Below are positions 1-46,439 of a stretch of 46,439 nt of DNA, piece after piece (positions within the stretch are counted from its first letter, which is position 1; each line of letters opens with the position of its first letter). The stretch spans positions 1 through 46,439 of the forward strand of contig PNOH01000034.1 in NCBI GenBank assembly GCA_013824715.1. Direction: 5' to 3'. Source of the stretch: Odoribacter sp. Lineage in GTDB: Bacteria > Bacteroidota > Bacteroidia > Bacteroidales > Prolixibacteraceae. Below the pieces are notes generated by a model. The model searched no databases and was not told the origin of the DNA. It was given only the letters and a program-made list of their open reading frames with translations. The translations under genes and the position numbers were made by a program.

Positions 1-551
1 TTTTTATTCATAATTAACTTCATATATTAGCTCAGTAAACCATCTGATTTCGTTGCCTTATTAAGAAAATCAGGAAGAACGCCAGTTCAGGGACAAATTG
101 GGCAACTATCGGTAGCGCTTGCCAATTGAAATTGATCATGTGTGTAAAACGACAACGCTTTTAATTACTATAACAGGTCACAAACAGGACAAAAATGAGC
201 CATAACAAATTCGTGTAAGAGGCCGCACCGGGTTATTTATCCCTGCCAGAGTCTCGAAAACCAGCCGGGTACGGCCCGCCGGTGCGGCCAAAAGTTGGAG
301 CCATTCCTTCTTTCAAAAAGGGCCTGCCTTATGTGGTAACTATGCACGATGCTGCACAAAGGTAAAATCGGGTTCGTGAAATTAGTAAATTGATTAAAAT
401 ATCCGGTGATAAGTGTAAAGTGTATTGATAAAAACTGAAAAGTTGTAATAGCCAATCATAAAGCTGATATTCTATTGCATTCAAATTCATCAAGATACGA
501 TACACGCTGCTCATTGGCTTTAATCAAAATAAAAAACTAAAAATTCCAATC
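1..551. other. Non-coding region with one GC-rich hairpin
   Basis: No convincing gene is visible; the short minus-strand reading frames around 237-514 have no start signal, signal peptide or recognisable motif. The one structural feature is a perfect 11-bp inverted repeat, GGCCGCACCGG at 221-231 and CCGGTGCGGCC at 279-289, with a 47-nt spacer. The last 40 bases before 552 are A/T-rich and probably hold the leader of the next operon, but no clear TAnnTTTG promoter element is present. Confidence 0.5.
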
Positions 552-1280
552 ATGAAAAAAATAATTCTATTTCTTTTAATTACTGTACCTATTCTTGTCA
601 TTGCCCAAAACGAGAAAGTAACATGGGATTACCCCATAAAACCGGGCAGTAAAGAATGGTTAGCAGTTTCAGACTTTTCAAAAAGGCTTGAACTCCTCAA
701 TATTCCTGCCCCCCTTCTAAAAAAAATAAGTACTGAAGAGCTGATAAAATCATGTTTGAATTATCCTGAATATCAGTTAGTCTTTACCCGAAATGATTTA
801 CAATCAGGCTATAACTTTATTCGATCAATGTTCAATGGGTTTGTAGAGTTGGAAACCAGACAGGATGCGGGGAAAGAGCTAATGAAGGTTTATGCCGGAT
901 ATAAACCTGATGGTTTTGATTTAAACTCGACTGACCTTGAAATAGGTAAATTTATGTCGAAATTTACTTATATCGAAATGTTGATCGCCCAAACCGAAAT
1001 TCTTAACAAATTAAATCCAGATGATTTACGTGAAATGTTGACTTTATGCAGCCAAAAATATAAATTGAAGAAAGATCGGCAAAAATATTACGGTGGAATT
1101 GGCTTACACACAACCGCCCTGATATTGGCAAGACAACAAGACAAAAAACTAATAAACACAAAGATGAAACATGGCGACCAAAAAATCAATGCGTTCATTG
1201 ACAACCTTACTTTTAACGATATTGGTTTGTTGGATGATATTGTATTGGAAAATGACAAAATTCTTTCAGATGGGTTATAG
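552..1280 (+). CDS. Exported protein of unknown function, paralog of the next gene
   Basis: I do not recognise the family. The 242-residue product starts with a clean signal peptide (MKKIILFLLITVPILVIAQ) and is otherwise predicted mainly helical. It is a paralog of the lipoprotein encoded next: both share a block of the form LIKSC-[LI]-x-YPE, then DLQSG-[YF], then NGF-x-EL, in the same order and spacing. It overlaps the next gene by 11 bases, so the two are translationally coupled, and both precede a T9SS-sorted protein. I infer a helper or partner role for the pair, with nothing catalytic visible. The start at 552 is well supported by the signal peptide. Confidence 0.75.
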   Translation: MKKIILFLLITVPILVIAQNEKVTWDYPIKPGSKEWLAVSDFSKRLELLNIPAPLLKKISTEELIKSCLNYPEYQLVFTRNDLQSGYNFIRSMFNGFVELETRQDAGKELMKVYAGYKPDGFDLNSTDLEIGKFMSKFTYIEMLIAQTEILNKLNPDDLREMLTLCSQKYKLKKDRQKYYGGIGLHTTALILARQQDKKLINTKMKHGDQKINAFIDNLTFNDIGLLDDIVLENDKILSDGL

Positions 1281-2019
1281 AAAAATTTCATTGTTATTGT
1301 GTTTTTTCTTCTTTGCAATTGGTTGTACAAAAAAAAAATGCGAAGAAGTTATCGATCAGGTTTACGTTTATCCCATTGAAGCAGCAAAAGGTAAATCTTC
1401 TGAGGAACGGACTGAAATGTTCAAGATTCCCGAACAAACCTTGCATTGCCTTTCAACCGTTGCATTGATTAAATCTTGCATCAGTTATCCGGAAATGAGG
1501 TTGATGTGGACCATGTCTGACCTGCAAAGTGGATTCGACAAGGTTTATGCCATGTGTAACGGTTTTGATGAGTTGTGGGGAAGGGGCGATAAGGTTCAGA
1601 GTTTAATTTATCTATACAAACAGTTGGATTTTAATAGGGATTGGCAATCCTATACCGATCTTGAAAACGGAATGTACATAGATAACATCATCAGGCATGA
1701 ACTCATAATTGCCCAATATGAAATCCTGATTGATCTGACCGCCCGTGAGAAAATAGAACTGTTTCAATTGGCGCTTGATAATCAAAAGAAAAAGTACGAG
1801 TTCGCACATCAAATCTGGGGCATTGCTGGAATGATGACAACTTGTGCTATTTTATCCAGGATTATGTACCTCGACAAGTATAAACCTTTGATTGAAGAAT
1901 ACACTAACAATGAATTAATGGTATTAAATGTTGCTTATATCTTAATCTTAGACTCAGATGTAGTAAACAAAACTATGAGTTTATCGGAAGACTATTCAAA
2001 AATTTTAAAAAACAAATAA
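1270..2019 (+). CDS. Lipoprotein of unknown function, paralog of the preceding gene
   Basis: The frame is open from 1171, but the start is best placed at 1270, where the product begins with a lipoprotein signal peptide ending in FFFFAIGC; the Cys would be the lipidated +1 residue. The mature 230-residue protein is helical and carries the same LIKSC-x-SYPE, DLQSGF and NGF-x-EL blocks as the gene before it, so the two arose by duplication. It ends one base before the ATG of the T9SS-sorted gene, which makes a tight three-gene operon. Family and activity are unknown. A surface or periplasmic partner of the T9SS substrate is an inference from gene order. Confidence 0.75.
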   Translation: MGYRKISLLLCFFFFAIGCTKKKCEEVIDQVYVYPIEAAKGKSSEERTEMFKIPEQTLHCLSTVALIKSCISYPEMRLMWTMSDLQSGFDKVYAMCNGFDELWGRGDKVQSLIYLYKQLDFNRDWQSYTDLENGMYIDNIIRHELIIAQYEILIDLTAREKIELFQLALDNQKKKYEFAHQIWGIAGMMTTCAILSRIMYLDKYKPLIEEYTNNELMVLNVAYILILDSDVVNKTMSLSEDYSKILKNK

Positions 2020-2020
2020 A

Positions 2021-3361
2021 ATGAAAACGAATAATTATATATTTAGAAACCTGATTTTCATACTGTTTCTGTTGTTGACAGCTATAACAGCAAATAGCCA
2101 GGGAACCATACAAACGCCCATGGGGCAGACTGTTTCAGTTCGGAACAATTGGGATACTGCTCCACTTATTGCAGCTTGGGAATCAGCAGCAGCGCAATGG
2201 ATAATAGATCATACTTCAGATGCACAAAAAAAAGGACCTGCGACCTCACATTACAATTGCCACTCCTATGCTTGGAATGTTGTTGAAGGGGGAAGTAGTA
2301 GTGATAAGTGGTTAGACCAATTGGTTGACGGGAATTCAAATTTATCAAAATATTGGACGAATGATGCTTACACTTCTACTCAATATGCTGCTGATCACGA
2401 AAAAGTATTTTACGGTGCAGATGACCACTCCGCAGTGACAACGGCTACAACAGGAAAAGTTTGGTCGAAATGGGGGTGGTGGGGTCTATATGAACATTCA
2501 ACGGCACAATGTCCTTTCAGTTCTGCTTCTTTAACTTACTACACATTGAAGAGTCCTTCAATCAATAATGCTACTGGAGTAGTATGTACAAGCAGCCAAA
2601 GAACAGTTAATAATGGATTTACAGCATCAGGTTGGGGTTACGATTGGAATGCTGCCGGTTATTTAACCCAGGTTAGCGGAGATTGGACCCCCAATTACAC
2701 GGTTAGTGGTACCTCGGGCAATGGATATGGCTATGTATATTTAACGGTTAGTTCCCCTTCAGGAATGTCTGCTTCGTCCCAGATAAGTGTTGGGGTAAAT
2801 ATGCCTAAGTCTGAGGATTTATCCTATAGCCTTTTTACCTCCGATGGCACGCCCGTTTCGTATATGTGTGCCAATACCCATTACCACATTTTCCTGAACA
2901 ATAGTTCTGGCTGTTCGCTATCCAATTACACCTGGTCGGTGCCAGCAGCATGGTCAATCAATTACACCTCTGCCAACATGATTTCGGTTTATACCAATTC
3001 ATCACCTGGCGGAATGGTTGAAGTTAATGCAACTACCTGCTGTAGCGTTTATACCAAAGTAAAAACAGACTATTTGGCTAGTGGATATTGTGGCGGTTCT
3101 TATGCAATGAGTTTGTCTCCAAACCCTTCAAACGGCGAGGCCACATTGGCCATTGAAACAACCTCAGAAGATGTTGTTTTTGATGAAAATGCCGAGTGGG
3201 AAGTTGAAATATTTGATCAGGTTCAGGGTTTAAAAGAACAAACAACAAAGTTGAAGGGAAAGGAACTTAAAATTAAAACAACAGGCTGGAAAACTGGAAT
3301 TTACTTTGTCCGGGTAAAATACAAAGACGAGTATTTGCAGGGCAAACTTGTTGTGAACTGA
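2021..3361 (+). CDS. T9SS-sorted secreted protein with putative cysteine-hydrolase-like head
   Basis: The 446-residue product has a signal peptide (about 1-27) and a C-terminal type A T9SS sorting domain (about 365-446: MSLSPNPSNGEATL, later GIYFVRVKY, ending GKLVVN), so it should cross the outer membrane by type IX secretion and be released or anchored at the surface. The N-terminal third has NCHSYAW (Cys80, His81), DDHSAV (His136), SKWG (149-152) and a further His159. That order of Cys, then His, resembles NlpC/P60- or papain-like enzymes, but I cannot assign a named family. The middle (about 180-350) looks like Ig-type beta domains with several Cys. It is the last gene of the 552-3361 operon and is followed by a terminator. 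Confidence 0.8.
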   Translation: MKTNNYIFRNLIFILFLLLTAITANSQGTIQTPMGQTVSVRNNWDTAPLIAAWESAAAQWIIDHTSDAQKKGPATSHYNCHSYAWNVVEGGSSSDKWLDQLVDGNSNLSKYWTNDAYTSTQYAADHEKVFYGADDHSAVTTATTGKVWSKWGWWGLYEHSTAQCPFSSASLTYYTLKSPSINNATGVVCTSSQRTVNNGFTASGWGYDWNAAGYLTQVSGDWTPNYTVSGTSGNGYGYVYLTVSSPSGMSASSQISVGVNMPKSEDLSYSLFTSDGTPVSYMCANTHYHIFLNNSSGCSLSNYTWSVPAAWSINYTSANMISVYTNSSPGGMVEVNATTCCSVYTKVKTDYLASGYCGGSYAMSLSPNPSNGEATLAIETTSEDVVFDENAEWEVEIFDQVQGLKEQTTKLKGKELKIKTTGWKTGIYFVRVKYKDEYLQGKLVVN

Positions 3362-3410
3362 TCCAACAGAGCTATTTTATTCAGTATCACACAAAAAATG
3401 ACTTCTAAAT

Positions 3411-3440
3411 GAGCTGTTCCGGTTTGGGGCGGCTCTTTTT
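3411..3440 (+). terminator. Rho-independent terminator after the T9SS operon
   Basis: GAGCTGTTCC pairs with GGGGCGGCTC (one G-U pair and one weak position) around a short loop and is followed directly by TTTTT. It lies 50 bases past the stop codon of the preceding plus-strand gene and just before the convergent exporter gene. Confidence 0.65.
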
Positions 3441-3445
3441 ATTGC

Positions 3446-3955
3446 TCATGATAAAACGTTTGCTTTTTTCCGTTTATTAAAAGGCGATTTTTTTATCGAT
3501 TCCTTTCGGGTGATTAGCATTGGAATAGCAACACCGGTTCCAAGCGCGATCAAAACAAAGGTCATTTTTGCCCCGTTGTTGACCGTTTCGATCAGGTTTT
3601 GCAAGTAGGCATCTGTATTTTCAATACTGGTTAAAGCAATTAAGCCTAGCATCATTTTATAGGCAAAAAAACCGGGAACCATTGGGATTACTGAGGGTAT
3701 TGAAAAAACCAGCGGAGGACTGTGCCTCATGTGAGCCATCTGAATACTAATGATCCCGATAAAGGTTGCACCCAAAAAAGAAGCAAACACAATTCCGGAT
3801 TCAAACTGCAAAGCTGTAAATTTGATTAGTCCTCCCAATGCCCCAAGCGTCCATATCGGGAAGATGACCCGGCGTGGAACATTAAAAAGTACAGCAAAAC
3901 CTATTGCTGCGACCCCTGCCCAAAAGCTTTTTGAAAGTATATCGAGAATAATCAT
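3446..3955 (-). CDS. ThrE-type threonine/serine exporter, C-terminal half (YjjB/DUF3815-like)
   Basis: A 169-residue integral membrane protein with about five hydrophobic segments and the glycine/proline-rich core typical of the ThrE_2 (YjjB) half of the threonine/serine exporter family; SIPSVIPMVPGFFAYKMM is the recognisable stretch. It starts one base after the stop of the YjjP-like gene upstream. The split two-gene arrangement is common in bacteria, where both halves form one inner-membrane exporter. Proposed substrates (threonine, serine or small carboxylates) come from family knowledge and are not visible here. The basic C-terminal tail should face the cytoplasm. Confidence 0.85.
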   Translation of the reverse strand: MIILDILSKSFWAGVAAIGFAVLFNVPRRVIFPIWTLGALGGLIKFTALQFESGIVFASFLGATFIGIISIQMAHMRHSPPLVFSIPSVIPMVPGFFAYKMMLGLIALTSIENTDAYLQNLIETVNNGAKMTFVLIALGTGVAIPMLITRKESIKKSPFNKRKKANVLS

Positions 3956-3956
3956 G

Positions 3957-4772
3957 TCAGAAGTTTAAAATCATTTTAGCGGCAAAAAGTCCCATCGCAA
4001 TTGAGAAAGCAATCATCAGTCCGTTCATAGCCCTGACAATTCCATTCTGGATGTTCCCATCCATGAGGTCGGTTACCGAATTGATAAGAGGAACGCCCGG
4101 AACCAGAAAAAGTACAGAGGTTGCAAATGCTTTGTCGGGGTCGCTGCCAATTTGGAAATGTTCGGCCAGTCCGGCAATAACCGATGCTGCGAAGGCTGCA
4201 AAAAACACACAAAGGTACGGATTGAATTTAGCGCGCAAAGTTTCCTGCCTGACAAACAATCCGACAACTGTGGCAACAAAAGCTACAGCCATTTCAATAG
4301 CCCCACCGCCAAAAATATTACAGAAAGCTGCACCAGCCAATCCAACCAGTCCTAAAACCACCAGCCGTGGGTAGTGTGGAAGCGATTTCAGTCGTTTTAA
4401 TTCCTCCGAAATTTGCGCGATGGTCCAATTATCCTCCAATACATTCCAGCTTAAATGACTGATTCCACTAACAATGCGGAAATTAACACCGTGAGGCGAA
4501 ATCCGTTTCAGCCTGCTGAAGAAATGTTGCTGATCTTTTTCAATGATGGTAAGCATTAGCGCCCGCTGCGTAATCAGTAACTCTATGCCATAACCAAGTC
4601 CGTGAGCAATTCGTTCCAGGGTAAGCCTGGTCCGGTGAGTACTGGCCCCCGAACTCATTAACATACCCCCGGTTTCCAGTAATATATTTCCAGCCGACTG
4701 GGCATCTTCGCTTAATAGCTTAGTTTTCAATGGATGTGATATTTGTTTCAATGGATGTGTAAAAATAGACAT
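3957..4772 (-). CDS. ThrE-type threonine/serine exporter, N-terminal half (YjjP/DUF1212-like)
   Basis: The frame is open from 4943, but residues before the Met at 4772 (MSIFTHPLKQ) run into the divergent gene's promoter and look non-coding, so I start it at 4772 (271 aa). The cytoplasmic N-terminal part contains GGMLMSSGASTHR, the conserved signature of the ThrE N-terminal domain, followed by LITQRALMLT. Five hydrophobic helices follow from about residue 140, including GAAFCNIFGGG. With the gene downstream it rebuilds a full ThrE exporter. It is divergent from the flavoprotein gene, with 115 bases between starts. Confidence 0.85.
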   Translation of the reverse strand: MSIFTHPLKQISHPLKTKLLSEDAQSAGNILLETGGMLMSSGASTHRTRLTLERIAHGLGYGIELLITQRALMLTIIEKDQQHFFSRLKRISPHGVNFRIVSGISHLSWNVLEDNWTIAQISEELKRLKSLPHYPRLVVLGLVGLAGAAFCNIFGGGAIEMAVAFVATVVGLFVRQETLRAKFNPYLCVFFAAFAASVIAGLAEHFQIGSDPDKAFATSVLFLVPGVPLINSVTDLMDGNIQNGIVRAMNGLMIAFSIAMGLFAAKMILNF

Positions 4773-4887
4773 TTCCTGTTTCTTCGGTTTTATTTGAATC
4801 TTCGAATCCTTTGGATTGTACGAAAAGTTTACATTAGATCGAAATAAACCTAAAACCTCTAAACTTGTTATTCTGAAAAAAACTAAA

Positions 4888-5568
4888 ATGCCGAAAGCAG
4901 AAGAAAACCGGAATAAACCAATCGAACTAACTGAAGTTACCATTACCCAAAATCTGGAAATTTCGCCAGAGGTTCACTTGATATCATGGAAACGAATGCA
5001 TGATTTTTATCCGGGACAAGTGGTTAAAATCACGCTTGATATTGATGTTCCGCCACGTATTTACAGTGTTTGCAGTGGAAACAGGGAACCGGAAATAAGC
5101 ATACTTTTCAATATTAAGGAAGATGGTGTTTTGACACCGCGGTTGTCGGCTGTTATTCCCGGAATGAAAATTTGGGCTACCAAACCGTTTGGTAGTTTTA
5201 AAGACGACAAGAGCCCGGCATGGTGGATTGCCACAGGAACTGGAATTGCCCCGTTTTACAGCATGTTCCTTTCCGGAATTTCAGAAAATAAAACCTTGAT
5301 TCATGGAGTGCGGCAACTAAACCAATTCTATTTCGAAGATGAATTGGAGTGGGCCATGGGCGAACGGTATGTGCGTTGCTGTTCACAGGAAAAGTCGTGC
5401 GATGTATTTCCAGGTCGGGTTACTGAATATCTGAACCAGATAAACAACCTTCCGACCAATATTAACTATTATCTTTGCGGCAAGGCCTTAATGGTTGTTG
5501 AAGTACGCGATTTGCTTATTTCACGCGGTGTTCCGTACCAAAACATCCTGGCCGAAATTTATTTTTAA
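4888..5568 (+). CDS. FAD-binding ferredoxin/flavodoxin--NAD(P) reductase-like oxidoreductase
   Basis: I start it at 4888 (MPKAEENRNK, 226 aa) because the upstream frame overlaps the divergent promoter region. The N-terminal beta-barrel has the FAD-binding motif RIYSVCSG (R-x-Y-S type), and the C-terminal half has the nucleotide-binding GTGIAPFYSM motif and a late LCGKALMVVEVRDLL segment that matches the C-terminal NAD(P) domain of the ferredoxin--NADP+ reductase family. It should be a soluble cytoplasmic flavoprotein passing electrons between NAD(P)H and a ferredoxin or flavodoxin; the partner is unknown. It ends five bases before rlmN, a radical-SAM enzyme that needs low-potential electrons, so the pairing may be functional (inference). 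Confidence 0.85.
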   Translation: MPKAEENRNKPIELTEVTITQNLEISPEVHLISWKRMHDFYPGQVVKITLDIDVPPRIYSVCSGNREPEISILFNIKEDGVLTPRLSAVIPGMKIWATKPFGSFKDDKSPAWWIATGTGIAPFYSMFLSGISENKTLIHGVRQLNQFYFEDELEWAMGERYVRCCSQEKSCDVFPGRVTEYLNQINNLPTNINYYLCGKALMVVEVRDLLISRGVPYQNILAEIYF

Positions 5569-5573
5569 CTAAC

Positions 5574-6590
5574 ATGGATTCACTCTTCGGAAAAACACTC
5601 AATGAACTGACTGCGCTCGCAATTGAAATTGGATTGCCCAAATTCACCGGCAAACAAATGGCCGAGTGGCTGTACCAGAAAGACATTGGTTCGATTGATG
5701 AAATGACCAACCTTTCGAAGAAAAACCGGGAGTTGCTGAGCAATAAATACGTTTTCGGGTTGATTGGTTCTACCAAAGTTCAGGAAAGCAATGACGGAAC
5801 AAAAAAATATCTTTTCCCAACAGCCAATGGTAAATTTATAGAAACGGCCATGATCCCGGATGATGACCGAAAAACGGTGTGTGTTTCGTCGCAGGTAGGA
5901 TGTAAAATGGGCTGTTTGTTTTGCATGACCGGCAAACAAGGTTTCCAGGGACAGTTATCTGCCGGTGAAATAGTGAACCAAATCCGCAACATTCCCGAAT
6001 GGCACGAGGTTACCAATATCGTTTACATGGGAATGGGCGAACCTTTCGACAATCTGGACGAAGTATTAAAAAGCATCGAAATCCTGACTTCGGGATGGGG
6101 TTTTGCCATGAGCCCGCGCCGGATCACGGTTTCAACTATTGGAATAGTTCCGGGAATGGTGACTTTTCTGAACCAATCGGAAGCACATCTGGCGGTTAGT
6201 TTGCACACTCCGTTTGACGATGAACGCCAAAGGCTAATGCCCGTGCAGATTGCCTATCCTTTGGCCGAGGTCATTCATGAAATTAAAAGCTGGGACTTTG
6301 GCCGTCAGCGCCGCGTTTCGTTCGAGTACATTGTATTTAAAGGATTGAATGATTCTCCCCGTCACGTTCAGGAATTGAGCAAAATCCTGAATGGCATCCG
6401 ATGCCGCATCAACCTCATCAGGTTTCATCCCATTCCGGGCACACCACTCGAAGCAACCGACGAAATTACCCTTCAGAAATTCAAAGATCACCTCAACGAC
6501 AAAGGTATTTTAACAACCATCCGCGCCAGCCGTGGCCAGGATATTTATGCTGCCTGCGGGTTGTTGAGTACGAAGGAGATGGGAGGATAA
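5574..6590 (+). CDS. rlmN: Dual-specificity 23S rRNA A2503 / tRNA A37 C2-methyltransferase
   Basis: RlmN methylates C2 of A2503 in 23S rRNA and of A37 in some tRNAs using a [4Fe-4S] cluster and S-adenosylmethionine. The cluster ligands are Cys110, Cys114 and Cys117 in QVGCKMGCLFCMTGKQGF, and Cys328 in the C-terminal YAACGLL motif is the residue expected to be methylated during catalysis. The GEP motif (MGMGEPFDN) binds the SAM amino group. Length (338 aa) is normal for the family. It lies five bases after the FNR-like gene, probably in the same transcript. Nothing looks damaged. Confidence 0.97.
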   Translation: MDSLFGKTLNELTALAIEIGLPKFTGKQMAEWLYQKDIGSIDEMTNLSKKNRELLSNKYVFGLIGSTKVQESNDGTKKYLFPTANGKFIETAMIPDDDRKTVCVSSQVGCKMGCLFCMTGKQGFQGQLSAGEIVNQIRNIPEWHEVTNIVYMGMGEPFDNLDEVLKSIEILTSGWGFAMSPRRITVSTIGIVPGMVTFLNQSEAHLAVSLHTPFDDERQRLMPVQIAYPLAEVIHEIKSWDFGRQRRVSFEYIVFKGLNDSPRHVQELSKILNGIRCRINLIRFHPIPGTPLEATDEITLQKFKDHLNDKGILTTIRASRGQDIYAACGLLSTKEMGG

Positions 6591-6680
6591 AAACAATTCC
6601 GGCTTTGGATGCTCAGTATTCGCATGTTAGGTTGTTTACCAAGTGGCATATAATTGCCTGTCAACAAACTATTGACGCAA

Positions 6681-6748
6681 CGTCATGCTGAACTTGTTTC
6701 AGCATCCCAATATTAATGAGACCCTGAAACATGTTCAGGGTGACATGA
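6681..6748. repeat. Palindromic interspersed repeat (TGCTGAACTTGTTTCAGCA type)
   Basis: The first hairpin is TGCTGAACTTGTTTCAGCA (stem TGCTGAA/TTCAGCA); a second follows at 6721-6741 with the core CCCTGAAACATGTTCAGGG. The two hairpins carry the same GAAC/GTTC-type core in opposite contexts. From memory, this sequence is scattered in very many bacterial genomes, including Bacteroidota, between convergent genes. Here it sits between convergent rlmN and the 6795-8582 gene and could act as a bidirectional transcript end. Confidence 0.75.
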
Positions 6749-6794
6749 CCAAGACGATTCGGTGTTGACATGGCACAATCCTATTTTTCAATTT

Positions 6795-8582
6795 TCATTT
6801 ATTGGCGTTAGTTTGGATGTTGTTTATTGGTAAGCCCAGCGTTGAAAAAGGCAATGACAGACCAAAGAACCAAAATGGGTTATCTGTCTTTGTATTATAA
6901 GAAAGTCCAACCGATAATACATCCTGTAAAAATGTGACAACACTTCCAATACCAATTTCAGGTACTCCGTCTAAGTCAAAATCTGGAGTTGAAATATTAA
7001 ATCCGATACTTGGTTCAAGGAAATTCCAGGTTTTATCTTTTCTTGAACCGCATTTGAACAACAGACTACCAGAAGGGGCAAACTGAAATTTATTATTTAG
7101 CATTACTTTGTCAGTAGTATTAAAAGGGCTGGCAAGAATAATACTGACATTAGATTCTGAGTAAACCCCTATTTGTTGTAAGGTTAAGATTTGTTTTTCA
7201 ACTATTACACCTTGTCTGTGATAAATGCTATCTTCTTGTGTCCTTATTATCAGCAGTACTTCGAGCTGATCCTGATTTGACCTTTTCCCGGTATTTTTCA
7301 GATTTATATATCCAAATTCTGGTAAATCGTTAATACTGTATGCGAACACATCTTTGCCTGAATCTATTCCAGTTTTGGCTACAATCTGTGAAGGCCTCAG
7401 TAATCTTGTTGTGATCGAAAGAATGCTGTTAACTTTATCCATATCTTCTTTCAGCAGGGCTTTGCAGGAAGATATTTCAGAAATAAGGCCTGTTATGGAT
7501 TGGTTAGAATTTTTTAGATCATTAGGTAATTTGGAAATCAATGAGTCAATCTTGCTTGTGAATATTTGTGCTTGTGATATAAATTCCTGTTGTATCACAT
7601 TGAATAATTCTAAAGCATTTTCATTTTTACCATCCCATTCTTTTATATGCTTGATTACACTTTGAAATTTTGAATACTCAATATGAACATTATTTAAAAA
7701 TGATATCGCAACATTGGCATTCTCCTGAAAGATGTTTTCTCTGTCAGCATACACTGCATTCAGATGATCCAATGAGCTTTCAATACAGTTAAAAGACTTA
7801 ATGTTATTCTTTAATAAATCTCTTATTTCATTAAAACTACCGTCAACAATTTTATTGAGGTTATTGGCTAAGCCCTGAGTATATGTAAAAGCTTCAATGT
7901 CTTCCTTTGAAAATGATGATACCCATCTGGGAACTTCATAAAATTCCCCCAAATTATAATCATCAAAGTTTTCAATATGAACTTTCCTTAACTTTTCAGC
8001 CCTAGTATTCAGATAAGCTGATATTTGTATCCTGATTTTTTTTTGATCAATGGTTTTTTGCAATACTTTCAGGTTATCGGATATTTCCTGGTTTAACCTG
8101 ACGATGCCATAGGAGATGTAGTAGTTATTAAACTTCATCTTCTCAGATTGCGGTAATTTTGTGAATTCATTGAAATAAGCTGAAAATTTGAGTTCCCATT
8201 CCTTGTTTTCAAATATTTTGTCATAAAATGTACTCATGTTGTCCGAGAATTTTCCCAAGTATTCCAATCTCTTTGAATCGGTAAGACCTGATAAATCCTT
8301 ATTTAATAGTTCAAGGATTTCTTTCTGATTAAGCAGCAGATAATTGAATTTTTGGAGTTCATCGAGGAGTGGAACATTGCTGCTGGTAGCCCGGCATATT
8401 TTGATGTTCAGGCTATCGTGATTAATCCTTAATTCTAAATTACTGTTGATATCAACAATAGCCGATGAACTGAGCTTAATCAGGTTATTATTTCCTTCAG
8501 CCTCCGATATGTTTATTATCTGGCTGAATGATTGGGAAATGATTATCCCAAATATAATTGTGAGGAAGATGTCTTTCATCAT
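6795..8582 (-). CDS. Exported coiled-coil protein of unknown function
   Basis: The 595-residue product has a signal peptide (MMKDIFLTIIFGIIISQSFS, cleavage near residue 20). Residues about 60-390 are strongly helical with heptad-like Leu/Ile patterns and no enzyme motif. From about 400 it turns beta-rich, ending with alternating hydrophobic strands (IGIGSVVTFLQDVLSVGLSY, FWFFGLSLPF) that could form part of a small beta-barrel or a beta domain at the outer membrane. I do not recognise the family. It is the last gene of the long minus-strand accessory block and begins three bases after the stop of the 119-aa gene, so the two are co-transcribed. Confidence 0.7.
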   Translation of the reverse strand: MMKDIFLTIIFGIIISQSFSQIINISEAEGNNNLIKLSSSAIVDINSNLELRINHDSLNIKICRATSSNVPLLDELQKFNYLLLNQKEILELLNKDLSGLTDSKRLEYLGKFSDNMSTFYDKIFENKEWELKFSAYFNEFTKLPQSEKMKFNNYYISYGIVRLNQEISDNLKVLQKTIDQKKIRIQISAYLNTRAEKLRKVHIENFDDYNLGEFYEVPRWVSSFSKEDIEAFTYTQGLANNLNKIVDGSFNEIRDLLKNNIKSFNCIESSLDHLNAVYADRENIFQENANVAISFLNNVHIEYSKFQSVIKHIKEWDGKNENALELFNVIQQEFISQAQIFTSKIDSLISKLPNDLKNSNQSITGLISEISSCKALLKEDMDKVNSILSITTRLLRPSQIVAKTGIDSGKDVFAYSINDLPEFGYINLKNTGKRSNQDQLEVLLIIRTQEDSIYHRQGVIVEKQILTLQQIGVYSESNVSIILASPFNTTDKVMLNNKFQFAPSGSLLFKCGSRKDKTWNFLEPSIGFNISTPDFDLDGVPEIGIGSVVTFLQDVLSVGLSYNTKTDNPFWFFGLSLPFSTLGLPINNIQTNANK

Positions 8583-8585
8583 TAA

Positions 8586-8945
8586 TTACTTGTTGAATTG
8601 ATTTTTTCCGGCTTCTATAAATGCACGGTCAATTCTGGGTCCATTAACCGGATCGGTTGTACTGATTATCCAGGCTACTTTATTTATTGTGGATATTGAA
8701 AAAGCGGCTATATTATTTTGATTTGCTAGCAGATCCGGTAACTGATCTTTAATTAAAGCAAAGTTGAAGTCCTTTATCCATACAACGCAGCGGTCAAAAC
8801 CCATAGGTTCTTGTTGAGCAACTGAATCAGCAATGTTGACAAATTCATCGTCTTGATTTAAGACAATGAGCTTAAGACATGTTTTCTCAAGTATTTCTGT
8901 AGGGATTTCTGTGCTGCAAATAATTGTGTTTTCTGAATAACTCAT
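8586..8945 (-). CDS. Small cytoplasmic protein of unknown function
   Basis: A 119-residue protein with no signal peptide or membrane segment. It alternates predicted strands and helices and contains three Cys and a Trp-containing core (CVVWIKDFNF, KVAWIISTTDP). I do not recognise the family. Its position, directly between the amidase and the coiled-coil exported protein on the same strand, suggests a small accessory or regulatory partner; an inhibitor or immunity protein for the neighbouring amidase is possible but unsupported. Confidence 0.6.
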   Translation of the reverse strand: MSYSENTIICSTEIPTEILEKTCLKLIVLNQDDEFVNIADSVAQQEPMGFDRCVVWIKDFNFALIKDQLPDLLANQNNIAAFSISTINKVAWIISTTDPVNGPRIDRAFIEAGKNQFNK

Positions 8946-9010
8946 AGTACTTATTGTTTTGGTTTATTGGTTTAATTTATTCTTTTCAGTTCACCAATGT
9001 GTACTTTCTT

Positions 9011-9811
9011 TCAGCCAATTGCTCCGCTCCAGAAATAATTACCTGCCTCATTTTTGAACCATTTGGCATTTCCGTTTACCGGTTCTCCATTTTTTATAAA
9101 GCCAGTATAGGCAACGGTTGCTCCCGGGCTGGCGATTTCTATGACATCTGCTTTGGTGGTCGGCGCTCCTTTCCTGATGTTCAGCCGGTGCAATACTTTT
9201 CCAGTACCTGGATTTGAGGTGAATGCATATTCATCGGCAGCTACTCCGGTACATTCGTTGAATTCAGAGACAATGTCCTTCAGAAACTGATCGTAAGTCC
9301 TCCTGCTTTGTAACAGGCCAGTCACCGGATCGGTCTTTCTTTTCGGATCGAGGAAGCAATGGCCGATGATACTGCTGGCAGGATCCAATCCATAGGTAAA
9401 GCATATTTTTGCGATTACCCAGAGGTATTTCCGGTAGGATTCGTCGGCATTGATATTATCTCCGTAACAGTACTCAACGCCAATTGCAGCATCATTTGCA
9501 TTGTATCCGAATAGTTGGTTGTCGGTTGGCACGCCATAAAGCACATGCCAGGCTTTTTCGGGTTTGAGGTTGGTGAGCGCTGGAATGCACTCGATGATCT
9601 CTTTATCATCCACAAAAATATGCGCTGAAGCGCTCATCTCATCCCGCGAATTTTCATAATAGTTCCTGTTTCCACGTGCAGTGGATTTTGGGTTGCCTGT
9701 ATCATGGGCTACGATAAATTTAACCCCGGGCGACATCAGCAATCCGCTTCTGCGCCTGGAAGGAGATGTCAGGTATGACGGGGTAATGGAATATTTTTCT
9801 TTGAATGCCAT
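9011..9811 (-). CDS. N-acetylmuramoyl-L-alanine amidase (amidase_2) with C-terminal SH3-like domain
   Basis: The 266-residue product has an amidase_2/PGRP-type catalytic domain. Candidate zinc ligands are His36 (FIVAHDTGN), His151 (IIGHCFLDP) and Asp161 (KRKTDP), and Glu113 (AIGVEYCYG) lies at the expected position after a beta strand. Enzymes of this family cut the bond between N-acetylmuramic acid and the stem peptide. Residues about 195-266 form an SH3-like repeat (LNIRKGAPT... ending WSGAIG), usually a wall-binding module. There is no signal peptide: the N-terminus (MAFKEKYSIT) is polar, so export must use another route or lysis, as with phage-type endolysins. It begins 11 bases after the 208-aa membrane protein. 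Confidence 0.85.
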   Translation of the reverse strand: MAFKEKYSITPSYLTSPSRRRSGLLMSPGVKFIVAHDTGNPKSTARGNRNYYENSRDEMSASAHIFVDDKEIIECIPALTNLKPEKAWHVLYGVPTDNQLFGYNANDAAIGVEYCYGDNINADESYRKYLWVIAKICFTYGLDPASSIIGHCFLDPKRKTDPVTGLLQSRRTYDQFLKDIVSEFNECTGVAADEYAFTSNPGTGKVLHRLNIRKGAPTTKADVIEIASPGATVAYTGFIKNGEPVNGNAKWFKNEAGNYFWSGAIG

Positions 9812-9822
9812 AGCTATAAAGT

Positions 9823-10449
9823 TTATCCAACGGGTGGTATTTCATTTTCATTTTTTTCATCAGCCTTTTCAGCTTTGAAATCAGGATTACTTCCCGAAGT
9901 ACCTTTATTTTCATTCGTTTTTAACGCGGCATAAGTTCCGGAGCTTAATCCCAATAGTATAAGTGCATTTGGTTCCAGATCAGGTATAATTTTTTCGTTC
10001 CATACCTTTAAAAAAAACCAAATGGCAAAAATTAAATTGAAGAATACTGCTTGTAACCGGTGTACACTAGCGCCGCCTTTATCTGATAAAATATCCAGGA
10101 TTAAATTAGTTCCGTTAGAATTTTGGTGGCGGGTGACTTGATCGTTTGTTTGATCAGAAACATCAGTTAAAGAAGCTGCCGCTGTAGTTCCTGTACTAAT
10201 TCCCAATACGATTAAAATTCCATCTGAAAAGGTCGGAATTGAAAAATTGGGATTGTTCTTATCAAAGACCAGCGCAACGAAAGCGCATAACACAAAACCC
10301 ATCCACCAGGCTAATTGTACCCTCGAAAGACTGTATGGTTTTTTGTCGGCTGTACTTGTATCACGAAGTAACTGGAACTTCATGTCTAAGTATGCAATAA
10401 TCAGGAAATAAACAATTAGCCACAAGACCATTAATAAATGAAGATTCAT
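9823..10449 (-). CDS. Multi-pass membrane protein with an internal duplication
   Basis: The 208-residue protein has about five hydrophobic segments: near residues 3-23, 45-65, 75-97, 130-150 and 160-178. Two halves repeat the same pattern of one helix followed by ILIVLGISTGTTAAASL in the first and ALILLGLSSGTYAALKT in the second, so the gene looks internally duplicated. The C-terminus is charged and cytoplasmic-like. I do not recognise the family. It is directly upstream of the amidase, a position typical of a holin-like or anchoring partner, but the topology is not a standard holin. Two conserved upstream motifs lie in its leader (10465-10491 and 10556-10575). Confidence 0.7.
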   Translation of the reverse strand: MNLHLLMVLWLIVYFLIIAYLDMKFQLLRDTSTADKKPYSLSRVQLAWWMGFVLCAFVALVFDKNNPNFSIPTFSDGILIVLGISTGTTAAASLTDVSDQTNDQVTRHQNSNGTNLILDILSDKGGASVHRLQAVFFNLIFAIWFFLKVWNEKIIPDLEPNALILLGLSSGTYAALKTNENKGTSGSNPDFKAEKADEKNENEIPPVG

Positions 10450-10464
10450 TGTAGATATTTATTA

Positions 10465-10491
10465 TGCCTACTCTTTAATCAGGATTTTCGG
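10465..10491 (-). promoter_or_regulatory. Conserved leader motif B (copy upstream of the 208-aa protein gene)
   Basis: On the plus strand it reads TGCCTACTCTTT, five bases, then GGATTTTCGG. The same two blocks with a four-base spacer occur at 17733-17758, also in the leader of a gene of this cluster. Read on the coding strand it is CCGAAAATCC ... AAAGAGTAGGCA, ending 15 bases before the ATG. It may be a leader, promoter or RNA element; its role is unknown. Confidence 0.5.
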
Positions 10492-10555
10492 CAACTCCAA
10501 TTAGGTATAAACATGCTGATTGTCAAATAAAATTACACCCATAATTTACCATAGT

Positions 10556-10575
10556 CAATGGCACGAAAGAGTCAT
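10556..10575 (-). promoter_or_regulatory. Conserved upstream motif A (copy before the 208-aa protein gene)
   Basis: CAATGGCACGAAAGAGTCAT on the plus strand matches CAATAGCACGAAAGTGTCAT at 20513-20532 at 18 of 20 positions. Both copies lie just over 100 bases upstream of a minus-strand start in this cluster and in the same orientation. Both are followed downstream by GTA-x-ATTA-x-GG. It is a candidate promoter or regulator-binding site. Confidence 0.45.
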
Positions 10576-10599
10576 TGATGAAGGAGATTGGAGGATAGG

Positions 10600-10716
10600 T
10601 TACAGATTCAGATCGAGTTTCTGATTTTCATCAAATTCTATTGCAGACTTTACTCCTGAAAATAATTCTCTTAAAATCCCGAGAACTTCACTGAATCCTT
10701 CAACTGTTACTGGCAT
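10600..10716 (-). CDS. Possible 38-aa small protein
   Basis: ATG at 10716 opens a 38-codon frame beginning MPVTVEGFSEVLGILRELFS and ending in the acidic tail KLDLNL. It lies in the otherwise empty gap between the DUF2235 gene and the 208-aa membrane protein, on the same strand as both. The sequence could form an amphipathic helix. There is no Shine-Dalgarno sequence, which is normal for this phylum. Support is limited to position, orientation and a plausible composition. Confidence 0.4.
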   Translation of the reverse strand: MPVTVEGFSEVLGILRELFSGVKSAIEFDENQKLDLNL

Positions 10717-10749
10717 GATAAGTGTTTTTTAAGGTTGACAAGAATATTG

Positions 10750-11784
10750 CTACAACAGGTTCTTTTTCAGGTAATCGACCAGATTTTTGGGCCGGTAAGT
10801 TTGATCACTTTTATATTTCTCTACGACTGACACATGAAGTGATTCATTGGTTCTGCCACTTCCCGGATATGAAATTCCTATTGGACGAAAAAATCCGGGC
10901 AGTAAGGTGTAAAATCCGCTGAACGATTCATGCTTCTGTGCCAAAGCGTCGGGAGATAACGGAATAGGACCGAAATTCAGCATGCAGTTTTCCGCTTTTT
11001 CGAGCATCCATTTTAATGCCATATCCGATAATCCTGTTTCAGGAAATCCGCCTCCAACATCGGAATGTACCCCGGCAAACCAAACCTGTTCCAAAACCTG
11101 ATCTTTTGAATCTTCTTTCTGGTGCCACAAAGTAGCCTCAAAGTTTTTCCGTTTTTCATCAATGGCAAGGGCATGAAACGCATTTGAAATTTTTGAGGAT
11201 AATTCAGTATCATGAAACTGATGCCTGTTTCCGAACACTCCATTCAGGAAAAGAGGATTTCCCAATGCCCCAACGGTGTCCCAAACTCCGATAAATTTTA
11301 TTTTTGTAGTCTCTTCAACGGCAAAGGTTTTTCTAAATAGAGTAGCTTCAATGGCCCTGGGCTGAAGATCCAGCTTTCGGGACCGGTAGATTTTGTATGC
11401 CCGATTTACCTGATCTGTATTTTCAGGCTTCAATATTCCTGAATTTCTGATCAATCCCGACAAGCTACGCACAGTATAGGCGCCACGGCTGAACCCAAAA
11501 AGGAAAAGTTCGTCGCCAGGTTTATAGTTCTGTATAATAAACCGGTAAGCCTGAAGTATATTTTCCGAAATACCATTTCCGGTAGCCCCATCAAAAACCC
11601 TTTTCAGTACGTCGCCTTCACTGCCAATTCCAGTGTCATAATAGAGTAACTGTGACTTACCGTCATTTGATACAGGCAAAAGGGCATTGGCCATTTTTAC
11701 CACATTGGTCTGGCAAAGTTTTCCATTTTCCGATTTATCCGGAGTATTCCAGGTCCCGTCGCAAAAAATCGCTATTCGTTTCAT
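10750..11784 (-). CDS. DUF2235 alpha/beta-hydrolase (Tle1-like phospholipase fold)
   Basis: I start at the ATG at 11784 (MKRIAIFCDGTWNT); the TTG two codons earlier is less likely. The DUF2235 signature is clear: FCDGTWNTP at the N-terminus, the nucleophile elbow GFSRGAY (Ser99), and WFAGVHSDVGGGF, which supplies the acidic residue. DUF2235 includes the Tle1 family of T6SS phospholipase effectors and many uncharacterised lipases. There is no signal peptide. The stop is about 35 bases before the small frame ending the gap, and it follows the Lgt-like gene by 20 bases. No VgrG, PAAR or tail gene is present, so a T6SS role is unproven. The likely substrate is a lipid ester. Confidence 0.85.
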   Translation of the reverse strand: MKRIAIFCDGTWNTPDKSENGKLCQTNVVKMANALLPVSNDGKSQLLYYDTGIGSEGDVLKRVFDGATGNGISENILQAYRFIIQNYKPGDELFLFGFSRGAYTVRSLSGLIRNSGILKPENTDQVNRAYKIYRSRKLDLQPRAIEATLFRKTFAVEETTKIKFIGVWDTVGALGNPLFLNGVFGNRHQFHDTELSSKISNAFHALAIDEKRKNFEATLWHQKEDSKDQVLEQVWFAGVHSDVGGGFPETGLSDMALKWMLEKAENCMLNFGPIPLSPDALAQKHESFSGFYTLLPGFFRPIGISYPGSGRTNESLHVSVVEKYKSDQTYRPKNLVDYLKKNLL

Positions 11785-11804
11785 TTTCAATATCTACTTA
11801 ATGT

Positions 11805-12671
11805 TCATGTGACCAACAGGTCAATTTTAGGGTTCAAGGCTTCCTTTATTATTTTCCACTTGTACTTAATGGCTACGAATCCAAGTGAAACCAGAAAGAT
11901 AGAGCAGGACATAAATTGCCCGGTTGAAAGTTCGCCAACCCAACCCCTGTTTTCATCTCCCCTGAAAAACTCTATCAGGAACCGGAAGACGGCATAACTC
12001 ATCCAAAACAGAAAGAACAAAACACCGGGCTTGAATAAATCTTTCTTCCAAAGAATGGAAAAGACTACAAAAAGAATAAATCCTTTCAGCACACAAAAAA
12101 GTTGAACCGGATGAACAGGAAGGGAAAGTATATCAGCAGAACTGATCAATCCTTTGTAAAGATGATCGGAATAGGTGAAACTGTCCTTTGGAAATTGGAC
12201 TGCCCAAGGCAGGTTGCTTAAAGTTCCGTAGTCGCAGCCATTTAAAAAGCAGGCAAAACGCCCGACCATAGGCCCAATGCCAAGAACAGAAGCAACGACA
12301 TCCAAATATTTCCAAAGCGAAATATGATAGAAAACGCCATACAAAATAATACCGGTAATTCCGCCAAGGTAAACTCCGAACGAAACCGTCGCACCGTTAA
12401 GTTCAAACAATATTTCAGAATGATGATAGGTGTAACTGATATTCTGGACCAGATAAAATAACCGTGCACCGAGCAATGCCGCAACCGACCCCCAAATCGC
12501 AATACCGGCCGCATGGCGGGTATCTAAACCGGTTGCTTTGCACCGCTTCAGCAGAAAAATAATTCCCAATCCGAGCATGATGGCATACACCACTGCCGGA
12601 TCGGGAATCAGATAGCTGAATATATCGGTGTGGAAAAGATTATTAAAGTACTCAATGAGCCTTGGACGCAT
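11805..12671 (-). CDS. Divergent prolipoprotein diacylglyceryl transferase (Lgt) paralog
   Basis: A 288-residue multi-pass inner-membrane protein of the Lgt fold. The Lgt signature region reads VGRFACFLNGCDYG: the conserved Arg is present, but the Asn two or three residues later is Cys. The HGG motif following the second extracytoplasmic loop in standard Lgt is replaced by SFGVYLGG with no His. The late R-x3-E pair (RFLIEFFRGDENRG) is kept. Standard Lgt moves diacylglycerol from phosphatidylglycerol to prolipoproteins. Given these changes and its place in an accessory cluster beside a DUF2235 lipid hydrolase, I think this is a paralog with a changed acceptor or donor, not the housekeeping enzyme. 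The stop lies 20 bases before the DUF2235 start. Confidence 0.8.
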   Translation of the reverse strand: MRPRLIEYFNNLFHTDIFSYLIPDPAVVYAIMLGLGIIFLLKRCKATGLDTRHAAGIAIWGSVAALLGARLFYLVQNISYTYHHSEILFELNGATVSFGVYLGGITGIILYGVFYHISLWKYLDVVASVLGIGPMVGRFACFLNGCDYGTLSNLPWAVQFPKDSFTYSDHLYKGLISSADILSLPVHPVQLFCVLKGFILFVVFSILWKKDLFKPGVLFFLFWMSYAVFRFLIEFFRGDENRGWVGELSTGQFMSCSIFLVSLGFVAIKYKWKIIKEALNPKIDLLVT

Positions 12672-12759
12672 GGTTAATAGGAATGATTTGATGCGGTATT
12701 TTACCCTTAATCTTTAAAAAGATAATATTGTTTGATCAGTCAATACTTATTGCACAAAA

Positions 12760-12913
12760 GTTTCGGTGCGCTGCACCTCTTGGAATGCGTGAATTAATCT
12801 TCTACAAATATTTCGGCGCTCCGCACCTTTCGCGCCAGATGCAAAGCAGCAGAGCTGCGAAATATTTGTAGAAATTAGATTCCTGGAATGCAATTAAGGT
12901 GCAGCGCACCGGA
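12760..12913. repeat. Nested palindromic repeat (GGTGCAGCGCACCG type)
   Basis: Outer arms are CGGTGCGCTGCACC near 12762 and GGTGCAGCGCACCG near 12899, a perfect 14-bp inverted pair. Inner arms are TTCTACAAATATTTCG near 12799 and CGAAATATTTGTAGAA near 12858, a perfect 16-bp inverted pair. The centre holds more short GC-rich palindromes (GGCGC/GCGCC). It fills most of the 320-bp gap between the M36 peptidase gene and the Lgt-like gene. A related GGTGCAGAGCACCG core is present at about 46274. It looks like a REP- or MITE-type element. Confidence 0.8.
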
Positions 12914-12991
12914 ATAGCCAGGTTTGATTTCTGTCATTTGATAAATAATGCGACACTATTTCTTTTTAATGAACAAGTTCGATTTATAGAA

Positions 12992-15406
12992 TTAGACTGT
13001 TTTAGTTTTCCTTCTCCTGTAAACAATTAATCCAACCAGCGGCAAAAGTGGCACCAAAGCCATTGTAGAAGAGGATGTAGATGCTGATGCTGTACAGGAA
13101 CAATCTTTAGTTCCGGTACCGTTTATGGCTGCCCGGCCCACCGGAACCAGAACACCTACGCCTAAGAATTCATTTCCGGGTTGCTGTGAATTCCGGATAT
13201 TTCCGCCAGCACCATCTCTGGTTGTAACTTTGTAATAAATATCAGTTCCTGCCTTCAAAGTATTCCAGTCAGCAACAGGCATGGTATAAGTCGCCGTACC
13301 TCCGGCTGCTGATGCTACTCCGCCCAGCCATGCACTCGTTATATGATTGACCGCAAATGCTTCGTCATTGGCTACCTCAACCTGAAACTCGGTATTGAAC
13401 GGCAATACTCCGCTTGTTACCACATTATTTCCTGCAAATGTATAGTCATCGCCAGTCCAGACCGTAAAAACAGGGCCGGCCGCACTGGCGCGGTTTAAAT
13501 AGGAATGATCAATATCAATGATGGCATCTTTTGGTGAAAGGAAAATTCCGGCACGTGCATATCCTGCCAGCAATTTATGGATCAGGCGCGATGATTGGTA
13601 AAGTGGCGCCAATTGTTTTAATAAATTCTGATTGGAATCATGGATTGATTTCGATGAACCGTCATTCAACACACCAACACCAGCGGTAGTCATGGCTTTA
13701 ATCGTATTGAGATTAATGCTTAATGTTCCAAAGCTGGTGGCATCATTCATTCCCTGACGTGAACTCCACTGTGCCCAGGCGGTTATTTGACCGGCCGAAT
13801 GAATCTGATTTGATCCGCCTCCTGAATTCCGGTCAGGAAAAATGTCGGTCGCCTCTGCCTGTCGGGGAACAAATCCACTTTGAACCGGTGCCGGACAATT
13901 ATGTGCCCACCATCCCCCAAAAATATCCGTATTAAAATTGGTGCATGCCCAGAAATCTGCAAGTCCTTCGTTCATTGATCCGGTTAATGTGCCGCCTCCA
14001 ACACCATATTGCAGACCATTTAACCGGTGGCCAAATTCATGAGCAATAACAGTTCCATCCAGTGCTGAATTGAATAATTGAGCACAAGCGATACTATTGC
14101 CAGTAGTGGCCCCACCAATGCCAAATGCCATGCTCGAACAGGCATTGTTGATGCCAAAACCGCATGGATTATTATCATTGACCGAAACCGTTAAAGCCGG
14201 AAACACTTCACTTCCCAGAAACATATATATTTGCCGTTCAAAAGAAATGTTGGCGAAAGCGTTTACCTGCTGAAATTGCCCATTATAACCAGCCTGACTG
14301 GTTCTTTCAACGGTGGTGCCGTTAATCGGCGCTACGTTAAAATTAGCGGTACCCGAACCATCGTCAGCTACGGTAACGACCCCTGCCGTACCATCTGTCC
14401 CGTCATTGGTCAGGGTAAGCACGCCGGTCATTCTCAAGGTATAAACGCCACCGGCTGGCGCATCCACCTCGAAAGTCAATTCCCTGGTTGGTGAATTGGG
14501 ATCTGGATTGAAAACTAATCCTTTTGCTCTATCGAAAAAGAACAATGGCAACAATTGAAGCACTTTTCCAGATTCGGTATCTATCCAAACCTGGTAAGGT
14601 CCATCAGCCGAAACTTCGGTCTTCCAGGTAAATTTAAACCCATCAGAATATGGAAGCAAAACAATTTCGCCTCTGTTAGTGGCTTTCAACTCTTCCAATT
14701 TATTTTCTGTCCTGATTTGGGCCATGGCTTTTGCAGTAGCTTCCTTTAAAGACAGAGCTTTTCTGTTTGTTGGTTTTACTGTGTTGTAAAACTTGCCAAG
14801 AAGGGAAACAAATTCATTTTGGTTCCGATTGGCAATACTTATGGCTGTGTTGTCAATGATCACATCCTCAAAGTACTGGTCGAAGCGGAAAATGGTAACA
14901 GTGACGTTTGACTGCTGCTTTAATTCATTTCCTAATTCGTTCAGCATATTGTCTGAAGACGTGCTTACATCTTTCATTTCTTTTTGTAGTCTCTCTTTGG
15001 TAGTTTGTTTACCAATCCGTATTTGCTCGTCAATGTATCCGGCATCCGATTTGGCCGTTGTTGCATTAATGCCTAACCGGACATCCTTATCTACACGCAA
15101 GGGGCTTTTCAGAGATTCGAGGAAGGTGGAAATCATTCGTTTCGCACCATCTGGCTCATTTACATTTTGTCCGTTGATATTAATCTGGAAGTTTTCCCCT
15201 TCGCGTGATGGAAGCTGTCCCCCTGCATTTTTAAAAGGCAACTGCTCCATCCTGTATTCCACTGCAGGCCTTCGTTCTTCAGGAACATATACCTGTTTGA
15301 TTTTATAAGACGCTTCAACAGCTTGTTGTGCAAAGGCAGCCGAACCTGCAATTGCCAGCATCATCAGGAGGCAGGCAATGGTTTTTAAATTAGTATAGTG
15401 TTTCAT
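12992..15406 (-). CDS. Secreted M36 (fungalysin-type) zinc metallopeptidase with a MYXO-CTERM-like tail
   Basis: The 804-residue protein has a signal peptide (cleavage near AFAQQ, residue 28) and a long propeptide to about residue 300 with a WKTEV/YQVWIDTESGKV beta segment as in FTP/PepSY-type pro-regions. The catalytic motif is HEFGH (456-460), with the third zinc ligand probably Glu480 in MNEGLADFW, the M36 arrangement. A beta domain follows. The C-terminus is unusual: KDCSCTASASTSSS, a hydrophobic stretch (MALVPLLPLVGLIVY), then RRRK. That is the Cys-x-Cys, membrane helix, Arg-cluster order of MYXO-CTERM and related sorting tails, with no T9SS domain. It is a monocistronic-looking member of the minus-strand block. 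Confidence 0.88.
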   Translation of the reverse strand: MKHYTNLKTIACLLMMLAIAGSAAFAQQAVEASYKIKQVYVPEERRPAVEYRMEQLPFKNAGGQLPSREGENFQININGQNVNEPDGAKRMISTFLESLKSPLRVDKDVRLGINATTAKSDAGYIDEQIRIGKQTTKERLQKEMKDVSTSSDNMLNELGNELKQQSNVTVTIFRFDQYFEDVIIDNTAISIANRNQNEFVSLLGKFYNTVKPTNRKALSLKEATAKAMAQIRTENKLEELKATNRGEIVLLPYSDGFKFTWKTEVSADGPYQVWIDTESGKVLQLLPLFFFDRAKGLVFNPDPNSPTRELTFEVDAPAGGVYTLRMTGVLTLTNDGTDGTAGVVTVADDGSGTANFNVAPINGTTVERTSQAGYNGQFQQVNAFANISFERQIYMFLGSEVFPALTVSVNDNNPCGFGINNACSSMAFGIGGATTGNSIACAQLFNSALDGTVIAHEFGHRLNGLQYGVGGGTLTGSMNEGLADFWACTNFNTDIFGGWWAHNCPAPVQSGFVPRQAEATDIFPDRNSGGGSNQIHSAGQITAWAQWSSRQGMNDATSFGTLSINLNTIKAMTTAGVGVLNDGSSKSIHDSNQNLLKQLAPLYQSSRLIHKLLAGYARAGIFLSPKDAIIDIDHSYLNRASAAGPVFTVWTGDDYTFAGNNVVTSGVLPFNTEFQVEVANDEAFAVNHITSAWLGGVASAAGGTATYTMPVADWNTLKAGTDIYYKVTTRDGAGGNIRNSQQPGNEFLGVGVLVPVGRAAINGTGTKDCSCTASASTSSSTMALVPLLPLVGLIVYRRRKTKTV

Positions 15407-15849
15407 AGTTGTTATGGTTTTTAATGAATATTTTTACTTTTTCATAAACGTTTAGTTCAAAATAAGAGGTTCTATAACGGATGGTGTGGGAATTTAAATT
15501 TTATACCGAGTAACCTCTTTTAAAATGGGTATAGGAATATTCAATTCTTTTTAAACCTTATTTGTCAAGGAAACCTTAGTAGAATAAGGATTCTGGCGAA
15601 AGACTGACCTTATTACCTTCTATTGATTTACTGGCGAATAAATAAGGTTAAATTGTTACCCACTCCAAACATTATAGATTCAAAATATGAGTTCATGTTT
15701 TTTAGCCACGAAGCCACCAATGACTCAATCCGCAGTTGGCGAACACTAAGTTAATATGACAGATTCAATCCATTGTACGACTTTGAGTCATTTGTGACCT
15801 GGTGGCATTCTTTGTATTATTATCCCATCGTGGTGGACTTAAATAATAC
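15407..15849. other. Intergenic leader of the M36 gene with two imperfect inverted repeats
   Basis: No gene is visible. AAGAGGTT (15464-15471) pairs with AACCTCTT (15512-15519). Further on, GCCACC plus AATGACTCAA near 15709-15728 is mirrored by TTGAGTCATTT and GGTGGC near 15782-15807. Two copies of CTGGCGAA (about 15593 and 15630) lie beside ACCTTATT and AATAAGGTT elements. The M36 gene start is at the left edge, so these may be leader structures. No TAnnTTTG element was found with confidence. Confidence 0.4.
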
Positions 15850-17709
15850 TCAACCTTTACAGAATGACAACCAATCTTCAATATTGTGATGCTGATTTTC
15901 ACCATCTGTAAGTTTTAGTTCAACTGAAAGCCAAACGGTGTAAGCACATCTTCTTAATGTATCTACCGGGACTAACGCCGGATTATGCAATTCAGTGGCT
16001 GTTCCGAATGTTTCAGGAACAGAACTGACCGGAGTTACGTTCTGAATGGAATATGGCCCGCCTGGTCCGTATAAAGTCAGGCTCACCGCACCCATATTTG
16101 GATTTGCTGCCGTATAATTGACATGAATTGCATTTGTGATTGGAGTGCAACCCGCGCCGCCGCCTATCAATTCCTGAAGATCAATACAGGCAACGCCCAT
16201 TTCGTTCGAAACCTGAGGCATCCAGGAACCAAATTGAGGAACATTCTGATACACGGTGTTGAACATGGCAACAGGAACGGATACACCGGCAAAAACTTCA
16301 GAAGCAGCATTGCCCACTTCCCGCTTGACCATCCGTATTTTGAAATACCTGTTTTGCCTGAGAGGGGCTATTGTAGTTGTGGATTGGCCTTGTACCAGTC
16401 CGGCCATATTTACAGTTGCGCCATTTAACGAAGCCGTATTCAGGCTTAACAGTTCGCCGTTAATATTTGGGGCAAAATTAGCTGCCTGTGGTACTGCTAT
16501 CCATCCGCCTGGATCAACCCCTCCGCTAACAAGGCCAACTTTATAAGGTACAATTGAAACTGGATTCATCAGATCACCTGTCAAAGTGAAAAAAGAACCA
16601 ATTTCGGCTTCGCACATTTGAGGAGCTAATACCTTTTTCCATCCGCCAATATCAGCACCACCGGGACCAGCAGTTTCAATGGTCTCAAAACTGTACTCCA
16701 TTGCCACCCCGTTTAGTGTTTTGCTGAGGTTTCCCCGTAATTTAATGCAACTGAAAAATGCCTGTCCTGAAGGGGTTTTTCCTGTCAAAAGCGAAATTAC
16801 GTTGGGGTCAGCGCCTGCCACTACCGCGTTGATAAAATGATTGCCGTTGTTCCCGATTTTTGTAAACGAAGCCGGAATGCCGGGGTCAGGAACCACGATA
16901 TCTTTCAGGCACAATTCAACACAAAGACAATAACCAACATTTTTTCTCCGGTTGGCGGCTGTTTCTCCCTGTATGGCTACACCGTTGTATTCGTACTTGA
17001 AATACACGTCAGGCCCGCTATGAAATGTAAGTGGCAAACCCTTATCGGTTTCAACATTGATCCAGGGCGATAAAAATGTTTTTTTGAAATCAACTGATGT
17101 ATAATCAATCCTGAAATGTCCGTTTGAATCTGTGACGGCGCTGCCCAGGTTATCATCGGTAATGAAATCGGCATCCCAGGCTGTTATTGTAACATCAGGA
17201 ATAGGGGTTTTAGTGCGACAATCAACCATGCGGCCACAAATTATCCAGGCATCAAAATATTTGCCTCTGATTAAGCACCACCATTTGGCCGGGATGCAAT
17301 ATTCCCATTGGAAAAAATAATTTTCCCGTAGTTTATCTATTCTCCACTCCGGGAAAACAGTAGTCAGATGAATTTGTAGAGGCTCTCTGATGGGGGGTTT
17401 GGGTGGAATGCGAGGTACAGTTCCACATATAAAATCAATATCAAAGGCTGTTTTGCTGTGCTTTTCATCCAGCACAAAAGTGTAATTGCCTTTTTCATCG
17501 GTTTTGGTTGTAGCAACGAGAAGGTCTTTTCTGGCAGCGGCTTCTTCTTTTGTAACGAGACGGAATGTGTCTTTTGTATCAGCAACGGCATGGCTGATTA
17601 CATTCTCTTTTTGCCAGGGAAGGTAAAGACGTACTTCCATACCGGCAAGGGGTTCAAAACATTCTTCACAAAGATAACCGCAGAGTTTTCCTTTAAAAAC
17701 ATAATTCAT
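15850..17709 (-). CDS. Large leaderless protein with carboxypeptidase-regulatory-like beta domains
   Basis: The 619-residue product has no signal peptide; it opens MNYVFKGKLCGYLCEECFEPLAGMEV..., an N-terminal transthyretin/CarboxypepD_reg-like beta domain (about 1-100, with TKTDEKGNYTFVLDE). A second such domain spans about 155-230 (GRMVDCRTKTPIPDVTITAW, then TDSNGHFRIDY). Between them is a Trp/Cys-rich stretch (IPAKWWCLIRGKYFDAW). The C-terminal 350 residues are Gly/Ala/Asn-rich beta structure without a known motif. No catalytic residues are evident; I read it as a structural or carrier protein. It lies downstream of the metzincin-like gene and a 49-aa frame. Motif B lies 24 bases before its start. 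Confidence 0.75.
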   Translation of the reverse strand: MNYVFKGKLCGYLCEECFEPLAGMEVRLYLPWQKENVISHAVADTKDTFRLVTKEEAAARKDLLVATTKTDEKGNYTFVLDEKHSKTAFDIDFICGTVPRIPPKPPIREPLQIHLTTVFPEWRIDKLRENYFFQWEYCIPAKWWCLIRGKYFDAWIICGRMVDCRTKTPIPDVTITAWDADFITDDNLGSAVTDSNGHFRIDYTSVDFKKTFLSPWINVETDKGLPLTFHSGPDVYFKYEYNGVAIQGETAANRRKNVGYCLCVELCLKDIVVPDPGIPASFTKIGNNGNHFINAVVAGADPNVISLLTGKTPSGQAFFSCIKLRGNLSKTLNGVAMEYSFETIETAGPGGADIGGWKKVLAPQMCEAEIGSFFTLTGDLMNPVSIVPYKVGLVSGGVDPGGWIAVPQAANFAPNINGELLSLNTASLNGATVNMAGLVQGQSTTTIAPLRQNRYFKIRMVKREVGNAASEVFAGVSVPVAMFNTVYQNVPQFGSWMPQVSNEMGVACIDLQELIGGGAGCTPITNAIHVNYTAANPNMGAVSLTLYGPGGPYSIQNVTPVSSVPETFGTATELHNPALVPVDTLRRCAYTVWLSVELKLTDGENQHHNIEDWLSFCKG

Positions 17710-17732
17710 AGCTTCTGTTTTTTTATATGTTT

Positions 17733-17758
17733 TGCCTACTCTTTTTTCGGATTTTCGG
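17733..17758 (-). promoter_or_regulatory. Conserved leader motif B (copy upstream of the 619-aa gene)
   Basis: TGCCTACTCTTT, four bases, then GGATTTTCGG on the plus strand, 22 matching positions with the copy at 10465-10491. It ends 23 bases before the coding-strand ATG. A shorter match, GAGTAGGC, also lies about 26 bases before the Lnb start at 30484, which weakens the case for a cluster-specific role. Confidence 0.5.
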
Positions 17759-17819
17759 TTGCTTCCGTTGATATTATCTTTTTAATGTTCTCATTTAAAG
17801 TGAACATCATATCAATCCA

Positions 17820-17969
17820 TTATAAGAAATGGAATAAAAGGTATCCAATCAATACGGCAACTGCGATAGAAACGGCGCCAACACCAAAATTGAAAGTAGA
17901 ATTCACATTGCAGGAGTTTTTTAAATCCTGTCCATTTCTGGTCATTCGATTCTTATCTGTATTTTCCAT
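17820..17969 (-). CDS. Possible 49-aa single-pass membrane peptide
   Basis: ATG at 17969 opens 49 codons. The first half is polar (MENTDKNRMTRNGQDLKNSC), and the second is one hydrophobic segment (NFGVGAVSIAVAVLIGYLLF) ending HFL. The start is 11 bases after the stop of the metzincin-like gene, and the stop lies 110 bases before the 619-aa gene, all on one strand. The clear polar-then-membrane pattern makes it a credible small gene, perhaps a tail-anchored helper. No homolog is recognised. Confidence 0.55.
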   Translation of the reverse strand: MENTDKNRMTRNGQDLKNSCNVNSTFNFGVGAVSIAVAVLIGYLLFHFL

Positions 17970-17980
17970 TTTAATTTAGT

Positions 17981-18940
17981 TTAGATATAAACACAATGTT
18001 TGCTCCACCGTACCACCGAAACCTGTAAATTGGAAAGTACCGGCCCTGTTGCAGGAGTAATAGGATTCATCAGATTAGTTGTATCTGAATCATGTGATAG
18101 CCAACAGGCATGGCCCATTTCGTGAGCTGCAACAAAAGCCTGATCGGCAGGTTTTGCCTCTATGACCACATAATTGTGTGTAGAAGTAAAACTACAACCA
18201 TTTGTATTGGGAGGTGTGACATCCTGCACGATGAACACTAATATTTCGGCTCCCAAACCAATAACCCGCCTGAAACTATCGGTGAACTTACAGGTAGCGG
18301 ATGCTATTTCAAAATAAGAGCCAGCAAGCCACCAGTCATTAAAAAATCCACCTGCATCACAGCTTACTGACAATCCTGCTGCTGGTGGGGTAATTCCTGT
18401 TTTACAAATCCCTGTAAAAATCAGGTTGATATTGCAAGTAGTATCGTAGAATGCAATAGCCGAATTTACTTGTCTCATAATATCTACATCGGGTACTATC
18501 TGCACACCCCCCACAGAAGGGACAACCACTCCGAAATACATTTTTTTACGGGGGCGTATTCCTAACAGCGAACCTACAAAATCGATTAACCCAACTATCC
18601 GCCAAATGATTTCTGTTACCCAATTCAATATGGTCCGCAGAATACCGCCAATTATGGGAATACTCAGTACTAAATTGACAATAAAGCCAACAACATCCAG
18701 AATAACGTTGACAACCTCACATACAATTCGTGTCACCCATTTGCCAACGGTTACTATTACCCATCGGATTACCTTTACAAGAATCCATACCAGCCAGCAG
18801 AACCATTTATTACAGCATAGGCACCACCAGTTACAATCTTGTTCACGGCAACGCCTTTCCTGCCTGTTTTCCCATTCCTCAATGGGTTTTTCAACTTGTT
18901 CTTCGATCCATTCCTGAACTTCACGACATACTCGTCCCAT
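17981..18940 (-). CDS. Metzincin-like zinc peptidase with a Cys/Trp-rich amphipathic helical head
   Basis: The 319-residue product has an unusual first half: a charged helix (EVQEWIEEQVEKPIEEW), then a Cys/Trp cluster (Cys31, 36, 40, 42, 43, 48 in CREQDCNWWCLCCNKWFCW), then about 70 residues of repeating hydrophobic/amphipathic helix (VKVIRWVIVTVGKWVTRIV...). The second half carries HEMGHACWLSH (273-283), an exact HExxHxxxxxH zinc motif, followed by NLMNP (Met291), a plausible Met-turn; this is metzincin architecture. There is no ordinary signal peptide; the helical region could insert in or disrupt a membrane. It lies between the 149-aa membrane protein and the 49-aa frame on the same strand. 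Substrate unknown. Confidence 0.8.
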   Translation of the reverse strand: MGRVCREVQEWIEEQVEKPIEEWENRQERRCREQDCNWWCLCCNKWFCWLVWILVKVIRWVIVTVGKWVTRIVCEVVNVILDVVGFIVNLVLSIPIIGGILRTILNWVTEIIWRIVGLIDFVGSLLGIRPRKKMYFGVVVPSVGGVQIVPDVDIMRQVNSAIAFYDTTCNINLIFTGICKTGITPPAAGLSVSCDAGGFFNDWWLAGSYFEIASATCKFTDSFRRVIGLGAEILVFIVQDVTPPNTNGCSFTSTHNYVVIEAKPADQAFVAAHEMGHACWLSHDSDTTNLMNPITPATGPVLSNLQVSVVRWSKHCVYI

Positions 18941-18961
18941 ATTGTTAGTTTTTTTGATTAG

Positions 18962-19411
18962 TTAATATGATCCTATTTGTTTCAAAGTATTGATATTTAA
19001 CCTTTCATGTAATTGACGCGAAAAATTAATAAGCTTCCAGTGGGCGCGAAATAGTCCTATTCCTTTTCCGGTTAAAGCTGCAAAAAGTGTAATGCCGGCA
19101 CACCAAATTACCTCATGAAATGTAATGGCCGAGAATTTTCCTCCGGAAATGAAATAGCCAGCCACCATTATTATGAAAGTCAGGTTCATAAAAATACTTC
19201 CGGTTTCACAACCGCATGCGTTGTGAAAACCATTTACCTGATCGCTTATTCTCTGGTTCTCGTCAGGCGAAAATTCTGACAGGATAAAGCTGTAAGTTCT
19301 CAGTTCATTATCGAATTGAAACTTTCGTAATGAATTTGCCCATGCTTTGAAAGCTGTAAGGTCATCAATAACAACCTCCTTTCTTGTTCGGGAACTTATA
19401 TTATAACCCAT
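18962..19411 (-). CDS. Two-helix membrane protein of unknown function
   Basis: 149 residues: a soluble N-terminal part (about 1-70) with a CGCE motif near residue 70, then two hydrophobic segments (FMNLTFIIMVAGYFISGG and FHEVIWCAGITLFAALTGKGIG) and a basic C-terminal tail. It has no known motif. It sits between the C1 peptidase and the metzincin-like gene on the same strand, so it may anchor, export or protect against one of them. I do not recognise a family. Confidence 0.65.
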   Translation of the reverse strand: MGYNISSRTRKEVVIDDLTAFKAWANSLRKFQFDNELRTYSFILSEFSPDENQRISDQVNGFHNACGCETGSIFMNLTFIIMVAGYFISGGKFSAITFHEVIWCAGITLFAALTGKGIGLFRAHWKLINFSRQLHERLNINTLKQIGSY

Positions 19412-19463
19412 TTTTCAGTTCGATTTTTTTGTATTGTCAACTTTTTCAATCAGCTTCTCTCAA

Positions 19464-20387
19464 TCAGGGCATAAAATTCCCTGAATTGACCCATTCGTTT
19501 TTGATCACCGACCACCAGTCGTCGGCAAGACCTTTTAGTACATATTCATACGGAAGCCAGCCGTAACCATTGTCGCCCCAGTCTGTACCCCATGAGTTCC
19601 TGATTAGCAATGCCCCGACGGTTTCTTTTGCCCCCACCGCATTATTTTTGATTTTCATTTTATCATCATATCCGGCTGCCACAATCGCATGGCCCCCCAA
19701 AATTTTATCTCCTTTAACCGGATAAGGGATTTTTCCTCCCGAATCGGAAGCCTGGGCAATTGAGCTGTAAACTGTAAATCCGAACATTGATGGGAGTCCA
19801 ACTGCAAGAGCGTTTTTGATTTGGGTAAGCAAATCTGATCCCTTTATACCGGGTGGGTCGAGCCTGTAATAGCTGATTGATTGATAATTTTGGGCAAAAG
19901 CATAACAGAAGGCTGAAGGTTCAATGTCATAATCAGCAATATTATAGGGCCAGTATTCTTCAGGCGGAACACCAAAAAGTACCATCGCGCCCATTGTACT
20001 GCGAAGAAAAGCTCCGTTATCGCCCGTTTCGTGCATGAGGTTCCGGGTAGTTTTATAAAGGAAGAGTCTTGAGGCATCGGTATGCTTTCCAAACGCCCGG
20101 CGTTCGAAATACTCAACCAGTCCAACTCCGGCATTGGCCGTGCATGACCCCAGGTCACCCTGATCTTCGACAGGCGAAAACCAACTGTTCAGCTTAACAG
20201 ATGATGGTAAAGCAGCCCTTCCAAGCTTTGCAAAGCCTGTTTTCTCGAGCATTTTTTTTACTGAATCCTCTTGTCCCAATTTTTTCAGACGATCAGATAA
20301 ATCATCGTGTTCAACAGTCATGTCCCTGAAATCGGGATAATCAGGCAACCAGCCCATGGCTAATCTCCTGCGCATAAATATTCCCAT
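19464..20387 (-). CDS. C1 (papain-like) cysteine peptidase without signal peptide
   Basis: The 307-residue product has the complete papain set: oxyanion Gln76 and Cys82 in DQGDLGSCTANA, His233 in GGHAIVAAGYDD, and Asn264 in IRNSWGTDWGDNGYGW. It opens MGIFMRRRLAMGWLPDYPDF, with no signal peptide; a short helical pro-like segment (about 24-55) precedes the catalytic domain. A strong Shine-Dalgarno sequence supports the start at 20387. It is the first gene of the minus-strand hydrolase block and is divergent from the LuxR-type regulator. The likely role is peptide-bond cleavage in or after delivery from the cell; substrate unknown. Confidence 0.9.
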   Translation of the reverse strand: MGIFMRRRLAMGWLPDYPDFRDMTVEHDDLSDRLKKLGQEDSVKKMLEKTGFAKLGRAALPSSVKLNSWFSPVEDQGDLGSCTANAGVGLVEYFERRAFGKHTDASRLFLYKTTRNLMHETGDNGAFLRSTMGAMVLFGVPPEEYWPYNIADYDIEPSAFCYAFAQNYQSISYYRLDPPGIKGSDLLTQIKNALAVGLPSMFGFTVYSSIAQASDSGGKIPYPVKGDKILGGHAIVAAGYDDKMKIKNNAVGAKETVGALLIRNSWGTDWGDNGYGWLPYEYVLKGLADDWWSVIKNEWVNSGNFMP

Positions 20388-20391
20388 AATT

Positions 20392-20400
20392 ACCTCCTTT
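20392..20400 (-). promoter_or_regulatory. Strong Shine-Dalgarno sequence of the C1 peptidase gene
   Basis: On the coding strand AAAGGAGGT ends four to five bases before the ATG at 20387. A near-perfect anti-16S match is rare in this phylum, and I see none before the other starts of this block. It fixes the start codon and hints at high translation or foreign origin. Confidence 0.7.
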
Positions 20401-20512
20401 TAAAAAATTATTCTAAAAAATATACTGACGTGTAAGTTCTGTACTGAATTATAATTGGTAAATAATTGTTCTTCAGCTTCGTATAAAGTTACGTCCTTAA
20501 TGTACTCTGGCG

Positions 20513-20532
20513 CAATAGCACGAAAGTGTCAT
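20513..20532 (-). promoter_or_regulatory. Conserved upstream motif A (copy before the C1 peptidase gene)
   Basis: CAATAGCACGAAAGTGTCAT on the plus strand; 18 of 20 bases match 10556-10575. On the coding strand it reads ATGAC-x-CTTTCGTGC-x-ATTG and is followed seven bases later by GTACATTAAGG (GTAAATTATGG at the other copy, six bases later). It lies in the 377-bp divergent region with the LuxR-type gene, and no gene is seen in that region. Confidence 0.45.
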
Positions 20533-20764
20533 ATAACGGGCGGCAGATTTCAGGCCTATCAGAATTTCAGGCGGGCAAACCAGACGAATATTGGCTATAA
20601 TATTTGAATCCAGAATGCCAATTTTAGTGGACTGGGATTTATTTTCATCATGAAAATCAATTCTTGTGGAATTTAGGGTTACTTATCCCGTATTTTAAGG
20701 ATTAATAGATGTAAACGGTTCGGATTGCATTCTTTATTTCGTTTCGAATCAGTTAAAGCATTTC

Positions 20765-21553
20765 ATGATGAAGGGTAAAAATCAAACTCTGACTTTTTCA
20801 GACTTGGATCATGATGTGATCAATGACCATACTGATGACAGGAAAACTTTTCCAAACAGGAAAAGAAGTGTCCGTGAATTGCCCGTCAGTAACCCAAATC
20901 CATTTTTCGACTTTTGTCTGATTGATTATTCAGGAAGGCAATTCTCGTGCACCCACGGAAATTGCCAAAAGCATAGTGTTTGTTTTAAGAATGGCCGCTT
21001 GCAAGAAAGTCTTGATTTCCATGAACTTCATTTTCATGCTGAGGATAGAATGCTTTGGTGTGAGGAAGCTTTTCCGGATATGATGAAGTTTTTTGATTCG
21101 GTATCGGCCTGGGATTTTCCGGATTACCGGTTTGTTTTTAATCACCGGTATATCCGGAAGGATGGGAGCATTACCCAGTTTATGCACGAGGGCTCCATAA
21201 TCTTTACCGAAGATCAATTGTTACCGGTTCTGAACCTGAAGGTATTTTTTGAAATAGCTGATATCAAAACCGATGATACTATTGTCCTGACCATATTCCA
21301 GTATTCAGCAGATCAGGGTTATCAGAAAGTTTTTACCAAAGAGTATGGAAGGTATAGCAACTCGCTTTTAACGCAACGGGAGATGGAGGTTATCAGGCTT
21401 TGCCATGAAGGGCTGAGCAGCAAAATGATTGCAGAAGAACTGAAACTGAGCATTCATACCGTAAAGAATCATAAGCGCCACTGCATGGACAAAACTTCAA
21501 CGCACAATATCACCGAACTGATCCATGTTTGTTTAAATAATCATTGGCTGTAA
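20765..21553 (+). CDS. LuxR-family transcriptional regulator
   Basis: The 262-residue protein has a GerE/LuxR-type helix-turn-helix at about 197-255: LTQREMEVIRLCHEGLSSK, then IAEELKLSIHTVKNHKRH. The N-terminal 190 residues look like a PAS-like sensing domain (FRFVFNHRYIRKDGSITQFMH-type beta hairpin near 120-140) and hold several Cys and His near 55-65 (FSCTHGNCQKHSVC), which could bind a ligand or metal. ATG at 20765 is followed by another ATG codon; either could be used. It is divergent from the hydrolase block, so it is the natural candidate regulator for it (inference). Confidence 0.85.
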   Translation: MMKGKNQTLTFSDLDHDVINDHTDDRKTFPNRKRSVRELPVSNPNPFFDFCLIDYSGRQFSCTHGNCQKHSVCFKNGRLQESLDFHELHFHAEDRMLWCEEAFPDMMKFFDSVSAWDFPDYRFVFNHRYIRKDGSITQFMHEGSIIFTEDQLLPVLNLKVFFEIADIKTDDTIVLTIFQYSADQGYQKVFTKEYGRYSNSLLTQREMEVIRLCHEGLSSKMIAEELKLSIHTVKNHKRHCMDKTSTHNITELIHVCLNNHWL

Positions 21554-21631
21554 ACAAATCTTCAAGTTTTTGATCCAATCAATAATTCTGGAAATTCCCC
21601 TATTTTTGCTTTCCTGAAAAATTCCCATTCA

Positions 21632-22102
21632 ATGATAAAAGTACTATTTGTATGTCTGGGCAACATTTGCCGGAGTCCAAGCGCTGAAGCGGTTTTTAAT
21701 GCCTTGATTGAGAAGAACGGACTCGGAAGTGAGTTGCAGTGCGATTCGGCTGGTACTGCGGCCTATCATGCCGGCGAACCAGCCGATTTCAGGATGAAAC
21801 AGTTTGCAAAGAAAAGGGGCTATCGGTTGACCAGCATTTCAAGGCCCTTTAACACGAAAGTTGATTTCGACCGCTTTGATTACATCATCGGGATGGACAA
21901 CCAAAATGTACGCGATTTGAAAGCACTGGCCAGAAATGAAACTGACCGGAATAAAATTTTCCTGATGACTGATTTTTGTTTTTCCGATAAATACGATTCA
22001 GTACCTGATCCGTATTATGGCGACGATGCGGATTTCGGATTGGTTATAGATATTTTGGAAGATGCTTGTGCAGGGCTTTTCCGTAAGCTGCGTCAAAGCT
22101 GA
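21632..22102 (+). CDS. Low-molecular-weight protein-tyrosine phosphatase
   Basis: 156 residues, full length for the family. The P-loop VCLGNICRSPSAEA carries the nucleophile Cys8 and Arg14 (C-x5-R-S), and VPDPYYG supplies the general-acid Asp near residue 129. It hydrolyses phosphotyrosine or acts in cell-surface polysaccharide regulation or stress; the substrate is not shown. It is cytoplasmic. It follows the LuxR-type gene by 78 bases and is convergent with the racemase-like gene. Confidence 0.95.
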   Translation: MIKVLFVCLGNICRSPSAEAVFNALIEKNGLGSELQCDSAGTAAYHAGEPADFRMKQFAKKRGYRLTSISRPFNTKVDFDRFDYIIGMDNQNVRDLKALARNETDRNKIFLMTDFCFSDKYDSVPDPYYGDDADFGLVIDILEDACAGLFRKLRQS

Positions 22103-22123
22103 TCACAAATCTGGTGACTTGAA

Positions 22124-22831
22124 TTAGCCAATAACAGCATCCAGAATACGTTCGACATGAATTTTGGTGGTGTTAAGCAATTCAATGTCTTCCATATCGC
22201 TGGTTTTAAGCAACAGGGGCAACTCTGTTCCACCCAGGATCAGGCTATCTATCTGGCCTTCGTTGTACATTCGTCCGGCAATTGATAACAAGCGGCTTTT
22301 CGATTCAGGAAGGAAACGGCCCCTGACCAGTTCTTCCATGTATATTTTATGAATGTATTTTCGCTCGTCGGGCATGGGCGTAATAATTTCCATTCCTGAT
22401 GATTCAAACCCATCCTGAAAAAAATCCCCTTCCATAGTCGAGATCGTGCCAAATAAGCCCAGTCTGCTATAGCCCTTGGATTGAGCATAGGCAATGGTTG
22501 ATTCGACAATGCTGACCATCTTGGTCTTTACACGTTTTTCCAAAGCTTCATAAACCAGGTGCGGTGTATTTGAAGCCATAAAAATCACTTTGGCACCGGC
22601 TTTTTCGAGGACGAATATTTCTTCTGACAGATAATCAACCAATTCATCCAGTTGATCGTTCGAAATCAGGCTCAACATATGTGTCATATTAATACTGTTG
22701 ATGATGATGGACGGGTATTCACGTTGTCCGGTTCGTTCCTGAAAGCGGGAAATGATTCGCTGGTAGTAATCAACAGTTGATGCCGGGGCTATTCCCCCAA
22801 TCATTCCAATGGTTTTTACTTGTTTAAGCAT
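22124..22831 (-). CDS. Aspartate/glutamate racemase-family protein lacking both catalytic Cys
   Basis: The 235-residue protein matches the Asp/Glu racemase superfamily: IGGIAPASTVDYYQRI at the N-terminus, ASNTPH (86-91) at the first catalytic site and ILGGTELPLL (198-207) at the second. Family members use two Cys as acid/base, in CNT and GCTE contexts. Here they are Ser87 and Gly201, confirmed in the codons (TCA and GGA). E. coli-type L-Asp/Glu racemases can have Thr in place of the first Cys, but loss of both suggests no standard racemisation. It may be a binding protein, a different isomerase or a hydrolase. It is monocistronic-looking; the neighbours give no clue. Confidence 0.85.
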   Translation of the reverse strand: MLKQVKTIGMIGGIAPASTVDYYQRIISRFQERTGQREYPSIIINSINMTHMLSLISNDQLDELVDYLSEEIFVLEKAGAKVIFMASNTPHLVYEALEKRVKTKMVSIVESTIAYAQSKGYSRLGLFGTISTMEGDFFQDGFESSGMEIITPMPDERKYIHKIYMEELVRGRFLPESKSRLLSIAGRMYNEGQIDSLILGGTELPLLLKTSDMEDIELLNTTKIHVERILDAVIG

Positions 22832-22880
22832 ACTAGAAACAGTTTATTGAGCATAAATGAAAAGTTGTTCTATTAATCTC

Positions 22881-23225
22881 CTAACCCCCTGAACGTTTGA
22901 CTTTGTAATTTTCGCTTTTCAGAATTTCAATTACTTTGTTACAAAAATCACCCTGAATCAGGATTTCTCCATCTTTGTACGAACCGCCAACTCCACATTT
23001 GGTCTTAAGTTTTTTAGCTAATGCTTTTAAATCGTCGTCGGTACCAATAAAACCAGTAATCAGCGTTGCTTTTTTACCGTTGCGTTGCTTTTTGTCGAGT
23101 TGAACATGCAAATCCTGCCTGTTTGGTGGCAGCGTTTCCGATTCATTCCCGGCAGTACTTTCGAATCGGAAATCAGGATTTGTAGAGTAAACCATCCCCA
23201 GCCTTTCTTTCCAGTCGTTATCCAT
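22881..23225 (-). CDS. SUI1/eIF1-like translation factor (YciH family)
   Basis: 114 residues. The C-terminal 65 form the SUI1/eIF1 fold with the core KKATLITGF, LAKKLKTKCGVGG, and KDGEILIQGDFCNKVIEIL, the family signature. The N-terminal 45 residues are polar and likely disordered. Bacterial YciH-type proteins bind the 30S subunit and affect start-site fidelity; essentiality varies. A TATCTTTG element at 23245-23252 precedes it with a 19-nt leader. Confidence 0.93.
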   Translation of the reverse strand: MDNDWKERLGMVYSTNPDFRFESTAGNESETLPPNRQDLHVQLDKKQRNGKKATLITGFIGTDDDLKALAKKLKTKCGVGGSYKDGEILIQGDFCNKVIEILKSENYKVKRSGG

Positions 23226-23244
23226 TTTTCCTGAAATTTGCGGT

Positions 23245-23252
23245 CAAAGATA
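23245..23252 (-). promoter_or_regulatory. Bacteroidota -7 promoter element (TATCTTTG) of the SUI1 gene
   Basis: Coding-strand TATCTTTG matches TAnnTTTG and ends 19 bases before the ATG at 23225. No TTTG-type -33 element is found at the usual 19-21 bp spacing. Confidence 0.5.
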
Positions 23253-23278
23253 GCAGATTTTAAAAATGATTATTTTTT

Positions 23279-24922
23279 TTACCACAAAACTTCTTCCAGA
23301 ATTTTTCCGGCACAATAATCGGGGATAGGCATTTTTAAAATCTCTAAAATTGTAGGCAACATATCTTCGCCTTTTATCTGGCCTCTGATGTGTGTGTTTT
23401 TTACAAAATTGCCATGCATGATAAACGGAATGTTCGCGTTGTCGTTATAAATAGTGCGCTGATATTTGTACACCGGTTGCCATCCGTCTTCGAGCTGGTA
23501 CAACACATCGCCCGATCGTTTGAAATTGTATGAATTCGCAATTACTGCAAGCTGACCTTTGGTATAGTCGCCCTGCTCGAAAGATACGGAAGGCAAGGCG
23601 ATTTTTACCCCTTCAAACTGATTGATGAAATTGGCTGTTTTGGTCTGGATATCTTCTGGTGCAATATTCTTCTTTTCGAGCAAGTCGCGGTTAAAATAGA
23701 GTTGCTGGTCGCCGGCAACCTCAATCCAGTCGCCCTGCCCATAAGTAATATTCAGGAATGATTTTAGCAGCGCAATGGAGCTTTCGGGAGAGAAAGTACC
23801 AACTGGCATGTTGAATTCTTCTTTCAGGTATTCAACCGGATAAACCGATGAGCAACTTGAAGTGAGCACCACCAATGAGTTTCCTTTACCAAATGTTTTA
23901 TCAAGAAAACCCAATAACAAAGCAATGTCCTGATCAAGTCGCAGATAGATGTCTTCCATTTCGACCGATGCCGGACCAAAGGAACTGTTTTCATAGTCCA
24001 TTGAAGTAAAGGTGACCGTCAGAAAATCAGGATACTCGTCGGCGCCAAGCTTTTCAGCATGGATCAGATTGACTGCAAAATCTTTCACCATGGTATTCCC
24101 GTAAGGTGTCGTTTTCAGGAATTTAAAGTTTCCGGCTTTATCTTTAATTTTTTTCAGATCGTACGGAAAAGTGTTCCATTTGTCGTAATACCCTTTTTCA
24201 AGAATATAATCATCGGCCAGGCTTTCCTCGTAACTTTTAACAGGCAAAAGGGTCGTCCAGTCGCGTTGGGTATATGTTTTGGCAAATTGTTTTTCGTTGA
24301 ACTGGCGGACCCATTCCGGAAAAATATCGACATAATACGAACTCGAGATCATATTCCCATTCTGGGTATCGAACCAATATGCCCCGTTGGCCGCATGTCC
24401 GGCCGAGAGCACAGCACTGACATCGTTCATGGCCACACTGAATACTTTCGATTTGTTGCGGGTATTAATTTTGATGAGGTCGCCAATAGTTGGCGAGAGC
24501 AATTTGGCCGCTGACCGCTCTCCTTCTTTCGAATCGCTTCCAACTGTGATGAAATAATCATCGGCTATGCAGTTGATTTCCTTTTTTTTCAGCCGGTCGT
24601 ACCAACTGTCGTTCACAATTCCATGTGTTGCCGGATAAACACCTGTGAAAAGGGTTGCCGTTCCGGTTGATATTTTCTGAACATGCAAAATGAGTTGGGC
24701 ATTTGAGAAAACGGCCCCCTCGTTAACCAATCGTTTGAATCCACCTTCCTGAAATTTATTCCAGAATCGCGACAGATAATCGGTACGCATCTGATCAACC
24801 GAAAGTACAACCACTATTCGTGGAATTGTGGCATTGTTGTTTTTAGTGTTCTGGGCAGTCAGTGAGTTTCCAATAAGAACTGTCAGAAAAATGGAAACGC
24901 TCAGAATATATTGCTTTGTCAT
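23279..24922 (-). CDS. PafA-like alkaline phosphatase superfamily protein, apparently catalytically dead
   Basis: I start at 24922 (MTKQYILSVS, signal peptide through about LTAQ24). The 547-residue product has the fold markers of PafA/NPP-type phosphatases: VVLSVDQMRTDYL (Asp43), TGVYPATHGI, DYENSSFGP and LDKTFG. Against the active-site pattern, however, the nucleophile Thr ten residues before the TG of LFTG is Ile84, the DYxGH His is Ser313, the LTxDHG pair is Ser356-Cys357, and the last His before the VP motif is Asn (NANIP). Only Asp43 and Asp309 remain. I infer a periplasmic pseudoenzyme, perhaps a binding or structural protein. It is divergent from queE. Confidence 0.85.
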   Translation of the reverse strand: MTKQYILSVSIFLTVLIGNSLTAQNTKNNNATIPRIVVVLSVDQMRTDYLSRFWNKFQEGGFKRLVNEGAVFSNAQLILHVQKISTGTATLFTGVYPATHGIVNDSWYDRLKKKEINCIADDYFITVGSDSKEGERSAAKLLSPTIGDLIKINTRNKSKVFSVAMNDVSAVLSAGHAANGAYWFDTQNGNMISSSYYVDIFPEWVRQFNEKQFAKTYTQRDWTTLLPVKSYEESLADDYILEKGYYDKWNTFPYDLKKIKDKAGNFKFLKTTPYGNTMVKDFAVNLIHAEKLGADEYPDFLTVTFTSMDYENSSFGPASVEMEDIYLRLDQDIALLLGFLDKTFGKGNSLVVLTSSCSSVYPVEYLKEEFNMPVGTFSPESSIALLKSFLNITYGQGDWIEVAGDQQLYFNRDLLEKKNIAPEDIQTKTANFINQFEGVKIALPSVSFEQGDYTKGQLAVIANSYNFKRSGDVLYQLEDGWQPVYKYQRTIYNDNANIPFIMHGNFVKNTHIRGQIKGEDMLPTILEILKMPIPDYCAGKILEEVLW

Positions 24923-24943
24923 GGTTGGCTTAAGTTTGAGTGG

Positions 24944-24951
24944 CAAAAGTA
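24944..24951 (-). promoter_or_regulatory. -7 promoter element (TACTTTTG) of the PafA-like gene
   Basis: Coding-strand TACTTTTG fits TAnnTTTG. A TTG lies 18 bases upstream, in range for the -33 element, and the ATG at 24922 is about 22 bases downstream. Confidence 0.5.
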
Positions 24952-24990
24952 TAGATTATTCGTTGAAAACAACTCCAATTTATTTTTGAG

Positions 24991-24998
24991 TATCTTTG
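24991..24998 (+). promoter_or_regulatory. -7 promoter element (TATCTTTG) of queE-queD
   Basis: TATCTTTG fits the phylum consensus TAnnTTTG and lies 47 bases before the queE ATG. The nearest TTG (24963-24965) is 25 bases upstream, somewhat long for the -33 element. Confidence 0.55.
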
Positions 24999-25045
24999 CA
25001 TCACTCAAAAATTTCGTTTTCGCGACGATTATTCCTGATTTTAAG

Positions 25046-25753
25046 ATGTTAACAGATGACACCTACTATGTTTCAGAATATTTTCAGTCTATTCAGGGTG
25101 AAGGAAATTATTCAGGAGTGAACAGCCTGTTTATTAGGTTTCAACATTGCAACCTGCGTTGTAGCTGGTGCGACACCAAATACACCTGGAACAAACATTC
25201 GGGGGTACACAAGCTTTTTACCCAAACTGAGCTTAAAAAGATTATAACCGGGAATATGACCCCGAATGTAATCTTTACAGGAGGCGAACCAACTTTATAC
25301 CGATTGGATCAACTGGTAGTTCCTGATAAGAAGTTTCATGTTGAAAGCAATGGAACCATAATCCCTAATCAGGCATTAAATATCCAAATGGAGGATGGTT
25401 CGGTTTTTTCGCGCATGGCCATGGATGAAAAGGTCATCTCGGAATTTAATTGGGTCATTTCCCCAAAACTTTCGAATTCTTTTCAGGAAATCAATGAGGA
25501 AGCCATTGTTTTCTGGGCTAATAATGATTGGTGTATATTTAAATTTGTTGCCAGGAACAGAAAGGATTTGGTCGAAATAAATGACTTTGCTGATAAGTAT
25601 GCCATCGCCAGAAAAAAGCTATTTGTTGGTATCGAAGGTACAACCTTGGCATCGCAGATTAAGCCTGAATTGGTTGATGACATCATTAACTTTGGATTTA
25701 ATTTTTCGCCAAGGCTGCACGTGATGATTTGGCGTAACGTGCATGGAAAATAA
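25046..25753 (+). CDS. queE: 7-carboxy-7-deazaguanine synthase (radical SAM)
   Basis: QueE converts 6-carboxytetrahydropterin to 7-carboxy-7-deazaguanine, the third step of preQ0/queuosine synthesis. The start at 25046 (MLTDDTYYVSEYFQSIQGEG) is chosen because upstream codons overlap the promoter. Cys35, Cys39 and Cys42 in CNLRCSWCDT form the C-x3-C-x2-C cluster motif, and TGGEPTLY binds SAM. At 235 residues it is a normal-length family member. queD follows after 25 bases, which gives a two-gene operon; queC and queF are not in the window. Confidence 0.95.
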   Translation: MLTDDTYYVSEYFQSIQGEGNYSGVNSLFIRFQHCNLRCSWCDTKYTWNKHSGVHKLFTQTELKKIITGNMTPNVIFTGGEPTLYRLDQLVVPDKKFHVESNGTIIPNQALNIQMEDGSVFSRMAMDEKVISEFNWVISPKLSNSFQEINEEAIVFWANNDWCIFKFVARNRKDLVEINDFADKYAIARKKLFVGIEGTTLASQIKPELVDDIINFGFNFSPRLHVMIWRNVHGK

Positions 25754-25778
25754 AAGAACAGAATTTTAAGCTGCAATT

Positions 25779-26195
25779 ATGAAATACATCATTCACAAAG
25801 AATTTACTTTTGAAGCGGCTCACCGTTTATTGAGAAATTACTCGGGCAAATGCTCCAACAATCATGGGCATTCATTCAGGGTGAAATTATCACTAGAAGG
25901 ATCGGAGTTGGACGAAAAAGATATGCTGATTGATTTTAAGGAAACTAAAGCTTTAAAATCATGGATTGACAATACCCTCGATCATGTTACCATGCTTTGG
26001 GATGAAGATCCTTTGGTCAAATATCTGGAAGAAACAGGCAATAAGGTGTTTCTGACCAGGAAGAACCCAACATCGGAACATCTAGCTGAAATTATTTTAC
26101 AGAAAGCTTGCCAGCTATTTGAGGACTCCCGGATAAAAGTTCATTGCATTGAAATAAACGAAACGTGTACTACCGGTGTAAAAATCTATTCCTGA
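25779..26195 (+). CDS. queD: 6-carboxy-5,6,7,8-tetrahydropterin synthase
   Basis: QueD makes 6-carboxytetrahydropterin from dihydroneopterin triphosphate, the substrate of the QueE enzyme encoded just upstream. The 138-residue protein shows zinc ligands His15, His29 and His31 (FEAAHRLL, NNHGHSF) and catalytic Cys25 (SGKCSNN), plus the PTSEHLAE motif. Spacing of 25 bases to queE supports one transcript. It is cytoplasmic. All active residues are intact. Confidence 0.96.
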   Translation: MKYIIHKEFTFEAAHRLLRNYSGKCSNNHGHSFRVKLSLEGSELDEKDMLIDFKETKALKSWIDNTLDHVTMLWDEDPLVKYLEETGNKVFLTRKNPTSEHLAEIILQKACQLFEDSRIKVHCIEINETCTTGVKIYS

Positions 26196-26267
26196 GAAGT
26201 ACTGCTATTTTCAGGCCGTTTTCCGATACCGTCAGTAAAGTGAAAATACTCAGAATATTTAGTTTGA

Positions 26268-27089
26268 TCATGGTTGGTTTAGGTATTTGATCGTCCGTTT
26301 GGCTTCCAAACGGTTTTTTTTGCCCGACCTCCAGTACATGCGGGTCCAGTTCCCCCGGCTATCGTATTTGAAATAAATATTCTGAATTTGTTCCCTTCCG
26401 TATTCCTGGATTTCGGTTAAAAGGTCAATGGAATAATGATCAACCAGTCCTTTTTCGTTGTAGTAATATTGGATGGAAGTGCTGAATCCTGAAGAAATAT
26501 CTTTCCGGTCAATCCGTACCAGCCTGTCAAACGCATCGTATTCCAAACTGCATTTTTCACCTGAAGCCGTATCTCCGTTTATCAGGATGTTGTGACGGAT
26601 AAATGCAGTTAACTTCTCCTGATTGTACTCTGCATTAATCTCAAAAAGAAATAGTTCTTTTTGGCTTTCCGGAGCATTTTTAGACCAAAAATTTACTTTT
26701 TGGATACGCCCCTCCGAATCAGTAAAATTTTCATATTCAATGGTATATTCTCTTAGTCCCGAATAATAATCCTTAATGATTTCGCTTTTCAGTATTCTGT
26801 TTTCGTTTGGTTCGGTCTGATACGAGCATTCGTTGCGGACCTTTCCCTGGAAAGTTGCTATTCGTTTGGTCAGTATGGAGTTTTCGTCGAACAGGTAGGT
26901 GTATTTCCAACCAGAGAATTCTCCCGGTTTAAAAACCCCTGAATCTTTTCTGTAAGTTGCCAGTTCTTTGCCGTACCTTTTTTCTACCACTTTTTTAATA
27001 TTTCCCCTGAATTCGGGTACCTTCGGGAATAATTGCCCGAAAGCGAAGCAGGGGATCAGGATAAAAAGGTATGCTGCAATTTTCTTCAT
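26268..27089 (-). CDS. Exported RHS/YD-repeat-like protein
   Basis: The 273-residue product has a signal peptide (MKKIAAYLFILIPCFAFGQ). The rest is made of repeated beta-hairpin units of the YD/RHS or toxin-wall type: LEYDAFDRLVRIDRK, YYYNEKGLVDHYSI, FKYDSRGNWTRMYW. Such short secreted proteins are common in Bacteroidota and have no known enzymatic part. It lies convergent with queD and divergent from the YetF-like gene. No terminator is obvious in the 72-bp convergent gap. Confidence 0.75.
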   Translation of the reverse strand: MKKIAAYLFILIPCFAFGQLFPKVPEFRGNIKKVVEKRYGKELATYRKDSGVFKPGEFSGWKYTYLFDENSILTKRIATFQGKVRNECSYQTEPNENRILKSEIIKDYYSGLREYTIEYENFTDSEGRIQKVNFWSKNAPESQKELFLFEINAEYNQEKLTAFIRHNILINGDTASGEKCSLEYDAFDRLVRIDRKDISSGFSTSIQYYYNEKGLVDHYSIDLLTEIQEYGREQIQNIYFKYDSRGNWTRMYWRSGKKNRLEAKRTIKYLNQP

Positions 27090-27340
27090 GAATGTGGAAC
27101 GGTTTGATTATGCCGGTTTCAAAGATAAAGTTTTGTGCGGAATTACGGACTCAATTTTTGGAAGTCCAATTCAGTCATCTTAATCCTGAGAAATATCCTT
27201 TTAGCTGGGTGTCGAGGGCCTTTACGGGCAGTAAGGAGTTTTGGGTGTTGAACGCTTATCCTTTCTATTCGCAAAAGAGCCAATAAAATGTTATACATTA
27301 GCTACCCGGTACATTAAATACGAACCAAATTAATCAGGTC

Positions 27341-27862
27341 ATGGAAATCCTAAAAAACGATTATCTGTCAATCATCATTAGTTCAGTAGCAGTTTATCTG
27401 TTTATGATATTTGCCATAAGGCTATTTGGAAAAAAAGAACTTTCGCAATTGTCGGTCATTGACCTGGTGTTTATACTTCTAATCAGTAATTCGGTACAGA
27501 ATGCAATGGTAGGAAATAATACAACCTTGTGGGGCGGCCTGGTAGCTGCCTCAGCGCTTTTTGTGTTCAATTTCATGATGAAACAGGCTATTTACCATTT
27601 CCCTTCGCTTAGTAAATTCATTCAGGGCGAAGCCATATTGTTGGTTTATAAGGGGAATATGAAGATTGAAAATATGCACCGGACCCGAATTACCCATGAG
27701 GAATTAATGGAAGCCGTTCGTGAACATGGTGTCAATTCAATTTCGGATGTTGACCTTGCAATGCTTGAAGTGGATGGAAATATCAGTATCCTTTCGAAGG
27801 ATTTTCACCAAAAAACCATCCGGAAACGAAAAGTGCATAAAGCGATTACGAAGCATCAATGA
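27341..27862 (+). CDS. DUF421/YetF-like membrane protein
   Basis: The 173-residue protein has three N-terminal hydrophobic segments (about 12-28, 38-55, 60-80) and a cytoplasmic DUF421 domain with the typical RLFGKKELSQLSVIDLVF and EELMEAVREHGV...DVDLAMLEVDG...ISIL blocks. Bacillus YetF relatives are linked to spore or membrane stress but the molecular role is open. It is convergent with the TSUP gene with only four bases between stop codons. Confidence 0.85.
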   Translation: MEILKNDYLSIIISSVAVYLFMIFAIRLFGKKELSQLSVIDLVFILLISNSVQNAMVGNNTTLWGGLVAASALFVFNFMMKQAIYHFPSLSKFIQGEAILLVYKGNMKIENMHRTRITHEELMEAVREHGVNSISDVDLAMLEVDGNISILSKDFHQKTIRKRKVHKAITKHQ

Positions 27863-27866
27863 AATG

Positions 27867-28631
27867 CTAATCTTTCAGAAAGAAAACCGTTGATGCAACG
27901 AGTCCGGCAGCCACTACGATCCAGCGCAACACTTCGGGTTGCATTTTGCCTGCCAGTTTACCACCAATCAATCCGCCCAGCAACGAACCAAAAATCATTA
28001 CAAATGCAACCATCCAGTCCACTTTTCCGGAGAAGGCAAAATAGATGGCAGCAGCAAGGTTGATGGCAAATCCGAGAGCCTGTTTCAGAAAATTCAGTCT
28101 GGTCATCGTTTCGTCGGTTACCAATCCGAGCACGGCCATCAGGATTACACCCAAACCGGCGCCAAAATAGCCGCCATAAATAGCTGCCAGAAAAACCAGG
28201 CCCATCATGACCACCGGATTGTGGTGTTCGGTATGTGCCTGGCCAATACGCGCTACCACCCAGTTTTTAATGCGGACCTGAGCGGCCAGCAACAAAGTAG
28301 CCAGTAAAATGAGATAAGGAATAATATTTCGGAAAGCATCCTCGCTGGTGTTTAGGATGAGAAGGCCTCCGGCAACGCCACCAACAATGGCTACCGGCAG
28401 TAATTTCAGCAAACGCCGGTACTGCGACTTAAAATCTTTTCGCTGCGACCACATTCCTCCAATAGTTCCGGGTACCAGCGCAACGGTATTGGTTACATTG
28501 GCCACCACAGGCGAAATTCCCACAGCCAGTAATACCGGGAAGCTGATCAGGGTACCGCCGCCTGCCATGGCATTAATGAAGCCAGCCGCCATGGCAGCCA
28601 TAAATATCAGAATTTCGTTGAATACTGACAT
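27867..28631 (-). CDS. TSUP/TauE-SafE family permease
   Basis: 254 residues with about eight hydrophobic segments and the family features: an N-terminal AAGFINAMAGGGTLISFPVLLAVG repeat and a second glycine-rich half (GGYFGAGLGVILMAVLG). TSUP proteins export sulfite, sulfoacetate or other sulfur anions, or take up organic acids; the substrate cannot be told from the sequence. The inner-membrane location is clear. It is convergent with the YetF-like gene and stands alone on its strand. Confidence 0.9.
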   Translation of the reverse strand: MSVFNEILIFMAAMAAGFINAMAGGGTLISFPVLLAVGISPVVANVTNTVALVPGTIGGMWSQRKDFKSQYRRLLKLLPVAIVGGVAGGLLILNTSEDAFRNIIPYLILLATLLLAAQVRIKNWVVARIGQAHTEHHNPVVMMGLVFLAAIYGGYFGAGLGVILMAVLGLVTDETMTRLNFLKQALGFAINLAAAIYFAFSGKVDWMVAFVMIFGSLLGGLIGGKLAGKMQPEVLRWIVVAAGLVASTVFFLKD

Positions 28632-28932
28632 AGTCTTATTTCTGTAACTTTTCTAATTTTTTAAGCAACTACTTTTTTTGAAGGCCGATTCTGTTCCGTC
28701 CGAAAATAGATTATTGCTTTGTTCTACCTGATCTCACGGACGGTTTTCAAATCGTTTCATTAACCCGGGGTGGCGTTCGTTCCTCACTTACCCCGGGCTA
28801 TTGATATCCTGCCCTTTCAGGGCAAAAATCGATTATTCTGCGATACCCAAGGCTTTCCTCCTTATGAAGAATTGGAATGGGGACTGCACCACTTATTCAT
28901 TAATGGGCCGTATTTCCTATACTGAGGGACTC
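28632..28932. other. Intergenic region holding a CCCGGGGT-type repeat
   Basis: No gene is seen. CCGTCCG near 28697 and CGGACGG near 28737 form a 7-bp inverted pair around a 33-bp spacer. The second half contains the repeat at 28768-28828, and the remainder shows nothing else I can name. Confidence 0.45.
28768..28828 (-). repeat. CCCTGAAAGGG / CCCGGGGT interspersed repeat, copy 1
   Basis: Minus-strand order: CCCTGAAAGGGC, GATATCAATAGCCC, GGGGTAA, then a second CCCCGGGTT. The copy at 34419-34480 has the same order on the plus strand. The hairpins CCCTGAAAGGG and ACCCGGGGT/ACCCCGGG fold independently. A Bacteroidota REP-like family (from memory). Confidence 0.75.
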
Positions 28933-30063
28933 TTATGCCTTTGGTGCCCGGTTAACAGTCGGTTTGATCGCTGCCGGCCGGTTCCCCTGAGGCCTTCTTT
29001 TTTTATTCCTTCTTTCCTCCGGATTTGGTTTGGTAAAGAATTTCTGATCCAGTTCGCCAACGTTCATCATATTCTCCTTCCTGGGTTCGGCATCCGTATA
29101 GTAACCGTCAATCGAAGGTTTTTGCCCCCGTTTGTTCAGGTTCAGGAATTTTTTAACGTCTTCCAGATCTAGTACAAATGTTCGTCCGTCAGATTTATCG
29201 TACATGTACCAGATTTTTTTCTGAAGAATATCGGTTTTGAAATGCCGGGCAATTCCTTTGTCGGTTTCAATCGTCAGAAGTTCATGTGGAAAATCTTCCA
29301 GCGCTTCAAGATAATGATCAAGTTCATAAGTAAGGCAGCATTTCAGTTTGCCGCATCGTCCTGCCATCTTCTCGGCATTGGGCGATAATCCCTGTTTCAC
29401 GGCTGCATCCGAAGTTACACTCGTAAAATCGGTCCGCCAGGTTGAGCAGCACAAAGCACGCCCGCACGAGCCAATCCCTCCAATTCGGCCTGCCTCTTGC
29501 CGTACACCAATTTGCTTCATCTCAATTTTGATGAAAAATTCGCGTGCATATAATTTAATGAGGTCACGGAAATCAACCCGGTCGTCGGCAATGTAATAGA
29601 AAATGGCTTTGTTGTTATCGCCGCGAAACTCGACGTCCCCAATTTTCATGTTCAACTGAAGTTCGTTGGCAATTTGCCGGGCGCGTATCATGACCTTGTT
29701 TTCGCGTGCTTTAGCTTCCTCCCATTTGATTACATCAGCAGGAGTAGCTTTCCTGTATATTTTATTCCACTCGTAACGTTCCGGTTTTTTTACTTTCCGT
29801 TTAAACTGAAGTTCGGCCAGTTTGCCGGTAAGCGAAACGGCTCCCACATCGTGTCCCGGAGAACATGCCACCACAACCAGTTCATCGCGTTTTAACTGTA
29901 TCCCGTCTTCATTCCTGAAAAACTCTTTCCGGGTTCCTTTGAACCTTATTTCGACGATGTTCGATTCGTTGGTGGTATCAGGTATATCGTTGAGCCAGTC
30001 GTAAGTGCCAAGCATGGCTGGCCGGTCTAAGTCCGTATTTGTGTTGCATCCGCTGCATCCCAT
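28933..30063 (-). CDS. ricT: PSP1-domain protein RicT (YaaT)
   Basis: The 376-residue protein has an N-terminal MGCSGC, a PSP1 core about residues 80-165 and the conserved cysteine blocks GIGSCGRALCCSTW and GRCGKLKCCLTYE, as in RicT/YaaT, whose Bacillus relative forms an Fe-S-binding complex affecting mRNA maturation and development. Bacteroidota have RicT without sporulation; its role there is not established. The C-terminal 60 residues are basic and likely disordered (RRNKKRRPQ). It is a cytoplasmic protein. It is divergent from the Lnb gene with a 420-bp repeat-rich gap. Confidence 0.9.
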   Translation of the reverse strand: MGCSGCNTNTDLDRPAMLGTYDWLNDIPDTTNESNIVEIRFKGTRKEFFRNEDGIQLKRDELVVVACSPGHDVGAVSLTGKLAELQFKRKVKKPERYEWNKIYRKATPADVIKWEEAKARENKVMIRARQIANELQLNMKIGDVEFRGDNNKAIFYYIADDRVDFRDLIKLYAREFFIKIEMKQIGVRQEAGRIGGIGSCGRALCCSTWRTDFTSVTSDAAVKQGLSPNAEKMAGRCGKLKCCLTYELDHYLEALEDFPHELLTIETDKGIARHFKTDILQKKIWYMYDKSDGRTFVLDLEDVKKFLNLNKRGQKPSIDGYYTDAEPRKENMMNVGELDQKFFTKPNPEERRNKKRRPQGNRPAAIKPTVNRAPKA

Positions 30064-30250
30064 ATCTCACATTTTTAAAACAAGTTGGCAATATTATCAA
30101 ATTTTGGGCAAACTTGCTATTATTATGAGGCCTAAATAGCGAATAGCGGACAAAATGATCTTTTATTTGGCTGGGATCTTATGCTTTCGGCCACTTTTTA
30201 TTTACCCTGAAATCAGATTTTTTAGTCATTCAGGATAAATTCAAAAACTA

Positions 30251-30258
30251 TATCTTTG
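30251..30258 (+). promoter_or_regulatory. Possible -7 element (TATCTTTG) upstream of the Lnb gene
   Basis: TATCTTTG matches TAnnTTTG but lies 226 bases before the ATG at 30484, with an interspersed repeat in between, so transcription from it would put the repeat in the leader. A nearer promoter may exist. Confidence 0.35.
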
Positions 30259-30284
30259 AGACAACTTCAAAAAGTGCTTTTCTG

Positions 30285-30405
30285 ACCTCAGAGAGGTCAA
30301 ATGTTTCTGGAAACGGATTGTGATAATTGAAGGTACGACCCCATCCGGGGTCGAATATCGGTTTGATTTATGTATTTCTATAAACATTTGAAACCTCTGG
30401 TTTCA
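30285..30405. repeat. Palindromic interspersed repeat (GACCTC/GAGGTC, CGACCCC/GGGGTCG)
   Basis: Three short hairpins lie in series: GACCTCAGAGAGGTC near 30288, CGACCCCATCCGGGGTCG near 30337 and GAAACCTCTGGTTTC near 30389. The first and second are separated by AAATGTTTCTGG and the last is preceded by ATAAACATTTG. This is a different family from the CCCTGAAAGGG repeat. It fills the middle of the 420-bp gap between ricT and the Lnb gene; no gene is seen in that gap. Confidence 0.7.
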
Positions 30406-30483
30406 AAAAAACAGCCATGCAAGTGGATTATTTCTGAATTCTCTTTTTGGAGTAGGCGTATTTTTAAAACCCAGAATTAATTT

Positions 30484-31641
30484 ATGAAGCTTCACCTTTT
30501 TCTACTGATATTTGTATTGATACTGATCTTTCAGCCCAAAGCACAGGCTCAGCCATTGAGCCCCAATGCTACCATCAGCATTCTGACCTGCAACCCTGGC
30601 GAAGAAGTTTATTCGATGTACGGGCACACAGCTATTCGGGTAAATGATCCGGTACAAGGAATTGATGTGGTTTACAACTATGGCGTTTTTAGTTTCGAAA
30701 CGCCCGATTTTATCTACCGCTTTGCCAAAGGACAAACCGATTACCTGATGGTTGGACAAAAATTCGGTAGCTTTTTACCCGAATATGTAGAGGATAAACG
30801 AAGCGTGTACGAGCAGGTGTTGAACCTTTCTCCGGAAGGGAAAACACTGTTGTTTCAGGCGCTGATCGAAAATGCAAAGCCACAAAACCGCGAATACCGA
30901 TACAACTTTTTTATCGACAATTGTGCCACCCGGGTTCGCGATATGATTGAACGCAATTCAGGTTCACCTGTTCGTTTTACCGATAATCATCCGACAGATA
31001 GTTACCGCGATCTGATCAAAAAATTTCATCATTCATTTCGCTGGACTGATCTGGGCATCGATCTTTTAATTGGCAAAAAAGCCGAGGAACCGGTTTCGGC
31101 TTACGGCCAGATGTTTTTACCCGAATACCTGATGGATCAGTTTGCAAGGGCTGAAATTACATTGGAAGGAAAAACTCAGCCTTTGGTTCAGGAAACCCGC
31201 ACTTTACTCGAATATCCCAATTCTAAACTGAATACCGGTTTGCCTTGGCCAGCGATTGTTTTTGCCGTCTTCTTTCTTATTGTTTTGGGAATTACCGTCC
31301 GTTCATATCTCCTGAAAAAGAAAACCTACTGGCTCGACTATGTGTTGTTTGCTTTGAGCGGACTTGCCGGAATCATCATTGGCTGGTTCACCTTGTACTC
31401 GGAACACCCTGCCATGAGCCCCAATTATAACCTCTTGTGGGCATTTCCTCTGAACCTGGTATTTGTAGGATTTTGGGCCATTAAAAAATGGAGACCAATA
31501 ACTGGAAATTATTTCTGGCTTGCTGGTGGAGTTTTACTTCTTTCACTGGTAACCGGACAACCATTTAATCCAGGAGTTTATTTCCTGATTCTTACTCTGT
31601 TAGTGAGGGTAGGAGTGAATCTCATTCAGGAGAAAAGGTAG
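30484..31641 (+). CDS. lnb: Lnb-type lipoprotein N-acyltransferase (DUF4105 domain)
   Basis: Lnb adds the third acyl chain to lipoproteins in Bacteroidetes, which lack Lnt. The 385-residue protein has a signal/anchor segment (about 1-22), a periplasmic papain-like Lnb_N (DUF4105) domain with His48 in SMYGHTAIRV and Cys147 in FFIDNCATRVRDM as the catalytic pair, and four to five C-terminal hydrophobic helices (about 255-380). Both catalytic residues are intact. It stands alone on its strand. The naming follows the family; activity in this organism is inferred. Confidence 0.85.
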   Translation: MKLHLFLLIFVLILIFQPKAQAQPLSPNATISILTCNPGEEVYSMYGHTAIRVNDPVQGIDVVYNYGVFSFETPDFIYRFAKGQTDYLMVGQKFGSFLPEYVEDKRSVYEQVLNLSPEGKTLLFQALIENAKPQNREYRYNFFIDNCATRVRDMIERNSGSPVRFTDNHPTDSYRDLIKKFHHSFRWTDLGIDLLIGKKAEEPVSAYGQMFLPEYLMDQFARAEITLEGKTQPLVQETRTLLEYPNSKLNTGLPWPAIVFAVFFLIVLGITVRSYLLKKKTYWLDYVLFALSGLAGIIIGWFTLYSEHPAMSPNYNLLWAFPLNLVFVGFWAIKKWRPITGNYFWLAGGVLLLSLVTGQPFNPGVYFLILTLLVRVGVNLIQEKR

Positions 31642-31686
31642 TTTCAAATTCCATCCGCCAACTGACCGACAAGTTCCAATCCAAGA

Positions 31687-31837
31687 GGTCATTTGTAGTC
31701 ATTTGTAGTCATTAGTTTCACGTCATTAGCTTCGCATCATTTTGAATGACAATTGAATGACTATGAATGACTATGAATGACTATGAATGACAATTAAATG
31801 ACAATTGAATTACTGCTAATGACCTGTAAACAATGAC
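31687..31837. repeat. Array of GTCATT/AATGAC units in hairpin-forming orientation
   Basis: The left arm has GTCATTTGTA twice followed by GTCATTAG and GTCATTAGC; the right arm has GAATGACTAT three times in tandem plus several AATGACAATT variants and ends in AATGACC. The two arms are mutually inverted, so the whole can fold into a long imperfect hairpin between lnb and convergent kup. It may terminate both transcripts; 10-bp unit copy number could vary. Confidence 0.75.
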
Positions 31838-31856
31838 CACTGCGACTGACCTCTGT

Positions 31857-33803
31857 TTACCCAATTCTCTTTATTTTCCGGTTAAGCGGCCGTTCAATCG
31901 AAATCGGTACTTTCTCTTCAATCACACTACTGGAATCCAATCCAAGCGCTTTCACATCGTTAATACTAATTAGCCGGGTAAAAGCATGAAGCCCCATGAC
32001 CATTGTTTCCCAGGGCGATAATTTGTAATCCTGGGTCATGATCCGGTCAAGGTTCACAAACAGAAAGTCGGCAGGGAAATGATGTTTTTTCAACGATACA
32101 TACGAACTTGAGAGTTTTATTTCACCATTGGAAACCATGTCTTTCAGTACTTCTTTAAAGTAAAGGTTTATGCGGGGTTCGATTTTAAACCCAAGATGAA
32201 AATCGATTCGGATTAATGTTCCCGGGATAATCTGGTTGATTTCATAGCTGAATGTATCTGGTTCATCAACCGTATCAACATGCAGCAACCAATAGGTTTG
32301 GGCGCGTTTGGGTTGTTTGTTGAAAATCGAATACATGATTTTGGATTCGATCTGATGAATGTTGTTGGCCTTGATGATGTACACCAGGTTGGTGGCAATC
32401 TGCGGAATGCTTTTGTCATGGCTCAGGTCTTCGAACAAATGCAAATATTTGTTGACATTGACAAAACTGATGTGGCGGTTTTTTATCCTCCGGCCAAAGA
32501 ACCAACCGACCATTACGACCAGGAAAACAAAAGCCAGGGCAATGGAGAACCATCCGCCATTAGGAAATTTATGCAGGTTGGCAATCAGGAATGATCCTTC
32601 AATAGTTCCAAAAATTAAAGTAAGTAATCCGAGTATTATAAAGTGAACATTTTTCTCATGCAAATAATGAATAACCAGCATCGATGTCATAATCATGGTG
32701 ATGGTAATTGAAAGGCCGTATGCTGCTTCCATGTTCGAAGATTCCTGAAAGAACAAAACGACAAAACAAACGAATACCCATAAAAGCCAGTTTACAAAAG
32801 GAATATATACCTGTCCTTTGATAGTGGTAGGGTGCAATACTTTAATTTTAGGCCAGAAATTCAATGAAACAGCCTCGCTGATCAGCGTATATGAACCGGT
32901 AATCAATGCCTGGCTGGCAATGACAGCCGCGGCTGTTGAAATCAGAATTCCGGGGAAAAGAAACCAGGTTGGCATAATGGCATAAAACGGGTTTAAATCA
33001 GTAACAGCCTGTGGATGGTTCATCAGCCATGCTCCCTGCCCGAGGTAATTTAACACTAAACTTGCCTTTACAAAAATCCACGAGATACGGATGTTCTTGA
33101 TCCCGCAATGCCCCAAATCGGAATAGAGGGCTTCGGCTCCGGTAGTAGAAAGAAATACAGCGCCAAGAAGTATAAAACCTGTTGGGTACTGAGTCAGAAA
33201 ATTAAACGCATATACAGGGTTTAGCGCATTCAGGATTGCGGGATAGTTGGTTAACTGAACAAAACCCAACACTGCCAGCATTCCAAACCAGATTACCATC
33301 ATCGGGCCAAATGATTTTCCGATGAAATTGGTTCCAAATTGCTGAATAAAGAACAAAGCTGAAATGATAGTCAGGACAACAGGGAGAACCGGAATATCAG
33401 GATTAATAAGCCGCAATCCTTCAATCGAAGAGGTAACAGTAATGGAAGGGGTAATCACCCCATCGGCCAAAAGGGCGCTGCCACCGATCATGGTAAGGAC
33501 GGCCGCCCAAACCGATTTTTTTTTCATCAGGGCAAACAGTGCGAAAATTCCACCTTCTCCATGATTATCGGCCCTAAGGGTGATAAACACATATTTGAAG
33601 GTTGTTTGCAGGGTGAGTGTCCAGAAGACGCAGGAGATGGATCCGTAAACCAGTAGTTTGTCGAAATGTTCGGCTCCTGAAATAATTGCTTTAACCACAT
33701 ATAACGGACTGGTTCCAATATCGCCAAAAACAATTCCAATGGTAATTAAAAGCCCGGCGAAAGTAACTTTGTTTAATCCCGAATGATAATGCGTTCCCGA
33801 CAT
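31857..33803 (-). CDS. kup: KUP-type potassium uptake protein
   Basis: The 648-residue protein has the KUP family pattern: twelve hydrophobic segments over about 1-430, with GIVFGDIGTSPLYVVKAI at the N-terminus and GEGGIFALFALMKKK in an early loop, and a C-terminal cytoplasmic domain. It imports K+ together with H+. Length is as expected. It stands alone on its strand; a TACATTTG element lies 39 bases before the start. Confidence 0.95.
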   Translation of the reverse strand: MSGTHYHSGLNKVTFAGLLITIGIVFGDIGTSPLYVVKAIISGAEHFDKLLVYGSISCVFWTLTLQTTFKYVFITLRADNHGEGGIFALFALMKKKSVWAAVLTMIGGSALLADGVITPSITVTSSIEGLRLINPDIPVLPVVLTIISALFFIQQFGTNFIGKSFGPMMVIWFGMLAVLGFVQLTNYPAILNALNPVYAFNFLTQYPTGFILLGAVFLSTTGAEALYSDLGHCGIKNIRISWIFVKASLVLNYLGQGAWLMNHPQAVTDLNPFYAIMPTWFLFPGILISTAAAVIASQALITGSYTLISEAVSLNFWPKIKVLHPTTIKGQVYIPFVNWLLWVFVCFVVLFFQESSNMEAAYGLSITITMIMTSMLVIHYLHEKNVHFIILGLLTLIFGTIEGSFLIANLHKFPNGGWFSIALAFVFLVVMVGWFFGRRIKNRHISFVNVNKYLHLFEDLSHDKSIPQIATNLVYIIKANNIHQIESKIMYSIFNKQPKRAQTYWLLHVDTVDEPDTFSYEINQIIPGTLIRIDFHLGFKIEPRINLYFKEVLKDMVSNGEIKLSSSYVSLKKHHFPADFLFVNLDRIMTQDYKLSPWETMVMGLHAFTRLISINDVKALGLDSSSVIEEKVPISIERPLNRKIKRIG

Positions 33804-33841
33804 ATAAACTGGTTATTAGCCTTAGTTTCAAAAATAACGGA

Positions 33842-33849
33842 CAAATGTA
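33842..33849 (-). promoter_or_regulatory. -7 promoter element (TACATTTG) of kup
   Basis: Coding-strand TACATTTG fits TAnnTTTG and lies about 40 bases before the ATG at 33803. A TTTG 25 bases further upstream is a little outside the usual spacing. Confidence 0.5.
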
Positions 33850-33976
33850 TGGCTGAAAATTCTTTATTGTCCTTCAAAATAGGGTTTTTCAGAGAATTTT
33901 TCAATTATTTAAGAATTGTGTTCCTGAAAAGCCAGTGATTCAATGTTCTAAAACCTTATTTACAAGGCGACAATCG

Positions 33977-33984
33977 TATATTTG
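33977..33984 (+). promoter_or_regulatory. -7 promoter element (TATATTTG) of the YjbR-like gene
   Basis: TATATTTG fits TAnnTTTG and lies 21 bases before the ATG at 34006, giving a short leader. No clear -33 TTTG was found. Confidence 0.45.
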
Positions 33985-34005
33985 TGTCCATTAAATCCGG
34001 CATCT

Positions 34006-34356
34006 ATGAACATCGAAGAATTCAGGGAGTATTGTATCTCAAAACCTGGAGTGACCGAAGAATTTCCGTTTGATGAAAATACCCTTGTTTTCAAAGTGAT
34101 GGGCAAAATGTTTGCTTTAACCGATTTGGTTGACGACTTTAGCCTGAACCTGAAATGCGATCCGGAGCGGGCCATCGAACTTCGCGAGCAATATCCGGCC
34201 ATTCGGCCCGGCTACCACATGAACAAAGCACATTGGAATACGGTGATGATAGATGGTTCATTAAGTTCGAAGCTGATTCTGGAATTGATTGATCATTCGT
34301 ATCAGTTGGTGGTTGATAAATTACCTTTGAGATTGAAACAGGAATTGAATGGTTAG
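34006..34356 (+). CDS. MmcQ/YjbR-family protein
   Basis: I start at 34006 (MNIEEFREYCISKPGVTEEF), since the upstream in-frame Met lies on the promoter. The 116-residue protein shows the family features KPGVTEEFPFDENTLVFKV, MFALTDL, and the C-terminal KAHWNTVMID...LSSKLILELIDHSYQLV. YjbR proteins have a CyaY-like fold with DNA-binding proposed; the role is unclear. It is cytoplasmic and monocistronic in appearance. Confidence 0.88.
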   Translation: MNIEEFREYCISKPGVTEEFPFDENTLVFKVMGKMFALTDLVDDFSLNLKCDPERAIELREQYPAIRPGYHMNKAHWNTVMIDGSLSSKLILELIDHSYQLVVDKLPLRLKQELNG

Positions 34357-34418
34357 GCTGAATGGAAAGAATACACTAATAGCGAAATGAATTCTATGTG
34401 TTGGATATAAGTGGAAAA

Positions 34419-34480
34419 AACCCTGAAAGGGTTAAATATCAATAGCCCTGGGTAAAGCGTAGCGGCACCCAGGGTAAAAA
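34419..34480 (+). repeat. CCCTGAAAGGG / CCCTGGGT interspersed repeat, copy 2
   Basis: ACCCTGAAAGGGTT, then AATATCAATAGCCC, TGGGTAAAGCG, GCACCCAGGGTA. It has the same module order as the copy at 28768-28828 on the opposite strand. The stem ACCCAGGGT-type hairpin is perfect. Confidence 0.75.
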
Positions 34481-34562
34481 TGAACAGTTAAAAAACAAGG
34501 CGCATCCACGATACATAATTAAGAGATAAATGTTATATGCGCCGCAAAGAGAAAGACTTCAT

Positions 34563-34772
34563 ATGGAAATATACGAGTTAAAAGGCGAAGAATACATTGA
34601 ACTGATCAAACTGCTTAAAATCATGCGGATCAGCGAATCGGGCGGACAGGCCAAAATGATGGTTGACGATGGGATTGTTTTCCGCAACGGCGGGCAGGAA
34701 TTCCGCAAACGAGCCAAATTAAGAAGCGGCGATGTAATTGAGATGATGGATTTTAAAATCAGGATTGAATAA
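34563..34772 (+). CDS. Small S4-domain RNA-binding protein (YbcJ-like)
   Basis: The start at 34563 (MEIYELKGEEYIELIKLLK) fits better than the frame's first ATG. The 69-residue protein is essentially one S4 domain: SESGGQAKMMVDDGIVFRNGG, KRAKLRSGDVIEM. E. coli YbcJ is a stand-alone S4 protein that binds RNA with unknown purpose. No partner gene is adjacent. It is followed by the 33-bp palindrome at 34784. Confidence 0.88.
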   Translation: MEIYELKGEEYIELIKLLKIMRISESGGQAKMMVDDGIVFRNGGQEFRKRAKLRSGDVIEMMDFKIRIE

Positions 34773-34783
34773 AAGCCTCATGG

Positions 34784-34816
34784 AGTCCGGGCGCGACTTC
34801 AAGTCGCGCCCGGACT
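34784..34816. repeat. Perfect 33-bp palindrome
   Basis: AGTCCGGGCGCGACTT and AAGTCGCGCCCGGACT are exact inverted complements around a single C. The stem is very GC-rich in an otherwise AT-rich gap after the S4 gene. It could be a transcription end without a T-run on either side, or a REP-type unit. Confidence 0.75.
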
Positions 34817-35002
34817 AGAAGCAAAATCGTTTGACCTGACTTAACTTCGACCGGCAAGCGCCGACTTCCATTTTCTATCAGTAAATCAATTTTATTGCCA
34901 ACATTATCACGCCAAAGATAACTACTTTTACACTGAAGTATTAATTTAGGTACGCATAAGGATATTCATAAAAAACTATTACTACATTAACCCGGAATAG
35001 TC

Positions 35003-36358
35003 ATGGAAAAAATTTTGATCATCGAAGATAATAAGTTGATCCGTAAAACCATAAAGGAGACACTCAGCAAGGTTGGATACACTGTTATTGAGGCAGAAGA
35101 TGGTGAGGCGGGCTTACATCTTGTTCGTTCAGAACACCCTGATCTTGTAATTACCGATTTTCAGATGCCAGGTATTGACGGACTTGAAGTCCTCTCCGAG
35201 ATACGTAAATTAAATGTTGCGATTCCTGTAATAGTACTTACTGCTCACGGGCATGTAGTGTTAACGATCAAATCAATCCAGCTTGGCGCTTTTGACTTTC
35301 TTGAAAAACCAATTGATCCGTTTCAGCTCAAATCCACTGTTCAATTGGCCCTTAATTCGGTCAAAACCAGCAATAGCCTGAAAGAGGTTGTCTGCGAGGA
35401 TATTTCCAGCGATAGTATGCCCAAAGATAATACAATAGTAAGCAAAGCTCCCCAGATGAAGGAAATCTTCAAAAACATTGGACGTATCTCGATGAACAAG
35501 GTGAATGTGCTGATCCAGGGCGATACCGGTACCGGCAAGGAACTCATTGCCAGGCTCATTCATTTCTCGGGAATTACGCGCGATAAACCATTGGTGGTCG
35601 TAAACTGCAACGCACTTACAGAATCACTGCTCGAGAGCGAACTTTTCGGACATGTTAAAGGCTCCTTTACGGATTCCATACGCGATAAAAAAGGCAAGTT
35701 TGAACTTGCCGGGGAAGGCTCCATTTTCCTCGACGAAATTTCTGAAATATCGCTCAACATTCAGGTAAAACTACTGCGCGTTATCCAGGAACTGGAATTT
35801 GAAAAAGTAGGTGGTGAAGCTACCATACCGATGAAAGCCAGGATTATAGCCGCCACAAACAAGAGCCTGGAAAAACTGATCGAACAGGGAAAATTCAGGG
35901 AAGATCTCTATTACCGGCTCAAAGTATTTACAATCAACCTGCCGCCCTTGCGCAAGCGTAAGGAAGACATACGCGACCTTGTAATCCATTTCTTGCATAA
36001 ACTTAACAAACAGTTAAATAAAAACGTGATCAAGATTGGCGAAGGTGTTATCGAAATGCTTCAGCAGCATTACTGGCATGGAAATGTACGCGAACTTAAA
36101 AACACCATCTTACAGGCCATTATTATGTCGAAAAACGATGTGCTGGAGAAAGAAAATATCACCCTTGTCCGTCTGCATAAGAATGCTGCAAACGAGCTGC
36201 AAATGCCTCAATTCCGGTCGTTGGCAGACCTGGAGAAATATCACATCAAGCATATACTTGATGTGGTAAAATGGAACAAACTGGAAGCTTCCCGGATTCT
36301 CGATATTACGCGGCCTACCCTTAATGCCAAGATTGAAAAGTATAAACTTGTACAGTAA
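35003..36358 (+). CDS. NtrC-family sigma-54-dependent response regulator
   Basis: The 451-residue protein has a receiver domain (1-120) with the phospho-acceptor Asp of DLVITDFQMPG and Lys near 102 (LEKPI), a AAA+ domain with Walker A GDTGTGKE and Walker B GSIFLDEIS, and a Fis-type helix-turn-helix at the C-terminus (EASRILDITRPTLNAKIEKYKL). The GAFTGA loop is GSFTDS; the Phe and Thr are kept, and GAFTDA-type variants are common in Bacteroidota, so sigma-54 contact is likely retained. No histidine kinase is adjacent. It precedes the usher-like gene's 3' end in a convergent arrangement, which does not show functional linkage. Confidence 0.93.
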   Translation: MEKILIIEDNKLIRKTIKETLSKVGYTVIEAEDGEAGLHLVRSEHPDLVITDFQMPGIDGLEVLSEIRKLNVAIPVIVLTAHGHVVLTIKSIQLGAFDFLEKPIDPFQLKSTVQLALNSVKTSNSLKEVVCEDISSDSMPKDNTIVSKAPQMKEIFKNIGRISMNKVNVLIQGDTGTGKELIARLIHFSGITRDKPLVVVNCNALTESLLESELFGHVKGSFTDSIRDKKGKFELAGEGSIFLDEISEISLNIQVKLLRVIQELEFEKVGGEATIPMKARIIAATNKSLEKLIEQGKFREDLYYRLKVFTINLPPLRKRKEDIRDLVIHFLHKLNKQLNKNVIKIGEGVIEMLQQHYWHGNVRELKNTILQAIIMSKNDVLEKENITLVRLHKNAANELQMPQFRSLADLEKYHIKHILDVVKWNKLEASRILDITRPTLNAKIEKYKLVQ

Positions 36359-36424
36359 GCTAATACTCCGTTTTTGTGCGCTTGAGCCTGCAATACCAAT
36401 GAAGGCTCCGGTGCAATATTTTGT

Positions 36425-38509
36425 TTATTCAGGGATTTCATCCTGCTCCGGTCGCAGCACAAATTCAAGACCATCTGCCACATCGCCGTCAAAACCGGCA
36501 GAAATGGTAAAGTGCAATGATGAAGGTGAAGCTGTCCAATGCAATTTGTGCAATTGGGCGGTATCTATCCTGGCCTCATATTCACCTGGCGCCAGGCCCA
36601 GGTAACTGAAATAGCCATCGGATTCGGAAAGTGTGCGTGCCGCCAGGCTGGAATCGCTGCGGTAGAAATTAACGATAATACGCCCCTGCCCTTTCTGTCC
36701 GCCACCAACGCCAAAGTAAACTGTTCCGGTTGCTTCGCCTACTACCGCAACCGGAACCTCAATCAATTTGAACATGTTGGGACTGATGGAGGCACTGATA
36801 GTTTTTTTCCGTATCTGCCATGCGATGTTATCGAAATTGGTTCCGTCGAGCGTAACCAGATAGTTGGTATACGGTTCCAGGTCGAATACGCGGATGGTGG
36901 TATCCTTATCATTGAGTTCAATTCGGCCTCCATTGATATGAAGGTTAAGTCCGTATGCTTTGGGTTCGTTTGGTTCGTGCCGGCCATTACAATTCAGACC
37001 GAGGTAAGGTAACAGCGTAATGCCACCTTTGCCCACACTTGCGCGGCTATTTGCCCCTACGTAGTTTGTTTTTGCATCCACCATCACGCTCCCACTGGCC
37101 GATTGCACCAGTGTAGTGGCATTGTTGCCCCTCCTGGCTGAAAAACCGGCCTGGGCAAAAGAGAAATCGTAGCGAAATCCCACTTCCATATTGCTGAAAT
37201 TACTTCTGAAGTTCTGTTCGTAGGACAAATTCATAAACCCATGTTTGAACAGGTGTTTTTCCAACCCACACTTTACCGAAATAAATTGGCCGTGGTTGTA
37301 ATCGAATTGTGCTTGTGGCGTAAGGATGAAGGCGCCCGGAAGTTTGAATGAAAGAGAAAGGTTGCTATAGGTATAAGGATGAGCGGGATCAGAGAGCAGG
37401 GAATAGGTGGTAAAGTTGGTGTTTACACCTGATATGGCGCCCGAAAGCAATAATTCGGCAGTGGTGTATTTCGTCTGAGGCATGACAATCTGATTGAGCG
37501 TAAGCCTCGAAAAAACGGCAAAATTCGCGCCACGGATGGGCACTGATATTGCAACTTTGCGCTCTTCGAGGTAATTGTAGTTAATGGCCTTCTGATCTTT
37601 GTCATATTTGGTATAATTGAGCTCGAACTGCACATTCGACGGCATACGGTAACTCAGAACACCTTTTGATCTTACGCCATAAGTATATTCTCCGGATATC
37701 AGCAGGCTCGAAGCCAGCCTGAGCGAAGCGCTCACGAATGGCATTATATTGCCCGATGTTTTCGACGAAAGATATTCGACACCGCCACCAACCGTAAAGC
37801 GACGGAAAACACCGTATCTAAAATTGGCCCTGGAAAAACGGTTATGATGACTATCTTCAACCATGCCGGCGCTAACCTTATATTCGAAATCGCCCACAGG
37901 CAGAAAGTTAAATGGAATGCTGATGTTCTGCTCTTTGGAATGCTCTTTGCCCCATGGGCCATAAAATTGCAGTTTCACGCCCGTGCTACCGTAAACAAGG
38001 GGAACCTCAAAGGTGAAAAAACCCGAAGCATCTGCTTCTGTATAATCTACTAAAGCATCATTTATATACAATTCTACTGTCCAGTTAGGTTCAGTATTTT
38101 CACTAATTATATATGTTCCTGTAGCTTTTCTTACTGTATTTGGTGAATTATTAAAACTTGCACCTACCAGAGGTCCCCTTAAAAAAGCAATACTTTGCGC
38201 ACCTATTTTTCCAACTTGGGCTTGTTTAATAAAAGTATTATCATTGTCTATCCAACGCCAATTGTAATAGAGTTGGCGTTTATCAAATTTTGTCTGATCG
38301 TAATAATTGAACGCTACTTTAGCTTCTCCAAACAACAATTCGCTACCGAGTCCAAGAGAAAATCTATTGTTTATTTTTTCTCCTGCTGCCTGATTTGAAG
38401 AAACAGCCCAATCCATCACACCTCCATTAAAAAGATGGTACTTTCTGCCTATAATGGTATCAATTACTACTACGTTTTTAGATTGCAGCTTGGTTACATT
38501 TTGACGCAT
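36425..38509 (-). CDS. Outer-membrane usher-like protein, main fragment (frameshifted, N-terminus cut off)
   Basis: The 694-residue open frame is the larger piece of an interrupted gene. It begins with the tail of an N-terminal domain, then RFSLGLGSELLFGEAKVAF and long runs of alternating strands (about 40-470) that fit a beta-barrel. Midway come ELYINDALVDYTEADASGFF, FYGPWGKEHSKEQ and FLPVGDFEYKVSAGM, a block I recognise as the region seen in fimbrial usher-type proteins. After the barrel are YLGLNCNGRHEPNEP, LEPYTNYLVTLDG and two Ig/CNA-B-like beta domains. It would sit in the outer membrane and guide subunits. A 4-bp duplication near 38530 detaches the N-terminal piece (38514-38997). Composition shifts near 38035. 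It is the last gene of the operon. Confidence 0.6.
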   Translation of the reverse strand: MRQNVTKLQSKNVVVIDTIIGRKYHLFNGGVMDWAVSSNQAAGEKINNRFSLGLGSELLFGEAKVAFNYYDQTKFDKRQLYYNWRWIDNDNTFIKQAQVGKIGAQSIAFLRGPLVGASFNNSPNTVRKATGTYIISENTEPNWTVELYINDALVDYTEADASGFFTFEVPLVYGSTGVKLQFYGPWGKEHSKEQNISIPFNFLPVGDFEYKVSAGMVEDSHHNRFSRANFRYGVFRRFTVGGGVEYLSSKTSGNIMPFVSASLRLASSLLISGEYTYGVRSKGVLSYRMPSNVQFELNYTKYDKDQKAINYNYLEERKVAISVPIRGANFAVFSRLTLNQIVMPQTKYTTAELLLSGAISGVNTNFTTYSLLSDPAHPYTYSNLSLSFKLPGAFILTPQAQFDYNHGQFISVKCGLEKHLFKHGFMNLSYEQNFRSNFSNMEVGFRYDFSFAQAGFSARRGNNATTLVQSASGSVMVDAKTNYVGANSRASVGKGGITLLPYLGLNCNGRHEPNEPKAYGLNLHINGGRIELNDKDTTIRVFDLEPYTNYLVTLDGTNFDNIAWQIRKKTISASISPNMFKLIEVPVAVVGEATGTVYFGVGGGQKGQGRIIVNFYRSDSSLAARTLSESDGYFSYLGLAPGEYEARIDTAQLHKLHWTASPSSLHFTISAGFDGDVADGLEFVLRPEQDEIPE

Positions 38510-38513
38510 TGCT

Positions 38514-38997
38514 TCAAGTCTTGCTTGTTTGTTTTACCATCGGCAATTCGGAATCGGCTTCGAGTTTAATGGATAAGGAACGAAAATTAAATACCATATT
38601 TAAACCAAAAGCTTCATTCAGCATACTTGATTCTACATAAATTTTGCCCAATTCTTTTACAATTCCATTCTCGGATTTAATAGTTCTATCCCCTCTGGTA
38701 ATTTGCTTTGATTCAAAATCAATCGAGTAAAGGGTGCTTTCATTTACAATAAACCCTTTTAAAATAGTTCCATTAATATCTGCTACACAAGAAATTCCCA
38801 GTTTATTGAAGAGCTCTTCTACATTGATATAAACAAGATTTTGATCGGTTATAATGGCATCTACTTCAAATCGTAAGTAGCCTTTTACAATTATTTCAAC
38901 AGGTACTTCATCAAATTTATTTATTGGATCAAGGGGAATTTCTTTAGTATAATCACGTGCTTGAATAGTATAAAAGTTAAAGAAAACTAATATAAAA
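38514..38997 (-). pseudogene. N-terminal fragment of the usher-like gene, cut by IS and frameshift
   Basis: Reading from the IS edge the frame begins ...FNFYTIQARDYTKEIPLDP and runs to ELPMVKQTSKT-stop at 38514. Deleting one CAAA from the tandem CAAACAAG (plus strand near 38525-38535) gives VKQARLEAM and joins the main frame at 38509. The fragment has two small beta domains (VPVEIIVKGYLRFEVDAIIT; LVYINVEELFNKLGI) typical of the region before usher barrels. No start codon remains: the IS sits where the signal peptide should be, and without it only a TTG start (MIDFILVFFNF) is available. A sequencing error at the repeat cannot be excluded. Confidence 0.65.
38988..38997. repeat. Target-site duplication of the IS (left copy)
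   Basis: TAATATAAAA is repeated directly at 40429-40438, consistent with an IS4-family insertion (usually 10-12 bp). The run of A leaves one or two bases of uncertainty. Confidence 0.7.
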
Positions 38998-40428
38998 AAT
39001 CACTATCAACCGATAAAACTAAAAACTTGACAATAATATGCCTTTAACCCTTGTTTTTACAAGGGTTATTCTTTTAAAAATAAAACCTACCTCCCCATAT
39101 TTTAGAACAAGGCGGCTTGTAGATTTGGTGGTTTGGTTCTTTTTAGTCGTTTTGTATAGGTTCTGCGACTGTTTTCGACTACCCAAAACACATCAAGATT
39201 GCTGATTAAATGTATTCTGACCAAAGCTGCTGTTGTCGAAAACGCTTTTTTTGTTTTAGATTTTGCTTTTGAGACCGTTAGAAGTAATTGTGCAATGAGT
39301 GTAATCCAAATTTGGCATCTTAATTCCGTTTTCGGTCTCTGAATAAAAATAGTGTAGTTGGAAATTTTGTTTGAGTTTCTTGAAAAGTAACTCTATTTGC
39401 CAACGAATTTTATAGATTAAAGCAACTTCTTCGTTGCTAATGTCAAAATTATTGGTAATAAATTCGTACATTCTACCTTTGTCATCTCGGTACGTAACCT
39501 TACGTAAACAAAGTGTTTTCTCTTGATTTTCTTCTTTATATTTTAGGTGAATATGTTCTTCTTTGAGTACTCCAAAACCCGAGTAGGCTTGTGTTTGACA
39601 AAATAGTTCTTGTACCACTTCATAAACTGCATTTTTCTTTAATCGGCACACAAAATTGATTCTCTTTTCAGTAAATATTGCAAATTGCAAGTAATGATTG
39701 TAAGCTCTATCAAAGACAATCATACTGTGTGGTGCAAGAGCTAAGTCTTGAATAAAATTTTTATCGTGCAGTTTAGCTTCGCTAATTTTTACAAATGTTG
39801 GTGTTTGTGAATGGGCATCGATAAGCATATGAACTTTTAAGCCGCCTTTCTTCTTGCCTTCGCCTTTTGGATCGCGTCCAACACCCTTCATTACTTGAGA
39901 AAATAGCCTGATTGTACTGGAATCGAATATGAAAAGTTTATCAAATGAAATCTTATCAATTCGGCTGACCGACAAAAGGGGTTCAAAGTGTTTGAGCAAC
40001 AAAAAGTAAAATTCTTTAAAAAATTCATTATCTCGTTCTCTTAATCCGTCGCCAGCCGTACTTTTTGCAGGGGAATTGTCAAACCCTAAATGGTTTAATT
40101 TGCCTTGCATTGCCAACATTCCATCGCAAATTTCGCCCATAGAATCACAACGGCTAAAAACGCCAAAAAGCATCGTTACAAGTTGTGTCCAAGCAGGAAA
40201 AGACTTGTAATATCGATCTGTTTGATGCTTTTTTGCAAGTAGATCGAACTTGTTTTTTGGAATAAAATCTATTAGTTGTTTAAAAATCGGCTGACCGACA
40301 AACTTTTTTTCAATATCTTTGGAACTCATTACTTTTGGTTTTTTACACGCAAAAAGTATGAAAAAAAGGGCTTACTCTTAAAAAAGTAGCCCTTTATCTT
40401 AAAAAGTTAATCGGTTAGTAGTGGTTTT
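38998..40428 (-). mobile_element. IS4-family insertion sequence
   Basis: The element is about 1431 bp. Terminal inverted repeats are imperfect: the left end reads AATCACTATCAACCGAT and the right end, on the reverse strand, AAAACCACTACTAACCGAT, with CACTA-x-x-AACCGAT shared. It is bracketed by a 10-bp direct repeat and contains one transposase frame. Terminator-like hairpins lie near both ends (AACCCTTG/CAAGGGTT at 39046-39067 and AAAGGGCT/AGCCCTTT near 40367-40393), which would limit read-in. It interrupts the 5' end of the usher-like gene. Confidence 0.8.
39102..40329 (-). pseudogene. IS4-family transposase, frameshifted near its C-terminus
   Basis: DDE residues are seen in FIFDSSTIRL (first Asp), IVFDRAYNHY (second Asp) and YKIRWQIELLFKKLKQNF, the Y-x2-R-x3-E-x6-K motif of IS4-type enzymes. 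The uninterrupted frame stops at 39256, ending with an unlikely tail after NGIKMPNL. One extra base near 39315 is implied: skipping it gives QIWITLIAQLLLTV, the usual IS4 C-terminal helix, and the frame then continues to a stop at 39102, for about 408 residues. Either the copy is dead or the base is a sequencing error. Confidence 0.75.
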
Positions 40429-40438
40429 TAATATAAAA
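40429..40438. repeat. Target-site duplication of the IS (right copy)
   Basis: TAATATAAAA, identical to 38988-38997, immediately outside the right inverted repeat. Confidence 0.7.
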
Positions 40439-40552
40439 TCAATCAAAAGAGCCGCTGTTAACTAATAAATTTCCCAACAAAATAAATGGCAGTAGTAAAA
40501 TTGTAAAAACTATGCCTAAAATTGAAAAAAAAAGATACTTTACAGACAGACT

Positions 40553-43282
40553 CTAATTATCCTTCGGCTTCCTTATATTGATCTTCCTTTCTTGTTCATT
40601 AATAATAAATTGCAGTGGTTCTATAGCGGATTGATTTTTCAGATCAGCAATCAGCACACTTTTTGTTAACTGAAAACTTGAGTCAAAAGAAGAACTGATT
40701 ATTCTTACTTCGTACCTGTCTTCGGGTATGCTAAAGGAAAACGAACCATCTTGGGTAGTTAAAGTTGTAAATGTTTCGCCCGTTGAGTTAACAGCTATTA
40801 TCTTAATGTTGTTGATGCTGAAAGTCTTCTTCGAGTTTTGCGCTTTGTTCAAGATCACTTTTCCGGTAAAGAAAGATGTCTTTTTATAAGGAATATAAAC
40901 ATTTGTTTCTTTGGTCACATCAATAGATTGTTTGTAGGCCAATCTGGGTATCCAGCTTTTCTGAGCGCTTAAAGTAAGATCAATATCATAAACGCCCTTA
41001 CTGATGTTCCTGTAAGCAACTTTCCCATCTGCGTCGCTAATAAATGCTTTTCCATTGATTAGTATTGTTGCATTAGAAAGCGGTTCATCGCCCTCATTAT
41101 AAATACTATCAGCGTTGATATCTTTAAAGAGCATAATTTCCATTGTTTGAAATTTTCTTATCCCGAAAATTGGAAGGTTAAGATTTTTACGGAGGCTTAT
41201 GTTTATATTTGAATTGCCAATTTTATTAAAGTTTCTTGAATAAGATATTTTTAGTTGTATAGATGATTTGCGAGGATTAAAAATCAAATCAGATTTTAAG
41301 GAAACGTTTTTAGTATTATCGCTATAATTTAAATTAAAATCCACCTGATTCCTGAGCTGCAAGGTCTTTTTGAAAAGTGAATTTTCAATAAACAAATTTC
41401 CGTTCAGCCTTTCAGGAATCTGACCGGTTTTTAGGAAAGCGTATAGATCACCTAATTGTGCGAAGCCATATTCGTAGCGGGCATTTAGTCCTATATTTTT
41501 TAGCTGAAAGGTGCCTCCACCAACAAAACTGGTTGATTTAATCGAATCAAGGCCCGGAAGACTGACCTTGCCCACACTAACAGCAAGATTCAAAGTGTTC
41601 TGCCCAAAACTTTTATTCATAACAAGGCCTAATTTATAAGTACTGCTTTTTACAGAATCAACTCCCGCTTCTGTTTGTTCAAGGCTGGATACGGATAAAG
41701 TATTGCTCCATGTTTTTCCTGTAAGACCATATTTAAGACCGTATTCCTTTTTGTTTAAACCGAGCTGGTTCTCATACACCCCTGACTCCTGTAAACTGTT
41801 CCGGTAATCCATATTCCAAAATACAGAGTAAGATTGTGGTTTGTTTATAAAACCTATATCATTGGTGGTACTGAATAAACCTTTACTAAAGCCTGGATAA
41901 TATTTTGATGCCTTGTCAATATTCGACCGTATATTAAACTTTTTAATTTTACTATTGAGCTGAAATGCCGTTCGCGAAGACAATCTCCCGGCAGTAAGGG
42001 CAGGTTGATTAATATCTTCAAACCCTCCTGCCTGTAGGAGACTCACGGTTGTGTTTTCCCCTAGAGACCTTTTCAACAAAAGTTCCGAGATATAGCTGTT
42101 TATACCTCTATCAGGGTCAAAGAATCCATAATTTTCAATGCTAAATGAACCTTTTTTTAATGTGAACTGATGCTGATAAGTAAATTGTGACGTATTGTTT
42201 AACTTACTTTTTATAGCTGAAAGCTGGATCTCCTGTGTTTTTTTTCGTAAAGGAATCGTAATTCGAACGCCATAACCCATCATTTGGAAGTTTTTGAAGC
42301 CAGTCTGATCTCCTGCGCTGATATTTATTCCTTTAGACCGGTATTGAGCCTGATAGAAGGACTGCCCTCCCTTAGCTCCATAAAGACTTCCGCTTTGAAA
42401 GTTGATGGAAAGTGCACGATCCTCCTTAAAATCCAGAGTCATTTCCCCGTTCACAGTAAAGATCTGGCCATCTGTAAAGGCATTTTGCGCACTTAGCTCT
42501 AAGGTAAGAGGTAAATTAAACCAGGGGCTTTTATTAGCCATGAGAGATGAGTTCAGAGCTGATATTACTTGTACGGCTGATTGCTTTTCTTTTGATTTGC
42601 TGCTTGCTTCGACAATAATTCTTACTTCTTTAGCATTTTGAAACCGGTCATCCGCAGGCAGACTTACCTGTATAAGTGTATCAATCTCCGGTGGAACTGC
42701 TATATTTAGAATATCCGGGATATTAAGACCTACATTATCTTTAAAACTTAGTGAGATATGCTCTGAAATATTTCCCAAGTTCCTTATTAAAACCGGGAAT
42801 GTGGCATTTTCACTTGTTACCTGCTTAAAGATGCTGTTGTTGGGTAAGCTAATCTTCCATAAGGAGCGGGATTTTACGAAGCATAACATTTTAAATTCCT
42901 CACTTATGTTCTCCGAGGGCATCAGAAATTTTAATGTGGATGTATAGCTTATATCGCTTTGAGCTATTAAGGGTGCAGCTATCCGGAACGGGATTATCAG
43001 CGTTTCTCCCGGCTGAATGGTATAAAGCTTTTGCTGATCAATTATTTTGGACCAGTCAACAGGGATGTCAAGGTCAATATTAAATGAGTGGGAAGCCTGC
43101 CCTGTATTATTTACCCTGATATTATTAAAGACATAGGCATTTCCTTCAAATGTCAAAGAATCCTTTAATAACGATATTTCGAGGTCAGAAATTCTTTTTA
43201 TCGGCTTCTGACCATATACTGAATTTGCAGAGAATTGAATAAAAATAAAAGTGAAGTAAAAGTATATTATATTTTTACTCAT
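40553..43282 (-). CDS. Ig-like / beta-barrel fusion protein of the usher-like operon
   Basis: The 909-residue protein has a signal peptide (about 1-24), then two Ig-like beta domains at about 30-135 and 140-245, of the COG1470/NEW3 kind (VFNNIRVNNTGQASHSF; VLIRNLGNISEHISLSF). Residues about 255-690 form long alternating strands consistent with an outer-membrane beta-barrel (LTLELSAQNAFT... ). The last 200 residues are CNA-B or regulatory-like domains (DINADSIYNEGDEPLSNATI; TTLTTQDGSFSFSIPEDRYE). I infer a second barrel of the same secretion or assembly system, with its N-terminal Ig domains possibly taking the chaperone's place. It follows the four subunit genes and precedes the usher-like gene. 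Confidence 0.6.
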   Translation of the reverse strand: MSKNIIYFYFTFIFIQFSANSVYGQKPIKRISDLEISLLKDSLTFEGNAYVFNNIRVNNTGQASHSFNIDLDIPVDWSKIIDQQKLYTIQPGETLIIPFRIAAPLIAQSDISYTSTLKFLMPSENISEEFKMLCFVKSRSLWKISLPNNSIFKQVTSENATFPVLIRNLGNISEHISLSFKDNVGLNIPDILNIAVPPEIDTLIQVSLPADDRFQNAKEVRIIVEASSKSKEKQSAVQVISALNSSLMANKSPWFNLPLTLELSAQNAFTDGQIFTVNGEMTLDFKEDRALSINFQSGSLYGAKGGQSFYQAQYRSKGINISAGDQTGFKNFQMMGYGVRITIPLRKKTQEIQLSAIKSKLNNTSQFTYQHQFTLKKGSFSIENYGFFDPDRGINSYISELLLKRSLGENTTVSLLQAGGFEDINQPALTAGRLSSRTAFQLNSKIKKFNIRSNIDKASKYYPGFSKGLFSTTNDIGFINKPQSYSVFWNMDYRNSLQESGVYENQLGLNKKEYGLKYGLTGKTWSNTLSVSSLEQTEAGVDSVKSSTYKLGLVMNKSFGQNTLNLAVSVGKVSLPGLDSIKSTSFVGGGTFQLKNIGLNARYEYGFAQLGDLYAFLKTGQIPERLNGNLFIENSLFKKTLQLRNQVDFNLNYSDNTKNVSLKSDLIFNPRKSSIQLKISYSRNFNKIGNSNINISLRKNLNLPIFGIRKFQTMEIMLFKDINADSIYNEGDEPLSNATILINGKAFISDADGKVAYRNISKGVYDIDLTLSAQKSWIPRLAYKQSIDVTKETNVYIPYKKTSFFTGKVILNKAQNSKKTFSINNIKIIAVNSTGETFTTLTTQDGSFSFSIPEDRYEVRIISSSFDSSFQLTKSVLIADLKNQSAIEPLQFIINEQERKINIRKPKDN

Positions 43283-43314
43283 TTGTAATTTGATCTGGTA
43301 AAAATACTATTATT

Positions 43315-43857
43315 TTATTGCCCACTCAAGGTCATGATGATAGGAATAGTATAATTAGCAGGATCCACTTCATAACCAGGGATTATCTTTAACTTCAAAT
43401 TAAATGTGTTACCCGTGACAGTTTCATTACCCAGAATTCCTGTCTTGGTAACTACCTGAAAATTAATATTAAAAGGATTAAAAGTTCCAAAGTTAGCGTC
43501 ATCTACACTTGTAGTGGCAAATGTAAAATTGGCGAATGTAAGCGGAGAGTTGATTACCGCTGGACTATCAGCATTGGGTTCAGCTGTTATGGCTCCAATC
43601 TCGGTTGTCAGTTTCCAGTTTACATTGGCTTGAACGACAAGGTGAATTGCAGAACTCTCAAGGCCATTTTCCAGATCGCTTGTACTTGCAAAAGAAGGTA
43701 AGCTAAGTGTTGAAGTACTTGTTAAAACAATGGTAGGTGAGATGGTTGTGGAATAATTATTCGAATAAATCGTCTGGTTTAATTCGCGATTCCCTTGAGC
43801 TAAAGCTGTTAGAGCAGAAAGCTGTAAGAATAATATGAATATAAGTGCTTTTTTCAT
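43315..43857 (-). CDS. Secreted pilin-like subunit 4
   Basis: A 180-residue protein with a signal peptide (MKKALIFILFLQLSALTALAQ). The mature part has an early alternating stretch (YSTTISPTIVLTS), the core STSDLENGLESSA...NWKLTTEIGAI and the ending LKIIPGYEVDP then YTIPIIMTLSGQ, a pattern shared with three neighbours. The all-beta sequence recalls SCPU/CsuA-B-type fimbrial subunits. It starts seven bases after the previous stop, and the 909-aa gene follows after 32 bases. It is the subunit nearest the barrel genes. Confidence 0.65.
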   Translation of the reverse strand: MKKALIFILFLQLSALTALAQGNRELNQTIYSNNYSTTISPTIVLTSTSTLSLPSFASTSDLENGLESSAIHLVVQANVNWKLTTEIGAITAEPNADSPAVINSPLTFANFTFATTSVDDANFGTFNPFNINFQVVTKTGILGNETVTGNTFNLKLKIIPGYEVDPANYTIPIIMTLSGQ

Positions 43858-43864
43858 AATAATC

Positions 43865-44374
43865 TTATAAGGGACTAATAGTATAAATTATTGGTATGGT
43901 ATAAGCTGCCGGGTCGACAGAAAGACCTGGTGTGATTTTAAACTTCACACTAAATTTTTTGTCATAACCTTGTTTAACCCCCGTAAGAATTGTTGCCAAA
44001 GTAGAAGTAAAAACAACAGCTGGATCATATACATCATCCTGGTCGGGAGATACCATATAACTAAAGTTGCTGAATGTTAGTGGGTGCAGGATGGATGCCG
44101 GACCACCAGGAACTGGGGTTAAAATAATTGACCCAATTTCCGTATCCACTTTCCAGTCGTTATTTGCTTTTACTTTGAATAGCACAGCCGAAGTTAATAG
44201 ACCATTGGTAAGGTCGCTTAATCCGGCAAAAGAAGGTACTGTTATAGCACCGGATTCAAGCTGTATATCCACAAAAACAGGAACATCCGCAGTCATTTGT
44301 GCCTGCGTAAAACACGTGATGCCAAGCAACAGCATGGTAATTAATAGTTTTTTTATGTCGTTTACCAGAGTCAT
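43865..44374 (-). CDS. Secreted pilin-like subunit 3
   Basis: 169 residues with a signal peptide (MTLVNDIKKLLITMLLLGITCFTQAQ). Shared family markers are LSDLTNGLLTSAVLFKVKAN, DWKVDTEIGSI and KITPGLSVDP/YTIPIIYTISPL. The alternating segment TADVPVFVDIQLESG follows the leader and could serve as a donor strand. It starts 16 bases after subunit 2 and is followed seven bases later by subunit 4. The most compact of the four. Confidence 0.65.
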   Translation of the reverse strand: MTLVNDIKKLLITMLLLGITCFTQAQMTADVPVFVDIQLESGAITVPSFAGLSDLTNGLLTSAVLFKVKANNDWKVDTEIGSIILTPVPGGPASILHPLTFSNFSYMVSPDQDDVYDPAVVFTSTLATILTGVKQGYDKKFSVKFKITPGLSVDPAAYTIPIIYTISPL

Positions 44375-44390
44375 TAATCCATTTTTAATT

Positions 44391-44924
44391 TTATTGCGCG
44401 GTAAGCGTATATATTATTGGAATAGTATAGACACCTGGGTCAACCTCATATCCAGGTATAATCCTGAACTTTAAATTAAATGTATTGCCGGTTTTCTGAA
44501 TATTACCCTTAACGCCGGTTCTTACATTAGCTATCGAACCAGGGAAGGAAACTATATTGCTATAGAGAAAATTATCAGCGGGCGTAACATAATATTTAAT
44601 ATTAGTATAGGATAAGGGTGCTGTTATAGTAGCCGGGCCAGCGCCTCCGGCAAGTGGGTTCGCTGTAATGGTGCCTATTTCGGTTACAAGTTTCCAGTCT
44701 TTATTTGATTTGATTACAAACCTTACTGCGGAGGTTTCTAGACCAACATCTATATCCGATTGTGTGTTAAAAGGAGGAATGGTAATGGCGCCCGATGTTA
44801 TCGCTAAGTTAATGCTGGCTATAATATTAGAAGACCCGCTTTTGTTTACAAAGTTCCCCTGTTGGGCATTTGCAGCAGAAGTTATGAATGCGAGTGCTAA
44901 CAGCATAAAAATCAGTCTTTTCAT
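44391..44924 (-). CDS. Secreted pilin-like subunit 2
   Basis: 177 residues with a signal peptide (MKRLIFMLLALAFITSAANAQ). Markers: QSDIDVGLETSAVRFVIKSN, DWKLVTEIGTI, RIIPGYEVDP and YTIPIIYTLTAQ. The early segment SSNIIASINLAITSG alternates hydrophobic residues. It is the first subunit after the terminator at 44967-45000, and only 16 bases from subunit 3, so it heads the lower-expressed part of the operon. Confidence 0.65.
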   Translation of the reverse strand: MKRLIFMLLALAFITSAANAQQGNFVNKSGSSNIIASINLAITSGAITIPPFNTQSDIDVGLETSAVRFVIKSNKDWKLVTEIGTITANPLAGGAGPATITAPLSYTNIKYYVTPADNFLYSNIVSFPGSIANVRTGVKGNIQKTGNTFNLKFRIIPGYEVDPGVYTIPIIYTLTAQ

Positions 44925-44966
44925 CTTATAAACGGATTTCTTTATTATACACTATAACTTAAATAG

Positions 44967-45000
44967 AAAAAGCGAAGCCATTCTAGACGACCTCGCTTTT
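44967..45000 (-). terminator. Terminator/attenuator after the first subunit gene
   Basis: On the minus strand AAAAGCGA pairs with TCGCTTTT across a 17-nt loop, and the second arm continues into CTTTTT/CTATTT, giving a T-rich tail. It lies in the 120-bp gap between subunit 1 and subunit 2, so most transcripts would end after subunit 1 and some would continue. Confidence 0.65.
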
Positions 45001-45044
45001 CTGAGTTATTTTATAAAACCAACCCTAATGGGAAAGCTAATGTC

Positions 45045-45575
45045 TTACTGAGCACTTATAGTATGAGTAACAACAACTGCATAAGTTCCCGGATCAACTA
45101 GGAAACCTGGAATTATTTTGTATCTAAGGGTAAATTCATTGCCAATTACCGCTGGAGCACCCCTTGGACCAGTTTTAATTTCAGTAGCAGTGTTAACAAG
45201 ACTACCAAATGCAGTAAAACTACTTACTGTTTGAGCATTTCCGTTTACTGTGCCCCATGCAATATTTTGTGGTGGCAATGGAAAAGCAATTGTGACTGGA
45301 CCACCTGTAATGGCAGTTCCTGTAATACTTGTAACCGCAGTATTTACTTTCCACAACCTATTTGATTTTACAGCGAAAGTAACAGGATCTGAAATCAGAC
45401 CAGTTTCTATATCAGCCTGGGTTGCGAAAGCACCAACTGTTGGAGTACCAGTTACAGCGGTATTAACCGAAGAACTAATTGCAACACTAAGATTTTGCAC
45501 TTGAGCGCTTGCAAATACGACCGTTAGCATTATAAATGATAACGTAATCGTGAATTTTTTGATTGTAATTTTCAT
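45045..45575 (-). CDS. Secreted pilin-like subunit 1 (likely major subunit)
   Basis: 176 residues with a signal peptide (MKITIKKFTITLSFIMLTVVFASAQ). The mature N-terminus is an alternating strand (VQNLSVAISSSVNTAV), followed by QADIETGLISDPVTFAVKSN, LWKVNTAVTSI and YKIIPGFLVDP/YAVVVTHTISAQ. It is the most diverged of the four paralogs and the first gene. A terminator separates it from the other subunits, suggesting higher expression and a main structural role, by analogy with fimbrial operons. Direct repeats and a dyad lie upstream. Confidence 0.65.
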   Translation of the reverse strand: MKITIKKFTITLSFIMLTVVFASAQVQNLSVAISSSVNTAVTGTPTVGAFATQADIETGLISDPVTFAVKSNRLWKVNTAVTSITGTAITGGPVTIAFPLPPQNIAWGTVNGNAQTVSSFTAFGSLVNTATEIKTGPRGAPAVIGNEFTLRYKIIPGFLVDPGTYAVVVTHTISAQ

Positions 45576-45638
45576 TTTTTTATAATTTTAATTTCATTGT
45601 TTTTTTTTACATTTTCTTTTATATTTTTTCAATTCGTT

Positions 45639-45682
45639 CGGATCGTTCACATTTGCATAGACCGAATCGTCCACATATCATA
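45639..45682 (-). promoter_or_regulatory. Tandem direct repeat upstream of the subunit operon
   Basis: CGGATCGTTCACATTTGCATA (45639-45659) is followed by CGAATCGTCCACATATCATA (45663-45682), about 17 of 20 aligned bases matching with a 24-bp period. They lie 64-107 bases before the subunit 1 start. A regulator-binding site is the simplest reading. Confidence 0.5.
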
Positions 45683-45845
45683 AACCATGCCAAACCATTT
45701 TATAATGGATGCCATGTTTGTTAATTAGTTTTTCGATGATTTGTAATGAGTTGAATTACAGCACATAAAAAATATTACATAGAATCATTATAAATAATAA
45801 TTATACCTCTTTTGGCTGTGGAGGCAATAGGCTCGGGTAAAGTAA

Positions 45846-45862
45846 TTTTACACAGTGTAAAA
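45846..45862. promoter_or_regulatory. 17-bp perfect dyad upstream of the subunit operon
   Basis: TTTTACAC, A, GTGTAAAA is a perfect inverted repeat. It is nested in a longer imperfect pair, GCACATAAAAAATATT near 45761 and AAATATTTCTATGTGC near 45860. An operator or transcript structure is possible. Confidence 0.4.
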
Positions 45863-45998
45863 TATTTCTATGTGCTTTTTGGTTTAACGCTTTAAGATAA
45901 TTTGCCATGTTGTTTGTTTCTGTTAATGTAATTATATGCCTGTTTCATCTTATGCTTACCCACATAAACAGGCAGCAAATATAAAAACAATTTTATAT

Positions 45999-46202
45999 AT
46001 GAGTATCCGTCTTTGTACCCAAACAGATAAATATTGAGCTTTTATCCTTTGCCGTTGACTTCAGTCAACGGATTAAATGAAAATAAAGGATATGGGCTTT
46101 AGCCCTATCTGCTGTGGCTAAAGCCATTAGCTTCAATCGCCATTCTGTCCGTCAGCTGAAGCTGACGGCAAAGGATAACTAGGTATATAACCGGATACTC
46201 AT
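45999..46202. repeat. Nested palindromic element (MITE- or REP-like)
   Basis: Outer arms ATGAGTATCCG (45999-46009) and CGGATACTCAT (46192-46202) are perfect. Inner arms TTATCCTTTGCCGT (46042-46055) and ACGGCAAAGGATAA (46165-46178) are also perfect. Inside are four small hairpins: CCGTTGACTTCAGTCAACGG, GGGCTTTAGCCC, TGGCTAAAGCCA and CCGTCAGCTGAAGCTGACGG. There is no reading frame. A GGTGCAGAGCACCG core lies just outside, near 46274. Confidence 0.75.
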
Positions 46203-46312
46203 TTTTTATATTATGCAAATACCTGCCTGATAAGAAGTAGAAAGTAGGAAAACAGTTAATTAACGCGACCTGAGGTGCAGAGCACCGCACCTTTGACCTC
46301 CATTACAATTAT

Positions 46313-46439
46313 TTAGAGTCTGTCTGTAATGTCAGATATTTCTTTACAAATAAAATATCGAACAAGGATTAACGATTTTAGAATTATGAAGTTCAATTAC
46401 TTCTAAAATCAACAATCGATGTTCCTTGTTTGCTTATTT
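46313..46439. repeat. Possible end of another mobile element (runs off the window)
   Basis: TTAGAGTCTGTCTGTAA (46313-46329) is identical on the opposite strand at 40540-40556. After it, AACAAGGATTAACG...TTTTAGAA and TTCTAAAATCAACAATCGATGTTCCTTGTT form an imperfect inverted pair, with arms of about 23-30 bp, near 46364-46430. No coding frame is seen. It may be the left part of an IS or MITE continuing past 46439. Confidence 0.35.

Follow-up and report, generated by a model that had tools for sequence, protein, structure and literature searches.

Two abutting chaperone-usher-like systems in a Bacteroidota genome

The window, by which we mean the whole 46,439-nucleotide stretch of DNA analyzed, contains two systems that abut one another, type A and type B, and not a single operon (Table 1). 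The explanation that we favor, and that as a whole we consider fairly probable, is that the type-A usher is what is left of a resident chaperone-usher operon, and that a chaperone-usher-like cassette, type B, lies next to it. Type B is most likely a chaperone-usher-like fiber exporter with a new platform.

Table 1. Features of the type-A and type-B region of the window
Feature	Position	Strand	Description
S1, type-B subunit-like, 176 aa	45045-45575	-	Paralogue of S2-S4; in small-protein superfamily
S2, type-B subunit-like, 177 aa	44391-44924	-	Paralogue of S1, S3 and S4; superfamily member; AlphaFold model
S3, type-B subunit-like, 169 aa	43865-44374	-	Paralogue; superfamily member
S4, type-B subunit-like, 180 aa	43315-43857	-	Paralogue; superfamily member; partial copy on contig C65
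Type-B platform, 909 aa	40553-43282	-	N-terminal Ig pair, barrel region, C-terminal usher-type module; hhalign of three parts
IS-like end GAGTCTGTCTGTAA	40540-40553	-	Adjoins stop codon of 909-aa gene; outward-pointing
Second copy of IS-like end GAGTCTGTCTGTAA	46316-46329	+	Far side of type-B segment; outward-pointing
Transposase ORF	39256-40329	-	Between 909-aa gene and usher; Pfam DUF4372 (E 9e-27), DDE_Tnp_1 (E 1e-26)
Type-A usher, N-terminal piece	38514-38999	-	Open frame differing from main part; start region missing
Type-A usher, main part, 694-aa ORF	36425-38509	-	Usher family profile versus K-12 ushers, 98.2%
Presumed response-regulator-like gene	35003-36358	+	Convergent with usher

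The locus and its type-A usher

A sequence-only reading of this DNA had joined the subunit genes, the 909-aa gene and the 694-aa ORF into one operon. A neighborhood search did not bear this out, as no 909-type barrel was found in 38 usher loci. That reading had overlooked the transposase separating the 909-aa gene from the usher, as well as the upstream continuation of the usher in another frame. The five-gene type-B segment is flanked on both sides by IS-like ends, and the cassette was not found in other genomes of the genus. The gene convergent with the usher, putatively response-regulator-like, has counterparts with 85.6% (L207) and 72.9% (L206) identical DNA adjoining the usher in loci of the same genus.

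The 694-aa ORF is, by profile comparison, most of a genuine usher, homologous across the barrel and plug region. When set against five E. coli K-12 ushers, the usher profile reached 98.2% across 582 columns, compared with 2.6% for a reversed decoy and at most 0.4% for four other barrels; this confirms the usher-like character first proposed for the product. The proposed usher motifs are likewise confirmed, with YINDALVDYTEADASGFF and LPVGDFEYKVSAG aligning with FimD stretches around QNGYDIYNSTVPPGPFTIND and REGHTRYSITAG. Pfam Usher had no match to the 694-aa ORF up to E 1, and its match in L034, at E 0.14, is not significant. The N-terminal part of the type-A family, where ushers have the domain that binds chaperone-subunit complexes, is not alignable with that of the K-12 ushers (0.1%). 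In the window the gene is broken, because its N-terminal piece, whose product matches 24 of the 29 other aligned ushers by BLASTP, is offset in frame from the 694-aa ORF; its start was lost at an insertion sequence.

Four of the five same-genus loci fetched have the usher beside DUF4402-like subunits and a PapD-like chaperone. Chaperone A lies within 400 bases of the usher in 30 of 38 usher loci, a count that is partly circular in that 28 of these loci served to build the profile; the other 10 yielded the chaperone in five cases. Neither the type-A chaperone nor the type-A subunits were found in the window or elsewhere in this genome. Because these partners were not found and the gene is broken, we read the usher as an operon remnant. 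Whole or partial matches to the type-A usher protein occur in 87 of the 394 genomes sampled from the phylum.

Subunits and platform of type B

S1-S4 are four neighboring paralogues, as had been proposed. All four have signal-peptide-like starts, as read from the sequence; they are spaced by 120, 16 and 7 bases, with 32 bases between S4 and the 909-aa ORF, and their six pairwise scores lie 24.9-53.2 sd over the mean of shuffles (200 shuffles each). The shared blocks reported for them stand in part. S3 and S4 carry SDL-x2-GL unaltered; in its place S2 has SDIDVGL and S1 has ADIETGL. The tryptophan block occurs in S2, S3 and S4 as WK-x2-TEIG, not with the x3 spacing first given, and is absent from S1; only S2 and S4 match IPG-x3-DP-x2-Y-x-IP exactly. 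One superfamily comprises 76 of the 79 small proteins collected, S1-S4 among them. The partial copy of S4 on contig C65 has 87% identity over 539 bases.

The AlphaFold model of S2 (pLDDT 73.5) found chaperone-usher pilins in the PDB as 15 of its 16 best matches, with E 1e-4 to 9e-4 and TM-scores of 0.30-0.50. By profile, with signal peptides removed, the type-B subunits scored 0.3% or less against pilins, and 9.5% and 0.6% against DUF4402-like subunits. Sequence homology of the type-B subunits to DUF4402-like proteins and pilins had been considered on the basis of scores of 92.4-95.4% with the DUF4402-like subunits, mostly due to the shared signal peptide; it was dropped because the scores collapsed once signal peptides were removed. 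In the relatives inspected, the N-terminal stretch is longer in one subunit, where by eye hydrophobic residues alternate, and shorter in the other. The longer N-terminus would donate a strand, and the subunit with the shorter one may sit at the fiber tip.

The 909-aa protein is, according to hhalign profile comparisons, a mosaic of a chaperone-like Ig pair, a barrel without detectable relative and a C-terminal module that type-A ushers have as well. Its N-terminal part scored 94.5% against chaperone B (E 8e-8; decoy 0.4%), compared with 0.6% against the type-A N-terminal part and 0.3% against K-12 ushers. Profile comparison found no usher N-terminal domain in the protein; the Ig pair stands in that place. 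Its C-terminal part scored 98.9% against that of the type-A usher (E 1e-17; decoy 0.2%) and 0.3% against K-12 ushers, and Pfam assigns CarboxypepD_reg to this end. Domains like this module occur in other proteins too. Comparison of the barrel region with ushers gave nothing significant (type A, 13.4% over 56 columns; K-12, 1.0%), and no plug-like insertion was recognized in it. The model of the protein, at pLDDT 48, is too poor for reading the fold; in Foldseek, this model placed FimD at ranks 1-6 with TM-scores of 0.12-0.17, with sperm-axoneme proteins close behind.

Chaperones and distribution of type B

The sequence-only reading saw no stand-alone chaperone. This holds for the window's contig, and Pfam PapD_N finds no chaperone in the whole genome, but a profile of relatives detects a type-B chaperone gene on contig C65 (16720-17523; E 6e-136), the sole copy in the genome. 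On sequence grounds this gene is PapD-like, encoding two Ig-like domains homologous to FimC/PapD. Chaperone B scored 81.8% over 203 columns against five K-12 chaperones (decoy 0.2%) and 99.4% against chaperone A, which itself scored 94.9% against the K-12 chaperones. Pfam PapD_N lies under its cut-off for chaperone B, as does the match to WxLIP_PGBD; the chaperone A profile matched EfmWxLIP1 weakly (E 0.009). Searches of PDB sequences with profiles of usher A, chaperones A and B, and platform B returned no usher chain and a lone PapD chain, at E 0.37 with chaperone A. NCBIfam gave no family above cut-off for ten proteins.

The type-B cassette, that is, a PapD-like chaperone, subunits and an Ig-barrel protein, is common in Bacteroidia. 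The platform family occurs in 76 of the 376 genomes sampled from the class; in 35 of the 376 the match covers 800 or more of 920 positions, and these 35 carry 20 family labels. A search with a two-sequence 909 alignment had drawn matches from 377 of 394 genomes, owing to the OmpA domain in which one aligned member terminates, and was rerun with that end trimmed. A scan of named genomes with the 909 profile gave 3 loci only; Roseivirga thermotolerans and Litoribacter ruber are carriers identified in this way. The fetched stretch includes a PapD-like chaperone in 35 of 42 barrel loci, or 33 of 39 when the window and two profile-building loci are excluded; it is missing from the other seven, among them L155, with a stretch of 19.5 kb. 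Because these 35 loci and this genome have a stand-alone chaperone, the 909-aa protein is very probably no chaperone substitute, contrary to what had been proposed for it. Subunit B was matched in 42 of 42 barrel loci with a profile built from the same genes; this count is partly circular, and no conclusion is drawn from it. The 41 barrel loci besides the window yielded no complete type-A usher and one partial usher-like match (L185).

Interpretation and significance

An alternative chaperone-usher-like machine in Bacteroidota, as first suggested from the sequence, is likely, in view of the chaperone beside the barrels, the profile similarities and the fold matches of S2. The analysis establishes the order of the genes, the families they belong to, the conservation of the cassette and the similarities between profiles. 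We infer secretion, strand exchange and a fiber for type B. Its subunits would enter the periplasm via the signal peptides read from their sequences, and would be capped there by the stand-alone PapD-like chaperone, here supplied from another contig. The chaperone-subunit complex would dock on the platform, perhaps at the chaperone-like N-terminal Ig pair; the platform barrel would provide the route of the subunits across the outer membrane, and the subunits would be joined by N-terminal strand exchange. A further-reaching possibility, which we raise tentatively and hold to be short of probable, is that type B is a second, separately built fiber exporter of Bacteroidia, in which a free chaperone would hand subunits to the platform's own chaperone-like Ig pair, for passage through a barrel not descended from ushers.

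The entire locus might instead be decaying in this strain, with the type-B genes also leftovers and no fiber made. Such decay would fit with the broken usher, with the IS-like ends that flank the type-B genes, with the incomplete copy of S4 lying close to a transposase-like ORF on C65 and with the lack of a cis chaperone, but S1-S4, the 909-aa gene and the C65 chaperone gene are all intact open frames, and we regard it as unlikely, if worth serious consideration. Rather unlikely, too, is that the 909-type protein serves as a surface anchor or scaffold and not as a channel, its barrel holding Ig-fold proteins that are produced and displayed by another route. The PapD-like chaperone that regularly accompanies it (35 of 42 loci) and the C-terminal module common to the platform and type-A ushers argue against an anchor, whereas the barrel without detectable usher relation agrees with one, as do the peptidoglycan-binding-type domains in which some platform relatives terminate (OmpA in L033, SPOR in L156).

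It is highly improbable that the genes form a single operon that encodes two outer-membrane barrels but no chaperone, with the Ig-barrel protein in the chaperone's role. The genes are adjacent and on the same strand in the window, and the platform Ig pair resembles chaperone B; against this, a transposase separates the two parts, and among relatives each part comes with a chaperone of its own and without the other part, the partial usher-like match in L185 aside. We rejected a single operon with a chaperone-usher fusion on these gene neighborhoods. A type V (FimA/Mfa) fimbrillin identity of the small proteins, as in Porphyromonas, is scarcely credible: the phylum is the same and the order probably so, but the Pfam matches of S1-S4 up to E 1 include no fimbrillin family, and this candidate was rejected on that account. 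Nor are the platform and chaperone known as parts of type V systems.

Two abutting systems, our preferred explanation, compare with known ones as follows. Type A resembles the chaperone-usher pathway (E. coli FimC/FimD), to which the archaic Csu type belongs, in its PapD-like chaperone, in an usher homologous to FimD over the 582 profile columns and in the gene order subunits-chaperone-usher; it differs in having DUF4402-like subunits and an usher whose N-terminal domain cannot be aligned with those of K-12. Type B shares with that pathway a PapD-like chaperone, a pilin-like predicted subunit fold and a large predicted outer-membrane protein, but has an N-terminal Ig pair in place of the usher domain, a barrel that is not alignable and has no recognized plug-like insertion, and a subunit family not alignable with pilins. 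The WxL-interacting proteins of Firmicutes are also two-Ig proteins, with weak matches only to chaperones A and B; no outer membrane or usher is known there. Type V (FimA/Mfa) subunits of Bacteroidales are likewise Bacteroidota fiber subunits and, according to PMC5789003, are thought to use donor strands; a chaperone or usher is not described for them there, and S1-S4 have no Pfam match to such families.

Bacteroidota fibers are treated as type V fimbriae in PMC5789003, which states that chaperone or usher genes are undescribed in P. gingivalis. Two chaperone-usher-like systems emerge here in this phylum. No description of type A or type B was found in the literature searched, which included few subscription papers and no bioRxiv preprints. 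If type B exports fibers, it offers a natural test of which usher parts are needed: it keeps the chaperone and the C-terminal module, but departs from ushers in its N-terminal domain and perhaps in its barrel. Should the separately built exporter prove true, type B would represent a separate line of pilus assembly by way of chaperones, and a common one in a phylum noted for its type V fimbriae.

Layout of the window and its usher gene

The window is contig C34 in its entirety. The four small subunit-like ORFs S1 to S4 and the 909-aa platform ORF, five genes of the type-B cassette, are closely spaced on one strand. S1-S4 are paralogues, with all six pairwise scores standing 24.9-53.2 standard deviations over shuffles. 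The usher-like gene, assigned to a type-A system, is spread over two frames. The sequence-only reading had placed all of these genes in one chaperone-usher-like operon; its account of four paralogous small genes followed by the 909-aa ORF holds, while the intervening transposase ORF was left unmentioned, and its observation is confirmed in part.

Genes of the type-B cassette and of the broken usher in the window
Feature	Position	Strand	Remark
S1	45045-45575	-	ORF
S2	44391-44924	-	ORF
S3	43865-44374	-	ORF
S4	43315-43857	-	ORF
909-aa ORF	40553-43282	-	ORF
Transposase ORF	39256-40329	-	between 909-aa gene and usher
N-terminal piece of type-A usher	38514-38999	-	open frame, differs from 694-aa ORF frame
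694-aa usher ORF	36425-38509	-	remainder of type-A usher

Two identical, outward-pointing 14-base IS-like ends frame the type-B genes, one at 40540-40553, abutting the 909-aa stop codon, and one at 46316-46329. The contig ends shortly past the latter. The transposase end (39102-39392) appears to run on in a second frame, so that the insertion sequence, like the usher, may be broken; a 70% identical counterpart of this stretch is present on contig C61. Elsewhere in the window, the adjacent ORFs 552-1280 and 1171-2019 share by eye a similar block, KSCLNYPEYQLVFTRNDLQSG and KSCISYPEMRLMWTMSDLQSG, respectively, and are paralogue-like.

In profile-profile comparisons (hhalign), the usher family matches five ushers of E. 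coli K-12 at 98.2% over 582 columns (2.6% for a reversed decoy profile), and FhuA, LptD, BamA and BtuB at no more than 0.4%. The earlier usher-like call on the 694-aa product is thereby borne out, and the motifs quoted for it fall in the stretch aligned with what we take to be the plug of FimD and with the strand after it. The N-terminal part of the family yields no alignment with the K-12 ushers (0.1%), the Pfam Usher model has no significant match to type-A ushers, and a PDB sequence search with the type-A usher profile retrieved no usher. The N-terminal piece in the window matches 24 of 29 other aligned ushers; the start region is absent on the IS side. Judged from the sequence, the apparent frame break may be genuine or may be a sequencing error.

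Type-A loci in relatives

Full or partial matches to the 694-aa protein occur in 87 of the 394 genomes sampled from the phylum. Forty type-A stretches were fetched, 38 of them with an usher longer than 600 aa. A chaperone is present in 33 of these 38 loci, in 30 cases at most 400 bases upstream of the usher, a count that is partly by construction, since the chaperone-A profile was drawn from 28 of the 38 loci, with genes chosen by position. Chaperone A was also found in five of the ten loci that gave no gene to the profile. Independently of these locus counts, comparison of the profile with five K-12 chaperones gives 94.9% (decoy 1.1%). Among the small genes adjoining type-A chaperones, 62 of 70 fall in one cluster, one member of which is DUF4402 (Pfam). 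Type A is an already known kind of system, broken in the window.

Six of the 23 genomes of the genus, the window's own counted, carry a type-A usher. In four of the five fetched same-genus loci it is accompanied by chaperone A and DUF4402-like subunits; in the fifth, L206 (a 12.7 kb contig), a subunit-like gene was found and a chaperone was not. The response-regulator-like gene that is convergent with the window's usher has the same arrangement in L206 and L207. In the window's genome, the chaperone-A profile matches nothing apart from the type-B gene and no DUF4402 gene was found, an absence that could reflect a gap in the assembly (98.9% complete, 85 contigs). Thus, given the operon in same-genus loci and the lack of these matches in this genome, we conclude that the window holds a broken usher left from a resident operon.

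The type-A usher of L207 (7786-10856; a single 5.7 Mb contig) is likewise split, into two overlapping ORFs. In the ushers of L049 (6804-10988, 1394 aa) and L055 (6693-11294, 1533 aa), the match to the N-terminal piece does not begin until about residue 600; both therefore bear several hundred additional front residues. Additional terminal domains occur on some platforms or ushers (L033 1438-5013, L156 5488-9297, L043 8454-11441), with matches to OmpA, SPOR and TPR.

The type-B cassette and its chaperone

A 909-type profile from which one member's OmpA tail had been trimmed has hits at E<=0.001 in 76 of 376 class genomes, many of the weak ones being partial; matches spanning 800 or more of its 920 positions come from 35 genomes (own counted) under 20 family labels. 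Carriers include Roseivirga thermotolerans, Litoribacter ruber and a MAG titled Paludibacter propionicigenes. We examined 45 loci, namely the window, L033, L112, L113, L114 and 40 fetched stretches; all except L112, L189 and L190, which fail E<1e-8, contain the barrel, giving 42. A PapD-like gene lies inside the stretch in 35 of the 42, and in 33 of 39 when the window and two profile-source loci are excluded. This gene and the barrel share a strand in 23 of these 35 loci and lie on opposite strands in 12; the usual same-strand order is chaperone, subunit 1, subunit 2, platform. None was found in the window, L033 (a whole 9.7-kb contig), L155 (19.5 kb), L159, or L165, L176 and L192, which hit a contig end.

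The sole type-B PapD-like gene of the window's genome is at C65:16720-17523, on another contig; its neighbourhood also contains a partial S4 copy (87% identity, 539 bases) and two further subunit-like genes. The sequence-only reading had the 909-aa protein replace the chaperone; because a stand-alone gene exists, it is no such replacement, and that interpretation is supported only in part. In locus L112 (8137-11024, contig C65) the S4 copy sits between an ORF presumed to be transposase-like and the stand-alone PapD-like gene.

The type-B small proteins, S1-S4 among them, form one superfamily in 76 of 79 cases (E<1e-3). By sequence, with signal peptides stripped, no relation to pilins or DUF4402 was found. 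Chaperone-usher pilins, including FimG, PapA, FimI, FimA, CfaB and the PapG pilin domain, make up 15 of the 16 top PDB matches of an AlphaFold model of S2 (nine sequences; pLDDT 73.5, pTM 0.62), at E 1e-4 to 9e-4 and TM 0.30-0.50; TLP-1b takes rank 5. By eye, in four loci, subunit 1 has an N-terminal stretch like DVTITMDLQPILQLNM, with alternating hydrophobic residues, which would be a putative donor strand; that of subunit 2 is shorter or unlike it.

Anatomy of the platform and relation of the two systems

For the platform's first 250 residues, an Ig pair, profile comparison gives 94.5% with chaperone B (E 8e-8; decoy 0.4%), 85.0% with chaperone A and just 9.2% with the K-12 chaperones. For its last 201 residues the values are 98.9% with the type-A usher C-terminal part (E 1e-17; decoy 0.2%) and 0.3% with K-12 ushers; all E-values are those of single comparisons. 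The barrel region between the two parts has no significant match (13.4% over 56 columns with usher A, 1.0% with K-12 ushers and at most 2.0% with FhuA, LptD, BamA and BtuB). An HMM ranking over 1200 proteins from the fetched loci agrees: the best 14 hits outside the tagged family are, for the Ig pair, 10 B chaperones, three more platforms and one A chaperone, and, for the C-terminal module, type-A ushers in 10 cases; for the barrel, ushers are no more prominent than others. The 909-aa AlphaFold model (four sequences) has a pLDDT of 48, with values of about 60-80 in the first Ig domain and in the C-terminal module and below 50 in the barrel. Foldseek places FimD entries at ranks 1-6 (E 5e-9 to 1e-7, TM-scores 0.12-0.17); TIE protein, streptococcal pilins and sperm-axoneme proteins separate these from PapC, which is at rank 13. 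For this model, the FimD-first ranking is a hint, nothing more.

Excerpts of published work describe P. gingivalis as without described chaperone or usher genes (PMC5789003), archaic systems in a wide range of phyla (PMC9452303), a survey that omitted chaperone-usher systems (PMC4793230), and a list in which type V fimbriae form a group apart from chaperone-usher fimbriae (PMC8551831). Among titles and abstract openings, none was found that concerned Bacteroidota ushers or 909-type platforms.

The B platform occurs in none of the 38 usher loci, and no complete type-A usher was found in the other 41 barrel loci; in L185, a 390-aa ORF truncated at the stretch end (18327-19499), some 7 kb away from the type-B barrel, gives a hit to the usher profile (E 1e-7). 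None of the 22 other genomes of the genus yields a match to the 909-aa protein. Across the genus, the B chaperone profile finds the gene of the window's genome and one weak match, the type-A chaperone of genome G009. Because the loci are separate, type B was not found elsewhere in the genus, and the segment has IS-like ends, these data suggest that the B segment was carried in beside remnants of the A operon. The descent of the platform set aside, type B is best called a variant within the chaperone-usher kind.
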